A stretch of DNA of 52,886 bases from Bacteroidales bacterium (GTDB taxonomy: Bacteria > Bacteroidota > Bacteroidia > Bacteroidales > PUMT01), in NCBI GenBank assembly GCA_007134675.1, contig SLKJ01000085.1, forward strand, positions 1 through 52,886. Direction: 5' to 3'. A program made the translations under genes and the position numbers. How positions within the stretch are numbered: the first letter of the stretch is position 1; each line of letters begins with the position of its first letter. A model generated the notes under the pieces. The model saw only the letters and a program-made list of their open reading frames with translations. It was not told where the DNA came from and searched no databases. Positions 1 through 52,886 of the stretch are shown here, piece by piece.

Positions 1-1240
1 AGACCGTTGAAGGCTGATTTTCTCTGAATAATACCTGCGGAGCTGTACCCCAGTCAGTTTCATGATGACTTCTAAGCAGGTATTTTTCTTCCGGCTTATC
101 AAAACCATCCATTTTTGTTGGAGCAACACAATGTGATCCTCCATAGGTATTAGGCACATTAAATGAAGTTGGATTATGCATGAAACCGGGTTTATTGAAA
201 AGATAACTGGTCAGCATAAGTGACAGGGCTGCATTTACATCGCCTTCACAACCACCGCAGGTTCTTTCATTTAACATCTGCATATAAGCGATGCACGGCG
301 GTGGGGCTTTCTTTTGCTCTATAAGGTGAAGGCAGGCCATGGTGAGAGAATGGCAACCGGTATCCGTTAAGATTTTCCGGCTGGCCAGATAGCATCTCGC
401 CCCTTCCAGTACTTCTTCTTTAGAGGGTTCAACTACATCACTGGCATTCCTTATGTAGTTTCTTGCAATAGCTTCGGCCTCCTCAGAATTTTCTGTGGCA
501 CGATATGCTTCCAGATACCAGTCAAAAGGCATATAATGAAGTGTCGTACCTACAGGTTCAAGCTTCACTAAACGCTCGTCTGTATTGCCTATGACGGCTA
601 AACGGGTATTTTTCATTTGCCATAGAGCCTTTTGCATTCGCAAACCATGTCCCAGCCACTCATTGTGCTGAGTTGTAGCCATGAAGAAATTTGGTATATT
701 TCTGAAAAGGCCGTGAACATGTGTCATGGAAGTGCCGCGGGGACTGAATACCACGACAGGTAATTTGCCTCGTTGGTCAATAAAATAATTCAGGAGTGGA
801 TTGGCTCTTAAGGCATAAATATCCTGAAGCACAATGAGAGTTCCATCGGCATTGCCGGATTTAGCATTCTTAAGGAACCTGTCAATTGATTCGTTACTGT
901 TAAGGGGTTCGGTATCGACATCAAGAATAACATTTAAATCAAGATTTGCCTTCTCCAGAATATTCGTGTACAATTCCTGGCTTTCTATTGGATCGTATGC
1001 AGCACCAGGCCACCCCATCCAGTTCTTATCGGTTGTCCGCATAAAACCAATACGTATCCGGGGCCTGACAGAACCATCCCCCGGCATGAGGGGTGCGTCC
1101 ATAACCTCCCGGACACTTTCTTCAAAAGTACAACCATTTATTCCGATAAATACGGCGCCTCCTGCAAGTGCCATGCGGGAAATAAATTGTCTCCTGTTAA
1201 GATGGGAGCAGCAGGAATTGTTTTTTGCTGGTTTTTTCAT
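1..1240 (-). CDS. L-fucose isomerase-like exported protein, C-terminus cut by window edge
   Basis: The ORF track missed this gene because its stop lies beyond the left edge. The frame is open from an ATG at 1240 to base 1, giving 413 visible residues. The N-terminus has a twin-arginine motif (RRQFISR, residues 16-22), a short hydrophobic stretch and a Cys at position 37 (INGC), so it looks like a Tat-exported, possibly lipid-anchored protein. The body resembles the L-fucose/L-arabinose isomerase fold. A segment near residues 327-345 (CGGCEGDVNAALS) matches the Glu/Asp metal-binding region of that family. Known members interconvert aldoses and ketoses in the cytoplasm, so an exported version is unusual. 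Sugar specificity cannot be read from the sequence. It may share a locus with the downstream-facing glycerate kinase and symporter genes. The fold is fairly secure; the activity is inferred. Confidence 0.72.
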   Translation of the reverse strand, partial: MKKPAKNNSCCSHLNRRQFISRMALAGGAVFIGINGCTFEESVREVMDAPLMPGDGSVRPRIRIGFMRTTDKNWMGWPGAAYDPIESQELYTNILEKANLDLNVILDVDTEPLNSNESIDRFLKNAKSGNADGTLIVLQDIYALRANPLLNYFIDQRGKLPVVVFSPRGTSMTHVHGLFRNIPNFFMATTQHNEWLGHGLRMQKALWQMKNTRLAVIGNTDERLVKLEPVGTTLHYMPFDWYLEAYRATENSEEAEAIARNYIRNASDVVEPSKEEVLEGARCYLASRKILTDTGCHSLTMACLHLIEQKKAPPPCIAYMQMLNERTCGGCEGDVNAALSLMLTSYLFNKPGFMHNPTSFNVPNTYGGSHCVAPTKMDGFDKPEEKYLLRSHHETDWGTAPQVLFRENQPSTV

Positions 1241-1509
1241 TTTTTTCAAGGTTTTTTTCAGGACTGACGGCTTATCCGTTTAATGTTTCCTGATAGTTAA
1301 GTTTGATAAGTTAGAATTATCCAGGTCAAGCTCCACAGGGTTGTTAATTAAAACCTGTTTCACTGCAGTTTTTCAAATCTATGATTTTATTTTTAAATTC
1401 CAAAAATTTTTCTTAACAATGTCCGGCTTCATGCGTACAAATCAGGTTAATAAAGTTAATAATCAATGAATTATATTTTGCAGTTAATTCATATTCAGTG
1501 TTTCAAACG

Positions 1510-1570
1510 CATGGAACCCCCATGGTTTGTTCATACTATTTTGTGTGTGTCAGCACATGGGGGTTTCATG
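1510..1570. repeat. Imperfect inverted repeat between glycerate kinase stop and isomerase-like gene
   Basis: Two 15-base arms (CATGGAACCCCCATG at 1510-1524 and CATGGGGGTTTCATG at 1556-1570) pair at 14 of 15 positions around a 31-base spacer. The right arm ends 8 bases from the glycerate kinase stop. No T-run follows, so it is not a classical intrinsic terminator. The rest of the 338-base gap (1241-1578) is AT-rich and shows no ORF. Possible roles are transcript-end protection, partial termination or an operator. Confidence 0.55.
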
Positions 1571-1578
1571 TCAGATAA

Positions 1579-2796
1579 TTATTTCCCGGTAAAAAATTCA
1601 TAAATCTGCTGCCCGCTCTTTCTGAGATATTCGGGCGCATTACGGATGGAATCATCTTTGTCAACCGCAAAGTCCATCAGCGAATAAACCGCAGCTGCCC
1701 CGTACTGATCCTTAAGCATCCCCCTCTCCCCCTCCAGCAATCCTCCGACAAGTATCAGGGGTTTATTTCCGGTTCGGGCGATCTGTGCAACTGAGGCAAC
1801 AGCCTTGCCATATGCAGTCTGTGCATCAATATTCCCTTCACCTGTAATAACGAGGTCGGCTGAATCCACTGCTTCACGGAATCCGGTCATCTCCCCAAAT
1901 ATATCAAAACCTCCACGCAACACAGCCATACCGTAAGCCAGGAGGAAAAGTGCAGCACCGCCTGCAGCTCCGGTACCGGGATGCTTGTCCGCATCAAAAC
2001 CTGTGTTTTTCCGGACAAGCGCGGAAAGGTGGCGGAGTCCGTTTTCAAGAATTGCCAGAGCTTCCGCATCAGCTCCTTTCTGGGGACCGTAGACCCTGGC
2101 GGCACCCTGAGGACCGTTAAGGATATTCTGAACGTCGCAGGCAATAATTATTTCAGTATTCCTTAGCCTCTGGTGCACTCCGGTCTGACCTGACCCTGCA
2201 GTTTCAGCGTTTGTTTCCCCGGAAGGGGAGAAAAGAAAGTCCGCCGTGATCTTTTCGATATTCATCAGGTTACCCCCTCGCGGACTGATTTCCTTACCAT
2301 CTTTTCCTGTAAACCGGAAACCCAATGCCGCCGCAATGCCCGTGCCACCGTCAACCGTGGCACTTCCTCCGATTGTGAGAATGATCTTTTTAACTCCGGC
2401 ATCGAGGGCATGCCTTATAAGTTCACCCGTTCCAAAAGTGGATGTTTTCAGGGCATTGCGCTCTTCATGCCTTAGCAGCTCCAGTCCCGATGCACGAGCC
2501 AGTTCAATAACTGCAATATTCTCATAATCAAGAAGAAGATAGCCTGATTTAACCGGTCTGTGCAGAGGATCACATACAGAAAGCTCAGTCCATGTCCCGC
2601 CAAGATGCCAGGCCAGACATGAGGCGGTACCCTCTCCCCCGTCTGCAACCGGGAAAACAATAATTTCAGTATCCGGCGCTGACTCTCCGATACCCTGGGC
2701 AATAAAACGGGCAACCTTCTCCGAAGAGAGGCAATCCTTGAAGGAGTCAGGGGCAATCAGGATTTTTTTTAAAGGGGTAACAGAATGGCGCTTCAT
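1579..2796 (-). CDS. glxK: Glycerate kinase (GlxK/GarK family)
   Basis: This 405-residue protein is a type 1 glycerate kinase, which phosphorylates D-glycerate with ATP and feeds lower glycolysis. Visible hallmarks are the N-terminal APDSFKDCLSS segment (about residues 15-25), DGGEGT near 51-56, GGSATVDGGTG near 143-153, GAAGGA and the ITGEGNIDAQTAYGK block near 316. It is slightly longer than the usual 380 or so residues because of a Gly/Ser/Thr-rich insertion around residues 187-215, just before the conserved CDV motif. It lies 23 bases downstream of an SSS symporter on the same strand, so the two are probably co-transcribed. This makes glycerate or a related sugar acid a reasonable guess for the transported substrate. 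Family assignment is secure; 2- versus 3-phosphoglycerate as product is not determined. Confidence 0.93.
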   Translation of the reverse strand: MKRHSVTPLKKILIAPDSFKDCLSSEKVARFIAQGIGESAPDTEIIVFPVADGGEGTASCLAWHLGGTWTELSVCDPLHRPVKSGYLLLDYENIAVIELARASGLELLRHEERNALKTSTFGTGELIRHALDAGVKKIILTIGGSATVDGGTGIAAALGFRFTGKDGKEISPRGGNLMNIEKITADFLFSPSGETNAETAGSGQTGVHQRLRNTEIIIACDVQNILNGPQGAARVYGPQKGADAEALAILENGLRHLSALVRKNTGFDADKHPGTGAAGGAALFLLAYGMAVLRGGFDIFGEMTGFREAVDSADLVITGEGNIDAQTAYGKAVASVAQIARTGNKPLILVGGLLEGERGMLKDQYGAAAVYSLMDFAVDKDDSIRNAPEYLRKSGQQIYEFFTGK

Positions 2797-2819
2797 AATA
2801 TTGAATTATTGCAATTATC

Positions 2820-4298
2820 TCACTTTTTGCCAAAGTATCCGGCACTGACTGTCAAAAGCAAGCCGGTTAATAGTGTCACGCCCGAACCGATAAAGGTGTA
2901 CCATGTCCACGCAATCTCAGTGAACAGGATAACAAATATCATAAAAACAATTCCTGTTAAAAATGCAGGAATTGCCTGTTTTAATTGCGGACTTCGAAAC
3001 AGAACCCCAAGGAAAAATGTGCCTAAAAGTCCACCATAAGTAAACGATGCAATTGACAGAGCCAGCTCAACAACAGCCTGAGAACTTTGCATGAATATCA
3101 GGGCAGACCCCACCAGCAGCAAGGCCCATATCAGGGTTATCAGCCTGGAAATAATTATTTCATTAGCTGCATTTAATCTCTTGTAATATGGAATAACATA
3201 ATCATACATGGTTGCTGATCCAAGTGATGATATCGAGCCTGAAAGCGTTGAAATGGCAGCAGCAAGAAGGGCGGCAACAATGAGACCGGAAAGACCCACC
3301 GGCATTTCCTCAATGATGAACTTTGGAAATACCTGGTCTGAAACTATATCGGCACCTCCGTAAAATGCGTACAAAAGGGTTCCCAGGAATAAAAACAGGG
3401 CAAACTGAATGATTATTATGCCCCCGGTAGTAACCAGTGCTTTCCGGCTGGCAGCCAAAGAACCTGCAGCAAAAAGCCTCTGTACGATAAGCTGATCAAT
3501 TCCGTGTGAAGCCATTGATAAAAACGCACCGCCCAGAATACTTGCTATAAGAGTATATGGAGTGGTAAAAAATCCTTTAATCCCACCCTCAAAAGAGAAA
3601 TTAAACAGATCGAGCTTGTTCTCTCCATATATTGTAGCTATGCCCCCGGTAAGGCCCCCGCTGAGTTGGCCGCTTACGACAATTATCGCTGTTATAACTC
3701 CTGCGAAATAGATCAGAAGTTGTATAACGTCCATCCATATCACTGCCCTGATCCCTCCAACAAAAGTGTAACTGAATGCAACCAGGGCAATTAGCGAAAT
3801 TGAGACAACATATATAGATCCTGTTGACCAGTTTGCTGCAAAAAAGGAAGTCTGGAGTATAAGTGCCAGTGGAATGGCAGTTGCAAATAATCTGACCCCA
3901 TCTGCAGCAACCCTTGTCATCATAAATACACCAGATGCAAGGTTTTTCATTGGTATGCCAAATCTCCCTGAAAGGAAGGTATAGGCAGTTCCAAGTTCGC
4001 CTTTGAAATAAGCGGGAAGGATTACCCATGCTACAATAACTCTGCCGATGAAATATCCAAACGTTAACTGCAGGAAGTTCAGATTGGTCATATATGCTAA
4101 TCCGGGAATACTGATGAAGGTGAGTGTACTGGTTTCCGCTGCAACAATTGCAAAACAGACCGCTAACCATGGAATTTTTTTACCTCCGAGAAAGTAATCA
4201 TTGCTGGATGATTGCTTCCCTGCGATCTTAATGCCAAAAAATGTAACCCCTGCAATGTAAACAATTATTATTATCGTGTCGAGATAGGTGAAATTCAT
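2820..4298 (-). CDS. Sodium:solute symporter (SSS family)
   Basis: This is a multi-spanning inner-membrane protein of 492 residues with about 13 hydrophobic segments. It has the SSS signature near the N-terminus: a SNDYFLGGKKIPW segment followed by a helix with AAETSTLTF. Such carriers couple Na+ entry to uptake of sugars, sugar acids, amino acids or sialic acids. The ORF track starts at 4418, but the first 40 residues are polar, Arg-rich and unlike the family. The internal ATG at 4298 gives the expected N-terminus (MNFTYLDTII), so that start was chosen. The skipped part contains an inverted repeat suited to a regulatory region. Glycerate kinase follows 23 bases after the stop, which suggests a sugar-acid substrate. 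Substrate identity is inference. Confidence 0.88.
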   Translation of the reverse strand: MNFTYLDTIIIIVYIAGVTFFGIKIAGKQSSSNDYFLGGKKIPWLAVCFAIVAAETSTLTFISIPGLAYMTNLNFLQLTFGYFIGRVIVAWVILPAYFKGELGTAYTFLSGRFGIPMKNLASGVFMMTRVAADGVRLFATAIPLALILQTSFFAANWSTGSIYVVSISLIALVAFSYTFVGGIRAVIWMDVIQLLIYFAGVITAIIVVSGQLSGGLTGGIATIYGENKLDLFNFSFEGGIKGFFTTPYTLIASILGGAFLSMASHGIDQLIVQRLFAAGSLAASRKALVTTGGIIIIQFALFLFLGTLLYAFYGGADIVSDQVFPKFIIEEMPVGLSGLIVAALLAAAISTLSGSISSLGSATMYDYVIPYYKRLNAANEIIISRLITLIWALLLVGSALIFMQSSQAVVELALSIASFTYGGLLGTFFLGVLFRSPQLKQAIPAFLTGIVFMIFVILFTEIAWTWYTFIGSGVTLLTGLLLTVSAGYFGKK

Positions 4299-4357
4299 AG
4301 GAGATGTTTTTAATAACCCACAATATAATAAAAACCGGCAATTCCTCTTAATCACTT

Positions 4358-4407
4358 TTATACCACTGGAGGTAAAATAATTACCAGCTCTGCTGATCCT
4401 GGTATAA
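4358..4407. promoter_or_regulatory. Inverted repeat upstream of the symporter, possible operator
   Basis: TTATACCA (4358-4365) and TGGTATAA (4400-4407) form perfect 8-base arms. A second dyad, GGTAA/TTACC around AATAA, is nested between them. The element lies 60-109 bases upstream of the chosen symporter start, a typical place for a regulator site. No regulator gene is adjacent, so function is only suggested. Confidence 0.35.
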
Positions 4408-4601
4408 CCCGGAATCATATCTTGCTAATTTCCAGATATAAAAATAAAAATATTTAAATTCATATTTTGAAATAATTTTAATCAGCCATCTAACGCTTTT
4501 TTTGTCTTATTGATCCATAATTAAGCTATTTTCCAGCGATAACAACAAATTATGAATTCCTGTGTTGTATTATTTATTCCTATTTCCTATAATGCAGAAA
4601 C

Positions 4602-5513
4602 ATGAAACGACGAACATCCTTTAAAACAGCTGATAATAAAATGCCTCTTACTGATTTTCGGGAATCCTTAATTTCTTCTGCAGAGAAACCTCTGATAAGA
4701 TTTGGGGTGGTAGCTGATATACACTACGCCCGTGCAGAAATACTGTGGAACAGATATTTTGATCAGGCTAAAACAAAATTAATGAATGCAATAAACCATT
4801 TTAATAAGGAAAATCTGGATTTTTTAATTGAACTCGGAGACTTCAAAGATGAAGGCAGTCCCCCGGACAGGCAGGAGACAATTGACTTTCTTGTAGATAT
4901 TGAGAAAACGATAAACAGATTCGGTGGCCCTGTCTACCATGTCCTTGGCAACCATGATATGGACAACATATCAAAGAATGATTTTCTGAGTCGCATCAGA
5001 AATTACGGGCAGGAAAAGGCAAGAAACTTCTATTCGTTTGACTCGGGCGGAATCAGATTCGTGGTTCTTGACCCGAACTATAATGAAGATGGATCAGATT
5101 ATGACTCCGGTAACTTTGACTGGACCAGTTCAATGATACCACCAGACCAGTTAGAATGGCTCAAAGCTGAACTATCGGACAGTAAGCTTCCTTTGATAAT
5201 CTTTATCCACCAGCTTATCGATTCATTTTCAGGGATACCGGAGGATTACTGTGTCAATAATGCCGTCGAGATAGTCCGGATAATTGAAAACAGCGGGAAG
5301 GTACTGGCTGTTTTCCAGGGGCATTACCACAATGGACATTACAGCTTCAGAAACGGCATTCACTATTACACCATGAAAGCGATGGTCGATAGCAGCCTGC
5401 CCGAAAACAACAGCTATGCCATAGTTGAAATCGACAACCACCTGAACATATCTGTCCTCGGTTTCCATAACTGCGAGGGCCAACAGATGAAATACAGGGA
5501 ACCCTTACAATAA
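4602..5513 (+). CDS. Calcineurin-like metallophosphoesterase
   Basis: This 303-residue protein has all five metallophosphoesterase blocks: D39-x-H41 (VADIHYA), GDFKD at 79-83, GNHD at 116-119, an isolated His in FIHQLID, and GHYH near 248. These ligate a two-metal centre that hydrolyses phosphomonoesters or diesters. The arrangement resembles the class III phosphodiesterase / ADP-ribose-CDP-alcohol diphosphatase branch more than DNA-repair nucleases. There is no clear signal peptide: the first 30 residues are polar, so it is probably cytoplasmic. It is a single plus-strand gene between two minus-strand units, and its 3' end is 8 bases from the convergent neighbour's stop. The physiological substrate is unknown. 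Confidence 0.85.
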   Translation: MKRRTSFKTADNKMPLTDFRESLISSAEKPLIRFGVVADIHYARAEILWNRYFDQAKTKLMNAINHFNKENLDFLIELGDFKDEGSPPDRQETIDFLVDIEKTINRFGGPVYHVLGNHDMDNISKNDFLSRIRNYGQEKARNFYSFDSGGIRFVVLDPNYNEDGSDYDSGNFDWTSSMIPPDQLEWLKAELSDSKLPLIIFIHQLIDSFSGIPEDYCVNNAVEIVRIIENSGKVLAVFQGHYHNGHYSFRNGIHYYTMKAMVDSSLPENNSYAIVEIDNHLNISVLGFHNCEGQQMKYREPLQ

Positions 5514-5521
5514 CTATCCTT

Positions 5522-6625
5522 TTAATCCTGCGTTAATTCCTGGTAAAGCGCCAGCAGAAAATCCCGGTTATCGGCCGTCAGGTAGTACATCTCCCCTCCC
5601 ATCCGACTGAATGTCTTACAGAAACGCAAATAGTAAGCAGGGTTGTCAGGAGGTGGCTCACCATCTTTTTCCCAGTCCCACTCCAGCCCGGCCAGATCAA
5701 CAACCAGTATGAAATGGTTGTCAATACGGGTCATGTTCTGTATCGCAATGTTCTGTGCCATGGAGAGAGATTTTTCAAATATCATCGGCGACATAACCGC
5801 CGAGCCGACGGAGAGATATACCCCGTGATCAAGTCTGCTGACACTGCTGGCAAAGAGAAGGAAATCACGCAGGGCTGTCCTTCCGAGTGCAGCTCCGTGA
5901 TTCATCGGATGGGTGTAGATAATGTCGCACCCTATCATCGGATGACCGGTAAAGTTAACCCCCAGCTCCCAGGCCGCGGACTGCACAGAATGTTTTTTCC
6001 AGGGATGAGGGATGGACATGAAGCCCGGTTCCAGACTGAACTCGTTGATTACACCGGCCAGGTCAGCAGCAGAAGCCGCCAGTCCCGGATCAGATTCCAC
6101 CTTCTCCCCGGCAAGTTTATACAATAAGCTGGTTTCAGGGATCTGAAGTCCCTCATTGAAAATCATCTTCCCTACAGATTCACCATAACCCAGTCCCTCA
6201 AATGCACCTACATTCAATGCCAGATTGATATAATATCCTGTCTCGTCCCAGATGCCAAACTGTCCCCGACCCACATTTTCCTTAACATACTCACTTGTCT
6301 CTCCCAGGTAAGCAAATTCCCAGTCATGTATTATACCGGCACCGTTTGTAGCAAGGTGAGTCACCCATCCTTCCCCGATCAGAGCTGTCAGCAATGGAGC
6401 CAATCCGTTCTTAATGGCATGGGCGCCAAAGCTCATGATCACTGGACTCCCCCTCTCACGTGCAGTCCTGACCCTCTCAGAGGTTTTCCTGATAAGATCC
6501 ATTTCCCTTTCGGGGAAAACAACAGTTTTGTCCACCGGGACCATGTCCCTTTCGACGGATACCCGGTTTTTACGTTCAGCAAGCCTTTTAAACACCAGTT
6601 TATTCCGGTCAAATATCGGATTCAT
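5522..6625 (-). CDS. Conserved protein resembling deoxyhypusine synthase
   Basis: This 367-residue soluble protein has no signal or membrane segment. The segment THLATNGAGIIHDWEFAYLG (about residues 90-110) closely resembles the NAD-binding loop of deoxyhypusine synthase. A later VYLSVGSAV stretch sits where that family has its Gly-rich strand. I do not see the catalytic-lysine region expected of true deoxyhypusine synthase, and bacteria normally lack eIF5A, so hypusine formation is unlikely. The stop codon of the upstream PfkB-HAD fusion gene is 8 bases away on the same strand, so the two are almost certainly co-transcribed and probably act together, perhaps on a sugar or polyol phosphate. 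Family resemblance is from memory and moderate; function is unknown. Confidence 0.6.
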   Translation of the reverse strand: MNPIFDRNKLVFKRLAERKNRVSVERDMVPVDKTVVFPEREMDLIRKTSERVRTARERGSPVIMSFGAHAIKNGLAPLLTALIGEGWVTHLATNGAGIIHDWEFAYLGETSEYVKENVGRGQFGIWDETGYYINLALNVGAFEGLGYGESVGKMIFNEGLQIPETSLLYKLAGEKVESDPGLAASAADLAGVINEFSLEPGFMSIPHPWKKHSVQSAAWELGVNFTGHPMIGCDIIYTHPMNHGAALGRTALRDFLLFASSVSRLDHGVYLSVGSAVMSPMIFEKSLSMAQNIAIQNMTRIDNHFILVVDLAGLEWDWEKDGEPPPDNPAYYLRFCKTFSRMGGEMYYLTADNRDFLLALYQELTQD

Positions 6626-6633
6626 GCAGATAG

Positions 6634-8535
6634 TTATTTTACGTTTAACAAGCTTAGAATTCTGTCCATGCCGGTAAAGTCGGGAATTATTATATCTGCT
6701 CCGGCCTTTATCAACCGGGTCCGTTTTTTTTCGTTAAGACCAAACCTCTTTACCTCATCCGAAGCCAGACCAACTGTCAAACCACCTCTTTTATGTGTCT
6801 CTCTTATCTCAACAGGTCCGTCACCAAAGGTTACAATATTTTTATGTGCGGATCTGCCAATAGTACTCAGAATTTTTTCAAGAACAATCCCTTTCGCCTC
6901 CTTATTGACATCACCAACAGCTCCATAAATACCCCCATCAAAATAGTGGTCATACCCCATTATGCCGGCTTCCCTCCGTACATCCTCCAGGTCGGTCCCA
7001 CTGGCCAGGTAAAGCCTTATGCCTGCCCTGTGGAGTCTTTCAACAAACAGCACAGCATTTTTGATTGTAAAATCGGTTTCGGCCAGTTCTCCGCTCCTGA
7101 ATTTCTTTTCACGGCTGCGAACCATCTTCAGAAGCTCATCATTATATATTTTTTTATAGCCATGAATATCGAGTATCCGATCCTTCGGCACGAATCCGAA
7201 TTCCTTTACAAGATCAACCAGTGCAGCCATCTGTGCCAGGGTCTGTATTCCTGTGGTTTTGTCTATCAATTCATCAACGCTTCTTTTTACTATATCAAAT
7301 ACTGCCTTACCAGCCGTTCCGTGATTATCTCCAAGGATCGCTCTTATCATCACAGGTGCCATTATTTGCTCCCATCCCTCACGCAGGGTTGAAATTGTAC
7401 CGTCATGGTCAAATATTGCGTGACTGATCCGGACATCTTCGGGCCATTGGTTGATAACTTCAATTTCAGTATTGTCAAGATAGACGGCCTGCCTGATATC
7501 TTCCGCAAGCCCCGGCTCATAGATGTAGTCCGCGTCTTTCCCTATTTCAAGAATCTCTGCAGGCGTAACGGTCCCCTCCCGGAACAGCTTGTTTACAGTA
7601 ACGCCGGCGGCAAATGATCCTATTTGGGCTGAAACACCGGCACTGTAACCTGCGGCCATCGCAGCAGAAACACCTGCCAGATAGCCTTGACCTGCACCTG
7701 AAAGATCAACCCGCCCCAGATGCACCAGTCCGGGAACCTTGACAATACCTGATGAATCAACAGCTATGGATCCCCTGCTCCCGCAGGTTACAAAAACCGG
7801 TTTACCACTTCTTTCGAAAAGGGTTTCTGCTGCCCTGACAGCTTCATCATAAGTGGCAGGTATATCCGGACCGGACCTTATCCCACTCAGAAGTGCTGCC
7901 TCAACATCATTTAATTTCATACAGGTGCCATTATATGATCTCCTCTTGTCGCGGATATCGGAAATGAATATCTTTTCCGGATTCCGCGATATCAGTCCGC
8001 TCAGTTTCTGTTGCATATAATCGGTATGGATACCGGAGAAGACTTGCTGGTATATTATAATAACATTAAACGCATATATCTGTTCATCAAGAATTTCCAT
8101 CAACTGATCTGCCGTTTCATCAGATAGTGAATTGAAATTTCCGAAATCGAAGCGGTTCAGTTCCTGATCATCAACATATAGTTTGCAATACCCATGAGTT
8201 GACCATTTTTTTTCCTGAGTTAGCATACCCGCGATTCCAATAGATGAATCATCCATTAGCCGTAACATCTCCCTGCCGAAAAGATCATTGCCGACAACTC
8301 CAAAAGCCCCTACCTCCTTAACTCGTAAGGAAATAATATTATTTGCCAGGTTCCCAGCTCCCCCGAGGGAATAACTTTGTTCGCGGACCGGCCTGGTGGG
8401 CAATCCGGTCCTGTCCGAAATTTCACTGTCAGAATCATAAGAAAAAAAACAGGCATTGAGGCAGAAATCGCCTACAACAGCAATTTTTACCGATCTGATA
8501 TTTTCAATAACTTCCTTGAGTAAGCTGAAATCCAT
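6634..8535 (-). CDS. PfkB-like (RfaE1-type) kinase domain fused to HAD phosphatase
   Basis: This is a 633-residue fusion. Residues 1-310 follow the PfkB/ribokinase fold closest to the RfaE1/HldE heptose kinase branch: a VVGDFCLNA start and GGAGNLANNI near 58-67. However, the normal DTxGAGD signature reads DLSGAGQ, with Gln283 where the catalytic Asp should be. The substrate Asp of the usual GDxxLD motif is Asn27. The domain may therefore bind but not phosphorylate a sugar. Residues 370-633 form a HAD hydrolase with motif I DHDGT (Asp376, Asp378), a motif II Ser (YLASGTD), a Lys, and motif IV FGDG, so phosphatase activity looks intact. It precedes the deoxyhypusine-synthase-like gene by 8 bases. 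Likely cytoplasmic; substrate unknown. Confidence 0.8.
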   Translation of the reverse strand: MDFSLLKEVIENIRSVKIAVVGDFCLNACFFSYDSDSEISDRTGLPTRPVREQSYSLGGAGNLANNIISLRVKEVGAFGVVGNDLFGREMLRLMDDSSIGIAGMLTQEKKWSTHGYCKLYVDDQELNRFDFGNFNSLSDETADQLMEILDEQIYAFNVIIIYQQVFSGIHTDYMQQKLSGLISRNPEKIFISDIRDKRRSYNGTCMKLNDVEAALLSGIRSGPDIPATYDEAVRAAETLFERSGKPVFVTCGSRGSIAVDSSGIVKVPGLVHLGRVDLSGAGQGYLAGVSAAMAAGYSAGVSAQIGSFAAGVTVNKLFREGTVTPAEILEIGKDADYIYEPGLAEDIRQAVYLDNTEIEVINQWPEDVRISHAIFDHDGTISTLREGWEQIMAPVMIRAILGDNHGTAGKAVFDIVKRSVDELIDKTTGIQTLAQMAALVDLVKEFGFVPKDRILDIHGYKKIYNDELLKMVRSREKKFRSGELAETDFTIKNAVLFVERLHRAGIRLYLASGTDLEDVRREAGIMGYDHYFDGGIYGAVGDVNKEAKGIVLEKILSTIGRSAHKNIVTFGDGPVEIRETHKRGGLTVGLASDEVKRFGLNEKKRTRLIKAGADIIIPDFTGMDRILSLLNVK

Positions 8536-8589
8536 TTTAAAATTTTATTAAACAATTAATATTAACCCCATGCCTGTAATCCCGTAGTT

Positions 8590-8880
8590 TCATCGCAGTA
8601 CCACCTTTGTTATGATAATCTCCCCGGCCTGTTCATTGAGTACCTCCATAATGCGGGTTTTCATGTAGGAAAGTTCATTGCGCAGCACCGGCGATGTAAT
8701 ATGCACATAAAACACCCCCTTTCTGATATATAGTTTTTCAGTCTGCCTTGCTATTGCAGGACCGACAATTGAGGGCCATGAGTTTATAATCCTGGATTCC
8801 GAAACTTTTTTTTCGAGCCTGAATTCTCTGAGGTAATCGGAAATTACCTCTCCGATCGGTTGCGTATTGCTTTTTCTCAT
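8590..8880 (-). CDS. DUF721 (DciA-like) protein
   Basis: This is a 96-residue protein of the DUF721 family. The WPSIVGPAIARQTEKLYIRKG stretch followed by an Arg-Asn-Glu-Leu segment is characteristic. Family members include DciA, the helicase-loading factor that replaces DnaC in many bacteria, though the short Bacteroidetes form has not been assigned with certainty. It lies 82 bases downstream of recF on the same strand, a common DUF721-recF pairing that supports a role in replication or repair. Its length matches the Bacteroidetes short form. No membrane or export signal is present. Confidence 0.82.
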   Translation of the reverse strand: MRKSNTQPIGEVISDYLREFRLEKKVSESRIINSWPSIVGPAIARQTEKLYIRKGVFYVHITSPVLRNELSYMKTRIMEVLNEQAGEIIITKVVLR

Positions 8881-8962
8881 TTCAATTATGTTTATTTACA
8901 GGTTATAGTTTCAGATTTAGTTATCATAATGCTGCCAGGTCATTGTATGTAGTTTGTTTTAT

Positions 8963-10066
8963 TTAAACTACGCTGATATTTTGATCCTTCAGTTCAAATA
9001 CGGAAAACTCAATTCCTGTATCTTTCAGAATTCTGTTCAGTCTTTCGATGCTTGTATCGGTAATAAAGATCTGGCCGAAATTGTTTTCAGATACCAATCT
9101 TATAATTTGTTCAACCCTGTTCTGATCAAGCTTGTCGAATATATCATCAAGCAACAGAATAGGGTGGAACCCGTTCAGGTCTCTTATAAAATCAAATTGG
9201 GCAAGCTTCAGGGCAATGAGGTAGGTCTTCTGCTGTCCCTGCGATCCGGCTTTCTTTATTGGATGGTTACCCAGATTAAACAACAGTTCATCCTTATGGA
9301 TACCACAGGTACTGAATTGCAGGATGCGGTCTTTTTCAATGGCATTGTCCATTATGGTATGAAAATCCTTCCCCTCAAGCTGTGATTGATAAACAAGATC
9401 AACCTTTTCGCTGCCAAGCGATACAAATTCCTGATAATGCCGGAAAACAGGAGTCATTTTATCAATAAACAACCGGCGGCTCTCATAAATTCTTTCTCCG
9501 GGACCAATCAGTTGCCGGGTCCATATATCAAGTGAATCATGGTCAAAATATCTTTTCCGGGCAAAATCCTTCAATAAAATATTCCTTTGAGTAAGAGCGT
9601 GATTATAGGCTATCATATCCTCCAGATACTGCCGGTCATACTGGGAGATCACCCCGTTCATGAATTTTCTTCTCTCTTCACTTCCCCCTGAAATAATTAC
9701 ACTGTCACCAGGAGATACCATGACAACAGGAAGAAGCCCTATATGGTCACTTAATCTCTGATAATCTTTCTTATTCCTTCGAAACTGTTTTTTGGTGTTG
9801 CGTTTAACACCACAGTATACATTCTCATCATCACCGTTACGCATATACTCACCCTGTATCACAAAAAAATCCTCATTATGACGGATATTCTGAGAATCCA
9901 CTGAATTGAAAAAGCTTTTACAAAGTGACAGATAGTGAATGGCATCAAGCAGATTGGTTTTTCCCACACCGTTGTTACCTGCAAAGCAATTGATCCTGCT
10001 GGTAAAATTGAACTCAACCTGGTTGAAATTTTTGAAATTCAGTACTGATAAGGATTTTAAGTGCAT
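8963..10066 (-). CDS. recF: DNA replication and repair protein RecF
   Basis: This 367-residue protein is an SMC-like ATPase that helps load RecA at single-strand gaps together with RecO and RecR. The Walker A motif GNNGVGKTN is near residues 30-38, the ABC-type signature region (GSQGQQKT) is near 275, and Walker B (LLLDDIFDKLD) is near 305. The length is normal. The start is preceded by a candidate promoter (10091-10122) with a roughly 20-base leader. It is the first gene of a short minus-strand unit with DUF721, and is divergent from the TPR gene. Cytoplasmic and DNA-associated. Confidence 0.95.
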   Translation of the reverse strand: MHLKSLSVLNFKNFNQVEFNFTSRINCFAGNNGVGKTNLLDAIHYLSLCKSFFNSVDSQNIRHNEDFFVIQGEYMRNGDDENVYCGVKRNTKKQFRRNKKDYQRLSDHIGLLPVVMVSPGDSVIISGGSEERRKFMNGVISQYDRQYLEDMIAYNHALTQRNILLKDFARKRYFDHDSLDIWTRQLIGPGERIYESRRLFIDKMTPVFRHYQEFVSLGSEKVDLVYQSQLEGKDFHTIMDNAIEKDRILQFSTCGIHKDELLFNLGNHPIKKAGSQGQQKTYLIALKLAQFDFIRDLNGFHPILLLDDIFDKLDQNRVEQIIRLVSENNFGQIFITDTSIERLNRILKDTGIEFSVFELKDQNISVV

Positions 10067-10090
10067 ATAAAATGTCTGAAATGGTTCTTG

Positions 10091-10122
10091 TAAAGGTAAA
10101 GAATGAGAATGATATTCAGCAA
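10091..10122 (-). promoter_or_regulatory. Candidate Bacteroidetes promoter for recF
   Basis: On the minus strand a TTG (10120-10122) is followed after 21 bases by TACCTTTA (10091-10098). This is close to the Bacteroidetes pattern of TTTG, a spacer of about 19-21 bases, and TAnnTTTG. It sits about 25 bases upstream of the recF ATG. The final G of the -7 box is A here, so the match is imperfect. Confidence 0.3.
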
Positions 10123-10342
10123 TGAAAATAATTATAAATATTTAACTATGCAGGTCAGCTATCGCAAGATGGAAGAATTGGTGATTATTGAAATTGTTAT
10201 AAGCCACAGAAAGCTTTCTTTTTGATCAATAAAATTTTAAAATAAATATCAAAAGGATTACATTTGCCGAGAATATTAAACTCACAGTATTTTAGTTTAC
10301 TGCTGTTTCATAATTAAACAAAGATTCATTACAGGATAAAAA

Positions 10343-11035
10343 ATGGCTAAAAAGAAAAAATCCGATGCTGAAGAACCAATAGAAGGAGTAGAAAATCTCC
10401 TTGGTAAAACAGAGCAGTATATTGAAGAAAACCAGAAAAGCCTGACAATAATTGTTGTTGCCATAGTGGTTGTCGTTTTGGGTTACCTGGGGTACAGAAA
10501 CCTCTATGTTGCTCCCCTTGAACAGGAAGCAAGGTCACAGATCTTTATGGCTGAAAGATATTTTGAGCGTGATTCCTTCTATATTGCCCTTTATGGCGAT
10601 GGCAACTATCCCGGCTTTATCGATATAATAGAAGACTACAGTGTCACCAGGGTAGCCAATCTTGCCCGGTATTATGCCGGAATATCCTACCTAAGGTTGG
10701 AAGAGTACCAAAATGCCATTGATTATCTCACAAGTTTTGATTCAAGGGACCAGTTGGTGTCATCGGTTGCTCTTGGTGCTGTTGGCGATGCCTGGGTAGA
10801 ACTGGGTGAACTGGAAAGAGCAGCCTCTTTCTATGTCAAGGCAGCAAGACGCAGGCCAAATCAATTTACCTCTCCCATATTCTGGATGAAGGCCGGGCAG
10901 GTATATGAAGAACTCGGAAAATACAGCAGAGCCCTTGAAGCTTATGAGAACATAAGGGATGAGTATCCCGAAACAACCGAGGGAAGACAGGTTGAGAAGT
11001 ATATTGCAAGGGTGCAGCTTAAAATGGACCGCTAA
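10343..11035 (+). CDS. Membrane-anchored tetratricopeptide-repeat protein
   Basis: This is a 230-residue protein with a Lys-rich start, an acidic stretch, one transmembrane helix (about residues 39-56, LTIIVVAIVVVVLGYLGY), and then TPR-like helix pairs. Two are clear: LARYYAGISYLRLEEYQNAIDYL and WMKAGQVYEELGKYSRALEAY. The layout resembles YfgM-type ancillary proteins with an N-terminal anchor and a periplasmic TPR domain. In Bacteroidetes this gene commonly precedes ribH, as here (84 bases), but no mechanistic link to riboflavin is evident. It probably serves protein-protein interaction at the inner membrane. The exact partner is unknown. Confidence 0.8.
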   Translation: MAKKKKSDAEEPIEGVENLLGKTEQYIEENQKSLTIIVVAIVVVVLGYLGYRNLYVAPLEQEARSQIFMAERYFERDSFYIALYGDGNYPGFIDIIEDYSVTRVANLARYYAGISYLRLEEYQNAIDYLTSFDSRDQLVSSVALGAVGDAWVELGELERAASFYVKAARRRPNQFTSPIFWMKAGQVYEELGKYSRALEAYENIRDEYPETTEGRQVEKYIARVQLKMDR

Positions 11036-11119
11036 CCTTTAACTTCTTTTACCTTTCTGCGAATTAACCATCCCGGATAAAAAAAATGCAAAAAAGTTAA
11101 CCCTTTAAATATTGTGATA

Positions 11120-11623
11120 ATGGGAACCGGTCTGAGAAGTTTATCCGAACATAATCCGGATGATTTGCCCAGCGCAGAGGATATGATATTTGGAATCGTT
11201 GTTTCTGAATGGAACAGCGAGGTGACCTCCGCGATGCTTGAAAAAACGATTGACACCCTTACAGCAAGAGGCGCTGACAGAGAGGATATAATTATCAGAC
11301 ATGTCCCCGGCAGCTTCGAGCTTACCCTTGGGGCACAACTTATGGCAGAAAACGAAATACTTGATGCCATTATCTGCCTGGGATGTGTAATTCAGGGCGA
11401 AACGCGCCATTTCGACTTTATCTGCCAGGGGGTGACCTATGGTATTACCGATCTGAACATGAACTACAATATGCCCTTTATATTCGGCGTACTTACCACC
11501 GATAACCTGGAGCAGGCAATTGACCGGGCCGGTGGCAAACATGGAAATAAGGGCGAAGAGGCAGCCATAACCGCAATTAGGATGGTTGCATTGCAAAGGG
11601 ATCTGGAGGAAGAAAAGACATGA
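11120..11623 (+). CDS. ribH: 6,7-dimethyl-8-ribityllumazine synthase
   Basis: This enzyme condenses 5-amino-6-ribitylaminouracil with dihydroxybutanone phosphate, the penultimate step of riboflavin synthesis. Family features are FGIVVSEWNSEVT near the start, the HVPGSFELTLGAQ loop, CLGCVIQGETRHFD (with the substrate-site His) and GGKHGNKGEEAA near the C-terminus. The track begins at a GTG at 11114. I prefer the ATG at 11120 because MGTGLRSLSE matches the usual Bacteroidetes N-terminus. Length (167 residues) is normal. No FMN riboswitch was recognised in the 84 bases upstream, and other rib genes are not nearby. Confidence 0.95.
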   Translation: MGTGLRSLSEHNPDDLPSAEDMIFGIVVSEWNSEVTSAMLEKTIDTLTARGADREDIIIRHVPGSFELTLGAQLMAENEILDAIICLGCVIQGETRHFDFICQGVTYGITDLNMNYNMPFIFGVLTTDNLEQAIDRAGGKHGNKGEEAAITAIRMVALQRDLEEEKT

Positions 11624-11744
11624 AATATTCATGCCCTGTGAATCAGTCTGAAAAGATCATCACAACCATTCCTGTAATCACCAGTTAGTTAAGTGATGAA
11701 AACTTTTTTTATCAAATAATAATCGAGACAAAAATAAAAATATG

Positions 11745-11752
11745 TATTTTTG
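11745..11752 (+). promoter_or_regulatory. Candidate -7 box upstream of carA
   Basis: TATTTTTG fits the Bacteroidetes TAnnTTTG -7 consensus and lies about 70 bases upstream of the carA ATG, in a 197-base AT-rich gap. No matching TTTG -33 box is evident at the expected spacing, so this is weak. Confidence 0.25.
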
Positions 11753-11820
11753 AACCCCGGATCATATAACCTTTCCCTGTTGTTACAAAAAACAGAGGAG
11801 AGAAATTCAAAAATCACCAA

Positions 11821-12939
11821 ATGACCGGGAAACTATTAAATTCCAACACTTCTTCAGGAGAGCTTAACCAGACCATTCAGCTAATTTTAAAGGATGGAAC
11901 CGTTTTCAGCGGTAAATCTTTTGGGTATCGCCAGAGCCTGTCGGGAGAAGTGGTATTCAACACAGCTATGTCCGGATATCCGGAAAGCCTTACAGACCCT
12001 TCATACGAGGGACAAATTCTTGTTCTTACATATCCCCTCATAGGTAACTATGGCGTTCCACCCATGCATAGAGATAACGACCTTATTAGATATTTTGAAT
12101 CAGAAAAAATCCATATTAAGGCACTTGTAATATCGGAGTACTCAGTGGACAGCAGTCACTGGAATTCATGGAAAACCTTGTCCAGATGGCTTATAGAAAA
12201 CAAGATACCAGCGGTTGCCGGGGTTGATACCAGGGCTCTCACGGTCCATCTCCGCGAACAGGGAGTAATGCCGGGAAAACTTATTTTCGATAATATAGAT
12301 ACCGAGTTTGTTGAATATGACAAACTGAATATGGTCGAGAGGGTAAGCACCAAGAAAATTATCAGCTACGGAAAAGGAAAATATAAGATAGTACTGGTTG
12401 ATTGCGGCGTGAAGGCCAACATAATCAGGAGACTTTTGCACCGTGACACTACTGTTATCAAGGTCCCCTGGAATTACAACTATCTTGAGATGGAGTATGA
12501 CGGACTTTTCATATCTAATGGCCCGGGTGACCCGAAAATACTGACACCTGCTATTGAAAACCTTTCAAAAGCTCTTGAGGGAGATAAACCCGTCTTCGGG
12601 ATATGTCTCGGGAATCAACTCATGGCGATGGCTGCCGGAGGAAAAACCTACAAGCTTCCATATGGCCATCGCAGCCACAACCAGCCGGTCAGGCTGAAAA
12701 AAACACACAGGTGCTTCATAACTTCCCAAAATCACGGATATGCAAATGATGCCGGATCTCTTGGCAATGATTGGGAGGAAATGTTTGTAAATCTGAATGA
12801 TAACACCAACGAGGGAATAAGACATAAAACAAAACCCTTCTTTTCCACACAATTTCATCCGGAAGCATCCAGTGGACCAACGGACACTGATTTCCTGTTC
12901 GACGATTTTCTGGAAATGATCAAAAAAAGTAAAAAATGA
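11821..12939 (+). CDS. carA: Carbamoyl-phosphate synthase small (glutaminase) subunit
   Basis: This 372-residue subunit hydrolyses glutamine and passes ammonia to CarB for carbamoyl phosphate, the precursor of pyrimidines and arginine. The N-terminal half is the CarA-specific domain (AMSGYPESLTDPSY). The C-terminal class I glutamine amidotransferase has the nucleophile in FGICLGNQLMA, and the His-Glu pair in FHPEASSGPTD. The ATG of carB overlaps its TGA by four bases (ATGA), so translation of the two subunits is probably coupled. Length and motifs are normal. Another CAR-like amidotransferase is excluded by the CarA-specific N-domain and the adjacent carB. Confidence 0.97.
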   Translation: MTGKLLNSNTSSGELNQTIQLILKDGTVFSGKSFGYRQSLSGEVVFNTAMSGYPESLTDPSYEGQILVLTYPLIGNYGVPPMHRDNDLIRYFESEKIHIKALVISEYSVDSSHWNSWKTLSRWLIENKIPAVAGVDTRALTVHLREQGVMPGKLIFDNIDTEFVEYDKLNMVERVSTKKIISYGKGKYKIVLVDCGVKANIIRRLLHRDTTVIKVPWNYNYLEMEYDGLFISNGPGDPKILTPAIENLSKALEGDKPVFGICLGNQLMAMAAGGKTYKLPYGHRSHNQPVRLKKTHRCFITSQNHGYANDAGSLGNDWEEMFVNLNDNTNEGIRHKTKPFFSTQFHPEASSGPTDTDFLFDDFLEMIKKSKK

Positions 12940-15900
12940 GTATCCGCAAAAAAATCAATAAAGTACTGGTAATCGGCTCAGGTGCATTAAAAATCGGTGA
13001 AGCAGGAGAATTTGACTATTCAGGTTCGCAGGCCCTGAAAGCCCTTAAAGAAGAAGGCATCACAACCGTGCTTATCAATCCCAATATTGCAACGGTACAA
13101 ACATCTGAAAGTATCGCAGATATAATCTATTTTCTTCCGGTAACCCCATTTTTTGTAGAAAAAGTTATCAAAAAAGAGAAGCCTCAGGGTATCCTTCTGG
13201 CCTTCGGGGGACAAACGGCGCTGAATTGCGGTGTCAGCCTCTATCAGACCGGTGTTCTTAAAAAGTATAAGGTCAGTGTTCTGGGCACACCGGTTGAAGC
13301 AATAATTAATACAGAGGACAGGGAGCTTTTCGTGCAAAAGCTCAATGAGATAAATGTCAAATCCATAAGCAGTACAGCGGTAACCAATATAAAAGATGCA
13401 AAAACAGCAGCTGAAAAACTTGGATATCCGGTTATTATAAGGGCCGGATATGCACTGGGAGGCCAGGGCAGCGGGTTCTGCAATAATTCTGATGAACTTG
13501 AAAATCTGGCTGTCAAGGCATTTTCGCACACTTCACAGATACTTGTTGAAAAATCACTTAAGGGTTGGAAAGAAGTTGAATATGAGGTGGTAAGGGATAA
13601 ATATGACAATTGTATCACGGTATGTAATATGGAAAACTTTGATCCCCTTGGCATACATACCGGTGAAAGTATTGTCGTGGCTCCGTCACAAACCCTTAAC
13701 AATAATGAATATCACAAGCTGCGTGAAATAGCAATCAGCATTGTAAAGCATGTGGGTATTATAGGCGAGTGCAATGTACAGTATGCTCTGGACCCTAAAT
13801 CAGAAGATTACCGGGTAATTGAGGTTAACGCCAGATTATCCAGATCCAGTGCATTAGCCTCTAAAGCTACCGGTTATCCGCTTGCATTTGTGGCAGCCAA
13901 ACTTGCGTTGGGATACGGGCTGTATGAACTGAAGAATATGGTTACCCGGACTACCCCTGCTTTTTTTGAGCCGGCTCTTGATTATGTGGTGGTTAAGATA
14001 CCAAGGTGGGATCTTGGAAAGTTCAGGGGTGTCTCGAAAGAGATAGGCAGCAGCATGAAAAGTGTAGGCGAGGTAATGTCCATTGGACGTAATTTTGAAG
14101 AAGCCATCCAGAAAGCCCTTCGTATGATTGGTCAGGGTATGCACGGGTTTGTTGAAAACAGGGAGCTGGAAACCGACGTACGGGGAGAGATTGAGAATCT
14201 GCTCTCAAATCCCACCGACATGCGAATCTTCATTATTTCCATGGCCCTGAGGCACAACTTTACAGTTGATGAGATACATGAGCTGACAAAGATAGACAGA
14301 TGGTTCCTTTATAAACTGAAAAACATTACCGATATCCATTTTCTCATTTCTCCATACAGCCGGATTGAGGATCTACCCCGGGGACTCCTTTCTGAGGCGA
14401 AAAAAGCAGGATTCTCCGATTTCCAGCTGGCCAGGGCTCTTTCCAAAAACACCGGAGACAAGGCGACAGAATACTCTCTGCATGTAAGAGAATACAGAAA
14501 AAAAATTGGAATTCTGCCGGTTGTAAAGCAAATAGATACACTGGCCGCTGAATTTCCGGCCCAGACCAACTATCTGTACGTTACCTACCACGGCTCAGAA
14601 AATGACTCCCTGAAAAAAGAGGGTAAAAAATCAGTCATGGTACTGGGATCAGGTGCATACCGCATAGGGAGCAGTGTAGAGTTTGACTGGTGCAGTGTGA
14701 ATGCAGTGGAAACTATACGGAAGAGCGGACTGCGGTCGGTAATGATCAATTATAACCCTGAAACGGTAAGCACCGATTACGATGTTTGCGATGCACTCTA
14801 TTTTGATGAGCTCACATATGAAAGAGTTATGGATATCGCTGAGCTGGAAAATCCATTGGGTGTAATAGTTTCTGTCGGGGGACAAATTCCGAACAACCTT
14901 GCCATGCGCCTACATAATGGCGGGATCAGGATACTGGGCACCAGTCCCCAATCCATCGACCAGGCAGAGGATCGTTATAAATTCTCTTCAATGCTTGATT
15001 CACAGGGGATCGACCAACCAAGGTGGAAAGAGCTTACCACTGCTAAAGATATCCACAGGTTCGCCGGTGAGGTGGGCTATCCGTTGCTTGTCCGTCCCTC
15101 CTATGTACTATCGGGAGCCGCTATGAATGTGGTATCAAATGCTGATGAACTGGACCATTTCCTTGAACTGGCGGCTAATGTATCAAAACAATACCCGGTA
15201 GTTGTTTCTGAGTTTATTGAAAATGCAAAGGAGATTGAGTTCGATGCAGTGGCTGATAATGGGGAGGTTCTGGTTTATGCTATATCCGAACATGTTGAAT
15301 TTGCCGGAGTACACTCCGGAGATGCCACTATCGTATTCCCCCCTCAGAAGCTTTACCTGGAGACAACACGCAGGATCAAACGTATCTCCAAAATGATAGC
15401 AAAAGAGCTCAGTATTTCCGGCCCTTTCAATATTCAGTTCCTGGCACGCGACAATGATATCAAGGTAATAGAATGCAACCTCAGGGCATCCCGCAGCTTT
15501 CCGTTTGTCTCCAAGGTACTTAAATGCAACCTTATAGAAATTGCTACACAAGTAATGCTGGGGCAGAAGGTGGAAAAGCCGTCCAAATCACTTTTCGAAC
15601 TGGATTATGTTGGAGTTAAGGCACCACAGTTTTCGTTTTCAAGACTTCAGAAAGCCGATCCGGTTTTAGGTGTAGAGATGGGATCAACTGGTGAAGTAGG
15701 CTGTCTTGGCGAGGACTATTATGAAGCCATTCTCAATGCAATGCTTTCGGTGGGTCACAGAATACCGGCAAAAAATATTCTTCTTTCAACGGGACCGCCC
15801 CGCTCAAAGATCGAAATGCTCATCAGTACCCGCATGCTGCATGAAAGGGGGTACAAGCTTTTTGGAACCAGAGGCACACAGAAGTTTCTCAAAGATAATG

Positions 15901-16172
15901 ATATACCTTGCACACTTCTTCACTGGCCTGATGAGGATAAACATCCGAACACGCTGGATTATCTGAAAAACAAAAAAATAGATCTTGTTATTAACATACC
16001 CAAGAACCTCTCATCCGGAGAGCTATATAACGACTACCACATCAGGCGCGCTGCGATAGATTTTAACATACCCCTTATCACCAACGCCAGACTGGCTTCG
16101 GCTTTTATATATGCAATCTGCAGGCTGAAGCCCGATGATATTGCCATAAAAAGCTGGAATGAGTATCAGTGA
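12936..16172 (+). CDS. carB: Carbamoyl-phosphate synthase large subunit
   Basis: This 1078-residue subunit has two homologous ATP-grasp halves. The N-half carries the carboxyphosphate site, with GSGALKIGEAGEFDYSGSQA at the start and the GGQTALNCG loop. The second half starts near residue 570 with VLGSGAYRIGSSVEFDWC and has GGQIPNNLA. The MGS-like allosteric domain occupies the last 140 or so residues (STRMLHERGYKLFGTRGT). It uses ammonia channelled from CarA, bicarbonate and two ATP. Length is close to the E. coli enzyme (1073). It is co-translated with carA through a 4-base overlap. No frameshift or missing block is seen. Confidence 0.97.
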   Translation: MSIRKKINKVLVIGSGALKIGEAGEFDYSGSQALKALKEEGITTVLINPNIATVQTSESIADIIYFLPVTPFFVEKVIKKEKPQGILLAFGGQTALNCGVSLYQTGVLKKYKVSVLGTPVEAIINTEDRELFVQKLNEINVKSISSTAVTNIKDAKTAAEKLGYPVIIRAGYALGGQGSGFCNNSDELENLAVKAFSHTSQILVEKSLKGWKEVEYEVVRDKYDNCITVCNMENFDPLGIHTGESIVVAPSQTLNNNEYHKLREIAISIVKHVGIIGECNVQYALDPKSEDYRVIEVNARLSRSSALASKATGYPLAFVAAKLALGYGLYELKNMVTRTTPAFFEPALDYVVVKIPRWDLGKFRGVSKEIGSSMKSVGEVMSIGRNFEEAIQKALRMIGQGMHGFVENRELETDVRGEIENLLSNPTDMRIFIISMALRHNFTVDEIHELTKIDRWFLYKLKNITDIHFLISPYSRIEDLPRGLLSEAKKAGFSDFQLARALSKNTGDKATEYSLHVREYRKKIGILPVVKQIDTLAAEFPAQTNYLYVTYHGSENDSLKKEGKKSVMVLGSGAYRIGSSVEFDWCSVNAVETIRKSGLRSVMINYNPETVSTDYDVCDALYFDELTYERVMDIAELENPLGVIVSVGGQIPNNLAMRLHNGGIRILGTSPQSIDQAEDRYKFSSMLDSQGIDQPRWKELTTAKDIHRFAGEVGYPLLVRPSYVLSGAAMNVVSNADELDHFLELAANVSKQYPVVVSEFIENAKEIEFDAVADNGEVLVYAISEHVEFAGVHSGDATIVFPPQKLYLETTRRIKRISKMIAKELSISGPFNIQFLARDNDIKVIECNLRASRSFPFVSKVLKCNLIEIATQVMLGQKVEKPSKSLFELDYVGVKAPQFSFSRLQKADPVLGVEMGSTGEVGCLGEDYYEAILNAMLSVGHRIPAKNILLSTGPPRSKIEMLISTRMLHERGYKLFGTRGTQKFLKDNDIPCTLLHWPDEDKHPNTLDYLKNKKIDLVINIPKNLSSGELYNDYHIRRAAIDFNIPLITNARLASAFIYAICRLKPDDIAIKSWNEYQ

Positions 16173-16241
16173 GCATCTCTTCCCGGTAACCTTCCGGCAC
16201 AGATTCCCGTAAAAGTTAAAACAATTACAAAATACGGGAAA

Positions 16242-16709
16242 ATGGGTATATTTCAGAAAATATCTGCAATTATCGCTATAATGGCTGTATTTGCATTCAC
16301 AGCCTGTAAAAAGGATCAGAACTGCTCTCTCCATCCTGAAGCTTTCCGCTTCAGCATAATTGACCTGGAAACCGGTAATGATCTTCTTGCTTCGGGTGCC
16401 TATTCAAAAGACAATATCGGGATCCATTATTTCTACAATAACCAGAAACAGGAACTGATTGTCAACAAAGAACCCAATCCTGACACTATTTTTATTGAAA
16501 TGACATCTGCACAGCTGCCAATGGTGAGCCTTACCGGAAGGAGCGAAATATTTTACCTGGTTCTGAATTCCCGGGAAACCGATACCCTTACGGTTATTAT
16601 GGGTAATGAAAAACGGAATGGATGTAACTTCCATCCCTATTCCGTGGTAAAGCATAACGGGAAAAATCTTACTGTAGCAGAAGGGAAGGCCTTCATTCTT
16701 AAAAAATAG
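16242..16709 (+). CDS. Small putative lipoprotein of unknown function
   Basis: This is a 155-residue protein with a lipoprotein signal: a short basic start, a hydrophobic stretch and the lipobox FTAC, giving a mature Cys near position 22. The mature part is polar with predicted beta-rich character and only one further conserved-looking feature, Cys in CSLHP near 28. I do not recognise a family. It lies 69 bases after carB on the same strand and may be read through from it. A hairpin with a T-rich tail follows its stop. It probably sits in the inner leaflet of the outer membrane or in the periplasm. Confidence 0.65.
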   Translation: MGIFQKISAIIAIMAVFAFTACKKDQNCSLHPEAFRFSIIDLETGNDLLASGAYSKDNIGIHYFYNNQKQELIVNKEPNPDTIFIEMTSAQLPMVSLTGRSEIFYLVLNSRETDTLTVIMGNEKRNGCNFHPYSVVKHNGKNLTVAEGKAFILKK

Positions 16710-16710
16710 G

Positions 16711-16747
16711 CCTGGTTCTACCTCCTCGAACCGGGTCTTTTCTTTTT
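16711..16747 (+). terminator. Intrinsic-terminator-like hairpin after the lipoprotein gene
   Basis: CCTGGTTC (16711-16718) pairs with GAACCGGG (16728-16735), with one G-U pair and a 9-base loop, followed by TCTTTTCTTTTT. It starts 2 bases after the lipoprotein stop and overlaps the 3' end of the convergent yidC, so the last yidC codons double as a terminator for the opposite strand. Confidence 0.5.
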
Positions 16748-18649
16748 ACCTGATTCTTTAACCTTTGGCGGGGGTTTAACGCCCCTTTTCCTTGCCACCT
16801 CCTCAAGCCTCTTCTGAAAATTGGATTTGCTTACCGGCTTCTTTTTGTGTTCATTAAGTCTCCTCAGAAGCTCCTCATCATTAACGAACCGTTTGATTAT
16901 GGCCTGCTGTCCGAAGGTGATGATATTGGTAAGGAAATAATAGTAACTCAATGCTGAGGCAAAATCATTGAAAATGAACAGAAACATCAGCGGCATCATA
17001 TACATCATGGTCTTCATCCCCGGCATCTGACTGGAACCTGCAGTCATCTGCGAATTCATCCTGGTGTAGATAATGGTAGATATGGTCATCAGCAGGGTAA
17101 ACAGACTGACATGATCACCATACCAGGGAATGGTAAAAGGCAGGTCCAGTATGGAGTCATAAGTGGAAAGATCGGTCGCCCAGAGGAAGCTCTCCTGCCT
17201 CAGCTCAAATGAGGTGGGAAAAAACCGAAACATTGCTATCAGTATCGGAAACTGGATAAGCATCGGAAGGCATCCACCCATCGGGTTCACACCTGCCCTT
17301 TTGTAGAGAGCCATAGTTGCCTGCTGCCTTTCCATAGCCTTTTCCTTCGGAATTTTCTCATTTATCTCATCAACCTGGGGCTTTAACACCCTCATCTTGG
17401 AAGTTGAAATATAGGACTTATAGGTAAGAGGGAACAGGATTATCTTTATAAAAATGGTCAGAAAAAGAATGATAATACCATAATTGGAAATATAATTTTC
17501 CAGAAAATTAAATACAGGTATTATCAGAAATCTATTCAGCCATCCAAACAGACCCCAGCCGAGAGGTACCATTTTTTCAAGCTCAAGGTTGTAATCTTTG
17601 GCGGCAAGATATTGCCTGGAATAGGATCTTAGTGTATTGAAATGATTGGGACCGAAATAAAACTGCATCGGAATCATCTCACTTGCAACGTTCTCAAGTG
17701 GAAGACGGATATCGGCAACATAATTTCTCAAATAGCGCCCGTCCTCGATCCTTTCCTGCTGCACTATGGCACTCAAAAAATGATCGTCAGCGATGATAAC
17801 TGAAGAGAAAAATTGTTGCTTGAAAGCTATCCACTTCAGTCGGGTCCTTATTTCCTCCCTGCCGGTGTCAGCACGTTCGGAAAGCTTGTCAATATCATCT
17901 CCATAGAACTTATACTGTATGGTTGAATAATTATTTTCATTCCTGCTTACCCTCTCCTGACCTGGCACGTTGACTTCCCAGAAAAGGTCAATAAAACTGG
18001 CCCCGGCCCCCAGAAGCTGATCCATGCCAACAAGGTTAATGTTGTAGTCAACCGTATAACTATCCGGAGCCAGGCTGTATACATACTCAATATACCTGTC
18101 CTCTCCTGCATAAAGTCTCAGGGCAAGTGTTGCCCCTTCCGTAGCGGCAGGTAACATATCAGGGGGAACTGGCTTAAAATAGAGCCCATTGGTTGAAATG
18201 CTCCTGTTCTGCGAAAAGAAGTTCAGTCCGAAAGAGTTGTCTTCTCCATCAAACAGCATAAGCGGTAGCGAATCCCAGGTCTGAAATTCTTTAAGCTGAA
18301 CTGACCAGGGTCTGCCACCTTTTGAAGAAATACTGAGCTTAAGTTTTTCATTCTCAATTGTATAAATCTCATCCTCCCCTGTCGCTGCCGGCGCGAAAGC
18401 ACCGTAGCGGTCGCGCATTTGATTAATTACATCGACGGTGTCAGGCTCTACTTCGGGCAGCTCTTCAACAACCTCCTCCCTGGTGATCTGCCTGGCCTCT
18501 TCTTCCAGTTGTTGTTGTCTTACGATCTCAAGTGAATCCTGCCTTCGTCTGGCAGCATCTATTTCCTCCTGGGACGGGCGGTTCAGGACACTGAACACGA
18601 TAAGAATCAGTCCTATAAGCACTATCCCTATAATCGAATTTCTATCCAT
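16718..18649 (-). CDS. yidC: Membrane protein insertase YidC
   Basis: This 643-residue protein is the Gram-negative-type insertase that folds membrane proteins with or without SecYEG. There is an N-terminal anchor helix (SIIGIVLIGLILIVFSVL), a large periplasmic domain to about residue 355, and then the conserved five-helix insertase core with the VNPMGGCLPMLIQFPI block and a Lys/Arg-rich C-terminal tail for ribosome contact. In the first core helix the hydrophilic-groove residue is Lys (FIKIILFPLT) where E. coli has Arg, as in other Bacteroidetes. It lies 49 bases downstream of pyrG on the same strand and is probably co-transcribed. Located in the inner membrane. Confidence 0.96.
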   Translation of the reverse strand: MDRNSIIGIVLIGLILIVFSVLNRPSQEEIDAARRRQDSLEIVRQQQLEEEARQITREEVVEELPEVEPDTVDVINQMRDRYGAFAPAATGEDEIYTIENEKLKLSISSKGGRPWSVQLKEFQTWDSLPLMLFDGEDNSFGLNFFSQNRSISTNGLYFKPVPPDMLPAATEGATLALRLYAGEDRYIEYVYSLAPDSYTVDYNINLVGMDQLLGAGASFIDLFWEVNVPGQERVSRNENNYSTIQYKFYGDDIDKLSERADTGREEIRTRLKWIAFKQQFFSSVIIADDHFLSAIVQQERIEDGRYLRNYVADIRLPLENVASEMIPMQFYFGPNHFNTLRSYSRQYLAAKDYNLELEKMVPLGWGLFGWLNRFLIIPVFNFLENYISNYGIIILFLTIFIKIILFPLTYKSYISTSKMRVLKPQVDEINEKIPKEKAMERQQATMALYKRAGVNPMGGCLPMLIQFPILIAMFRFFPTSFELRQESFLWATDLSTYDSILDLPFTIPWYGDHVSLFTLLMTISTIIYTRMNSQMTAGSSQMPGMKTMMYMMPLMFLFIFNDFASALSYYYFLTNIITFGQQAIIKRFVNDEELLRRLNEHKKKPVSKSNFQKRLEEVARKRGVKPPPKVKESGKKKRPGSRR

Positions 18650-18698
18650 AAAAACTTTCTTATTAAAACCTTATTTTCCGCTCCTGTTTATGTTGTCA

Positions 18699-20354
<1,656 letters not shown>

Positions 20355-20364
20355 TTACTTATGT

Positions 20365-22374
20365 TCATCCGTTATCAAGGTCATCTATCATTCTGATCTT
20401 CTCTTCAAGCAGTTCCATCTGCTTTTTACCTTGCTCTATCTTCTCTTTGAACTCGCTGATGGTGGCTTCGGCCGATTTTGATTTGGCAAAAAAACCTATA
20501 TTATTCTCCCAAAGTGTAATATCGTTTTCAAGTTGTCTGAACCTGTTAAGGAATTTTTCCCTTTCAAACTTCAGTTTATTCCAGGCATTGGGCTTTTCCT
20601 TTAAACTATCCAGTTTGTGTCTGAACTTCATCAGGCTCTTCTTTTTGTCATCCATTTTCAGTGCCGCAAAATGCTTATCAAGCGCAGCACGGTAACGTTT
20701 CTGGGTATTTTCTTTTTCCCTGATTGGAACAAAACCTATTGAAACCCACTCACGCTGATACTCCTTAAGTTTACTGAGGTCTTCATCCAGGTTTCCACAT
20801 GATTTAAAATTCTCAATTTTCTCTATAAGTGCCAACTTCTTTTTAAGATTCTCTTGATATTTACTGTCTATATTTGAAAAGAATTCCGACTTACGGTTAA
20901 AAAAGTGATCGCATGCAGCCCTAAACCTTTTCCATGCAGGATCATAATGCTTCCGCGGAACAGGTCCTATCTCTTTCCATCTTTTCTGAAGTTTAATCAG
21001 TTCATCGGTAGTCTTTTTCCAGTCGCTGCTATCCTTAAGCGTCTCTGCATGAACACAGAGATCAAGCTTTTTTTGCAGGTTATCATTTAGATAATCCTTG
21101 TTCTTTGCATAAAACTCTTTTTTTCTTGTAAAAAAACTGTCACAGGCATTCCTGAAACGCTGATATATCTGCGTGTTATATTTCTTAGGCGCAAAACCGA
21201 TTGTTTTCCAGGTTCTCTGCAAATCGATCATCTCCCTGGTCAGCTTCTCAACCTGCCTGAAATTTTCAAACTGCATTTCATTTATACTCTCCGCTTTCTC
21301 ACACAGGACAGTTTTTGTATCAAGATTTTTTTTCTGCCCCTCCTTAATTTTATCAAAATGCTCCTGATGCTTTTTATTTATCTGGTGAGTTACCTCCCGG
21401 AAACGTTCCCAGATGACATCTTTCTGGTCGCGCGGCACGGGGCCAATTTCCCTCCACTGGTCATGATATTTCTGTAGTTGCCTGAAGGCATTGATAATAT
21501 TGTTTTCCAGTAACAGCTCCTCAGCCTTTTCGCACAACTCTATTTTTGCTTCGAGATTTTTTTTAAGGTCAAGGTCTCTTAATTCCTTGTTTATCTTTAT
21601 ATGGTCATAAAAAGTCTCTACATAATGGTGGTAAGTATCCCAAAGATCCTTTAGATTTTGCTGAGGTACCATACCAATCTCATGCCATCTTTTCTGTAAT
21701 TTCCTGAATTCCTGAAAAGTAAGGTTTATATCTTCATTTCTGTTCACCAGCTCCTTGAGATCTTCTATAACCTTGAACTTCTCCTCAAGGTTTGACTGCC
21801 TGGTCTGCTCCAGACCGCGATTATGAGCTGCCTTGGAATGCCTGTACCTACGGTAAAGTTCCTTGAAACGGTTTTCGGCAGGATCTTCGCCGGGTTCAAA
21901 AGCTTCAGCATCTCCTCCCTCCTGCATAAACCTTTTTCTCTTCAGTTCTATCTCCGCTTTATGGCGCTTGTAAAAATTGACCTTGATTACCTCAACGTCT
22001 GTACGTATATTTTGAACAGACCCGGAATCAAGCAGTTCTTCCAGAACTTTCAACAGCTCCTCCTTACTTAAAGACTGAAAATCAACCGGTTTGCCAACTG
22101 ATTTGCCGGACTCATCTTTTTTATCCTCCTCCGGTTTTGATGCCTCAGGTTCACCGGGAGAAGGAGGATCGGTCTCCTCTGATTTGCCGGACTCATCTTT
22201 TTTATCCTCTTCCGGTATTGATGCCTCCGGTTCACCGGGAGAAGGCTTATCGTCTGCAGGTTCCTCCTGAAGTTGTTTTTTCTTTTCAGTGTTATCTTCC
22301 GTATTTCCGGTTTCAATAGCTCTTTTACCGGATTGCCCCTCAGGAGCAGGTCCATTTAAATCCTTCGTAACCAT
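20365..22374 (-). CDS. DUF349 repeat protein with acidic N-terminal tail
   Basis: This is a 669-residue, highly charged, largely helical protein. At least five DUF349 units are visible, each with a W-x-x-IG-x-(V/A)P core (WHEIGMVP, WREIGPVP, WKTIGFAP, WKEIGPVP, WVSIGFVP) and a long helix ending in an aromatic-rich stretch. The first 100 or so residues are low-complexity Glu/Lys/Pro/Ser and contain a 27-residue in-frame duplication. It is cytoplasmic, with no signal. DUF349 proteins are widespread in Bacteroidetes; their molecular role is not firmly known. A good promoter match lies 63-94 bases upstream, so it likely leads the transcript that may include pyrG and yidC. Confidence 0.85.
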   Translation of the reverse strand: MVTKDLNGPAPEGQSGKRAIETGNTEDNTEKKKQLQEEPADDKPSPGEPEASIPEEDKKDESGKSEETDPPSPGEPEASKPEEDKKDESGKSVGKPVDFQSLSKEELLKVLEELLDSGSVQNIRTDVEVIKVNFYKRHKAEIELKRKRFMQEGGDAEAFEPGEDPAENRFKELYRRYRHSKAAHNRGLEQTRQSNLEEKFKVIEDLKELVNRNEDINLTFQEFRKLQKRWHEIGMVPQQNLKDLWDTYHHYVETFYDHIKINKELRDLDLKKNLEAKIELCEKAEELLLENNIINAFRQLQKYHDQWREIGPVPRDQKDVIWERFREVTHQINKKHQEHFDKIKEGQKKNLDTKTVLCEKAESINEMQFENFRQVEKLTREMIDLQRTWKTIGFAPKKYNTQIYQRFRNACDSFFTRKKEFYAKNKDYLNDNLQKKLDLCVHAETLKDSSDWKKTTDELIKLQKRWKEIGPVPRKHYDPAWKRFRAACDHFFNRKSEFFSNIDSKYQENLKKKLALIEKIENFKSCGNLDEDLSKLKEYQREWVSIGFVPIREKENTQKRYRAALDKHFAALKMDDKKKSLMKFRHKLDSLKEKPNAWNKLKFEREKFLNRFRQLENDITLWENNIGFFAKSKSAEATISEFKEKIEQGKKQMELLEEKIRMIDDLDNG
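22100..22245. repeat. 81-bp-period direct repeat within the DUF349 gene
   Basis: Two 65-base units (22100-22164 and 22181-22245) begin with GATTTGCCGGACTCATC and differ at only 3 positions. The 81-base period is a multiple of three, so the duplication adds exactly 27 residues (PSPGEPEAS-type acidic module) without a frameshift. This implies a recent tandem duplication. Confidence 0.85.
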
Positions 22375-22436
22375 ACGAGGTAGTTTTCATTTCTGTTGAC
22401 TTCCTTTTTTAAAGGGGTCGGTTAATATAACGGCTT

Positions 22437-22468
22437 CAAAAGTACGAAAATATATATTTACACTACAA
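22437..22468 (-). promoter_or_regulatory. Candidate Bacteroidetes promoter for the DUF349 gene
   Basis: On the minus strand TTG (22466-22468) is followed after 21 bases by TACTTTTG (22437-22444), an exact TAnnTTTG -7 box. It sits in the 199-base divergent gap shared with trmD and would give a leader of about 55 bases. This is the best promoter match noticed in the window. Confidence 0.45.
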
Positions 22469-22573
22469 TACTTTATGGTTTTATTATTTAAAATCCTTAT
22501 CTAACGGGAGTATTGAAAGAAGGGCAGCACCTGTTATTTTTTTTTTGTTTTAATTTTGTAAAAAAAAACAATA

Positions 22574-23269
22574 ATGCGCATAGATATACTTACAGTTCTG
22601 CCTGAACTCCTTGAAAGTCCACTGAACCATTCCATTCTAAAAAGAGCCTCTGATAGTGGTTTAGTCCGCATTTGCGTGCATAATATAAGGGATTACAGTA
22701 CAGATAAACACAGAAAAGTTGATGACTATGCCTTCAGCGGCGATGCTGGAATGGTAATAAAAATTGAACCGGTTGACAGAGCAATTGAGAGTCTGAGGAA
22801 AGAGAGGAAATATGATGAGATAATATACATGTCGCCGGATGGTGAGCGGTTCAGCCAAAAAATGGCTAACAGTTTATCAACTATGGAAAACATCATTATC
22901 CTCTGCGGGCACTACAAGGGAATAGATCAAAGGGTACGCGATTACCTGATAACCAGAGAAATATCCCTGGGCAACTACGTACTGACCGGAGGAGAACTGG
23001 CAGCGGCAGTAATTGCTGATTGTATAGTGCGTCTTCTTCCGGGAGCTATTTCTGATGAAACAAGTGCGCTCACCGATTCTTTTCAGGATAACCTGCTTGC
23101 ACCACCTGTATATACAAGACCTGCAATATACAGGGGATGGAAAGTTCCCCCGGTGCTGCTTTCCGGAAATGAGAAAAAAATCAACGAATGGAAAATGAAA
23201 CAGTCCATCGAAAGAACAAAAAAACTTCGGCCTGAGTTACTTGACAGGCATAATGACGATTCCGGCTAA
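22574..23269 (+). CDS. trmD: tRNA (guanine-N1)-methyltransferase
   Basis: This 231-residue SPOUT-class enzyme methylates G37 of tRNAs using S-adenosylmethionine, which prevents +1 frameshifting. Hallmarks are the [11 protein letters not shown] segment near residue 59, [12 protein letters not shown] (knot region) near 115, and [14 protein letters not shown] near 135, which contacts SAM. Length is slightly shorter than E. coli TrmD (255). It is not beside rpsP, rimM or rplS, the usual operon partners, and stands alone on the plus strand. TAATTTTG at 22551-22558 fits a -7 box but is only 16 bases from the ATG and lacks a -33 partner. Confidence 0.95.
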
Positions 23270-23359
23270 CGTCAAATAGTAATTGTTCCGGAAGGTTTAA
23301 TTGAAGAGTTTTTTCGCATAAAGCCCAAGTTTAAAGAAACATCAACACTGTTAATAGGA

Positions 23360-24529
23360 TCATCTGTTAACCCAGGCAATTTTGATCCTATTCAGTGCGT
23401 CCAGCAGTGTGCTGCGCGGACAACCGATGTTTAACCTTTGAAAACCTTCTCCTCCTGGTCCAAAAGCCGGACCAGGATTCATTGCTATTCCCGCGCTTTG
23501 AATAAAAAACCGTTTCAGCCTTAGATCGCGCAAGCCCATCGCACGGCAATCGAGCCACATCAGATAGGTTCCTTCTGTTACAACCGGAATTATCTCGGGC
23601 ATCTCATCATTGAAAAACCTTATAACAGTATCCCGGTTAATAAGTAAATAATCCATCAGAGCATCAAGCCATTCAGCACCACCTTCATATGCTGCCTGCA
23701 GTGCAGTAAGTCCAAAAATATTTCCATATTGAATATGAAGGTTCTCCAGTATTTTTTTAATCTTTTCGCGAAGGTGCTGATCCGGAATTATAAGAAAAGC
23801 TGAGGCCATTCCCGCCAGATTGAAGGTTTTGCTCGGCGCCATGCAAATAACCATATTGTCTGGGCCCTTTCCCGCAAGTGCTGCAGAAATATGAGTATAA
23901 CCGGGAAATATCAGATCTGAATGTATCTCATCAGATATAAGTACCACATTATGCTTCTGGCATAATCCAATCACTTTCTCAACCTCCTCTCTTGTCCATA
24001 CACGGCCTACCGGGTTATGCGGGTTGCAGAAGAACATAAGCCTGACTCCATCTGAAAGCCGGGCGTCAAGATCATTAAAATCAATAGTGTATCTGCCATT
24101 ATTTTCGTTAAGCTGGTTATTTACAAGGATTCTGTCATTGTCCTGAATAGATGAGAAGAAAGGCGGATAAACAGGTGACTGAACCAACACTTTGTCACCC
24201 GGTTCAGTTAATACCATAACCGACATGCTAAGAGCAGGAACAATTCCCGGAGTAAAAACAATCCATTCAGCAGCTATATCCCAACCATGCTTTTCCCAGA
24301 TCCATTGAATAATCGAATTATAAAATCCGGGAGTTATGAGCGGATAGCCAAAAATGGCATGTTCGGTTCGCTGTCTTATTGAATTGATAACGCTTTCAGG
24401 AACCCTGAAATCCATATCAGCCACCCACATAGGGATAAGATCTGTTCTTCCGAAATATTGCTTTAATCCGTCAAACTTAACAGAAGCTGTACCTGTTCGG
24501 TCTATAACCCGGTCAAAATCAAATTTCAT
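23360..24529 (-). CDS. PatB/MalY-family PLP aminotransferase (C-S lyase type)
   Basis: This 389-residue fold-type I pyridoxal-phosphate enzyme belongs to the MalY/PatB subgroup, whose members cleave cystathionine and related C-S bonds. Diagnostic points are the start (KFDFDRVIDRTGTASVKFD), PMWVADMDF near residue 34, the NPHNPVGRVW aspartate-loop region and the PLP lysine in APSKTFNLAG. The track start at 24583 adds 18 residues of hydrophobic, non-family sequence, so I use the ATG at 24529. It is convergent with trmD and divergent from the ankyrin gene, hence probably monocistronic. Likely cytoplasmic. Substrate could be cystathionine, cystine or another aminothiol. Confidence 0.9.
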   Translation of the reverse strand: MKFDFDRVIDRTGTASVKFDGLKQYFGRTDLIPMWVADMDFRVPESVINSIRQRTEHAIFGYPLITPGFYNSIIQWIWEKHGWDIAAEWIVFTPGIVPALSMSVMVLTEPGDKVLVQSPVYPPFFSSIQDNDRILVNNQLNENNGRYTIDFNDLDARLSDGVRLMFFCNPHNPVGRVWTREEVEKVIGLCQKHNVVLISDEIHSDLIFPGYTHISAALAGKGPDNMVICMAPSKTFNLAGMASAFLIIPDQHLREKIKKILENLHIQYGNIFGLTALQAAYEGGAEWLDALMDYLLINRDTVIRFFNDEMPEIIPVVTEGTYLMWLDCRAMGLRDLRLKRFFIQSAGIAMNPGPAFGPGGEGFQRLNIGCPRSTLLDALNRIKIAWVNR

Positions 24530-24713
24530 AATAATGCTAATTGGTTTAATCAGGTAAAAGTATATAATAAATGAACAAAGCATTTTTCTACTATTAATTT
24601 AAAAAATTTTTTGCGGTTTTCTTTCTATTTTTATGGGCATTTAAATAACTAAAACAATATATTTCAGCAGACTCGTTTTTTATAGGGGAAAACTGGAAAT
24701 CCTCACTTCGGAC

Positions 24714-26150
24714 ATGTCAATAATTTTTCTTGCTTCAAGCCTTCTGTTATTATTTACCAGCCTTTCGGCACAATTACAATTGCCGGTCTACATACCATTT
24801 GCCCAGGCAAATGAAATAACCATCCAGCAACAGGAGGAAACAGCGACCGACAGCTCCATACTGCTGATTAATGCGGCATACGAGGAAGATATTGACAGTT
24901 TGGGTGTGCTCATTGATAAGGGGTATGATGTTAACGCGACAACCGGTGATGGTGTTACTGCCCTTATGTATGCTGCCAGTAACGGATCTCTTGAAATAGC
25001 TGAGCTGTTGATTAAAAACGGGGCAGAAATTAACATGAGGCCTGCCAATGGCATTACAGCCCTGACAGGCGCCTCGATGAACAACCATTATGAAATTGCC
25101 CTGTTGCTGCTTCAGCAGGGTGCCGATACTGAAATTCCTGATGACAGGGGACTGACCCCATTGATGTATGCATCATCATATGACTTTTTTGAAGTTACCG
25201 AACTGTTGCTCATGTTTGGTGCCGACCCTGGTCAAAGCGACCGGGAAGGTGCAACTGCCCTGCATGCAACAGCAATATATTCACAGACCGATATAGCATG
25301 GATTCTGCTTGATTACGGGGCTGATATCAACAGCAGGGATGACTTCGGGTTTACTCCGCTTATGATGGCGGTGCAGCTGGGGCGCAAGGAAATGGCCGTT
25401 TATCTGCTTGAGAATAATGCAGCAATAAACCTGAGGACCCAGGATGGCATGACTGCACTTGCCTTAGCCGTTGCCAATAACCACCCCGAACTGGCAGAAA
25501 AACTTATTGAGCTGGGAGCAGATCCGAAGGCAAGGATTTCAGGAACCGACAACATCATGAACCTGGCGCTATGGCAGGGAAGCGAAGAGCTGATAACGCT
25601 TATGCGACAGCATGGTGTAAGGCGGAATATACTGCCAGATTTTCGCATACTGAATATATCGGGTAATTTTCTACTGAGCAGGAATGATTTTTTTAACGGA
25701 CTGGATGTTAGCCTTGAAGATCAGAAATATAACCTACTGCTTTCAGCAGGCTGGAATACAAGGCCGGTAAGAAGGGCAGTGCTGCTGGAATTCAATGATC
25801 AATGGTATGACCAGCTATGGGAGCAGCGCCATCTGTTTTATGGAAGCCTGTCGGTGAAATTCCCGGTAAGGGAATATTTCAGAATAGATGAAAGAGGTTT
25901 TTATGCCGGCCTTAAAGTGATGTATTCAACAGGCCGTTACTGGGGGACATACAGGTACCCTGCTCCCAGCTGGCACTTTGTACCCTCTGCGGGTTATTTT
26001 TATGAAAGGGGACTTTGGTTTTATAATATCGGATATGAATACCTTCAACTGGATATTATAGCAAAATCCGTCCACCGCATCTCAATATCAGGAGGTGTTC
26101 GTTTTCCGGTCAGGAGAGATCCATTGATATACAGAACAACATACTGGTAA
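24714..26150 (+). CDS. Exported ankyrin-repeat protein with C-terminal beta-rich domain
   Basis: This is a 478-residue protein. The signal peptide covers about residues 1-19 (IIFLASSLLLLFTSLSA). Seven to eight ankyrin repeats run from about 45 to 305, with repeated G.TALM.A...G..E.A.LL...GAD patterns. The remaining 170 residues change character: alternating aromatic and polar strands (FYGSLSVKFPV, FYAGLKVMYSTGRYW, WFYNIGYEYLQL, ISISGGVRFPV) ending in Trp, as in small outer-membrane beta-barrels. I read it as a periplasmic ankyrin domain attached to an outer-membrane-embedded or surface beta domain. A lipoprotein gene begins 41 bases later on the same strand and may be its partner. The repeat call is secure; the barrel is inference. 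Confidence 0.78.
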   Translation: MSIIFLASSLLLLFTSLSAQLQLPVYIPFAQANEITIQQQEETATDSSILLINAAYEEDIDSLGVLIDKGYDVNATTGDGVTALMYAASNGSLEIAELLIKNGAEINMRPANGITALTGASMNNHYEIALLLLQQGADTEIPDDRGLTPLMYASSYDFFEVTELLLMFGADPGQSDREGATALHATAIYSQTDIAWILLDYGADINSRDDFGFTPLMMAVQLGRKEMAVYLLENNAAINLRTQDGMTALALAVANNHPELAEKLIELGADPKARISGTDNIMNLALWQGSEELITLMRQHGVRRNILPDFRILNISGNFLLSRNDFFNGLDVSLEDQKYNLLLSAGWNTRPVRRAVLLEFNDQWYDQLWEQRHLFYGSLSVKFPVREYFRIDERGFYAGLKVMYSTGRYWGTYRYPAPSWHFVPSAGYFYERGLWFYNIGYEYLQLDIIAKSVHRISISGGVRFPVRRDPLIYRTTYW

Positions 26151-26190
26151 ATCTTAAATTATCTGTTACAGTCTATATAAATAAATAGAA

Positions 26191-26700
26191 ATGAAGTCAA
26201 TAATCCCGGTAAACAGGTCAGCTGCAAAACTGGTTTTTCTGCCCCACCCGCATAGCATAAGAAAGTATTTGCAGCTCCTGGCTGGTTCTTTATTATGTAT
26301 CCTGATGTTCATACTAATGGCCTGCAATCCTGAAGAGTGGAGTATAGTGGATTGTTCCGAGTGTTACCTTGATGAACCGTCAGAGGCCGAAATAAATGTA
26401 AAATTAACCGTAAATGAGTTAAACCCCTTTGTTGAGATAAATATTTACAGTGGGAGGATTGAAGAGGAGATAGTACTGCTGACCGATACTGCACGAAGAG
26501 AAACCTGGAGTACCATACTGCCTTTAAATGAATACTATACGGTTACAGCAACATACCGCTCGGTTTCACAGACACTGAACTATAATATTGTGACAGCAAT
26601 TGACGGAGGGTTTGTCAGAACCAGAAGGATCCTGACCAGATGTGACAATACATGTTGGGTAATCAGGGGAAATAGTTTTAATGTGAGACTAAAATACTGA
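26191..26700 (+). CDS. Putative lipoprotein of unknown function
   Basis: This is a 169-residue protein. A basic N-terminal region is followed by a hydrophobic helix and the lipobox LMAC with the mature Cys near position 46. The n-region is long (about 28 residues), and no closer Met would keep the hydrophobic core, so the track start is kept. The mature domain is about 120 residues with a CSECYL motif near 55-60, predicted beta strands and a second Cys pair (RCDNTC). This is consistent with a disulphide-stabilised, Ig-like periplasmic fold, but I do not recognise a family. Its placement 41 bases after the ankyrin gene suggests co-expression. Confidence 0.6.
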   Translation: MKSIIPVNRSAAKLVFLPHPHSIRKYLQLLAGSLLCILMFILMACNPEEWSIVDCSECYLDEPSEAEINVKLTVNELNPFVEINIYSGRIEEEIVLLTDTARRETWSTILPLNEYYTVTATYRSVSQTLNYNIVTAIDGGFVRTRRILTRCDNTCWVIRGNSFNVRLKY

Positions 26701-26806
26701 TAAAATCATCCCCGATACCCCTTCAATAACCACTTTAGCCGCAAGGTGGTGTAACTAAAGACATTGATATCCCGGAGTAAAACTATATTTTAGCAGAAAA
26801 AAAAAT

Positions 26807-26868
26807 GACCTCAGGTCGATTTCACATTCTGACAAAATTGCTTTTGCATTATTGACCTGATGTGAAAT
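26807..26868. promoter_or_regulatory. Dyads and candidate promoter region upstream of phosphofructokinase
   Basis: The 216-base gap before the phosphofructokinase gene has a palindrome GACCTCAGGTC (26807-26817) and an inverted repeat ATTTCACAT/ATGTGAAAT (26819-26827 and 26860-26868). The right arm lies inside the spacer of a promoter candidate: TTG at 26852-26854, 19 bases, then TATATTTA at 26874-26881. A repressor bound there would cover the promoter. No regulator gene is adjacent. Confidence 0.35.
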
Positions 26869-26916
26869 TCATATATATTTACAGTTTTCAGAAACTATAA
26901 CAAATAAAATCAGAAA

Positions 26917-28011
26917 ATGAAGAGAGTATTGGTAGCAACTGGCGGAGGTGATTGTCCCGGCCTGAACGCTGTGATAAGGGCTATTGTTAAAAGAGCTGCA
27001 AGGGAGAAGGACTGGGAGATAATAGGCAGTATAAATTCTTTCGACGGACTGCTGAAGGAACCGACCGAAATAGTGGTACTGGATGAGAAAGCTGTTTCAG
27101 GAATACATTTCAGGGGAGGGACCATTATCGGAACTACAAACAAGGGAGGTCCCTTTGCATGGCCTGTAAAAAACACTGACGGAACATGGAGTGAAGTTGA
27201 CCGTTCAGACGAAATGATCAGAAAGCTTCAGTTCATGGATGTTGATGCTGTTATCAACATTGGGGGTGACGGTTCACAAAGGATATCCCAGGCTTTTCAT
27301 GAGAAAGGGATGAAGATTATAGGTGTTCCGAAAACAATAGACAATGACCTGCCTTTTACCGACTTCACATTTGGTTATCAGACTGCTGTGCAGATTGCAA
27401 CAGAGGCTGTGGACAAACTTGTTACAACTGCAGCAAGCCATAATCGCATACTGATCCTTGAAGTAATGGGAAGGGATGCAGGATGGATCGCCCTTAGTGC
27501 TTCAATTGCAGGTGGAGCAGAAGTATGCCTTATACCGGAAATACCATATGACATAGAAAAAGTTGTCGAGCGACTTGAAACCAGGTTCTCAAGAGGCAAG
27601 GGGTTTGCAAACATAGTAATTGCCGAAGGAGCCAAACCTAAAGGCGGGGAACAATCAGGCGAAAAATCAACCGAGCCCGGATATCACAACGTGAGGCTGA
27701 GAGGTGCTGCCGCACGGCTTGACATGGAACTTAAAAATGCCGGTGTAACGGCCGATATAAGGGAAACTGTTCTCGGGCACCTCCAGAGAGGAGGGATCCC
27801 CGTTGCCTACGACAGAATACTGGCAACACAGTTTGGCGTCAAAGCCTTTGAAATGGTGCTGGAAGAGAAGTTTGGCGAGATGGTGGCATACAGGCACCCC
27901 AATATCATCTCCATACCGCTTATCGATGCCATTCAGGAAAACAAATTCATTACTGAAAGTTCAAACCTCCTGAAATCAGCAAAGGGTATAGGAATTTCTT
28001 TTGGAGATTAG
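26917..28011 (+). CDS. pfkA: 6-phosphofructokinase with mixed ATP/PPi-type signature
   Basis: This 364-residue enzyme phosphorylates fructose 6-phosphate in glycolysis. Start region ATGGGDCPGLNAVIRA carries the phosphate loop. GGDG at 116-119 has the Gly typical of ATP users, whereas PKTIDND at 138-144 has Lys139 where E. coli ATP enzyme has Gly, a feature of PPi enzymes and of the mixed clade represented by trypanosome ATP enzymes. The catalytic Asp142 and the MGRDAGWIA block are intact. The C-terminus is longer than the 320-residue bacterial type. I favour ATP use because Gly119 is the stronger determinant, but donor choice is not proved. It is monocistronic, in a 216-base upstream gap with dyad elements. 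Confidence 0.9.
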   Translation: MKRVLVATGGGDCPGLNAVIRAIVKRAAREKDWEIIGSINSFDGLLKEPTEIVVLDEKAVSGIHFRGGTIIGTTNKGGPFAWPVKNTDGTWSEVDRSDEMIRKLQFMDVDAVINIGGDGSQRISQAFHEKGMKIIGVPKTIDNDLPFTDFTFGYQTAVQIATEAVDKLVTTAASHNRILILEVMGRDAGWIALSASIAGGAEVCLIPEIPYDIEKVVERLETRFSRGKGFANIVIAEGAKPKGGEQSGEKSTEPGYHNVRLRGAAARLDMELKNAGVTADIRETVLGHLQRGGIPVAYDRILATQFGVKAFEMVLEEKFGEMVAYRHPNIISIPLIDAIQENKFITESSNLLKSAKGIGISFGD

Positions 28012-28136
28012 CAGAAATATTTGGAATTACCCTTTATCTGCATTATTTTGTTTTTTTTTCTGGTTATTATCATTTTGTTTACCTTTATTAACCAAAAGCA
28101 TCACTGCTTGATCCATTTTTATACAAACTCTAAAAA

Positions 28137-28862
28137 ATGACTATTATGGAAAACAGCAATTCGAGTGTATCTGCCTTCATCGCAGATTCAAAACAGGCCC
28201 TTCTCAAACCGGAGGAGTATTACAGTGCAATGTCAACCGAAGGCGGCATCGGTCCCCCGATAATAAAAGCATTAATTTACGGTGTAATTGCCGGGCTCTT
28301 TAATATGATATGGGGCTTTTTGCAATTGAGTGCCGTAGGAGGAGCAATGGGAGGTTTGTTTGGTGGTGCAGTTGGATTTCTTGCACTGATCCTGACGCCT
28401 ATAGGGGCACTTATCGGTTTATTCATAGGTGCAGTTGTAATACTTATACTGGTTGCAATTGCAAGCGGTAAAACCGATTTTGAACCGATCCTGCATGTTC
28501 AGGCATCGCTGATGGTTATAATGCCGGTATCAGCCTTTCTGAACGTATTCTCGGCAATTCATCCCATACTGGGTTCATTGCTGTCGCTTGCAGTCAACCT
28601 CTACCTGCTCCTGATGCTGTTCAACGCGATGACAAAAACCCTCGGAGCAAAGGTCGATACCTCGAAAATAATCATGTATGTGCTGGCAGGCTTGCTGATA
28701 TTGTTCTTTTTTATCGGAATGGCTACAAGAAGAGCTGCAAGGACCTTCATGAGAGATTTTGAAAATATTGATTTCTCCGAACAACTGGATAAGAGGTCCA
28801 ATATCCCTTTCGGGGAAAATACATACACTGATTTCATTTCCGATTACGAAAAAAGATCATAG
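28137..28862 (+). CDS. YIP1-family integral membrane protein
   Basis: This is a 241-residue protein with a short polar N-terminus (FIADSKQALLKPEEYY, typical of the family), then about five transmembrane segments between residues 40 and 205. It has Gly-rich helices and a P-x-x-A motif in the fourth, and a charged C-terminal tail. YIP1-like bacterial proteins are poorly understood. The name comes from eukaryotic Golgi Rab-interacting proteins and carries no functional implication here. An ATG at 28137 or the one at 28146 could be used. A strong terminator follows 57 bases after the stop, so it is the end of its transcript. Confidence 0.75.
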   Translation: MTIMENSNSSVSAFIADSKQALLKPEEYYSAMSTEGGIGPPIIKALIYGVIAGLFNMIWGFLQLSAVGGAMGGLFGGAVGFLALILTPIGALIGLFIGAVVILILVAIASGKTDFEPILHVQASLMVIMPVSAFLNVFSAIHPILGSLLSLAVNLYLLLMLFNAMTKTLGAKVDTSKIIMYVLAGLLILFFFIGMATRRAARTFMRDFENIDFSEQLDKRSNIPFGENTYTDFISDYEKRS

Positions 28863-28918
28863 TCGTCTGTTGCCTTATAAATCAGGGGAACAGTTATATG
28901 CACAATTACAGATTTACC

Positions 28919-28953
28919 AGGTGAACCGGATATTTTTCCGGTTCACCTTTTTT
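28919..28953 (+). terminator. Strong intrinsic terminator after the YIP1-family gene
   Basis: AGGTGAACCGGA (28919-28930) and TCCGGTTCACCT (28937-28948) form a perfect 12-base stem with a 6-base loop, followed immediately by a T-run. It lies 57 bases past the YIP1 gene stop and 106 bases before the transporter start, and separates these transcripts. Confidence 0.88.
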
Positions 28954-29058
28954 AAATTCAAGAATGATATAGTTCCCCGGTGATATAGTTACTTTATCTA
29001 CCATAATGTGGAATTCACAAACTTTTGATATATTAGCCTTCCATGTAGTTGTCCGGTT

Positions 29059-31278
29059 ATGGCAGAATTAACAAACAAAGCAAGACGTTTCGGAACAGCC
29101 CCGGTGTTTTTTTCATCAATAGCCACAATTCTCGGGGCAATACTTTTTCTCAGGTTTGGTTTTGCTACCGGAACACTGGGTTTCTGGGGGGTGATACTGA
29201 TAATTCTCGTCAGCCACCTTGTTACAATACCTGCTGCAATGGCATTGTCAGAAATAGCAACCAATCAAAGAGTTGAAGGAGGAGGAGTTTATTATATCAT
29301 TTCACGGTCATTCGGGTTGAATATTGGTGCAACCATTGGCATTACTCTCTATTTAGCCCAGGCAATCAGCGTTGCATTCTACGTTATAGCATTCACAGAA
29401 ACATTTGAACCCTTTTTCAGCTTCATTCAAAACCGCTACAATATACTTGTGCCCAGGCAGGTTATCAGTGTTCCTGTTATGACTGCTTTATCGGTCATCA
29501 TTCTGAAAAGGGGCGCCAACCTTGGTATTAAAGCACTCTATTTTGTAGTTGCCATACTGTTTATATCACTTGTCTCTTTTTTCTTCGGGAAGGGAGATTA
29601 TGAGGGTCCCGTAGGCCTGATGAACTTTACCTTCCGTAACCAGGATGATTTTTTCATGGTATTGGCGATAATATTCCCGGCTTTTACCGGTATAACTGTC
29701 GGTGTGGGGCTGTCAGGCGATCTGAAAAATCCGGGAAAATCCATACCCCTTGGTATTATATCAGCAACAATTATCGGAATGCTGGTTTACCTTTTTGTTA
29801 CCTGGAAGCTCGCATCATCCGCCAGTCCCCAGGACATGCTGGATGACCAGTTAATAATGAGCAGGATAGCTGTTATGGGTCCGCTGATAATACCTCTCGG
29901 ACTGGCGGCGTCAACCATCTCCTCGGCCCTTGGCTCAGTTCTTGTTGCTCCACGTACATTGCAGGCACTCGGATACGACAGGTCCTTCCCCTCAAGGAAG
30001 CTGAACTATATTCTGGCCAAAGGACGGACCGAGACAAATGAACCATATAATGCTGCTCTTATAACATGTGTTGTCGCCATGGTTTTTGTCATCATGGGAG
30101 GCTTAAACATGGTGGCCCAGGTAATCACCATGTTTTTCATGGTATCCTACAGTTCCCTCTGCCTGATATCCTTTCTTAACCATTTCGGATCAGATCCTTC
30201 TTACCGGCCACTCTTCAAATCACGGTGGTATATATCCCTGGCCGGGTTCCTTGCCAGTATCTGGCTGATGTTGATGATAAACCTTACAGCAGCAATTTCT
30301 GCATTCATAATAATAAGTATCATATATTTATCAATTTCCAATCATCACAAGGACAGAAAAGGTCTTGAAGTTATATTCCAGGGCGCATTTTTTCAGCTTT
30401 CAAGAAATATCCAGGTCTACCTGCAGAAATCAAAGAAGATTCAGATCGGCTCATGGCGTCCTGCAGTGGTTTGTGTTTCAAAGAATACATTTAACCGCCC
30501 AAAACCCTTTGAACTTATCAAATGGATATCACACCGCTACGGTTTTGCCACATATATTCATCTTATTGAAGGATATTTTTCCAAAGCTACCAATCAAAAG
30601 TCCCATGAAAAGCTTCAAAAGCTGATACAGCTATCTGAGATCGAAGAGAGCAATGTCTATGTAGACACACTGATATCTCCGTCATACACCTCTGCAATTG
30701 CACAGGTAATTCAGCTGCCGAGTATTTCAGGAATGGAAAATAACATGGCCCTTTTTGAATATGAACATGGCAACAGCAAAGAACTTTGCCAGATAATTGA
30801 TAATTATGCCCTGGTAAAAGCCGGCAACTTCGATGTCTGTATCTATGCCAATTCACAGAAAGCAATAAATTTCAGGCAGGGAATCCATGTCTGGATAAAA
30901 CCTACAGACTCCGAAAATGCCAACCTGATGATACTTATATCCTATATAATACTGGGTCATCCCGACTGGAAAAAAGGATTCATTAAAATATTCAGCCTTT
31001 GCAAAAAAGATGAAAAGGCACGGACATGGGAGGAAATTGTCAGACTTATTCAGGGAGGACGGCTGCCCATTTCGCTTCACAATGTTGAAATTATAACTAT
31101 GGAAGAAAATATCAACCCTAAAACACTGATCAATGAAAAATCGGCCAACGCGGGTCTGACACTGATAGGCTTCAGGGAAGAAATGGTGAAGCAGCTGGGA
31201 GAACAGTTTTTCCAGGGTTATGATAATATCGGTGATGCAATATTCGTAAATGCCAACAAGTATAAAGAGATTAAGTGA
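29059..31278 (+). CDS. APC-superfamily transporter, SLC12 / cation-chloride cotransporter-like
   Basis: This 739-residue membrane protein has about 12 transmembrane helices in the first 470 residues and a 270-residue soluble C-terminal part. The first helix (LGAILFLRFGFATGTLGF) is the ILFLR segment shared by cation-chloride cotransporters and related amino-acid permeases. The large soluble tail is also typical of the SLC12 group (K-Cl, Na-K-Cl cotransport). The C-terminal part has alternating beta and helical sequence like the regulatory domain of those carriers. The substrate could be K+/Cl- or an amino acid. The photolyase gene starts within its stop codon (GTGA), so the pair is co-translated; no functional reason for this is obvious. 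Confidence 0.82.
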   Translation: MAELTNKARRFGTAPVFFSSIATILGAILFLRFGFATGTLGFWGVILIILVSHLVTIPAAMALSEIATNQRVEGGGVYYIISRSFGLNIGATIGITLYLAQAISVAFYVIAFTETFEPFFSFIQNRYNILVPRQVISVPVMTALSVIILKRGANLGIKALYFVVAILFISLVSFFFGKGDYEGPVGLMNFTFRNQDDFFMVLAIIFPAFTGITVGVGLSGDLKNPGKSIPLGIISATIIGMLVYLFVTWKLASSASPQDMLDDQLIMSRIAVMGPLIIPLGLAASTISSALGSVLVAPRTLQALGYDRSFPSRKLNYILAKGRTETNEPYNAALITCVVAMVFVIMGGLNMVAQVITMFFMVSYSSLCLISFLNHFGSDPSYRPLFKSRWYISLAGFLASIWLMLMINLTAAISAFIIISIIYLSISNHHKDRKGLEVIFQGAFFQLSRNIQVYLQKSKKIQIGSWRPAVVCVSKNTFNRPKPFELIKWISHRYGFATYIHLIEGYFSKATNQKSHEKLQKLIQLSEIEESNVYVDTLISPSYTSAIAQVIQLPSISGMENNMALFEYEHGNSKELCQIIDNYALVKAGNFDVCIYANSQKAINFRQGIHVWIKPTDSENANLMILISYIILGHPDWKKGFIKIFSLCKKDEKARTWEEIVRLIQGGRLPISLHNVEIITMEENINPKTLINEKSANAGLTLIGFREEMVKQLGEQFFQGYDNIGDAIFVNANKYKEIK

Positions 31279-32726
31279 CAAAACCCGGCAATTTTTCCGT
31301 AAATAATAAACGGATCCAGCAACTTAACGGTAAAAAGATGGAACGCGGACCCGTTATATACTGGATGAGCCGCGACCAGAGGGTGAATGACAACTGGGCC
31401 CTTCTCCATGCCCTGGAGCTTGCCGGAAATATGGATACTTCAGTAGTGGTAGCCTTTGCGCTTACTTTCAGTTTTCCCGGGGCAAACCTTCGTCATTACG
31501 CTTTTATGTTGCGGGGACTGATGGAGGTTGAACGAAAGCTTACAGCTAAAAATATCCCTTTCCGGCTTATTACAGGCGATCCTCCCGGAAGCCTGGCAGC
31601 ACTTGCAGAAAAGATCCGGGCAGGGGCAATTGTATCAGATTTTGATCCCCTGAAGATTAAAAAGGAATGGAAAAGTGAACTGGTAAAAAGAATTGACATA
31701 CCTCTTTTCGATGTGGATGCACATAATATCGTGCCATGCCGTGCGGCATCGGACAAACAGGAATTCGGAGCCTATACCATCAGGCCGAAAATAAAAAAGC
31801 TGCTGGGGGAGTTTATGGTGGAATTTCCTGAGTTACCTTCATTTGAAAAGGGATCCGGCAGCTGGATGCTTACACGATCTGACGAGGGATTGAATACAGG
31901 ACATGGTGGTGAAATTTATTCAGGACCCGGCAATGAAGTGTCTGCGGGAACGACCGACTGGGAAGGTATAAAAAAGAGGCTGTTTGCCTCTATCAGCACA
32001 GAAGTTGGGGAAGTGGACCGGCTGGTGGCCGGAGAAGATGCAGCAACAGAAATGATGAATGGTTTTCTCAGCAATAAGCTTGCCGTTTACAATGATAAAA
32101 GAAATGACCCGAATGCAGATGCTGTTTCGGATATGTCTCCCCACCTGCATTTCGGGCAGATTTCGGCGCAAAGGATAGCCCTGGAAATCCTGAAGGTTTT
32201 TCCCAAAGATCCGAATACCGATTCATTTCTCGAGGAGTTGATCGTAAGGAAGGAGCTCTCAGACAACTTCTGCCACTTCAACCCCAATTATGACTCTTTT
32301 GAGGGATTTCCCGAATGGGCAAAAACAACACTGAACTCCCACCGGAAAGATGAAAGGGAATATATTTATGACACTGAAGAGTGGGAGCTGGCAAAAACGC
32401 ACGACCCGCTCTGGAACGCTGCACAGACTGAGATGGTGACCAAAGGAAAGATGCACGGATATATGCGTATGTACTGGGCAAAAAAAATTCTGGAATGGAC
32501 TTCTTCGCCTGAAAAGGCCCTGGAAACTGCAATTTACCTGAATGATAAATATGAACTTGACGGCCGCGATCCCAACGGATATACCGGTTGTGCCTGGTCA
32601 ATCGGGGGTGTGCATGACAGGGCATGGGGTGAAAGGCCGGTCTTCGGAAAGATCAGGTACATGAACGACAAAGGGTGCAGAAGAAAATTTAATACTGATC
32701 TCTACATCGGGACCAACAGAGATTAA
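31275..32726 (+). CDS. phrB: Class II deoxyribodipyrimidine photolyase
   Basis: This 483-residue flavoprotein repairs cyclobutane pyrimidine dimers using light. Class II features are YWMSRDQRVNDNWALL near residue 28, the SDFDPL loop near 118, VDAHNIVPC, and the C-terminal FAD domain with the conserved Trp-rich DPLWNAAQ, MHGYMRMYWAKKILEW and DPNGYTGCAWSIGGVHDRAW. The GTG at 31275 overlaps the transporter stop by four bases and retains the KRIQQLN segment typical of the family. An ATG at 31338 is an alternative. Presence suggests a lifestyle with at least occasional light exposure. It is the last gene of its operon, convergent with the SxxK lipoprotein gene. Confidence 0.92.
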   Translation: MTKPGNFSVNNKRIQQLNGKKMERGPVIYWMSRDQRVNDNWALLHALELAGNMDTSVVVAFALTFSFPGANLRHYAFMLRGLMEVERKLTAKNIPFRLITGDPPGSLAALAEKIRAGAIVSDFDPLKIKKEWKSELVKRIDIPLFDVDAHNIVPCRAASDKQEFGAYTIRPKIKKLLGEFMVEFPELPSFEKGSGSWMLTRSDEGLNTGHGGEIYSGPGNEVSAGTTDWEGIKKRLFASISTEVGEVDRLVAGEDAATEMMNGFLSNKLAVYNDKRNDPNADAVSDMSPHLHFGQISAQRIALEILKVFPKDPNTDSFLEELIVRKELSDNFCHFNPNYDSFEGFPEWAKTTLNSHRKDEREYIYDTEEWELAKTHDPLWNAAQTEMVTKGKMHGYMRMYWAKKILEWTSSPEKALETAIYLNDKYELDGRDPNGYTGCAWSIGGVHDRAWGERPVFGKIRYMNDKGCRRKFNTDLYIGTNRD

Positions 32727-32814
32727 TAACAGCATCATGCAGTTATTTTATTGCTTACAGTATTATGTATTCGCAGATATAAAATTATAACCAGCACGTA
32801 GTAAGGAGGTCTAT

Positions 32815-33918
32815 CTACTCAATCGCATCCAGTATCAGGCTGGCCAGGGCGAGAAAATCCTCCAGCTCTATACCATCATAACCGGAACCGGCAGAGGGGG
32901 TAGCCGTATGGACAATTACAAGATTCTTCCGTGGAACAATATAGAGAAACTGACCACCTTCACCCATAGCAAAATAGGCCGCGTTCTCCTTATGTATCCA
33001 CCAGTAATAACCATATCCGTGAAATGAACCGGTCATTTCCGGTTTTATATGCTCGCTGGTGGACAGATCTATCCATTCGGCCGAAACAACCTGATTCCCG
33101 TTCCACCACCCCTTTTGAAGACAGAACTGGCCAATCCGGGCCAGATCGCGTGGCCGCAGATGCAATCCGAGTCCCCCGATATTAAGCCCATCCTGATGCT
33201 GCTCCCAGATAAAGTCATTAATACCCAGCGGATCAAAAAGGGCATGAATTATTGAATCGGTATTTTCCTGTTCGAAAACCTCTCTTAAAACCCCCATGGC
33301 AAGTTGCGGAGGACCCGGATTACAAAAAAAGGAGCTGCCTGCCGGGTCAACAAAATCATTGGTAAGCACTATCCTCACGGTGCTTGGAAACCTGTTCGAA
33401 TTAAAAAGATCAATATTATGCTGCTCATAATCCCAAACCAGTCCTATAGTCATAGTCAGCATATTCTCTGCAGTAATGTCCCGTTTGTTCATGTCACCGT
33501 CAAAGTATCCCGGAATATACCCGTACAACCTGTGATCAAGCCTTATCAGATCCCTGTCCCACGCCAAACCGGTCAACAGTGAAGTAATGCTCTTTGTCAC
33601 ACACTTAATATTTGTCTTTTTGTCAATATCATTTTTATCCCTGAAATAGGATTCAGAAACAAGTTTTCCGTTTCTTACAATCAGCAGGGATTTTGATGTG
33701 ACAAATCTCTTCTCGTCAAACATCATCTCATATATATCCTGCAACTTACCATCATTGAATCCGTGACTGGCAGCAGGTGCAACCTCCCATCCGTCTCCAT
33801 TCTCCGGCGGTTCAAAATTGACAGAAGCTTTGTAATCACTATCCGGAAGGCATGAATTCATAAGAATCGCTACCAGGAATAAAGTCAAATGTCTGTATTT
33901 AATAATTCCAGTCTTCAT
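32815..33918 (-). CDS. Beta-lactamase-fold (class C/serine hydrolase-like) lipoprotein with Cys at the nucleophile site
   Basis: This 367-residue protein has a lipoprotein signal (LFLVAILMNSC). The domain belongs to the serine-hydrolase/beta-lactamase-C family, with segments around VTKSITSLLTG, DITAENMLTMTIGL and WWIHKENAAYFAMGEGGQ. The SxxK motif reads C-V-T-K (Cys106, codon TGT) and the YxN-type position in SSFFCN is Cys199 (codon TGT), so both catalytic residues appear changed by single-base differences. The last block is HTAT in place of the usual H/K-T-G. It may be a pseudoenzyme or use thiol chemistry. I chose the ATG at 33918, immediately after the upstream gene's stop, because it leaves a standard signal peptide; the track start at 33936 adds six residues. 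Confidence 0.78.
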   Translation of the reverse strand: MKTGIIKYRHLTLFLVAILMNSCLPDSDYKASVNFEPPENGDGWEVAPAASHGFNDGKLQDIYEMMFDEKRFVTSKSLLIVRNGKLVSESYFRDKNDIDKKTNIKCVTKSITSLLTGLAWDRDLIRLDHRLYGYIPGYFDGDMNKRDITAENMLTMTIGLVWDYEQHNIDLFNSNRFPSTVRIVLTNDFVDPAGSSFFCNPGPPQLAMGVLREVFEQENTDSIIHALFDPLGINDFIWEQHQDGLNIGGLGLHLRPRDLARIGQFCLQKGWWNGNQVVSAEWIDLSTSEHIKPEMTGSFHGYGYYWWIHKENAAYFAMGEGGQFLYIVPRKNLVIVHTATPSAGSGYDGIELEDFLALASLILDAIE

Positions 33919-33919
33919 T

Positions 33920-34717
33920 TCACCAAACAAATGCATTAAAATAAAATCTTAAAAACAAGCTGTTCGACAGAAAACTTACAGGCTCCGGCTCATTAAAACG
34001 GGAAAAATCAACTTCATAGCCAAGGCTCAGTGTCTGTCGCCGGTTATTGGACAAATCCATTATAAGCTTTAAATTTGCCGATTGCATTTTATCAAGGGTG
34101 GCAAACCCTGCATTTTCATGTAACCTTTTTAAATGCTCTCCAAAACCGGGAAGCTGATATGTATAATGGTTGTTAGCCGATGGTCTGGAAATCATTCCTG
34201 CAAGAGGTATATTCAGTTCGAGAAATATTTTCCTTTCTCTGTTTATTTCAACATCAAAAAAATACTGGAAATCAAGGGTATATGAAGTGGCCCAGTAAAT
34301 CAGATCCGGATTTTCATTAACAAATCTGTAAATTCTTGAAGTTGCACTTATATTTCCCCCCACGTATGAAAGTGCATTATCAAATGAAAGCTCCGGAACT
34401 ATTACAGTAAGTCCCCAACCAAACCGGGGCTGGACATACCATGCATTAAAATCCAGCCGGTTCCTTAAATAATCACCTTTTACACCCAGATGCAGATGTC
34501 TGCGAAAATTTCTGTAGGTCCTTACTGAAAGTATCTTCAGGTTTACTCCGGGTCCATCATAGCGCAGCGGCGAAAAATAGGTATCCGAGAGCTGCATCCA
34601 TTGAAAATTTAACGACAGACCGGAATTCCTTGTTTCAGGAGACCTGAAAGGATGGTTGGCGTATGTGTCTGAAAAACAAAACACTATCAACAAGATAAGC
34701 CAAACAAAAAATTTCAT
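33920..34717 (-). CDS. Putative outer-membrane beta-barrel protein of unknown function
   Basis: This is a 265-residue protein with a cleavable signal peptide (FFVWLILLIVFCFSDTYA) and a mature part rich in alternating aromatic, charged and hydrophobic strands, ending in FLRFYFNAFVW. This pattern fits an 8-10-strand outer-membrane barrel. I do not recognise a named family. The following lipoprotein gene begins at its stop codon, so the two are co-expressed and could form an outer-membrane pair. Only the signal peptide and the strand pattern support the localisation, so confidence is moderate. Confidence 0.6.
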   Translation of the reverse strand: MKFFVWLILLIVFCFSDTYANHPFRSPETRNSGLSLNFQWMQLSDTYFSPLRYDGPGVNLKILSVRTYRNFRRHLHLGVKGDYLRNRLDFNAWYVQPRFGWGLTVIVPELSFDNALSYVGGNISATSRIYRFVNENPDLIYWATSYTLDFQYFFDVEINRERKIFLELNIPLAGMISRPSANNHYTYQLPGFGEHLKRLHENAGFATLDKMQSANLKLIMDLSNNRRQTLSLGYEVDFSRFNEPEPVSFLSNSLFLRFYFNAFVW

Positions 34718-34800
34718 GCTTACAGAATTAAGTGTTCCTTTTAATTCCGTTTACGTAAAAAAAATGATTTTGTTCTAGAAAAGTGTTGAATAACAACTTG

Positions 34801-34828
34801 TGCTGTTTGCAGGTTGCTGTTTGCAGGT
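34801..34828. repeat. Two tandem 14-base copies in an intergenic gap
   Basis: TGCTGTTTGCAGGT occurs twice head to tail at 34801-34814 and 34815-34828. It sits in the 275-base gap between the beta-barrel gene and the LysM gene, which otherwise holds only AT-rich DNA and an unconvincing 71-codon ORF. It is too short to assign a role. Confidence 0.6.
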
Positions 34829-34992
34829 TGGGTTTGTATATAATTCAGCAAAAGTAGGGACCGGGTCCGCGCTGCCCTCATAAATCCGGTTGAAGCTTTA
34901 AGGTATGAGTGAACCGACTCCCTGGTAAAACCAGAAAAACAATGAGGCTTTATCAAAACCGTGATTGCTTCGTTTTAAAAGGCAATAAACAG

Positions 34993-36951
34993 CTATGGGT
35001 TAAGGGCATTGAGTCCAAGCCGTTTTATGTTCATGTCCTTGCCGTACTTTACTATTGATATGCCATTATTTTCCAGACCGCTTCTATAATCAGACTTACG
35101 GAAAAGATATTCTGAATGCAACAGTGCGGTCCGCATAACCGGAAGACACTCTCTGAAATCAGGGCCGAAATTTTTCAGTGCCTGCAGAAAGTAGAACATA
35201 ATATCATAACCCAGAAATGCGTAATCTGAAGGCTCAGTGTAATACTTATCCCTGAAGCGGCCAATAAATCTCCTTACATTTTCATCATCATAGTCTATGT
35301 AAAAGGGAGAAGCAAAATGAAGCTCCATATTATGTAGATATTCTACTTCTATGTTTGGAAACCTTTGCCAGTCGTTCAGTCCGAAAATGGTTATATCATA
35401 ACTTCGGGAAAGTATGTTAAGCCTCATAAGCACATCAGATACAAAAGCCTGGTCTGATGAGGGGATAATAACTATATTTTTCTCTCCTGAAACCAGGGAT
35501 TGTTCAATATTTGTTGTGGCATCCCTGTATATAACCTCCTTGAAAACAAGGTTGTCAAATTCAGATCCATAGGAAAAATGCCTGAATATATTGTTTTTGA
35601 ATGCTTCAACCAGATCCCTTTCAAAAAAGTCATCCTTATGAAGTAAAACAAAATTTGATGAAGGGAAATTAGTAATGAATATTGAAGCCTGTTCAAGCTC
35701 TACAGAAGCAGAGGGTGTAACCTGGAAAAGATATGGATTGTCTGAAAGAAACTCTCTCCTCGAAGTAAGGGGCGAAACAATGTTCACTCCGTAGTGGTTG
35801 GCCCAGTCCGCGACTACCCTCATATTTTCAGGATAAACCGGACCAATTACAAGGTCATTGTTCCTGAATTCAGGTTGCCAGATAATGTCTCTGACCTTTT
35901 GGGGATTTCTTTCAGTGTCATGAATACTCAGTTTTACAGAAAGACCAGTCCGCTGAAGAGAATCCAGGGCAAGAAAGGCGCCTTCATAAAATTCAAGGTA
36001 GGGTATTGTGTTATGGTATAATTCATCTAAACTCTTTACATACTCCGGATAAAGTGAATCAATCAGAGCTACAGCGTCCTCTTTGTCGAGTGTGTCGGGC
36101 AACTCAACCGGATAGTTCCTGTCAATAAAAAGAGGCAGTAAAAGGGCTACCCTGAACGGCCTGTCAAATTCCCGGTAATCGAAATGAATACAATCCGCTT
36201 CAATTACTGTCTCCTCTTCATAAAGGTCAGGTGGCCATGGCTCTTCTGCAGTTTCATCCACAGGAAGCTCCGGATCCGGTATCTCAAGCTCTTCAATATC
36301 TGCTTCCAGTTCGCGCGGTATTCTTATATACTCTCCGTATTTGAGGCCCCATATCAGCTTATCATTAGCCTTGCGGATGGCCCTTACCGGCACCTCATAT
36401 TTTCGTGAAAGAGAATATAGTGTTTCCCCTCTTTCAACTTTGTGGTAAATATATTTATCCTCTTCAACAGGAAATCCCTCTCGTGGCACATGGATCCTAC
36501 GGGAAGGAATCTTTACTTCCTGACCTATCTGCAATCCTTCTTCCACCCCCGGGTTCAATCGAATAATTTCATCCTGATCAACATTATAGGTCCGGGATAG
36601 AAAAAAAAGTGTCTGCCCCTGTTCTACAGTATGAACAATATAATCCTTAGGGGGATCACCTGTAAGAATATCTTCTTCATCTGTCTCCGGCATAACAGGT
36701 ATCTTAAGAGCCTGTCCGGGTTGGAGCCCTACATAGGCATGGGGGTTTTCAAGCAGGATCTCCTTTTGCGGCACATTGTATACCCGGCTGATGGAATACC
36801 ATGTCTGACCGGGTTTAACAATATGGATATAATATACCGTACCACCAATTACGACTTTATCTTCAGAGCGCACAACCTCAACCGGATCTGTCTGTGAGTG
36901 ACTATAAAATGAAGTGGCTGTAAAAAGGATCAGAACTATAAATAACCTCAT
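34993..36951 (-). CDS. LysM protein fused to a type-1 periplasmic-binding-like domain
   Basis: This is a 652-residue exported protein with a short signal (LFIVLILFTATSFYSHS). Three LysM units are visible at about residues 38-88, 103-152 and 167-216, each with an (H)-x-V-x-x-G-(Q/E)-T-x-x-x-(I/L)-S-(R)-x-Y pattern and an IP ending. LysM binds glycan chains of peptidoglycan. After a Glu/Pro-rich linker (about 217-255) a domain of 390 residues follows. Its FRVALLLPLFIDRN start and GPVYPENMRVVADWANHYGVNIVSPLTSR block resemble the receptor-family ligand-binding / LpoA-type fold. LpoA-like proteins activate penicillin-binding proteins, so a cell-wall role is likely. It lies 98 bases downstream of the ferritin-like gene on the same strand. 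Confidence 0.85.
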   Translation of the reverse strand: MRLFIVLILFTATSFYSHSQTDPVEVVRSEDKVVIGGTVYYIHIVKPGQTWYSISRVYNVPQKEILLENPHAYVGLQPGQALKIPVMPETDEEDILTGDPPKDYIVHTVEQGQTLFFLSRTYNVDQDEIIRLNPGVEEGLQIGQEVKIPSRRIHVPREGFPVEEDKYIYHKVERGETLYSLSRKYEVPVRAIRKANDKLIWGLKYGEYIRIPRELEADIEELEIPDPELPVDETAEEPWPPDLYEEETVIEADCIHFDYREFDRPFRVALLLPLFIDRNYPVELPDTLDKEDAVALIDSLYPEYVKSLDELYHNTIPYLEFYEGAFLALDSLQRTGLSVKLSIHDTERNPQKVRDIIWQPEFRNNDLVIGPVYPENMRVVADWANHYGVNIVSPLTSRREFLSDNPYLFQVTPSASVELEQASIFITNFPSSNFVLLHKDDFFERDLVEAFKNNIFRHFSYGSEFDNLVFKEVIYRDATTNIEQSLVSGEKNIVIIPSSDQAFVSDVLMRLNILSRSYDITIFGLNDWQRFPNIEVEYLHNMELHFASPFYIDYDDENVRRFIGRFRDKYYTEPSDYAFLGYDIMFYFLQALKNFGPDFRECLPVMRTALLHSEYLFRKSDYRSGLENNGISIVKYGKDMNIKRLGLNALNP

Positions 36952-37049
36952 GCACTTATAATAAAATTATTAATTCAGGCCGGTAAACAGATAAAACGGA
37001 ACAAAATTATGAAAGTAATATAAAAGAGGAATCATTTTTATGATGTTTC

Positions 37050-37505
37050 TTAATTTTCTCTGAGAATAAACTCATCATATTCCAGCTCAAAACGCAGTTT
37101 ATGCTTCGATTCCTCAATAGCCAGGGAAAGGAAAAGCGATTTCATCTCCTGGTTTGGTGCTCGCTCGGAAAGGTCCATGTAAAGCTTGAACGCTGCCTTT
37201 TCTCTTTTCATTGCCAGGATAAGGGCATCCCGGTAACTCATTTCGGGAGATGGTTTAATGCTTACAAGATAATCGGCTATCTGCAGGTCAGTGATCACTT
37301 CAGGCTCCATTTCATAAAGCCCCTTCTCTTTCACCTCTGTCAGGCGGGCCTTATGACCAATCTCTTCACGTGCAAACTGCTCAAACACCTGCTTCATATC
37401 AGGAGTCTGGGAGTTTGTTGCCAGCTTTTTATAAAAGTCAACCGCATCCTGCTCAAGGCCTATTGCAAAATCAAGTATATCATCGACAGAAGCGAACTTT
37501 TTCAT
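37050..37505 (-). CDS. Ferritin-like / rubrerythrin-family diiron protein
   Basis: This 151-residue four-helix-bundle protein has two ExxH motifs (REEIGH and IEESKH) plus upstream Glu residues (GLEQDAVDFYKKL, KREKAAFKLYMDL), the ligand set of a diiron site. It lacks the rubredoxin domain of full rubrerythrin, so it is of the short, erythrin type. Possible activities are peroxide or oxygen reduction or iron oxidation. The ATG at 37505 was chosen over the track start (37553) because residues upstream are not family-like and that extension overlaps the preceding gene. It lies 44 bases after the NuoG-like fusion gene, so its electrons may come from that complex. The function is inferred. Confidence 0.85.
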   Translation of the reverse strand: MKKFASVDDILDFAIGLEQDAVDFYKKLATNSQTPDMKQVFEQFAREEIGHKARLTEVKEKGLYEMEPEVITDLQIADYLVSIKPSPEMSYRDALILAMKREKAAFKLYMDLSERAPNQEMKSLFLSLAIEESKHKLRFELEYDEFILREN

Positions 37506-37549
37506 AATATTTGAATTTTCCGTAAAAATAATCATTATCCCTGTCAATG

Positions 37550-40500
37550 TCAACTATTTCGACCACCTTTAAAAGATGCTTCAAATTCACGGTCAAAGCG
37601 CATTACAATTTGATCGCATCCATGATTGAACAACCTGCGGTAATTATTCCCTGACGTTATTGTAAGCTGATGCTTTTTGAGGTTCCCGGCAAGGGCCAGA
37701 ACGGAAAATATCTCCATCCTTACATCCTCCAGACTGTTGCTTTCTTCCTTCCCGAAAAGTTTAAGCAGGGAAATCAGCTGACGGTATCCCGGATATTCAA
37801 CAGCCGGATCAAAATACTTCTCATACTGCTGTATTACTTTTCCTGTATTGCTGTATGTGCCACCTGTTTCAAAAGGCAATGATGCCGGCATGATCAGATC
37901 AGCGGCAGAAGCAGTTTCGCTCATAAAAAAGTCCTGTACCATTGTAAAATCTGCATTTTTGAACCATTTTGCCACCAGCTCCGTATCAACCGCACAACCC
38001 ACAGGATCCTCACCGAAAATGAACATATTCTTTACAGCAGCCGAATTCAGCAAATCAACAGGGTCCGTGTCATTCCGGGCAGGCATCTCCCCTATCCCCC
38101 ATATTTTCATCAGATTATCGGAAATCACACTGTCATCTGTATCCGCTCCTCCGGGAAGAATATTTCCAAACATTCCCATATCTGACAGTCCCTGTGAGTT
38201 GTTCTTCTCCTTCAAAGAGATAATACCCATTGATGTTTTTCCGGCTTTGCCTGTTATGATCGCAAGATTAAGCAGCTCGGCAGCAGTATCAGGAGATACC
38301 TCCTTCTCCGAAAACAGCAGTATGGCATTCAACTCTTTATTGAAACGATCGGCAAATTCTTCAAAGCATTCCCTGCAGCAGAAACCGGATGATTGAAGAA
38401 GGCTATCGGCATCCTCCTTCATCAGATGATTTTTGTAATCTTCAAATCCGGTACATTTATCCCTGATAAACAGTTTGTTTTCCATTTCCCCCGAAAGGTA
38501 ATGGTGGTTCATGGCCTTTACCAGGTGATAATATGACTTGACTTTCCAGACCTTGTCAACCTTATGCTCCATAGATGATCTGTTCAGGCAGGTTATAAGC
38601 TCAACCGGTACCCCGTTGTTGTGGCGGAGACTGTTTATGGTGAATCCGGGGACAGCATTATCGGTATTTATTTCAGATCCGAACAGGTATATCCGGGTGG
38701 CACCTTCGAGCTGATCAGGAGGGGTATAAGGAAACGAACGGCTTATACGGCCCAGGGCTCCTGACAGATAATGAAAACTGCCTACATTGTTTGTTCCCGC
38801 GCCTGCCCTGGCAAGTTTCTGGATCAGGTACAGCTCCTCATTTGAAAGTCGCGCTCCACCGTAAAAGGCATTTTGCCGGGGACTGACAGCTAGGATTTTC
38901 TCTTTAATGATCTCAAATGCTTTTTCAAATTCTATCTCCCTGAACTCACCGTTTGTTTTAAGCAAAGGCTTAAGTATCCTTTTTTTGTCATTCAGGTAAT
39001 GGTAGCCGAATTTAGCGTACCGGCAGATACTGCCATCCCTGTTCACAAGTCCCCCGCTGCCTGTAACCCTGAGTACAAATCCCGATTTATGGTGAATGTT
39101 AATCTCGCAGCCTATTGAACAGTAGTTGCAGACAGTCTTTATGGTATCCCACTTAACAGGGGCAGGTTTGAAAGGTACATTCTCTGTTATTGCAGCGGTG
39201 GGACAGGTGGATATACAGAGTCCGCATGACTCGCATTTTGTATCCGTAAGGGAATCACCAAGGCTGGGTGCCACATAGGTGTCAAAACCCCTCTGTACCA
39301 GTCCCAAAGCATTTGCACCCACCACCTCTTTGCATATGCGGACGCATCTTGCACATAATATGCACTTATTATTATCTATCTCAATAAACGGATGGGAATA
39401 GTCCGGTTCAAATTCATGAAATTCTCCCATGTATTTCTTTTGCCCGGCACCGTATTCGGTTGACAGATCCTTGAGGTCACAGGTATAGAACTCTGAACAG
39501 CCGCATTCCAGGCAGCGTGACGTCTCCTTAACCGCTACCTCATCACTTTCATAACCAAGCTCAACCTCATTGAAGTTATCCCGGTCACCAACTTCAAGGG
39601 TAGGCATTTCCTGCCGGTGCTGCTGTCTGTATCTGTCGGCGAACATATCTTTCGAAATCTCCCTGAAATTATCCTTCCTGCTAATGAACCCGGGGGATTC
39701 GGGCTCCAGTGGCAAACCGGACAGATACTGGTGGCAGCTTCTGGCAGCCACCCTTGCCTGGGCTACAGCCTCAATAATTGTTGCCGGTCCCGTCACCCCG
39801 TCGCCGGCAGCAAACACCGAATCTATGCCCGTTTGCAGCGTAACCCGGTCGGCTACTATATCACCCCATTTATTAACCTCAAGCTTCCCTTTCGGGGAAT
39901 TTCCATTTATATCATCCAGAAAATCAACTTCAGTCTTCTGTCCTATAGCAGCCAGTATGTAGTCCAGTTCAACCTCAAACTCCGAACCTTTTACCGGGAC
40001 AGGGCGCCTTCTTCCCGACTCATCTGGTTCGCCAAGCTCCATCCTTATGCATGTGACAGATTTAACGGCGCCGTTCTCATCCTTGTTAACCTCCACCGGA
40101 TTGGTCAGAAGCATATATTCGACACCTTCAATTTTTGACTCATGAATCTCGATAGGATTGGCCGGCATCTCCTTCTCTGTACGCCTGTAAATAACATACA
40201 CTTTATCGGCCCCGCACCTGAGAGAAGTCCTGCAGCAGTCCATCGCCGTATTCCCTCCACCTACAACGGCCACTTTTTTCCCTTTGAAATTATATCGCTG
40301 ACCTGTCATCTCCATATTCCGCAGAAAATCTATCCCGGAAAACACCCCATCGGCATCCTCTCCTTTGCAACCAAGCAATGTGCCGCGCTGCGAACCTATT
40401 GTAAGGATCAGGGCATCGTATTTGTCTTTTATTTCACTATAGCTGATGTCGGCACCGAACCGCCTGTTAAAAAAAATATCAGCACCCAGTTCAGTTACTG

Positions 40501-41266
40501 CATCCACCTCTTTCTGCAATATGTCATTCGGGAGCCTGTATTCCGGTATTCCATAGCGGAGCCATCCCCCTGCATGGGGGGCTGCTTCAAAAATATCGCA
40601 CTTGTGCCCCTTCAGCTGGAGGAACCAGGCAGCGGACAACCCTCCAGGGCCGGCCCCTATGATGGCAACCTTCTTGCCGGTAGGATCACCGGTTTCCGGC
40701 ACATACCTGTAAGCTGATTCAAGGTCGCGATCAGATGCAAAACGCTTCAGATAATCAATACCCACAGAACTCCCCTCATCAAGAAGATTACGGCGGCAGG
40801 CCACTTCACACGGCCTTACACATACCCGGCCGCATATTGCAGATAACGGATTGACCTCTTTTATAAGGGCAACCGCTTCGCTGTAAAGCCCTTTTTCGAT
40901 AAGTGAAATATAGCCCTGCACATCAACCCCTGCCGGGCAGGTCTGTTTGCAGGGTGCCTCACAATCTGCAAAATGGTTGCTTACCATCAGATCCAGCGAC
41001 GTTTTCCTGGCTTTTCTCACTTTCTCATTGTCGGTATTTATAACCATTCCCTCAGTGATCAGGGTAGAACACGCCGGCTGGAGTCCCCGAAACCCCTCAA
41101 TCTCCACCACACAAACATAGCAGGACGAAAACGGCACCAGCCTCCGGTCATTGCAGAGGGTTGGAATTTCAATCCCATAGCGCCCGGCAAGCTTCAGTAC
41201 GGTTTCTCCCGCTCTGCCGTTGATATTTTTTCCGTTAAGTATTATATTCAGTTCTTCCATCTTCAT
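37550..41266 (-). CDS. NuoG/FdhA-like iron-sulphur protein fused to a GltD-type FAD/NADPH module
   Basis: This 1238-residue cytoplasmic protein has four parts. Residues 1-90 are a 2Fe-2S domain (Cys38, 49, 52, 65). About 100-590 is a glutamate-synthase-beta-like module with Fe-S cysteines (CEAPCKQTCPAG), an FAD site (AIIGAGPGGLSAA) and an NADPH site (VVGGGNTAMD). About 640-720 holds two ferredoxin clusters (CILCARCVRIC and CESCGLCISTC). From about 725 a molybdopterin-enzyme fold begins with CNYCSIGC and DGSICR. Where formate dehydrogenases have the catalytic Cys/Sec (HGPSVAG region) this has SFHYLSG, so no metal ligand is seen and formate oxidation is unlikely. It is third in an operon after NuoE- and NuoF-like genes. 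Probably an electron-transfer subunit linking NAD(P)H and ferredoxin. Confidence 0.85.
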   Translation of the reverse strand: MKMEELNIILNGKNINGRAGETVLKLAGRYGIEIPTLCNDRRLVPFSSCYVCVVEIEGFRGLQPACSTLITEGMVINTDNEKVRKARKTSLDLMVSNHFADCEAPCKQTCPAGVDVQGYISLIEKGLYSEAVALIKEVNPLSAICGRVCVRPCEVACRRNLLDEGSSVGIDYLKRFASDRDLESAYRYVPETGDPTGKKVAIIGAGPGGLSAAWFLQLKGHKCDIFEAAPHAGGWLRYGIPEYRLPNDILQKEVDAVTELGADIFFNRRFGADISYSEIKDKYDALILTIGSQRGTLLGCKGEDADGVFSGIDFLRNMEMTGQRYNFKGKKVAVVGGGNTAMDCCRTSLRCGADKVYVIYRRTEKEMPANPIEIHESKIEGVEYMLLTNPVEVNKDENGAVKSVTCIRMELGEPDESGRRRPVPVKGSEFEVELDYILAAIGQKTEVDFLDDINGNSPKGKLEVNKWGDIVADRVTLQTGIDSVFAAGDGVTGPATIIEAVAQARVAARSCHQYLSGLPLEPESPGFISRKDNFREISKDMFADRYRQQHRQEMPTLEVGDRDNFNEVELGYESDEVAVKETSRCLECGCSEFYTCDLKDLSTEYGAGQKKYMGEFHEFEPDYSHPFIEIDNNKCILCARCVRICKEVVGANALGLVQRGFDTYVAPSLGDSLTDTKCESCGLCISTCPTAAITENVPFKPAPVKWDTIKTVCNYCSIGCEINIHHKSGFVLRVTGSGGLVNRDGSICRYAKFGYHYLNDKKRILKPLLKTNGEFREIEFEKAFEIIKEKILAVSPRQNAFYGGARLSNEELYLIQKLARAGAGTNNVGSFHYLSGALGRISRSFPYTPPDQLEGATRIYLFGSEINTDNAVPGFTINSLRHNNGVPVELITCLNRSSMEHKVDKVWKVKSYYHLVKAMNHHYLSGEMENKLFIRDKCTGFEDYKNHLMKEDADSLLQSSGFCCRECFEEFADRFNKELNAILLFSEKEVSPDTAAELLNLAIITGKAGKTSMGIISLKEKNNSQGLSDMGMFGNILPGGADTDDSVISDNLMKIWGIGEMPARNDTDPVDLLNSAAVKNMFIFGEDPVGCAVDTELVAKWFKNADFTMVQDFFMSETASAADLIMPASLPFETGGTYSNTGKVIQQYEKYFDPAVEYPGYRQLISLLKLFGKEESNSLEDVRMEIFSVLALAGNLKKHQLTITSGNNYRRLFNHGCDQIVMRFDREFEASFKGGRNS

Positions 41267-41324
41267 CTTTTGATACCCGTTTCTTGAATTGCGTATGCAT
41301 AACTTACGTTTTCTGCATTGCTTT

Positions 41325-43103
41325 TTATGAAAGTGTTATTGCTTCAAATTTGCATTTCGTGTAACATATGCCGCAACGAATGCAGAGCTCCTGGTCAATC
41401 AGATGCAACTGCTTTCTTTCTCCTGATATTGCATCAACAGGACAGTTCCTGGCACATACGGTGCATCCCGTGCAATTCTGCTCATTGATCTCATAGGTTA
41501 GAAGTTTCTTGCATGCTTTGGCTGGGCATTTTTTCTGATTTATATGTGCTTCGTACTCATCGCGGAAATACCTTATGGTTGTAAGCACGGGATTGGGAGC
41601 CGTCTGTCCCAGGCCGCACAGCGAACTATCCTTTATCTGTCCTGCAAGCTCCTCCAGCATAGGTATATCTTCATCTCTGCCTTCACCTTCGGTAATGCGG
41701 ACCAGTATTTCGAGCATCCGCTTGGTTCCGATCCGGCAGAAGGTACATTTACCGCACGACTCCTTTCTTGTGAAATCAAGGAAAAATCGAGCAATATCAA
41801 CCATGCAGGTGCTCTCATCCATAACCACCAGTCCCCCTGATCCCATGATAGCGCCGGTGGCATTAACCGATTCAAAATCAACTATGGTATCGGATAGATA
41901 TGCAGGGATACACCCCCCTGAGGGCCCTCCGAGCTGAACGGCCTTGAAGCTCTTATCACCCGGAATACCACCTCCCAGCTTGAAAACTATATCCTTTATG
42001 GAAATGCCCATCGGCACCTCCACCAGTCCCCCGTGCCTTATCTTCCCCGCAAGGGCAAAAACCTTTGTGCCCCTGCTTTTCTCAGTGCCGAATTTTGAAT
42101 ATTCAGAAGCACCGTTACGGATTATCCAGGGTATATTGGCATAGGTCTCAACATTGTTGATGTTGGTAGGCTGATTCCACAGGCCGGAAGCAGCCGGAAA
42201 AGGAGGCCTGCGCCTGGGCATACCTCTTTCACCTTCGACAGAAGCTATAAGGGCGGTCTCTTCGCCACAGACAAAAGCGCCTGCACCCTCCTTCACTGTT
42301 ATGTCAAAGCTGAAACCCTTCCTGCCGGCAACATCTTTTCCCAGATACCCTTTCTCTCTTGCCTGTCTGATAGCTATGCGAAGCCTTTTCAAGGCAAGAG
42401 GGTATTCAGCCCGGCAATATATAACCCCCGCTGAAGCCTCCACGGCAGCGGCTGCAATTATCATTCCTTCAAGCACCGAGTGGGGATCGCCCTCCAGGAG
42501 TGAGCGATCCATAAACGCTCCGGGATCACCCTCATCTGCATTGCATATCACGTATTTTTCGGGAGACCTGCTGTTAAGGGTATATTTCCATTTTAGTCCG
42601 GTTAGAAAACCGCCGCCACCCCTGCCCCGGAGCCCGCTATCCATCACCTCCTTTATGATATCCTGCGACGACAACTTTTCAGAAACGATTTTTTTGAGCG
42701 CTTCATACCCTCCCCTTGATTGGTATTCATCTATTATCTCAGGGTCAATCATGCCGCAGTTTCGAAGAGCAATCTTTACCTGTCCCTCGAAATACTTTTT
42801 ATCCGGGGTGTCATAAAGGTCAGTGTATACGATATATTCTTTTACCGGGTTGTCATTTCCGATATGGTTGTTCATCAGCTCAACTGCCCTGATCTCATCT
42901 ATCTCTCCGTAAAGGTACTGCCCCGAATCATCAATTATCTCGACCAGGGGCTCCCTGTAGCACATCCCGACACAACTTGTCTTTGAAAGAGCGAAGTCAA
43001 GGTTTTCAGCCTCTTTCAGCGCTCTTATTTTTTCATACACCTTTCCGGCTCCTGCAGCAATACCGCAACTCCCCAGTCCTACAATAACTTTGGTTTTTCC
43101 CAT
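41325..43103 (-). CDS. NuoF/HydB-like NADH-binding FMN and iron-sulphur subunit
   Basis: This 592-residue subunit has an N-terminal thioredoxin-like 2Fe-2S domain (GLGSCG and SCVGMC, residues 1-85). The NuoF core has the FMN loop (GLRGRGGGGFLTGLKW, near 155), CNADEGDPGAFMDRS, and the NAD-binding GAGAFVCGEETAL. The 4Fe-4S motif ESCGKCTFC is near 465. A C-terminal two-cluster ferredoxin (CTGCTVCARNC and CIRCGICYTKC) ends the protein. This layout matches HydB/HndC-type subunits of NAD(P)-linked hydrogenases and related complexes, more than complex I NuoF, which lacks the ferredoxin tails. It lies 59 bases from the next gene and 106 bases from the NuoE-like gene. It oxidises or reduces NADH. Confidence 0.9.
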   Translation of the reverse strand: MGKTKVIVGLGSCGIAAGAGKVYEKIRALKEAENLDFALSKTSCVGMCYREPLVEIIDDSGQYLYGEIDEIRAVELMNNHIGNDNPVKEYIVYTDLYDTPDKKYFEGQVKIALRNCGMIDPEIIDEYQSRGGYEALKKIVSEKLSSQDIIKEVMDSGLRGRGGGGFLTGLKWKYTLNSRSPEKYVICNADEGDPGAFMDRSLLEGDPHSVLEGMIIAAAAVEASAGVIYCRAEYPLALKRLRIAIRQAREKGYLGKDVAGRKGFSFDITVKEGAGAFVCGEETALIASVEGERGMPRRRPPFPAASGLWNQPTNINNVETYANIPWIIRNGASEYSKFGTEKSRGTKVFALAGKIRHGGLVEVPMGISIKDIVFKLGGGIPGDKSFKAVQLGGPSGGCIPAYLSDTIVDFESVNATGAIMGSGGLVVMDESTCMVDIARFFLDFTRKESCGKCTFCRIGTKRMLEILVRITEGEGRDEDIPMLEELAGQIKDSSLCGLGQTAPNPVLTTIRYFRDEYEAHINQKKCPAKACKKLLTYEINEQNCTGCTVCARNCPVDAISGERKQLHLIDQELCIRCGICYTKCKFEAITLS

Positions 43104-43209
43104 ATTTATTCAGTATTGACCCCTGCCCAGTGCCTTTCCGCTCAAGCTTTTCCTGTAAAGTCCCTGCCTGATGTTGCAGCGTTCAGGGGACAGGGGTTTA
43201 TATGATGCT

Positions 43210-43740
43210 TTAAATAGGTAGTTCTTTCTCTTTCAGCCTTATATCCTTGACGACTTTAACAGCTTCCCTGCCTGTAAGCTTTCCGTTGGTATCGTCGCCT
43301 ATCATCATAACCGGAGCAAGGGAGCAGCAGCCCAGGCAGGCAACAGATTCAAGCGTGAACAGTCCGTCACCGGTTGTTTCTCCGTCCTTTATCTTCAGGG
43401 CCTCTTCCAGCGCATCTGTAATGCTGCCGGCATTCTGAACATGACAGGCTGTACCGTGGCACACCTTGATGATATGCTTACCGACGGGCGACATGCGAAA
43501 CTGGGCGTAAAAGGTTGCCACACCGTACATATCACTCATGCTCAGTCCCAGTTCCCCCGAAAGCATCTCAAAAGCCTCCCTGGGGAGATATCCGTAAATG
43601 GACTGGGTTTCCTGCAAAACGGGAATCATAATACCTTTTTTGCCGGCATATTTTTTAACAAGTCCGTCAAGCAGACTTAAATCGGTCTTCCCATCTGAAG
43701 GAAGATCCCTGCGTTTTGTTTTTACCCTTTCTACACGCAT
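43210..43740 (-). CDS. NuoE-like 2Fe-2S subunit
   Basis: This 176-residue protein has the thioredoxin-like fold of the 24 kDa complex I subunit. Conserved cysteines for one 2Fe-2S cluster are seen in CHGTACHVQ (spacing C-x4-C) and ACLGCC (C-x3-C type). The N-terminal half (GIMIPVLQETQSIYGYLPREAF) is the conserved helical domain. It is the first gene of the minus-strand operon with the NuoF- and NuoG-like genes. A purC gene ends 57 bases upstream on the same strand. It probably forms the diaphorase unit with the NuoF-like subunit. A partial short dyad (ACCCCTG and CAGGGGT) sits in the gap before the next gene. Confidence 0.92.
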   Translation of the reverse strand: MRVERVKTKRRDLPSDGKTDLSLLDGLVKKYAGKKGIMIPVLQETQSIYGYLPREAFEMLSGELGLSMSDMYGVATFYAQFRMSPVGKHIIKVCHGTACHVQNAGSITDALEEALKIKDGETTGDGLFTLESVACLGCCSLAPVMMIGDDTNGKLTGREAVKVVKDIRLKEKELPI

Positions 43741-43797
43741 TGTTCAGAATTAAAAATACCGGTCGGCACCGAAGTTTCGGACTGGTAACCGTTTAAA

Positions 43798-44748
43798 TTA
43801 TAACCGGTTGATATAATCAAGCACATTCCTTTCAACCCTTGCGGTTACATCTGATGATTCCGATGGCACGAATGCCTCACCGGTAATATTCTCATAAAGC
43901 TCAATGTACCTTTTGGATATCTGGTTGACAATTTCAACGGTCATTTCAGGAATCTGTTGTCCCTCCTTTCCCTGGAACCCGTTTTCAATCAGCCACTCCC
44001 TGACAAACTCCTTGGATAGCTGTTTTTGTGGTTCATTGTCCGCAAGACGTCTTTCATATCCCTCTGAGTAAAAATACCTGGATGAGTCAGGGGTGTGTAT
44101 CTCATCAATAAGTATGATCTTTCCATCTTTTCTTCCAAATTCATACTTGGTATCAACCAGTATAAGCCCTTTATCGGCAGCTATCCGGGTGCCTTTTTCA
44201 AACAGTTCGTAAGTGTACTGCTCAAGTTGTCTGTAATCTGACTCAGATACCAGTCCCTGTCCTATAATTTCTTCCCTTGAAATATCCTCATCATGACCCT
44301 CCATTGCTTTTGTAGTGGGCGTTATTAAGGGTTCCGGGAATTTCTGGTGCTCTTTCATGCCATCGGGCATTGGCACTCCGCAAATGATGCGTTTGCCGGA
44401 TTTATATACCCTCCAGGCATGCCCTGTCAGGTACCCCCTTACGACCATTTCTACTTTAAATGGCTCGGCCATGTGTCCCACAGTAACCATGGGATCGGGA
44501 CTGGCGAGTTTCCAGTTGGGAACTATATCGGTGGTTGCATCAAGAAACCTGGATGCTATCTGATTGAGCACTTGCCCCTTATAGGGAATACCCTCGGGCA
44601 GTACCACATCGAATGCAGAAATCCTGTCGGTAACCACCATTACCAGAAGATTATCATTGATGTTATAAACATCCCGTACTTTACCGGTATACAGGCTCTT
44701 CTGTCCCGGAAATCTGAAATCTGTCTTAACTAAAGCTTTCATATACAA
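43798..44748 (-). CDS. purC: Phosphoribosylaminoimidazole-succinocarboxamide synthase
   Basis: This 316-residue SAICAR synthetase joins aspartate to CAIR with ATP in purine synthesis. Family features are [29 protein letters not shown] near the N-terminus, the [14 protein letters not shown] segment, and [13 protein letters not shown] near 213-225. Length fits the longer Bacteroidetes/yeast type. The ATG at 44748 is three residues before another Met, so the exact start is uncertain. Its upstream region carries a 12-copy hexamer repeat (44786-44857), which could affect expression. No other purine gene is adjacent. Cytoplasmic. Confidence 0.96.
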
Positions 44749-44785
44749 TTGATAATTATTAATTAATAATGATTTAGTGATATTT

Positions 44786-44857
44786 ACTTATACTTATACT
44801 TATACTTATACTTATACTTATACTTATACTTATACTTATACTTATACTTATACTTAT
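44786..44857. repeat. Twelve tandem copies of the hexamer ACTTAT
   Basis: An uninterrupted array of exactly 12 copies of ACTTAT (ATAAGT on the minus strand) lies 38-109 bases upstream of the purC ATG, between the purC and phoH genes. Hexamer arrays in promoter regions are prone to slippage and could change promoter spacing by 6-base steps. The surrounding DNA (44749-44907) is AT-rich with no ORF. Confidence 0.97.
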
Positions 44858-44907
44858 TCTGATTCTTCTAATTATTATTACTCTTAATCATTCTCTTAAT
44901 CTTTCTT

Positions 44908-45861
44908 TTATTTTTCACTTTCCCTGCTTTTTTCATATGCCTTTACGATCAGCTTGACCAGCTTGTGCCTGATGATATCCCTTTCGTCAAAATAAATGAT
45001 CGAGAGCCCCCGTAAACCCTTCAGTATCTCCAGGGCATAAGTCAGTCCGCTCCTGGTCCTGTCAGGAAGATCGATCTGGGTTATATCACCAGTTACAATG
45101 AATTTGGCACTTTTACCCATCCGGGTGAGGAACATTTTCAGTTGGTTGGTTGTGGCATTCTGAGCCTCATCAAGGATTACCGCTGCATTATCAAGTGTTC
45201 TCCCCCTCATATAAGCAAGAGGTGCTATCTGAACCGTTCCATCTGTAAGGTAATCCTTGAGCCTTCTGGCCGGTATCATATCATGCAGGGCATCATAAAG
45301 TGGTTGCAGGTATGGGTCAAGTTTTTCCTTTACATCGCCTGGCAGAAAGCCCAGATGCTCACCCGCCTCCACAGCCGGCCTTGTCAGGATTATCTTCTTT
45401 ACCTCCTTGTTTTTAAAAGCTTTTACGGCAAGGGCTATTGCTGTATAGGTTTTTCCTGTTCCGGCAGGTCCGATGGCAAAGAGCAGGTCATTTTTTAAAT
45501 AATCTGCTGCAAGTTTCCTCTGATTCACTGTCCGTGCCGATATCATCTTACCGTGTGTGCCGTAAACCAGAACTCCTGAAGCATCTCCGGCTGCAGTGTC
45601 CTCCCGGTGTTCTCCCTTAATAAACCGTTCCAGGTCATTTTCCGACAAACTGTTGAATTTCTGAATATGCTCAATAAGCAAATGAATCAGGTCGTCAAAT
45701 CTTGCAATTTCATCCTCATCACCGTAAATCCTTATTTCATTGCCTCTGGCAACAATTTTCAACTTAGGAAAAAAAGATTTGACCTTATCAAGAAGGTCAT
45801 TATTTATGCCGTAAAGAATTGCAGGATCGATACCCTCCAAATATATCAGTTGCTCAATCAT
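44908..45861 (-). CDS. phoH: PhoH-family ATPase
   Basis: This 317-residue protein is a PhoH-like P-loop ATPase, related to a helicase domain and implicated in RNA metabolism and ribosome maturation or stress responses. The Walker A motif is GPAGTGKTYTAIA near residue 133. The Walker B / DEAQN motif is VILDEAQNATTNQLKMFLTRMG near 228. The N-terminal 100 residues carry a KH-like domain typical of the bacterial form. Length is normal. It ends 160 bases upstream of purC, with the hexamer array between. Divergent from the SAM-hydrolase-family gene. Cytoplasmic. Confidence 0.93.
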   Translation of the reverse strand: MIEQLIYLEGIDPAILYGINNDLLDKVKSFFPKLKIVARGNEIRIYGDEDEIARFDDLIHLLIEHIQKFNSLSENDLERFIKGEHREDTAAGDASGVLVYGTHGKMISARTVNQRKLAADYLKNDLLFAIGPAGTGKTYTAIALAVKAFKNKEVKKIILTRPAVEAGEHLGFLPGDVKEKLDPYLQPLYDALHDMIPARRLKDYLTDGTVQIAPLAYMRGRTLDNAAVILDEAQNATTNQLKMFLTRMGKSAKFIVTGDITQIDLPDRTRSGLTYALEILKGLRGLSIIYFDERDIIRHKLVKLIVKAYEKSRESEK

Positions 45862-45975
45862 AGAATTTCTAAATATTGCTTACTTTTGAGTCTTACAAAA
45901 TAATCATAAATTTTTCATTTTATTTGTACCTTTTTACAGAATTAGCAGGCACCACTAATAAGCCGGAGTTTTAAA

Positions 45976-46809
45976 ATGCCCATTGTAACACTGACAACGG
46001 ACTGGATTCAAGATGATTACTATACAGGCACCATAAAGGGGAAACTTTTATCCTCATGCCCTGATCTGAATATTATCGACATATCCCACAAAATCCCGGT
46101 TTTCAATACGGCAAAAGCGGCTTTTGTCATAAAAAACAGTTTTTATCATTTTCCGAAGGGCACCATTCATCTGATCTGTGTAAACACCGAACCATCAACC
46201 GGAGAGTCACTTCTGGCGGTTGAATACAACGGCCATTTTTTCATTGGCAACGATAACGGAGTGTTCGGACTTATTTTCAGGGAACAGCCTTCCAGGATTA
46301 AAGAAATGGGACCCCTGCCGGAAGGGGGACCGCAAAGTTTCAGGTCGCTTGATATTATGGTAGAGGGAGCCTGTCACATTGTAAAAGAGGGAGGATTGAG
46401 CGGACTGGGAAAAGAAAGGGACAGCTATGAAAGAACCGTACCGAGACGGGCAACGATTGAACAGGATGTTATCAATGGCAGCGTCATATATATAGATTCC
46501 TTTCAAAATGCCATCACCAATATAACAAAAGAATTGTACGAAAGGATCGGTAAAGGCCGGCAATTTGAGATTGCACTGCAAAGTAATCATTACCGGCTTA
46601 ACCGGATCAACAATACATACGGTGAAACCTCTGTGGGTGAACTGCTGGTACTTTTCAACTCACTTGACCTGCTCGAGGTTGCAATAAACAAGGGAAATGC
46701 TGCTGAATTACTTAATCTTAGCAACAGCTCAACTATCAGAATCAGGTTTTTCGACAAAAAAAAGGGAAATAAAGGTAGCAAAGGGAAACCTGACAGGTTA
46801 CACAATTAA
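45976..46809 (+). CDS. SAM hydroxide adenosyltransferase / DUF62-family protein
   Basis: This 277-residue protein belongs to the family that cleaves S-adenosylmethionine to adenosine and methionine, and that includes the SAM fluorinases and chlorinases. Shared features are the TLTTDWIQDDYYTGTIKG start, DISHKIPVFNTAKAAFVI, FFIGNDNGVFGL, and a C-terminal beta domain (GSVIYIDSFQNAITNI). The usual VDPGVG-x-x-R motif, which carries the Asp and Arg of the catalytic triad, reads VNTEPSTGES here, so only the His appears retained. Lipid or salvage roles are unknown in Bacteroidetes. mazG starts 12 bases later on the same strand, and the two are probably an operon. Confidence 0.85.
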   Translation: MPIVTLTTDWIQDDYYTGTIKGKLLSSCPDLNIIDISHKIPVFNTAKAAFVIKNSFYHFPKGTIHLICVNTEPSTGESLLAVEYNGHFFIGNDNGVFGLIFREQPSRIKEMGPLPEGGPQSFRSLDIMVEGACHIVKEGGLSGLGKERDSYERTVPRRATIEQDVINGSVIYIDSFQNAITNITKELYERIGKGRQFEIALQSNHYRLNRINNTYGETSVGELLVLFNSLDLLEVAINKGNAAELLNLSNSSTIRIRFFDKKKGNKGSKGKPDRLHN

Positions 46810-46821
46810 CTTATTAAATCG

Positions 46822-47604
46822 ATGGACGAAAGGTTAGCTGCTTTTAAAAAACTACTTGACTTAATGGACGAGCTCAGGGAAAAATGTCCGTGGGACAAAA
46901 AGCAAACATTTGAAAGCCTTCGTAATCTTACACTGGAGGAAGCCTATGAGCTGGCAGATTCAATAACAAAAAGCGACCCTGAAGATATCAGGAAAGAACT
47001 CGGAGACCTGATGCTTCACATTGTCTTTTACTCAAAGATAGGCTCTGAAATCAATGCATTTGATATTAAAGATGTAATTGAAGGAATAAATGAAAAGCTC
47101 ATTTTCCGGCATCCACATGTGTTCGGGAATGTGCTGGTTGCCGACGAGAATGAGGTTAAGGAAAACTGGGAGCATCTTAAGATCAGAGAGTCAAATAAGT
47201 CCGTTCTGTCGGGTGTCCCCCTGTCACTTCCTGCCCTGATAAAAGCCAACCGCATACAGGATAAAGTGAAAGGAGTAGGATTCGACTGGGAAAAGAAAAG
47301 TCAGATATGGGACAAGGTGATGGAGGAACTAAGAGAGCTGAGGGATGAGATAGATAAGGCGGACCAGAAAAAGGTGGAATCGGAATTTGGCGACCTGTTT
47401 TTCTCCCTTGTAAATGCAGCCCGGCTCTATGGCATTGATCCGGAAACAGCCCTGGAAAAAACCAACAGGAAATTTACCAGGCGGTTCAACTACCTCGAAA
47501 GCAAAACCATGTCCGTCGGAAAATCACTCAAAGCAATGAGTCTTGACGAGATGAATGTAATCTGGGAAGAGGCTAAACAGTTTGATAACCATCAACCTGG
47601 ATAG
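46822..47604 (+). CDS. mazG: Nucleoside triphosphate pyrophosphohydrolase
   Basis: This 260-residue MazG protein removes non-canonical or stress-related nucleoside triphosphates by releasing pyrophosphate. It contains two tandem MazG-fold halves. The first has LREKCPWDKKQTFESLRNL and the EEAYEL helix, then KELGDLMLHIVFY; the second has FGDLFFSLVNAARLYG. The acidic ExxE-type residues for Mg2+ are present. It is co-oriented with, and 12 bases after, the SAM-hydrolase-family gene. A 7-base hairpin (47679-47685 with 47698-47704) lies just before the convergent pckA stop. Cytoplasmic, normal length. Confidence 0.95.
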   Translation: MDERLAAFKKLLDLMDELREKCPWDKKQTFESLRNLTLEEAYELADSITKSDPEDIRKELGDLMLHIVFYSKIGSEINAFDIKDVIEGINEKLIFRHPHVFGNVLVADENEVKENWEHLKIRESNKSVLSGVPLSLPALIKANRIQDKVKGVGFDWEKKSQIWDKVMEELRELRDEIDKADQKKVESEFGDLFFSLVNAARLYGIDPETALEKTNRKFTRRFNYLESKTMSVGKSLKAMSLDEMNVIWEEAKQFDNHQPG

Positions 47605-47678
47605 AAAAAGAGCTTTGTATTGCTGTTATTGTTACTGTTACTGTTGCTGGCAGCCGGAAAAATGCAATAATTGCAGCC

Positions 47679-47704
47679 CACCTGAAAAATTTAATTGTCA
47701 GGTG
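47679..47704. terminator. Short hairpin between convergent mazG and pckA
   Basis: CACCTGA (47679-47685) and TCAGGTG (47698-47704) form a 7-base stem around a 12-base AT-rich loop, directly at the pckA stop (47705) and 75 bases past mazG. There is no T-run after either side, so it is a weak candidate shared terminator. Confidence 0.3.
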
Positions 47705-49348
47705 TTATAATTGCGGACCGGCGGAAACAAGCTTTCTGCCGTACTCGATATCCGTAAATTTCCAGAAATTATTTATGAATTTTTCACCAAGCTCCCTTGA
47801 AACCTTGTCCCAATCAGCAGCATCCGGCCATGAATTCCGTGGATTCAGGAATCTGCTTTCAACACCCGCCAGCTTCTTTGGAATGGACAGGTTGAAAACG
47901 GGCAATTCTTCATAATCCGCTTCATCTAAAGAGCCATCCAGGATCGAATCAATTATTGCCCTTGTGGCGGCAATATCAATTCTTCTCCCGGTACCATAGG
48001 GCCCTCCGATCCAGCCTGTATTTACAAGATAGGCAGTTGTCCCGTGTTCTTCAACTTTACGTACCATCTCAGCAGCATACCTGGTAGGATGCAGTAAAAG
48101 GAAGGCAGCACCAAAACAGGATGAAAATGTAGGCTGCGGGGTTGTAACACCTCTTTCGGTCCCTGCAAGCTTGGCCGTAAAACCACTTAAAAAATGATAC
48201 TGTGCCTGCTGATGTGATAGTTTGGCAACCGGTGGCAACACGCCGAAAGCATCGGCGGTCAGGAATATGATTTTTTTTGCATGTCCGGCCCTTGATACCG
48301 GCCTGACAATATTGTCAATATGATAAATTGGGTAGGAAACCCGAGTATTTTCGGTTTTTGATGCATCATCAAAATCTATCGCGCCGGTTTTTTCATCATA
48401 TACTACGTTCTCAAGAAGTGCATCCCGCCTGATGGCATGGAATATGTCGGGTTCCTTCTCCTCGCTGAGATTAATGGTCTTGGCATAGCACCCGCCCTCC
48501 AGATTAAAGATACCTCCAGCATCCCATCCATGCTCATCGTCACCAATAAGCGCCCGCCGGGGATCGGCCGAAAGGGTTGTCTTGCCCGTACCGGAAAGTC
48601 CGAAAAAGATGGCTGAAGTATTGTCTTTGCAAGCATTTGCAGAGCAATGCATTGAAGCTATATTCCTAAGGGGAAGGTAATAATTCATGATACTGAATAT
48701 CCCCTTTTTCATCTCCCCTCCGTACCAGCTTCCAAGTATTACCGACATCCTCTCTCCAAGATTAAAGGCCACGATCACATCAGAATTCAGACCCTGCTCC
48801 TTCCAGTGGGGATTCCTGGCTTTGGAGGCATTGAAAGTGACAAAATCAGGCTCAAAATCCCTTAACTCTTCTTCAGTTGGCCTGATAAACATATTCTTCA
48901 CAAAATGGGCCTGCCAGGCAACTTCCATAATGAACCGGATATTCAGCCGGGAATCCGGATTTGCACCGCTGAAACAATCCATCACGTAGAGCCTTTTACC
49001 CGAGAGCTGTTTTATTGCGGTTTTCTTAATGCTTTGCCAAATCTCCGGACTGATTGGTTTATTGTCATTTTTTGATTCCTCGTTTGTCCACCACACATTC
49101 TTTTCGGATGAGGGTTCACGGACAATGTATTTGTCTTTTGGCGAACGTCCTGTAAATTCACCTGTATCTACGGCAACAGCTCCCGTGTTGGTTACAAATC
49201 CCCTCTCATACCCCTCAAGAGACGGGTCTGTTTCATGTATGTATAATTCCTCGTATGAAATGTTGTAATATACACTCTGTATATCATAAATTCCATATTT
49301 TGACAGATCCGGCACGTTTAACGGGTTGTTTTGCTGTGTCATTTGCAT
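47705..49348 (-). CDS. pckA: Phosphoenolpyruvate carboxykinase (ATP)
   Basis: This 547-residue enzyme interconverts oxaloacetate and phosphoenolpyruvate using ATP/ADP. The kinase-1a motif [18 protein letters not shown] and kinase-2 motif [10 protein letters not shown], followed by [18 protein letters not shown], mark the ATP-type enzyme, not the GTP type. In anaerobic Bacteroidetes it commonly runs in the CO2-fixing direction toward oxaloacetate and succinate. Length is typical (540 or so). It is on the same strand as and downstream of ppdK, but a terminator and a 155-base gap separate them. Together the two control the PEP node. Confidence 0.97.
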
Positions 49349-49439
49349 ACTTCTAAAATTAGCAAATTATTTATCAAGGTATGGTCGATTTCAAAATTAA
49401 TTGCAGTTAACACCTGTTTAAGTTAATACAACTAAAACC

Positions 49440-49476
49440 AAAAAAAATCGGAGGCTGCCCATTGCGGACAACCTCC
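49440..49476 (-). terminator. Intrinsic terminator of ppdK
   Basis: Read on the minus strand, GGAGGTTGTCC and GGGCAGCCTCC form an 11-base stem (two G-U pairs) with a 5-base loop, followed by GATTTTTTTT. It begins 28 bases after the ppdK stop and precedes pckA, so the two genes are largely separate transcripts. Confidence 0.82.
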
Positions 49477-49503
49477 AATTATTTTAACTGTAAAAAACGC
49501 TGT

Positions 49504-52236
49504 TTACCTTATCAGCTCCTTCACCGATGCCTGGGCTGCTGCCAGCCGTGCTATAGGCACACGGAAAGGTGAACAGCTTACGTAGTCCATTCCCACACGG
49601 TGACAGAATTCCACTGAATTGGGTTCTCCCCCGTGCTCACCGCAGATACCGATCTTCAGGTCTTTTTTGGTATGACGTCCCTTCTGTACACCCATCTCAA
49701 CAAGCTGGCCTACACCTTCCTGGTCCAGTATCTCGAAAGGATCATGTTTCAGAATGCCATTCTTAACGTAGACTTCAAGGAATTTGCCTGCATCATCACG
49801 CGAATATCCAAATGCCATCTGTGTAAGGTCATTGGTGCCAAACGAGAAGAAATCAGCTGATTCAGCAACCTTGTCCGCTGTCAGACACGCCCTTGGTATC
49901 TCTATCATAGTCCCTACAAGATATTCTATCCTGTCTCCATATTCCATAAACACCTTTTCAGCCGTTTCACGCACAAGCTCTTCCTGCAGCTTCAGCTCCT
50001 GCTGTGTACCAATAAGTGGTATCATGATCTCAGGTATTGCGGTAATGCCTTTTTTCTTCAGGTTAAGCGCGGCCTCAATGATTGCCCTTGCCTGCATCTC
50101 CGTTATCTCGGGATAGGTTATTCCCAGCCGGCAGCCGCGATGTCCGAGCATCGGGTTGAACTCGTGAAGTGAATCAACGGCAGCTTTAACCTCTTCAGGG
50201 GTGATGCCGAGCTTGTCAGCCATCTCCTTCTGGTTCTTCTCCTCATGAGGAACAAACTCATGCAAAGGCGGGTCCAGCAAACGTATGGTAACCGGTAGAT
50301 CCTGCATGGCTTCGAATACACCTTCAAAATCCTCACGCTGAATAGGGAGAAGCTTTTCCAGAGCTTTGCGTCGTCCTGCCTCATCTTTGGCAAGTATCAT
50401 CTCACGCATTGCCCAGATCCGGTCTCCCTCAAAAAACATATGCTCAGTCCGGCAGAGCCCGATACCTTTTGCCCCGAAATTCCTTGCTGCTTCTGCATCA
50501 TTGGGAGTATCAGCATTGGTGCGAACACTCATCCTGGTATGCTTCTCGGCAAGATCCATAAGCTGTCCGAAATATCCGCTCACCTCGGGATCGATAGTAT
50601 CGATCTTCCCCTCATAAACCTCTCCGGTAGTACCGTTAAGAGAAATCCAGTCGCCTTGCTTGTATACCTTGCCGTCTATTGACATTGTACGGTCCTTGTA
50701 GCTGATCTTGATGGCTCCTGCCCCCGCAACACAGCATTTTCCCATACCACGGGCAACAACTGCGGCATGTGATGTCATACCTCCACGGGCAGTAAGAATA
50801 CCCTTTGCCAGGTTCATCCCCTTAAGGTCTTCAGGTGAAGTCTCAACACGTACCAGCAGCACATCTTTACCTTCCTGGCTCCATGTTTCAGCATCATCAG
50901 CAAAAAACACTATCTGACCTGTGGAAGCACCCGGTGATGCAGGCAAACCCTTGGCCAGAACATTTGCACCGGAAATTGCATTCTGGTCAAATACCGGGTG
51001 AAGCAGCTCATTCAGCTTGTTGGGCTCACATCTCAGAAGGGAAGTTTTCTCATCAATCTTTCCTTCCTTGAGCATATCTATGGCAATCTGAACCATTGCA
51101 AATCCTGTACGCTTGCCGTTTCGCGTCTGCAGCATCCAAAGCTTTCCTTCCTGAATAGTGAATTCAAGGTCCTGCATATCTTTATAATGGTCTTCCAGCT
51201 TCTGCTGGTATTCCATAAGCTCGGCAAAGATCTCCGGCATAAGCTCCTCGAGTGATGGATACTTTTCTTTTCTTTCCTCTTCAGGAACTTTGGCAAGAGT
51301 AGCCCATCTCTTTGAACCCTCAAGTGTTATCTGTTGCGGTGTACGGGTACCTGCAACGACATCTTCACCCTGTGCATCAATCAGATACTCACCATTGAAG
51401 ATATCTTCTCCCGTGGCAGCATCACGGGTAAAGGCAACGCCTGTACCCGAACTTTTCCCCATATTGCCATAGACCATGGCCTGTACGTTAACCGCAGTAC
51501 CCCAGTCCGCCGGAATATCATGCATCATCCTGTAGTATTCAGCACGCGGGTTGTTCCAGCTTTGGAAAACTGCAATGATCCCACCCCAGAGCTGCTCCCA
51601 CGGATCGGTAGGAAAATCCCTGCCTGTCTTTTCCCTGACAAGGACCTTGAACCTTTTTACCAGTTCCTGAAAATCCTCGGTGGTAAGATCGGCATCATGT
51701 TCAATTCCCTTTGCTTCCTTAATCTCCTCGATGATCAGTTCAAAAGGATCATGATCACCATCTCCCATATATTTCATTTCCATAACCACATCGCCATACA
51801 TCATTATGAACCGGCGGTAGCTGTCCCATACAAAACGGGGATTGTTGGTCTTTTTAATAAGCCCCTGGACAACATCATCATTCAGGCCAAGGTTCAGCAC
51901 AGTATCCATCATGCCCGGCATCGAGGCCCTTGCTCCCGAACGTACCGAAAGCAAACAGGGATTTTCAACATCTCCGAATCTGGACCCCATAATATTTTCA
52001 ACGTAGGCAACCGCTGCCTCTACTTCATCTTTCAGCAACTCGACAATCTTGTCCCTTCCAACTTTATTGAATTCAGTACAGGCCTCTGTAGTTATCGTAA
52101 AACCAGGTGGTACAGGTACCCCTATCAGGTTCATTTCAGCCAGGTTTGCTCCCTTGCCCCCGAGAAGGTTCTTCATTGTTGCATTACCTTCAGCCTTTTT
52201 ATCTCCAAAGGTGTAAACATGTTTAATTTTAGTCAT
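49504..52236 (-). CDS. ppdK: Pyruvate, phosphate dikinase
   Basis: This 910-residue enzyme interconverts pyruvate, ATP and phosphate with PEP, AMP and pyrophosphate. The N-terminal nucleotide domain starts with the GGKGANLAEM loop and contains SVRSGARASMPGMMDT. The swivelling domain carries the phosphohistidine in GGMTSHAAVVARGMGK. The C-terminal PEP domain has GICGEHGGEPNS and ends VPIARLAAAQ. Length is standard. It can work in glycolysis, saving ATP through PPi, or in gluconeogenesis; its pairing with pckA and a mixed-signature phosphofructokinase in this window points to flexible PEP metabolism. A candidate -7 box lies 62-69 bases upstream. Confidence 0.97.
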   Translation of the reverse strand: MTKIKHVYTFGDKKAEGNATMKNLLGGKGANLAEMNLIGVPVPPGFTITTEACTEFNKVGRDKIVELLKDEVEAAVAYVENIMGSRFGDVENPCLLSVRSGARASMPGMMDTVLNLGLNDDVVQGLIKKTNNPRFVWDSYRRFIMMYGDVVMEMKYMGDGDHDPFELIIEEIKEAKGIEHDADLTTEDFQELVKRFKVLVREKTGRDFPTDPWEQLWGGIIAVFQSWNNPRAEYYRMMHDIPADWGTAVNVQAMVYGNMGKSSGTGVAFTRDAATGEDIFNGEYLIDAQGEDVVAGTRTPQQITLEGSKRWATLAKVPEEERKEKYPSLEELMPEIFAELMEYQQKLEDHYKDMQDLEFTIQEGKLWMLQTRNGKRTGFAMVQIAIDMLKEGKIDEKTSLLRCEPNKLNELLHPVFDQNAISGANVLAKGLPASPGASTGQIVFFADDAETWSQEGKDVLLVRVETSPEDLKGMNLAKGILTARGGMTSHAAVVARGMGKCCVAGAGAIKISYKDRTMSIDGKVYKQGDWISLNGTTGEVYEGKIDTIDPEVSGYFGQLMDLAEKHTRMSVRTNADTPNDAEAARNFGAKGIGLCRTEHMFFEGDRIWAMREMILAKDEAGRRKALEKLLPIQREDFEGVFEAMQDLPVTIRLLDPPLHEFVPHEEKNQKEMADKLGITPEEVKAAVDSLHEFNPMLGHRGCRLGITYPEITEMQARAIIEAALNLKKKGITAIPEIMIPLIGTQQELKLQEELVRETAEKVFMEYGDRIEYLVGTMIEIPRACLTADKVAESADFFSFGTNDLTQMAFGYSRDDAGKFLEVYVKNGILKHDPFEILDQEGVGQLVEMGVQKGRHTKKDLKIGICGEHGGEPNSVEFCHRVGMDYVSCSPFRVPIARLAAAQASVKELIR

Positions 52237-52297
52237 TGTTGATTAATTTTAAATAATTTATTAAAACGGAAAACTTAATTTTCTAAAAAAATTGATC

Positions 52298-52305
52298 CAA
52301 AAATA
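52298..52305 (-). promoter_or_regulatory. Candidate -7 box upstream of ppdK
   Basis: On the minus strand TATTTTTG fits TAnnTTTG and is located 62-69 bases before the ppdK ATG. No TTG is seen at the -33 spacing, so the match is partial. The surrounding 234-base divergent gap is strongly AT-rich and shared with the S9 peptidase gene. Confidence 0.3.
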
Positions 52306-52470
52306 CTAAAAAAAAAATAATTTTATTGGTTAATGACAGGGAATCGGTTTATACTTCTGAGAAAAATAATGTAGGTTTAAGGTTTAATTCACATTGTCCC
52401 GCTCACAAGAATAAAACACTTTTTACCAGATAATTAAACAATACTATTCAATTTTCATAATTCATTTAAC

Positions 52471-52886
52471 ATGGCAAGTCCAACAATTATTACACTGGTC
52501 ATGCTGTTAATCCTTTCGGGGAACAGCACGTTTACGCAAACTGATTATAAAGAGATAACACTGGATGATATTTACAGGAAAGGCACCTTTTCGGCAAGAA
52601 CGGTGGCGGGGATAAGATCAATGAATGACGGAATACACTATACCACAATGGAGGATGGAACAACCATCAGAAAGTTCAGCTACAGGACCGGAGAGGAAGT
52701 TGATGTAATTTTTTCCACCGGGGAGCTTGCCGGCAACGATAACGAGTGGAGGGTTTTCAGCGATTATGAATTTTGCCGCGATGAAAAACTTATTCTGTTC
52801 ACCACCGGCAGGGAAGGAATATACCGGTACTCATTCAGGGCCGATTTCTACATATGGGACCTGGAAAAAAAGACCATGACCTCCCT
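52471..52886 (+). CDS. S9-family dipeptidyl peptidase IV-like protein, N-terminal part only
   Basis: The gene runs off the right edge, so 138 codons are visible. A signal peptide covers about residues 1-22 (IITLVMLLILSGNSTFTQ). It is followed by ITLDDIYRKGTFSARTV and RSMNDGIHYTT, typical of the beta-propeller domain of Bacteroidetes DPP IV-type serine peptidases, which remove X-Pro dipeptides from peptides in the periplasm. The catalytic alpha/beta-hydrolase part would lie outside the window. It is missing from the ORF track because no stop is present. Start ATG at 52471 is supported by the signal peptide. Confidence 0.85.
   Translation, partial: MASPTIITLVMLLILSGNSTFTQTDYKEITLDDIYRKGTFSARTVAGIRSMNDGIHYTTMEDGTTIRKFSYRTGEEVDVIFSTGELAGNDNEWRVFSDYEFCRDEKLILFTTGREGIYRYSFRADFYIWDLEKKTMTS

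Follow-up and report, generated by a model that had tools for sequence, protein, structure and literature searches.

A kinase–phosphatase fusion protein from a Bacteroidales bacterium with a probably inactive PfkB domain and a conserved HAD phosphatase half

The window, the whole 52,886-nucleotide stretch that was analysed, contains a PfkB–HAD fusion gene on the minus strand at positions 6634–8535. The open reading frame starts with ATG, has no internal stop codons and encodes a 633-residue protein, whose layout was derived from Pfam matches and an AlphaFold2 model. Pfam detects a PfkB domain (residues 47–316, E-value 1.2e-20) and a Hydrolase domain of the HAD type (residues 372–577, E-value 1.1e-9), each above its cut-off. 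The HldA-like kinase half (residues about 10–330; 7546–8508, minus strand) was assigned using PF00294, TIGR02198 and its HldA fold, and the C1-cap-type HAD phosphatase half (residues 366–633; 6637–7440, minus strand) using PF00702 and fold matches. Eight nucleotides downstream of the fusion gene lies the gene of its partner, a 367-residue GSU2086-family protein (5522–6625, minus strand), which scores 329 bits with NF052581 against a cut-off of 250 and displays weak similarity to deoxyhypusine synthase and the C-terminal Rossmann domain of ArgZ. A 96-residue open reading frame (8590–8880, minus strand) with a by-eye likeness to DUF721 proteins is located between the fusion gene and recF. Elsewhere in the window, a glycerate kinase gene (1579–2796, minus strand) adjoins a sodium-solute symporter gene (2820–4418, minus strand).

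The full-length AlphaFold2 model of the fusion has a mean pLDDT of 86, and its closest solved structure is HldA. The kinase half is predicted to adopt the ribokinase fold and best matches HldA 4E84, with a TM-score of 0.81 of the target and an E-value of 3.4e-22; the HldA/HldE model TIGR02198 gives 102.8 bits, under its curated cut-off of 345. The HAD half modelled alone has a pLDDT of 89 and has a helical cap inserted after motif I and before motif II. Its fold matches are C1-capped HADs, including β-phosphoglucomutase, the alnumycin P phosphatase AlnB and the phosphatase domain of mannitol-1-phosphate dehydrogenase/phosphatase. A sequence search found no solved relative of the HAD half, the GmhB family model in NCBIfam did not match the fusion at E-values up to 1, and a viral structure library gave no useful match.

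The catalytic motifs of the HAD half are complete. Motif I (D376-x-D378 in FDHDGT; 7402–7410, minus strand) is invariant in 38 relatives and is followed by S512 (SGT), K548 and motif IV (GDGPVE, residues 571–576; 6808–6825, minus strand), which was identified by its sequence and conservation and provides G571, D572 and the further acid E576. All seven of these residues are conserved across all relatives, in agreement with the initial annotation, which had described the HAD half as intact in its DxD, Ser, Lys and GD motifs. Having DxD, S/T, K and GD with a further acid on a modelled HAD fold with a cap, the C-terminal half is predicted to be a HAD phosphatase.

The kinase half departs from its family at two key positions. 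The motif at residues 277–283 is DLSGAGQ, and Asn occupies position 27. The codons, CAA for Gln283 (7687–7689, minus strand) and AAT for Asn27 (8455–8457, minus strand), confirm both substitutions as they had been initially annotated. An Asp serving as the base is said to be common to the PfkB family (PMC6240065), and the catalytic Asp of adenosine kinase makes contact with the hydroxyl group to be phosphorylated (PMC6086891). No acidic residue is found adjacent to position 283 as a substitute. The GGAGN, anion-hole GAG and N-x-x-E residues are still present. The kinase half thus appears to have lost a catalytic residue with its modelled fold otherwise kept, the pattern of a pseudokinase. A second PfkB protein of the window genome (contig C106, locus L080, 3712–4662) reads DSLGSGD at the DTxGAGD motif and keeps the Asp.

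Relatives of the fusion were collected by scanning 84,980 species genomes, which yielded 26 loci, and by further searches within the same genus and the same order. Among the aligned members, PfkB is matched in all 31 and the PF00702 HAD model in 30 of 31. Every other member with data has Asp at column 27 (36/36) and at column 283 (38/38, in GAGD), including the same-genus relatives G007 and G009, which are 66% and 64% identical to the window protein, respectively. The GDxxLD/GDxxxD and GAGD motifs are intact in the kinase halves of all relatives, and residues D27, Y29, W30, E42 and D283 are conserved out to Burkholderia cenocepacia HldA. With Asp at both columns in every other member, the substitutions are private to the window lineage. 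Judged from these sequences, the kinase–phosphatase fusion with an apparently intact kinase is an architecture found across Bacteroidota, and the putative kinase loss is confined to one lineage. The initial annotation had instead suggested a pseudokinase–phosphatase as an architectural type and had named retention of the Asp by homologues as the sign of a private change, which is what the relatives display. A family whose PfkB half generally presents substrate to the phosphatase is suggested by the window sequence alone and was rejected, since both Asp residues are kept in all relatives; we regard it as almost certainly incorrect.

Two further groups of sequences were observed in these searches. 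The fusion family has a deep second branch (L061 and L065–L068), 42–44% identical, in which the genes for GSU2086, the fusion, a ROK kinase and a SIS isomerase are tightly clustered. A Hydrogenedentota contig (locus L056, 5944–6858) encodes a standalone HAD protein that is related to the C-terminal half of the fusion, lacks the kinase half and adjoins a GFO/IDH/MocA oxidoreductase gene, which suggests that the phosphatase half has no strict need of the kinase half.

The two halves of the window protein differ in their departures from conserved sites. At near-invariant sites (at least 93% conserved in other members), the window protein departs at 14 of 80 sites in the kinase half and at 2 of 88 in the HAD half (p = 0.001). 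This kinase-half excess is the largest of any member, followed by that of G007 (7/81 versus 1/87). At sites invariant in all other members, the departures number 7 of 51 in the kinase half (D27N, Y29C, E42R, D157N, N162Y, V279S and D283Q) and 0 of 60 in the HAD half. Without sites 27 and 283, which prompted the finding, the counts are 5/49 and 0/60 (p = 0.016). When the deep 42–47% branch is left out, the Fisher test on conserved sites is weaker (p 0.02–0.13), and the window protein still ranks first. V279S is harmless by itself, with Ser occupying that position in classical HldA; by homology to HldA, several of the other lost residues would sit in the substrate pocket. The GSU2086-family protein encoded next door served as a lineage control: it differs at just 2 of 146 near-invariant sites, so the window lineage as a whole is not fast-evolving.

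These counts also bear on the quality of the sequence. The window genome is a draft metagenome bin of 203 contigs that is 91% complete, and errors of assembly or sequencing could in principle produce substitutions. CAA is at least two base changes from any Asp codon, however, and 14 conserved kinase positions differ whereas the HAD half and the neighbouring gene do not, which makes such errors a scarcely plausible source.

The loosening of the kinase half may have begun before the catalytic loss. Branch lengths estimated for each half with FastTree on a fixed topology give a kinase/HAD ratio of 1.7 on the terminal branch of the window protein and 1.9 on the branch leading to the genus clade, the latter value being the reason to place the onset early. 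G007 and G009 share with the window protein, in whole or in part, W30F and the changes at positions 194, 206 and 315. Because synonymous sites are saturated, dN/dS by half was rejected, and dN and conserved-site counts were used instead. The kinase halves of the window protein and G007 are 62% identical, with no indels, a dN of 0.27 and a saturated dS, and the kinase fold is therefore still constrained and is not a neutral pseudogene.

The genomic setting of the fusion is reduced in the window. Most relatives have a GSU2086-family gene directly beside the fusion gene, and seven loci have no such neighbour. GSU2086 is present in seven genomes that have the fusion and absent from three genus members that lack it. 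Genes near the fusion in relatives encode a GmhA-like SIS isomerase, in many cases a ROK kinase, an AGE-type 2-epimerase and a sodium-solute symporter, and at one locus a GH38 mannosidase. Beside the window gene, only the fusion and GSU2086 genes of this cluster are left, and the isomerase, epimerase and symporter are absent. A search of the window genome for an AGE homologue found none. The window symporter was considered as an orthologue of the cluster symporter and rejected, given similarity of only 39–89 bits. The GH38 gene, in the cluster of locus L060, is similar to mannosylglycerate hydrolase; together with the glycerate kinase and symporter genes of the window, it hints at a possible link to glycerate glycosides.

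This reduced setting, with the deletion of classical hldA described below, would also fit a gene in decay, in which the kinase function was lost with the rest of the pathway, the domain has no role and the whole gene is perhaps on its way out. Full conservation of the HAD half and of the GSU2086 partner, and a fusion reading frame that is intact and indel-free, speak against this; decay is accordingly a possible but unlikely explanation.

Nine genus members were screened with TIGR02198. Six have a classical hldA that scores more than 320 bits and narrowly misses the curated cut-off of 345, and the search detected none in the window genome, G007 or G002. In G012, hldA is located between a β-lactamase-like gene and an HSP20 gene. 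In the window genome, the β-lactamase-like and HSP20 genes lie 111 nucleotides apart with no hldA between them (contig C197, locus L118, 1617–1729), and in G007, priA and HSP20 are about 135 nucleotides apart, with hldA missing there (contig C98, locus L112, about 74094–74229). The missing hldA in both genomes is a true absence at the ancestral place and not an assembly gap, although the missing 9% of the window genome could hold a copy elsewhere. The GAGD fusion of G007 could be a replacement for HldA. The window genome retains gmhA (contig C46) and hldC (contig C28), and its heptose kinase step has no recognised catalyst.

Retention of gmhA and hldC after the loss of hldA, together with the constraint on the kinase fold, would be accounted for if the fusion kinase were still active through an altered mechanism or substrate that tolerates Gln283 and Asn27, and served as the sole heptose kinase of the window genome. 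No relative departs from Asp at either substituted position, however, several further pocket positions have changed and no replacement acid neighbours position 283, so that continued activity of this kind appears distinctly improbable. The HAD half could alternatively act as a sugar-phosphate mutase that converts heptose 7-phosphate to heptose 1-phosphate with no kinase, the dead kinase domain holding the substrate. This idea derives from the resemblance of the HAD fold to β-phosphoglucomutase among C1-capped HADs and from the retention of GmhA and HldC with the loss of HldA and the fusion kinase site; we consider it highly unlikely.

The window protein is probably a sugar-phosphate phosphatase with a catalytically dead, structurally retained kinase domain, reflecting the loss by one lineage within a bifunctional family. 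From the sequence, its conservation, the gene neighbourhoods and the loosened constraint in one half, we infer the inactivity of the kinase, the activity of the phosphatase, the substrate and any scaffold role. The family would comprise bifunctional sugar-phosphate enzymes of Bacteroidota that join an HldA-like PfkB kinase to a HAD phosphatase with a C1 cap. The substrate of the kinase is most likely a sugar phosphate supplied by the GmhA-like isomerase; it would be of the heptose type, a hexose phosphate also being possible. The fused HAD would take off another phosphate, and the GSU2086-family protein would share in handling the product. The window lineage appears to have lost the base needed for catalysis (D283Q), along with the Asp near the N-terminus that binds substrate (D27N) and further conserved residues of the pocket. 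Its protein is now most likely a phosphatase only, in which the kinase domain persists as a folded unit with a structural or ligand-binding role. The dead kinase and live phosphatase of the initial annotation thus appear likely for the window protein, given seven lost invariant kinase sites and an intact HAD half, and do not extend to the family. Two observations run against this interpretation. The retained GGAGN, GAG and N-x-x-E residues make ATP binding or residual turnover possible, and a dead kinase is odd in a genome that keeps gmhA and hldC with no recognised heptose kinase, if the heptose pathway is used.

The finding points to a little-described kinase–phosphatase fusion with GSU2086 as its usual partner. 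Our literature search found no described PfkB–HAD fusion, a result that does not prove that none has been described. The GAGD fusions and their same-genus GAGQ relative form a clean natural pair for the role of a PfkB domain beside a phosphatase after catalysis is gone, and the window genome presents a case in which the heptose genes for the reactions before and after a kinase step are kept, and no enzyme is recognised for the step itself.

Among known systems, HldA (PDB 4E84) is the closest solved protein to the kinase half in both sequence and fold, and the relatives share its GDxxLD, YW, SxE and GAGD motifs. The fusion family differs from HldA in scoring about 100–140 bits against the cut-off of 345 and in having a HAD partner instead of an adenylyltransferase, and the window copy lacks both Asp residues. 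The HAD half resembles C1-capped HAD phosphatases and β-phosphoglucomutase (4EX6, AlnB; 1LVH) in fold and in motifs I–IV, with an identity of only 13–19%. The heptose-bisphosphate phosphatase GmhB would be the pathway step expected beside GmhA and HldA, but the HAD half of the fusion has a cap insert and no match to the GmhB model. The plant fructokinase-like proteins FLN1 and FLN2 are PfkB-type proteins for which a structural rather than a metabolic role has been discussed (PMC3409070, PMC4036507); unlike the fusion, they belong to a plastid transcription complex and have no HAD fusion. In Geobacter, hldE (GSU2085), GSU2086 and gmhA (GSU2087) carry consecutive numbers, and each of them appears in a list of genes affecting electrode growth (PMC5585712). 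They form the same trio of an HldA-like kinase, a GSU2086 protein and GmhA, but GSU2085 is annotated as a kinase and adenylyltransferase, in contrast to the kinase and HAD of the fusion.
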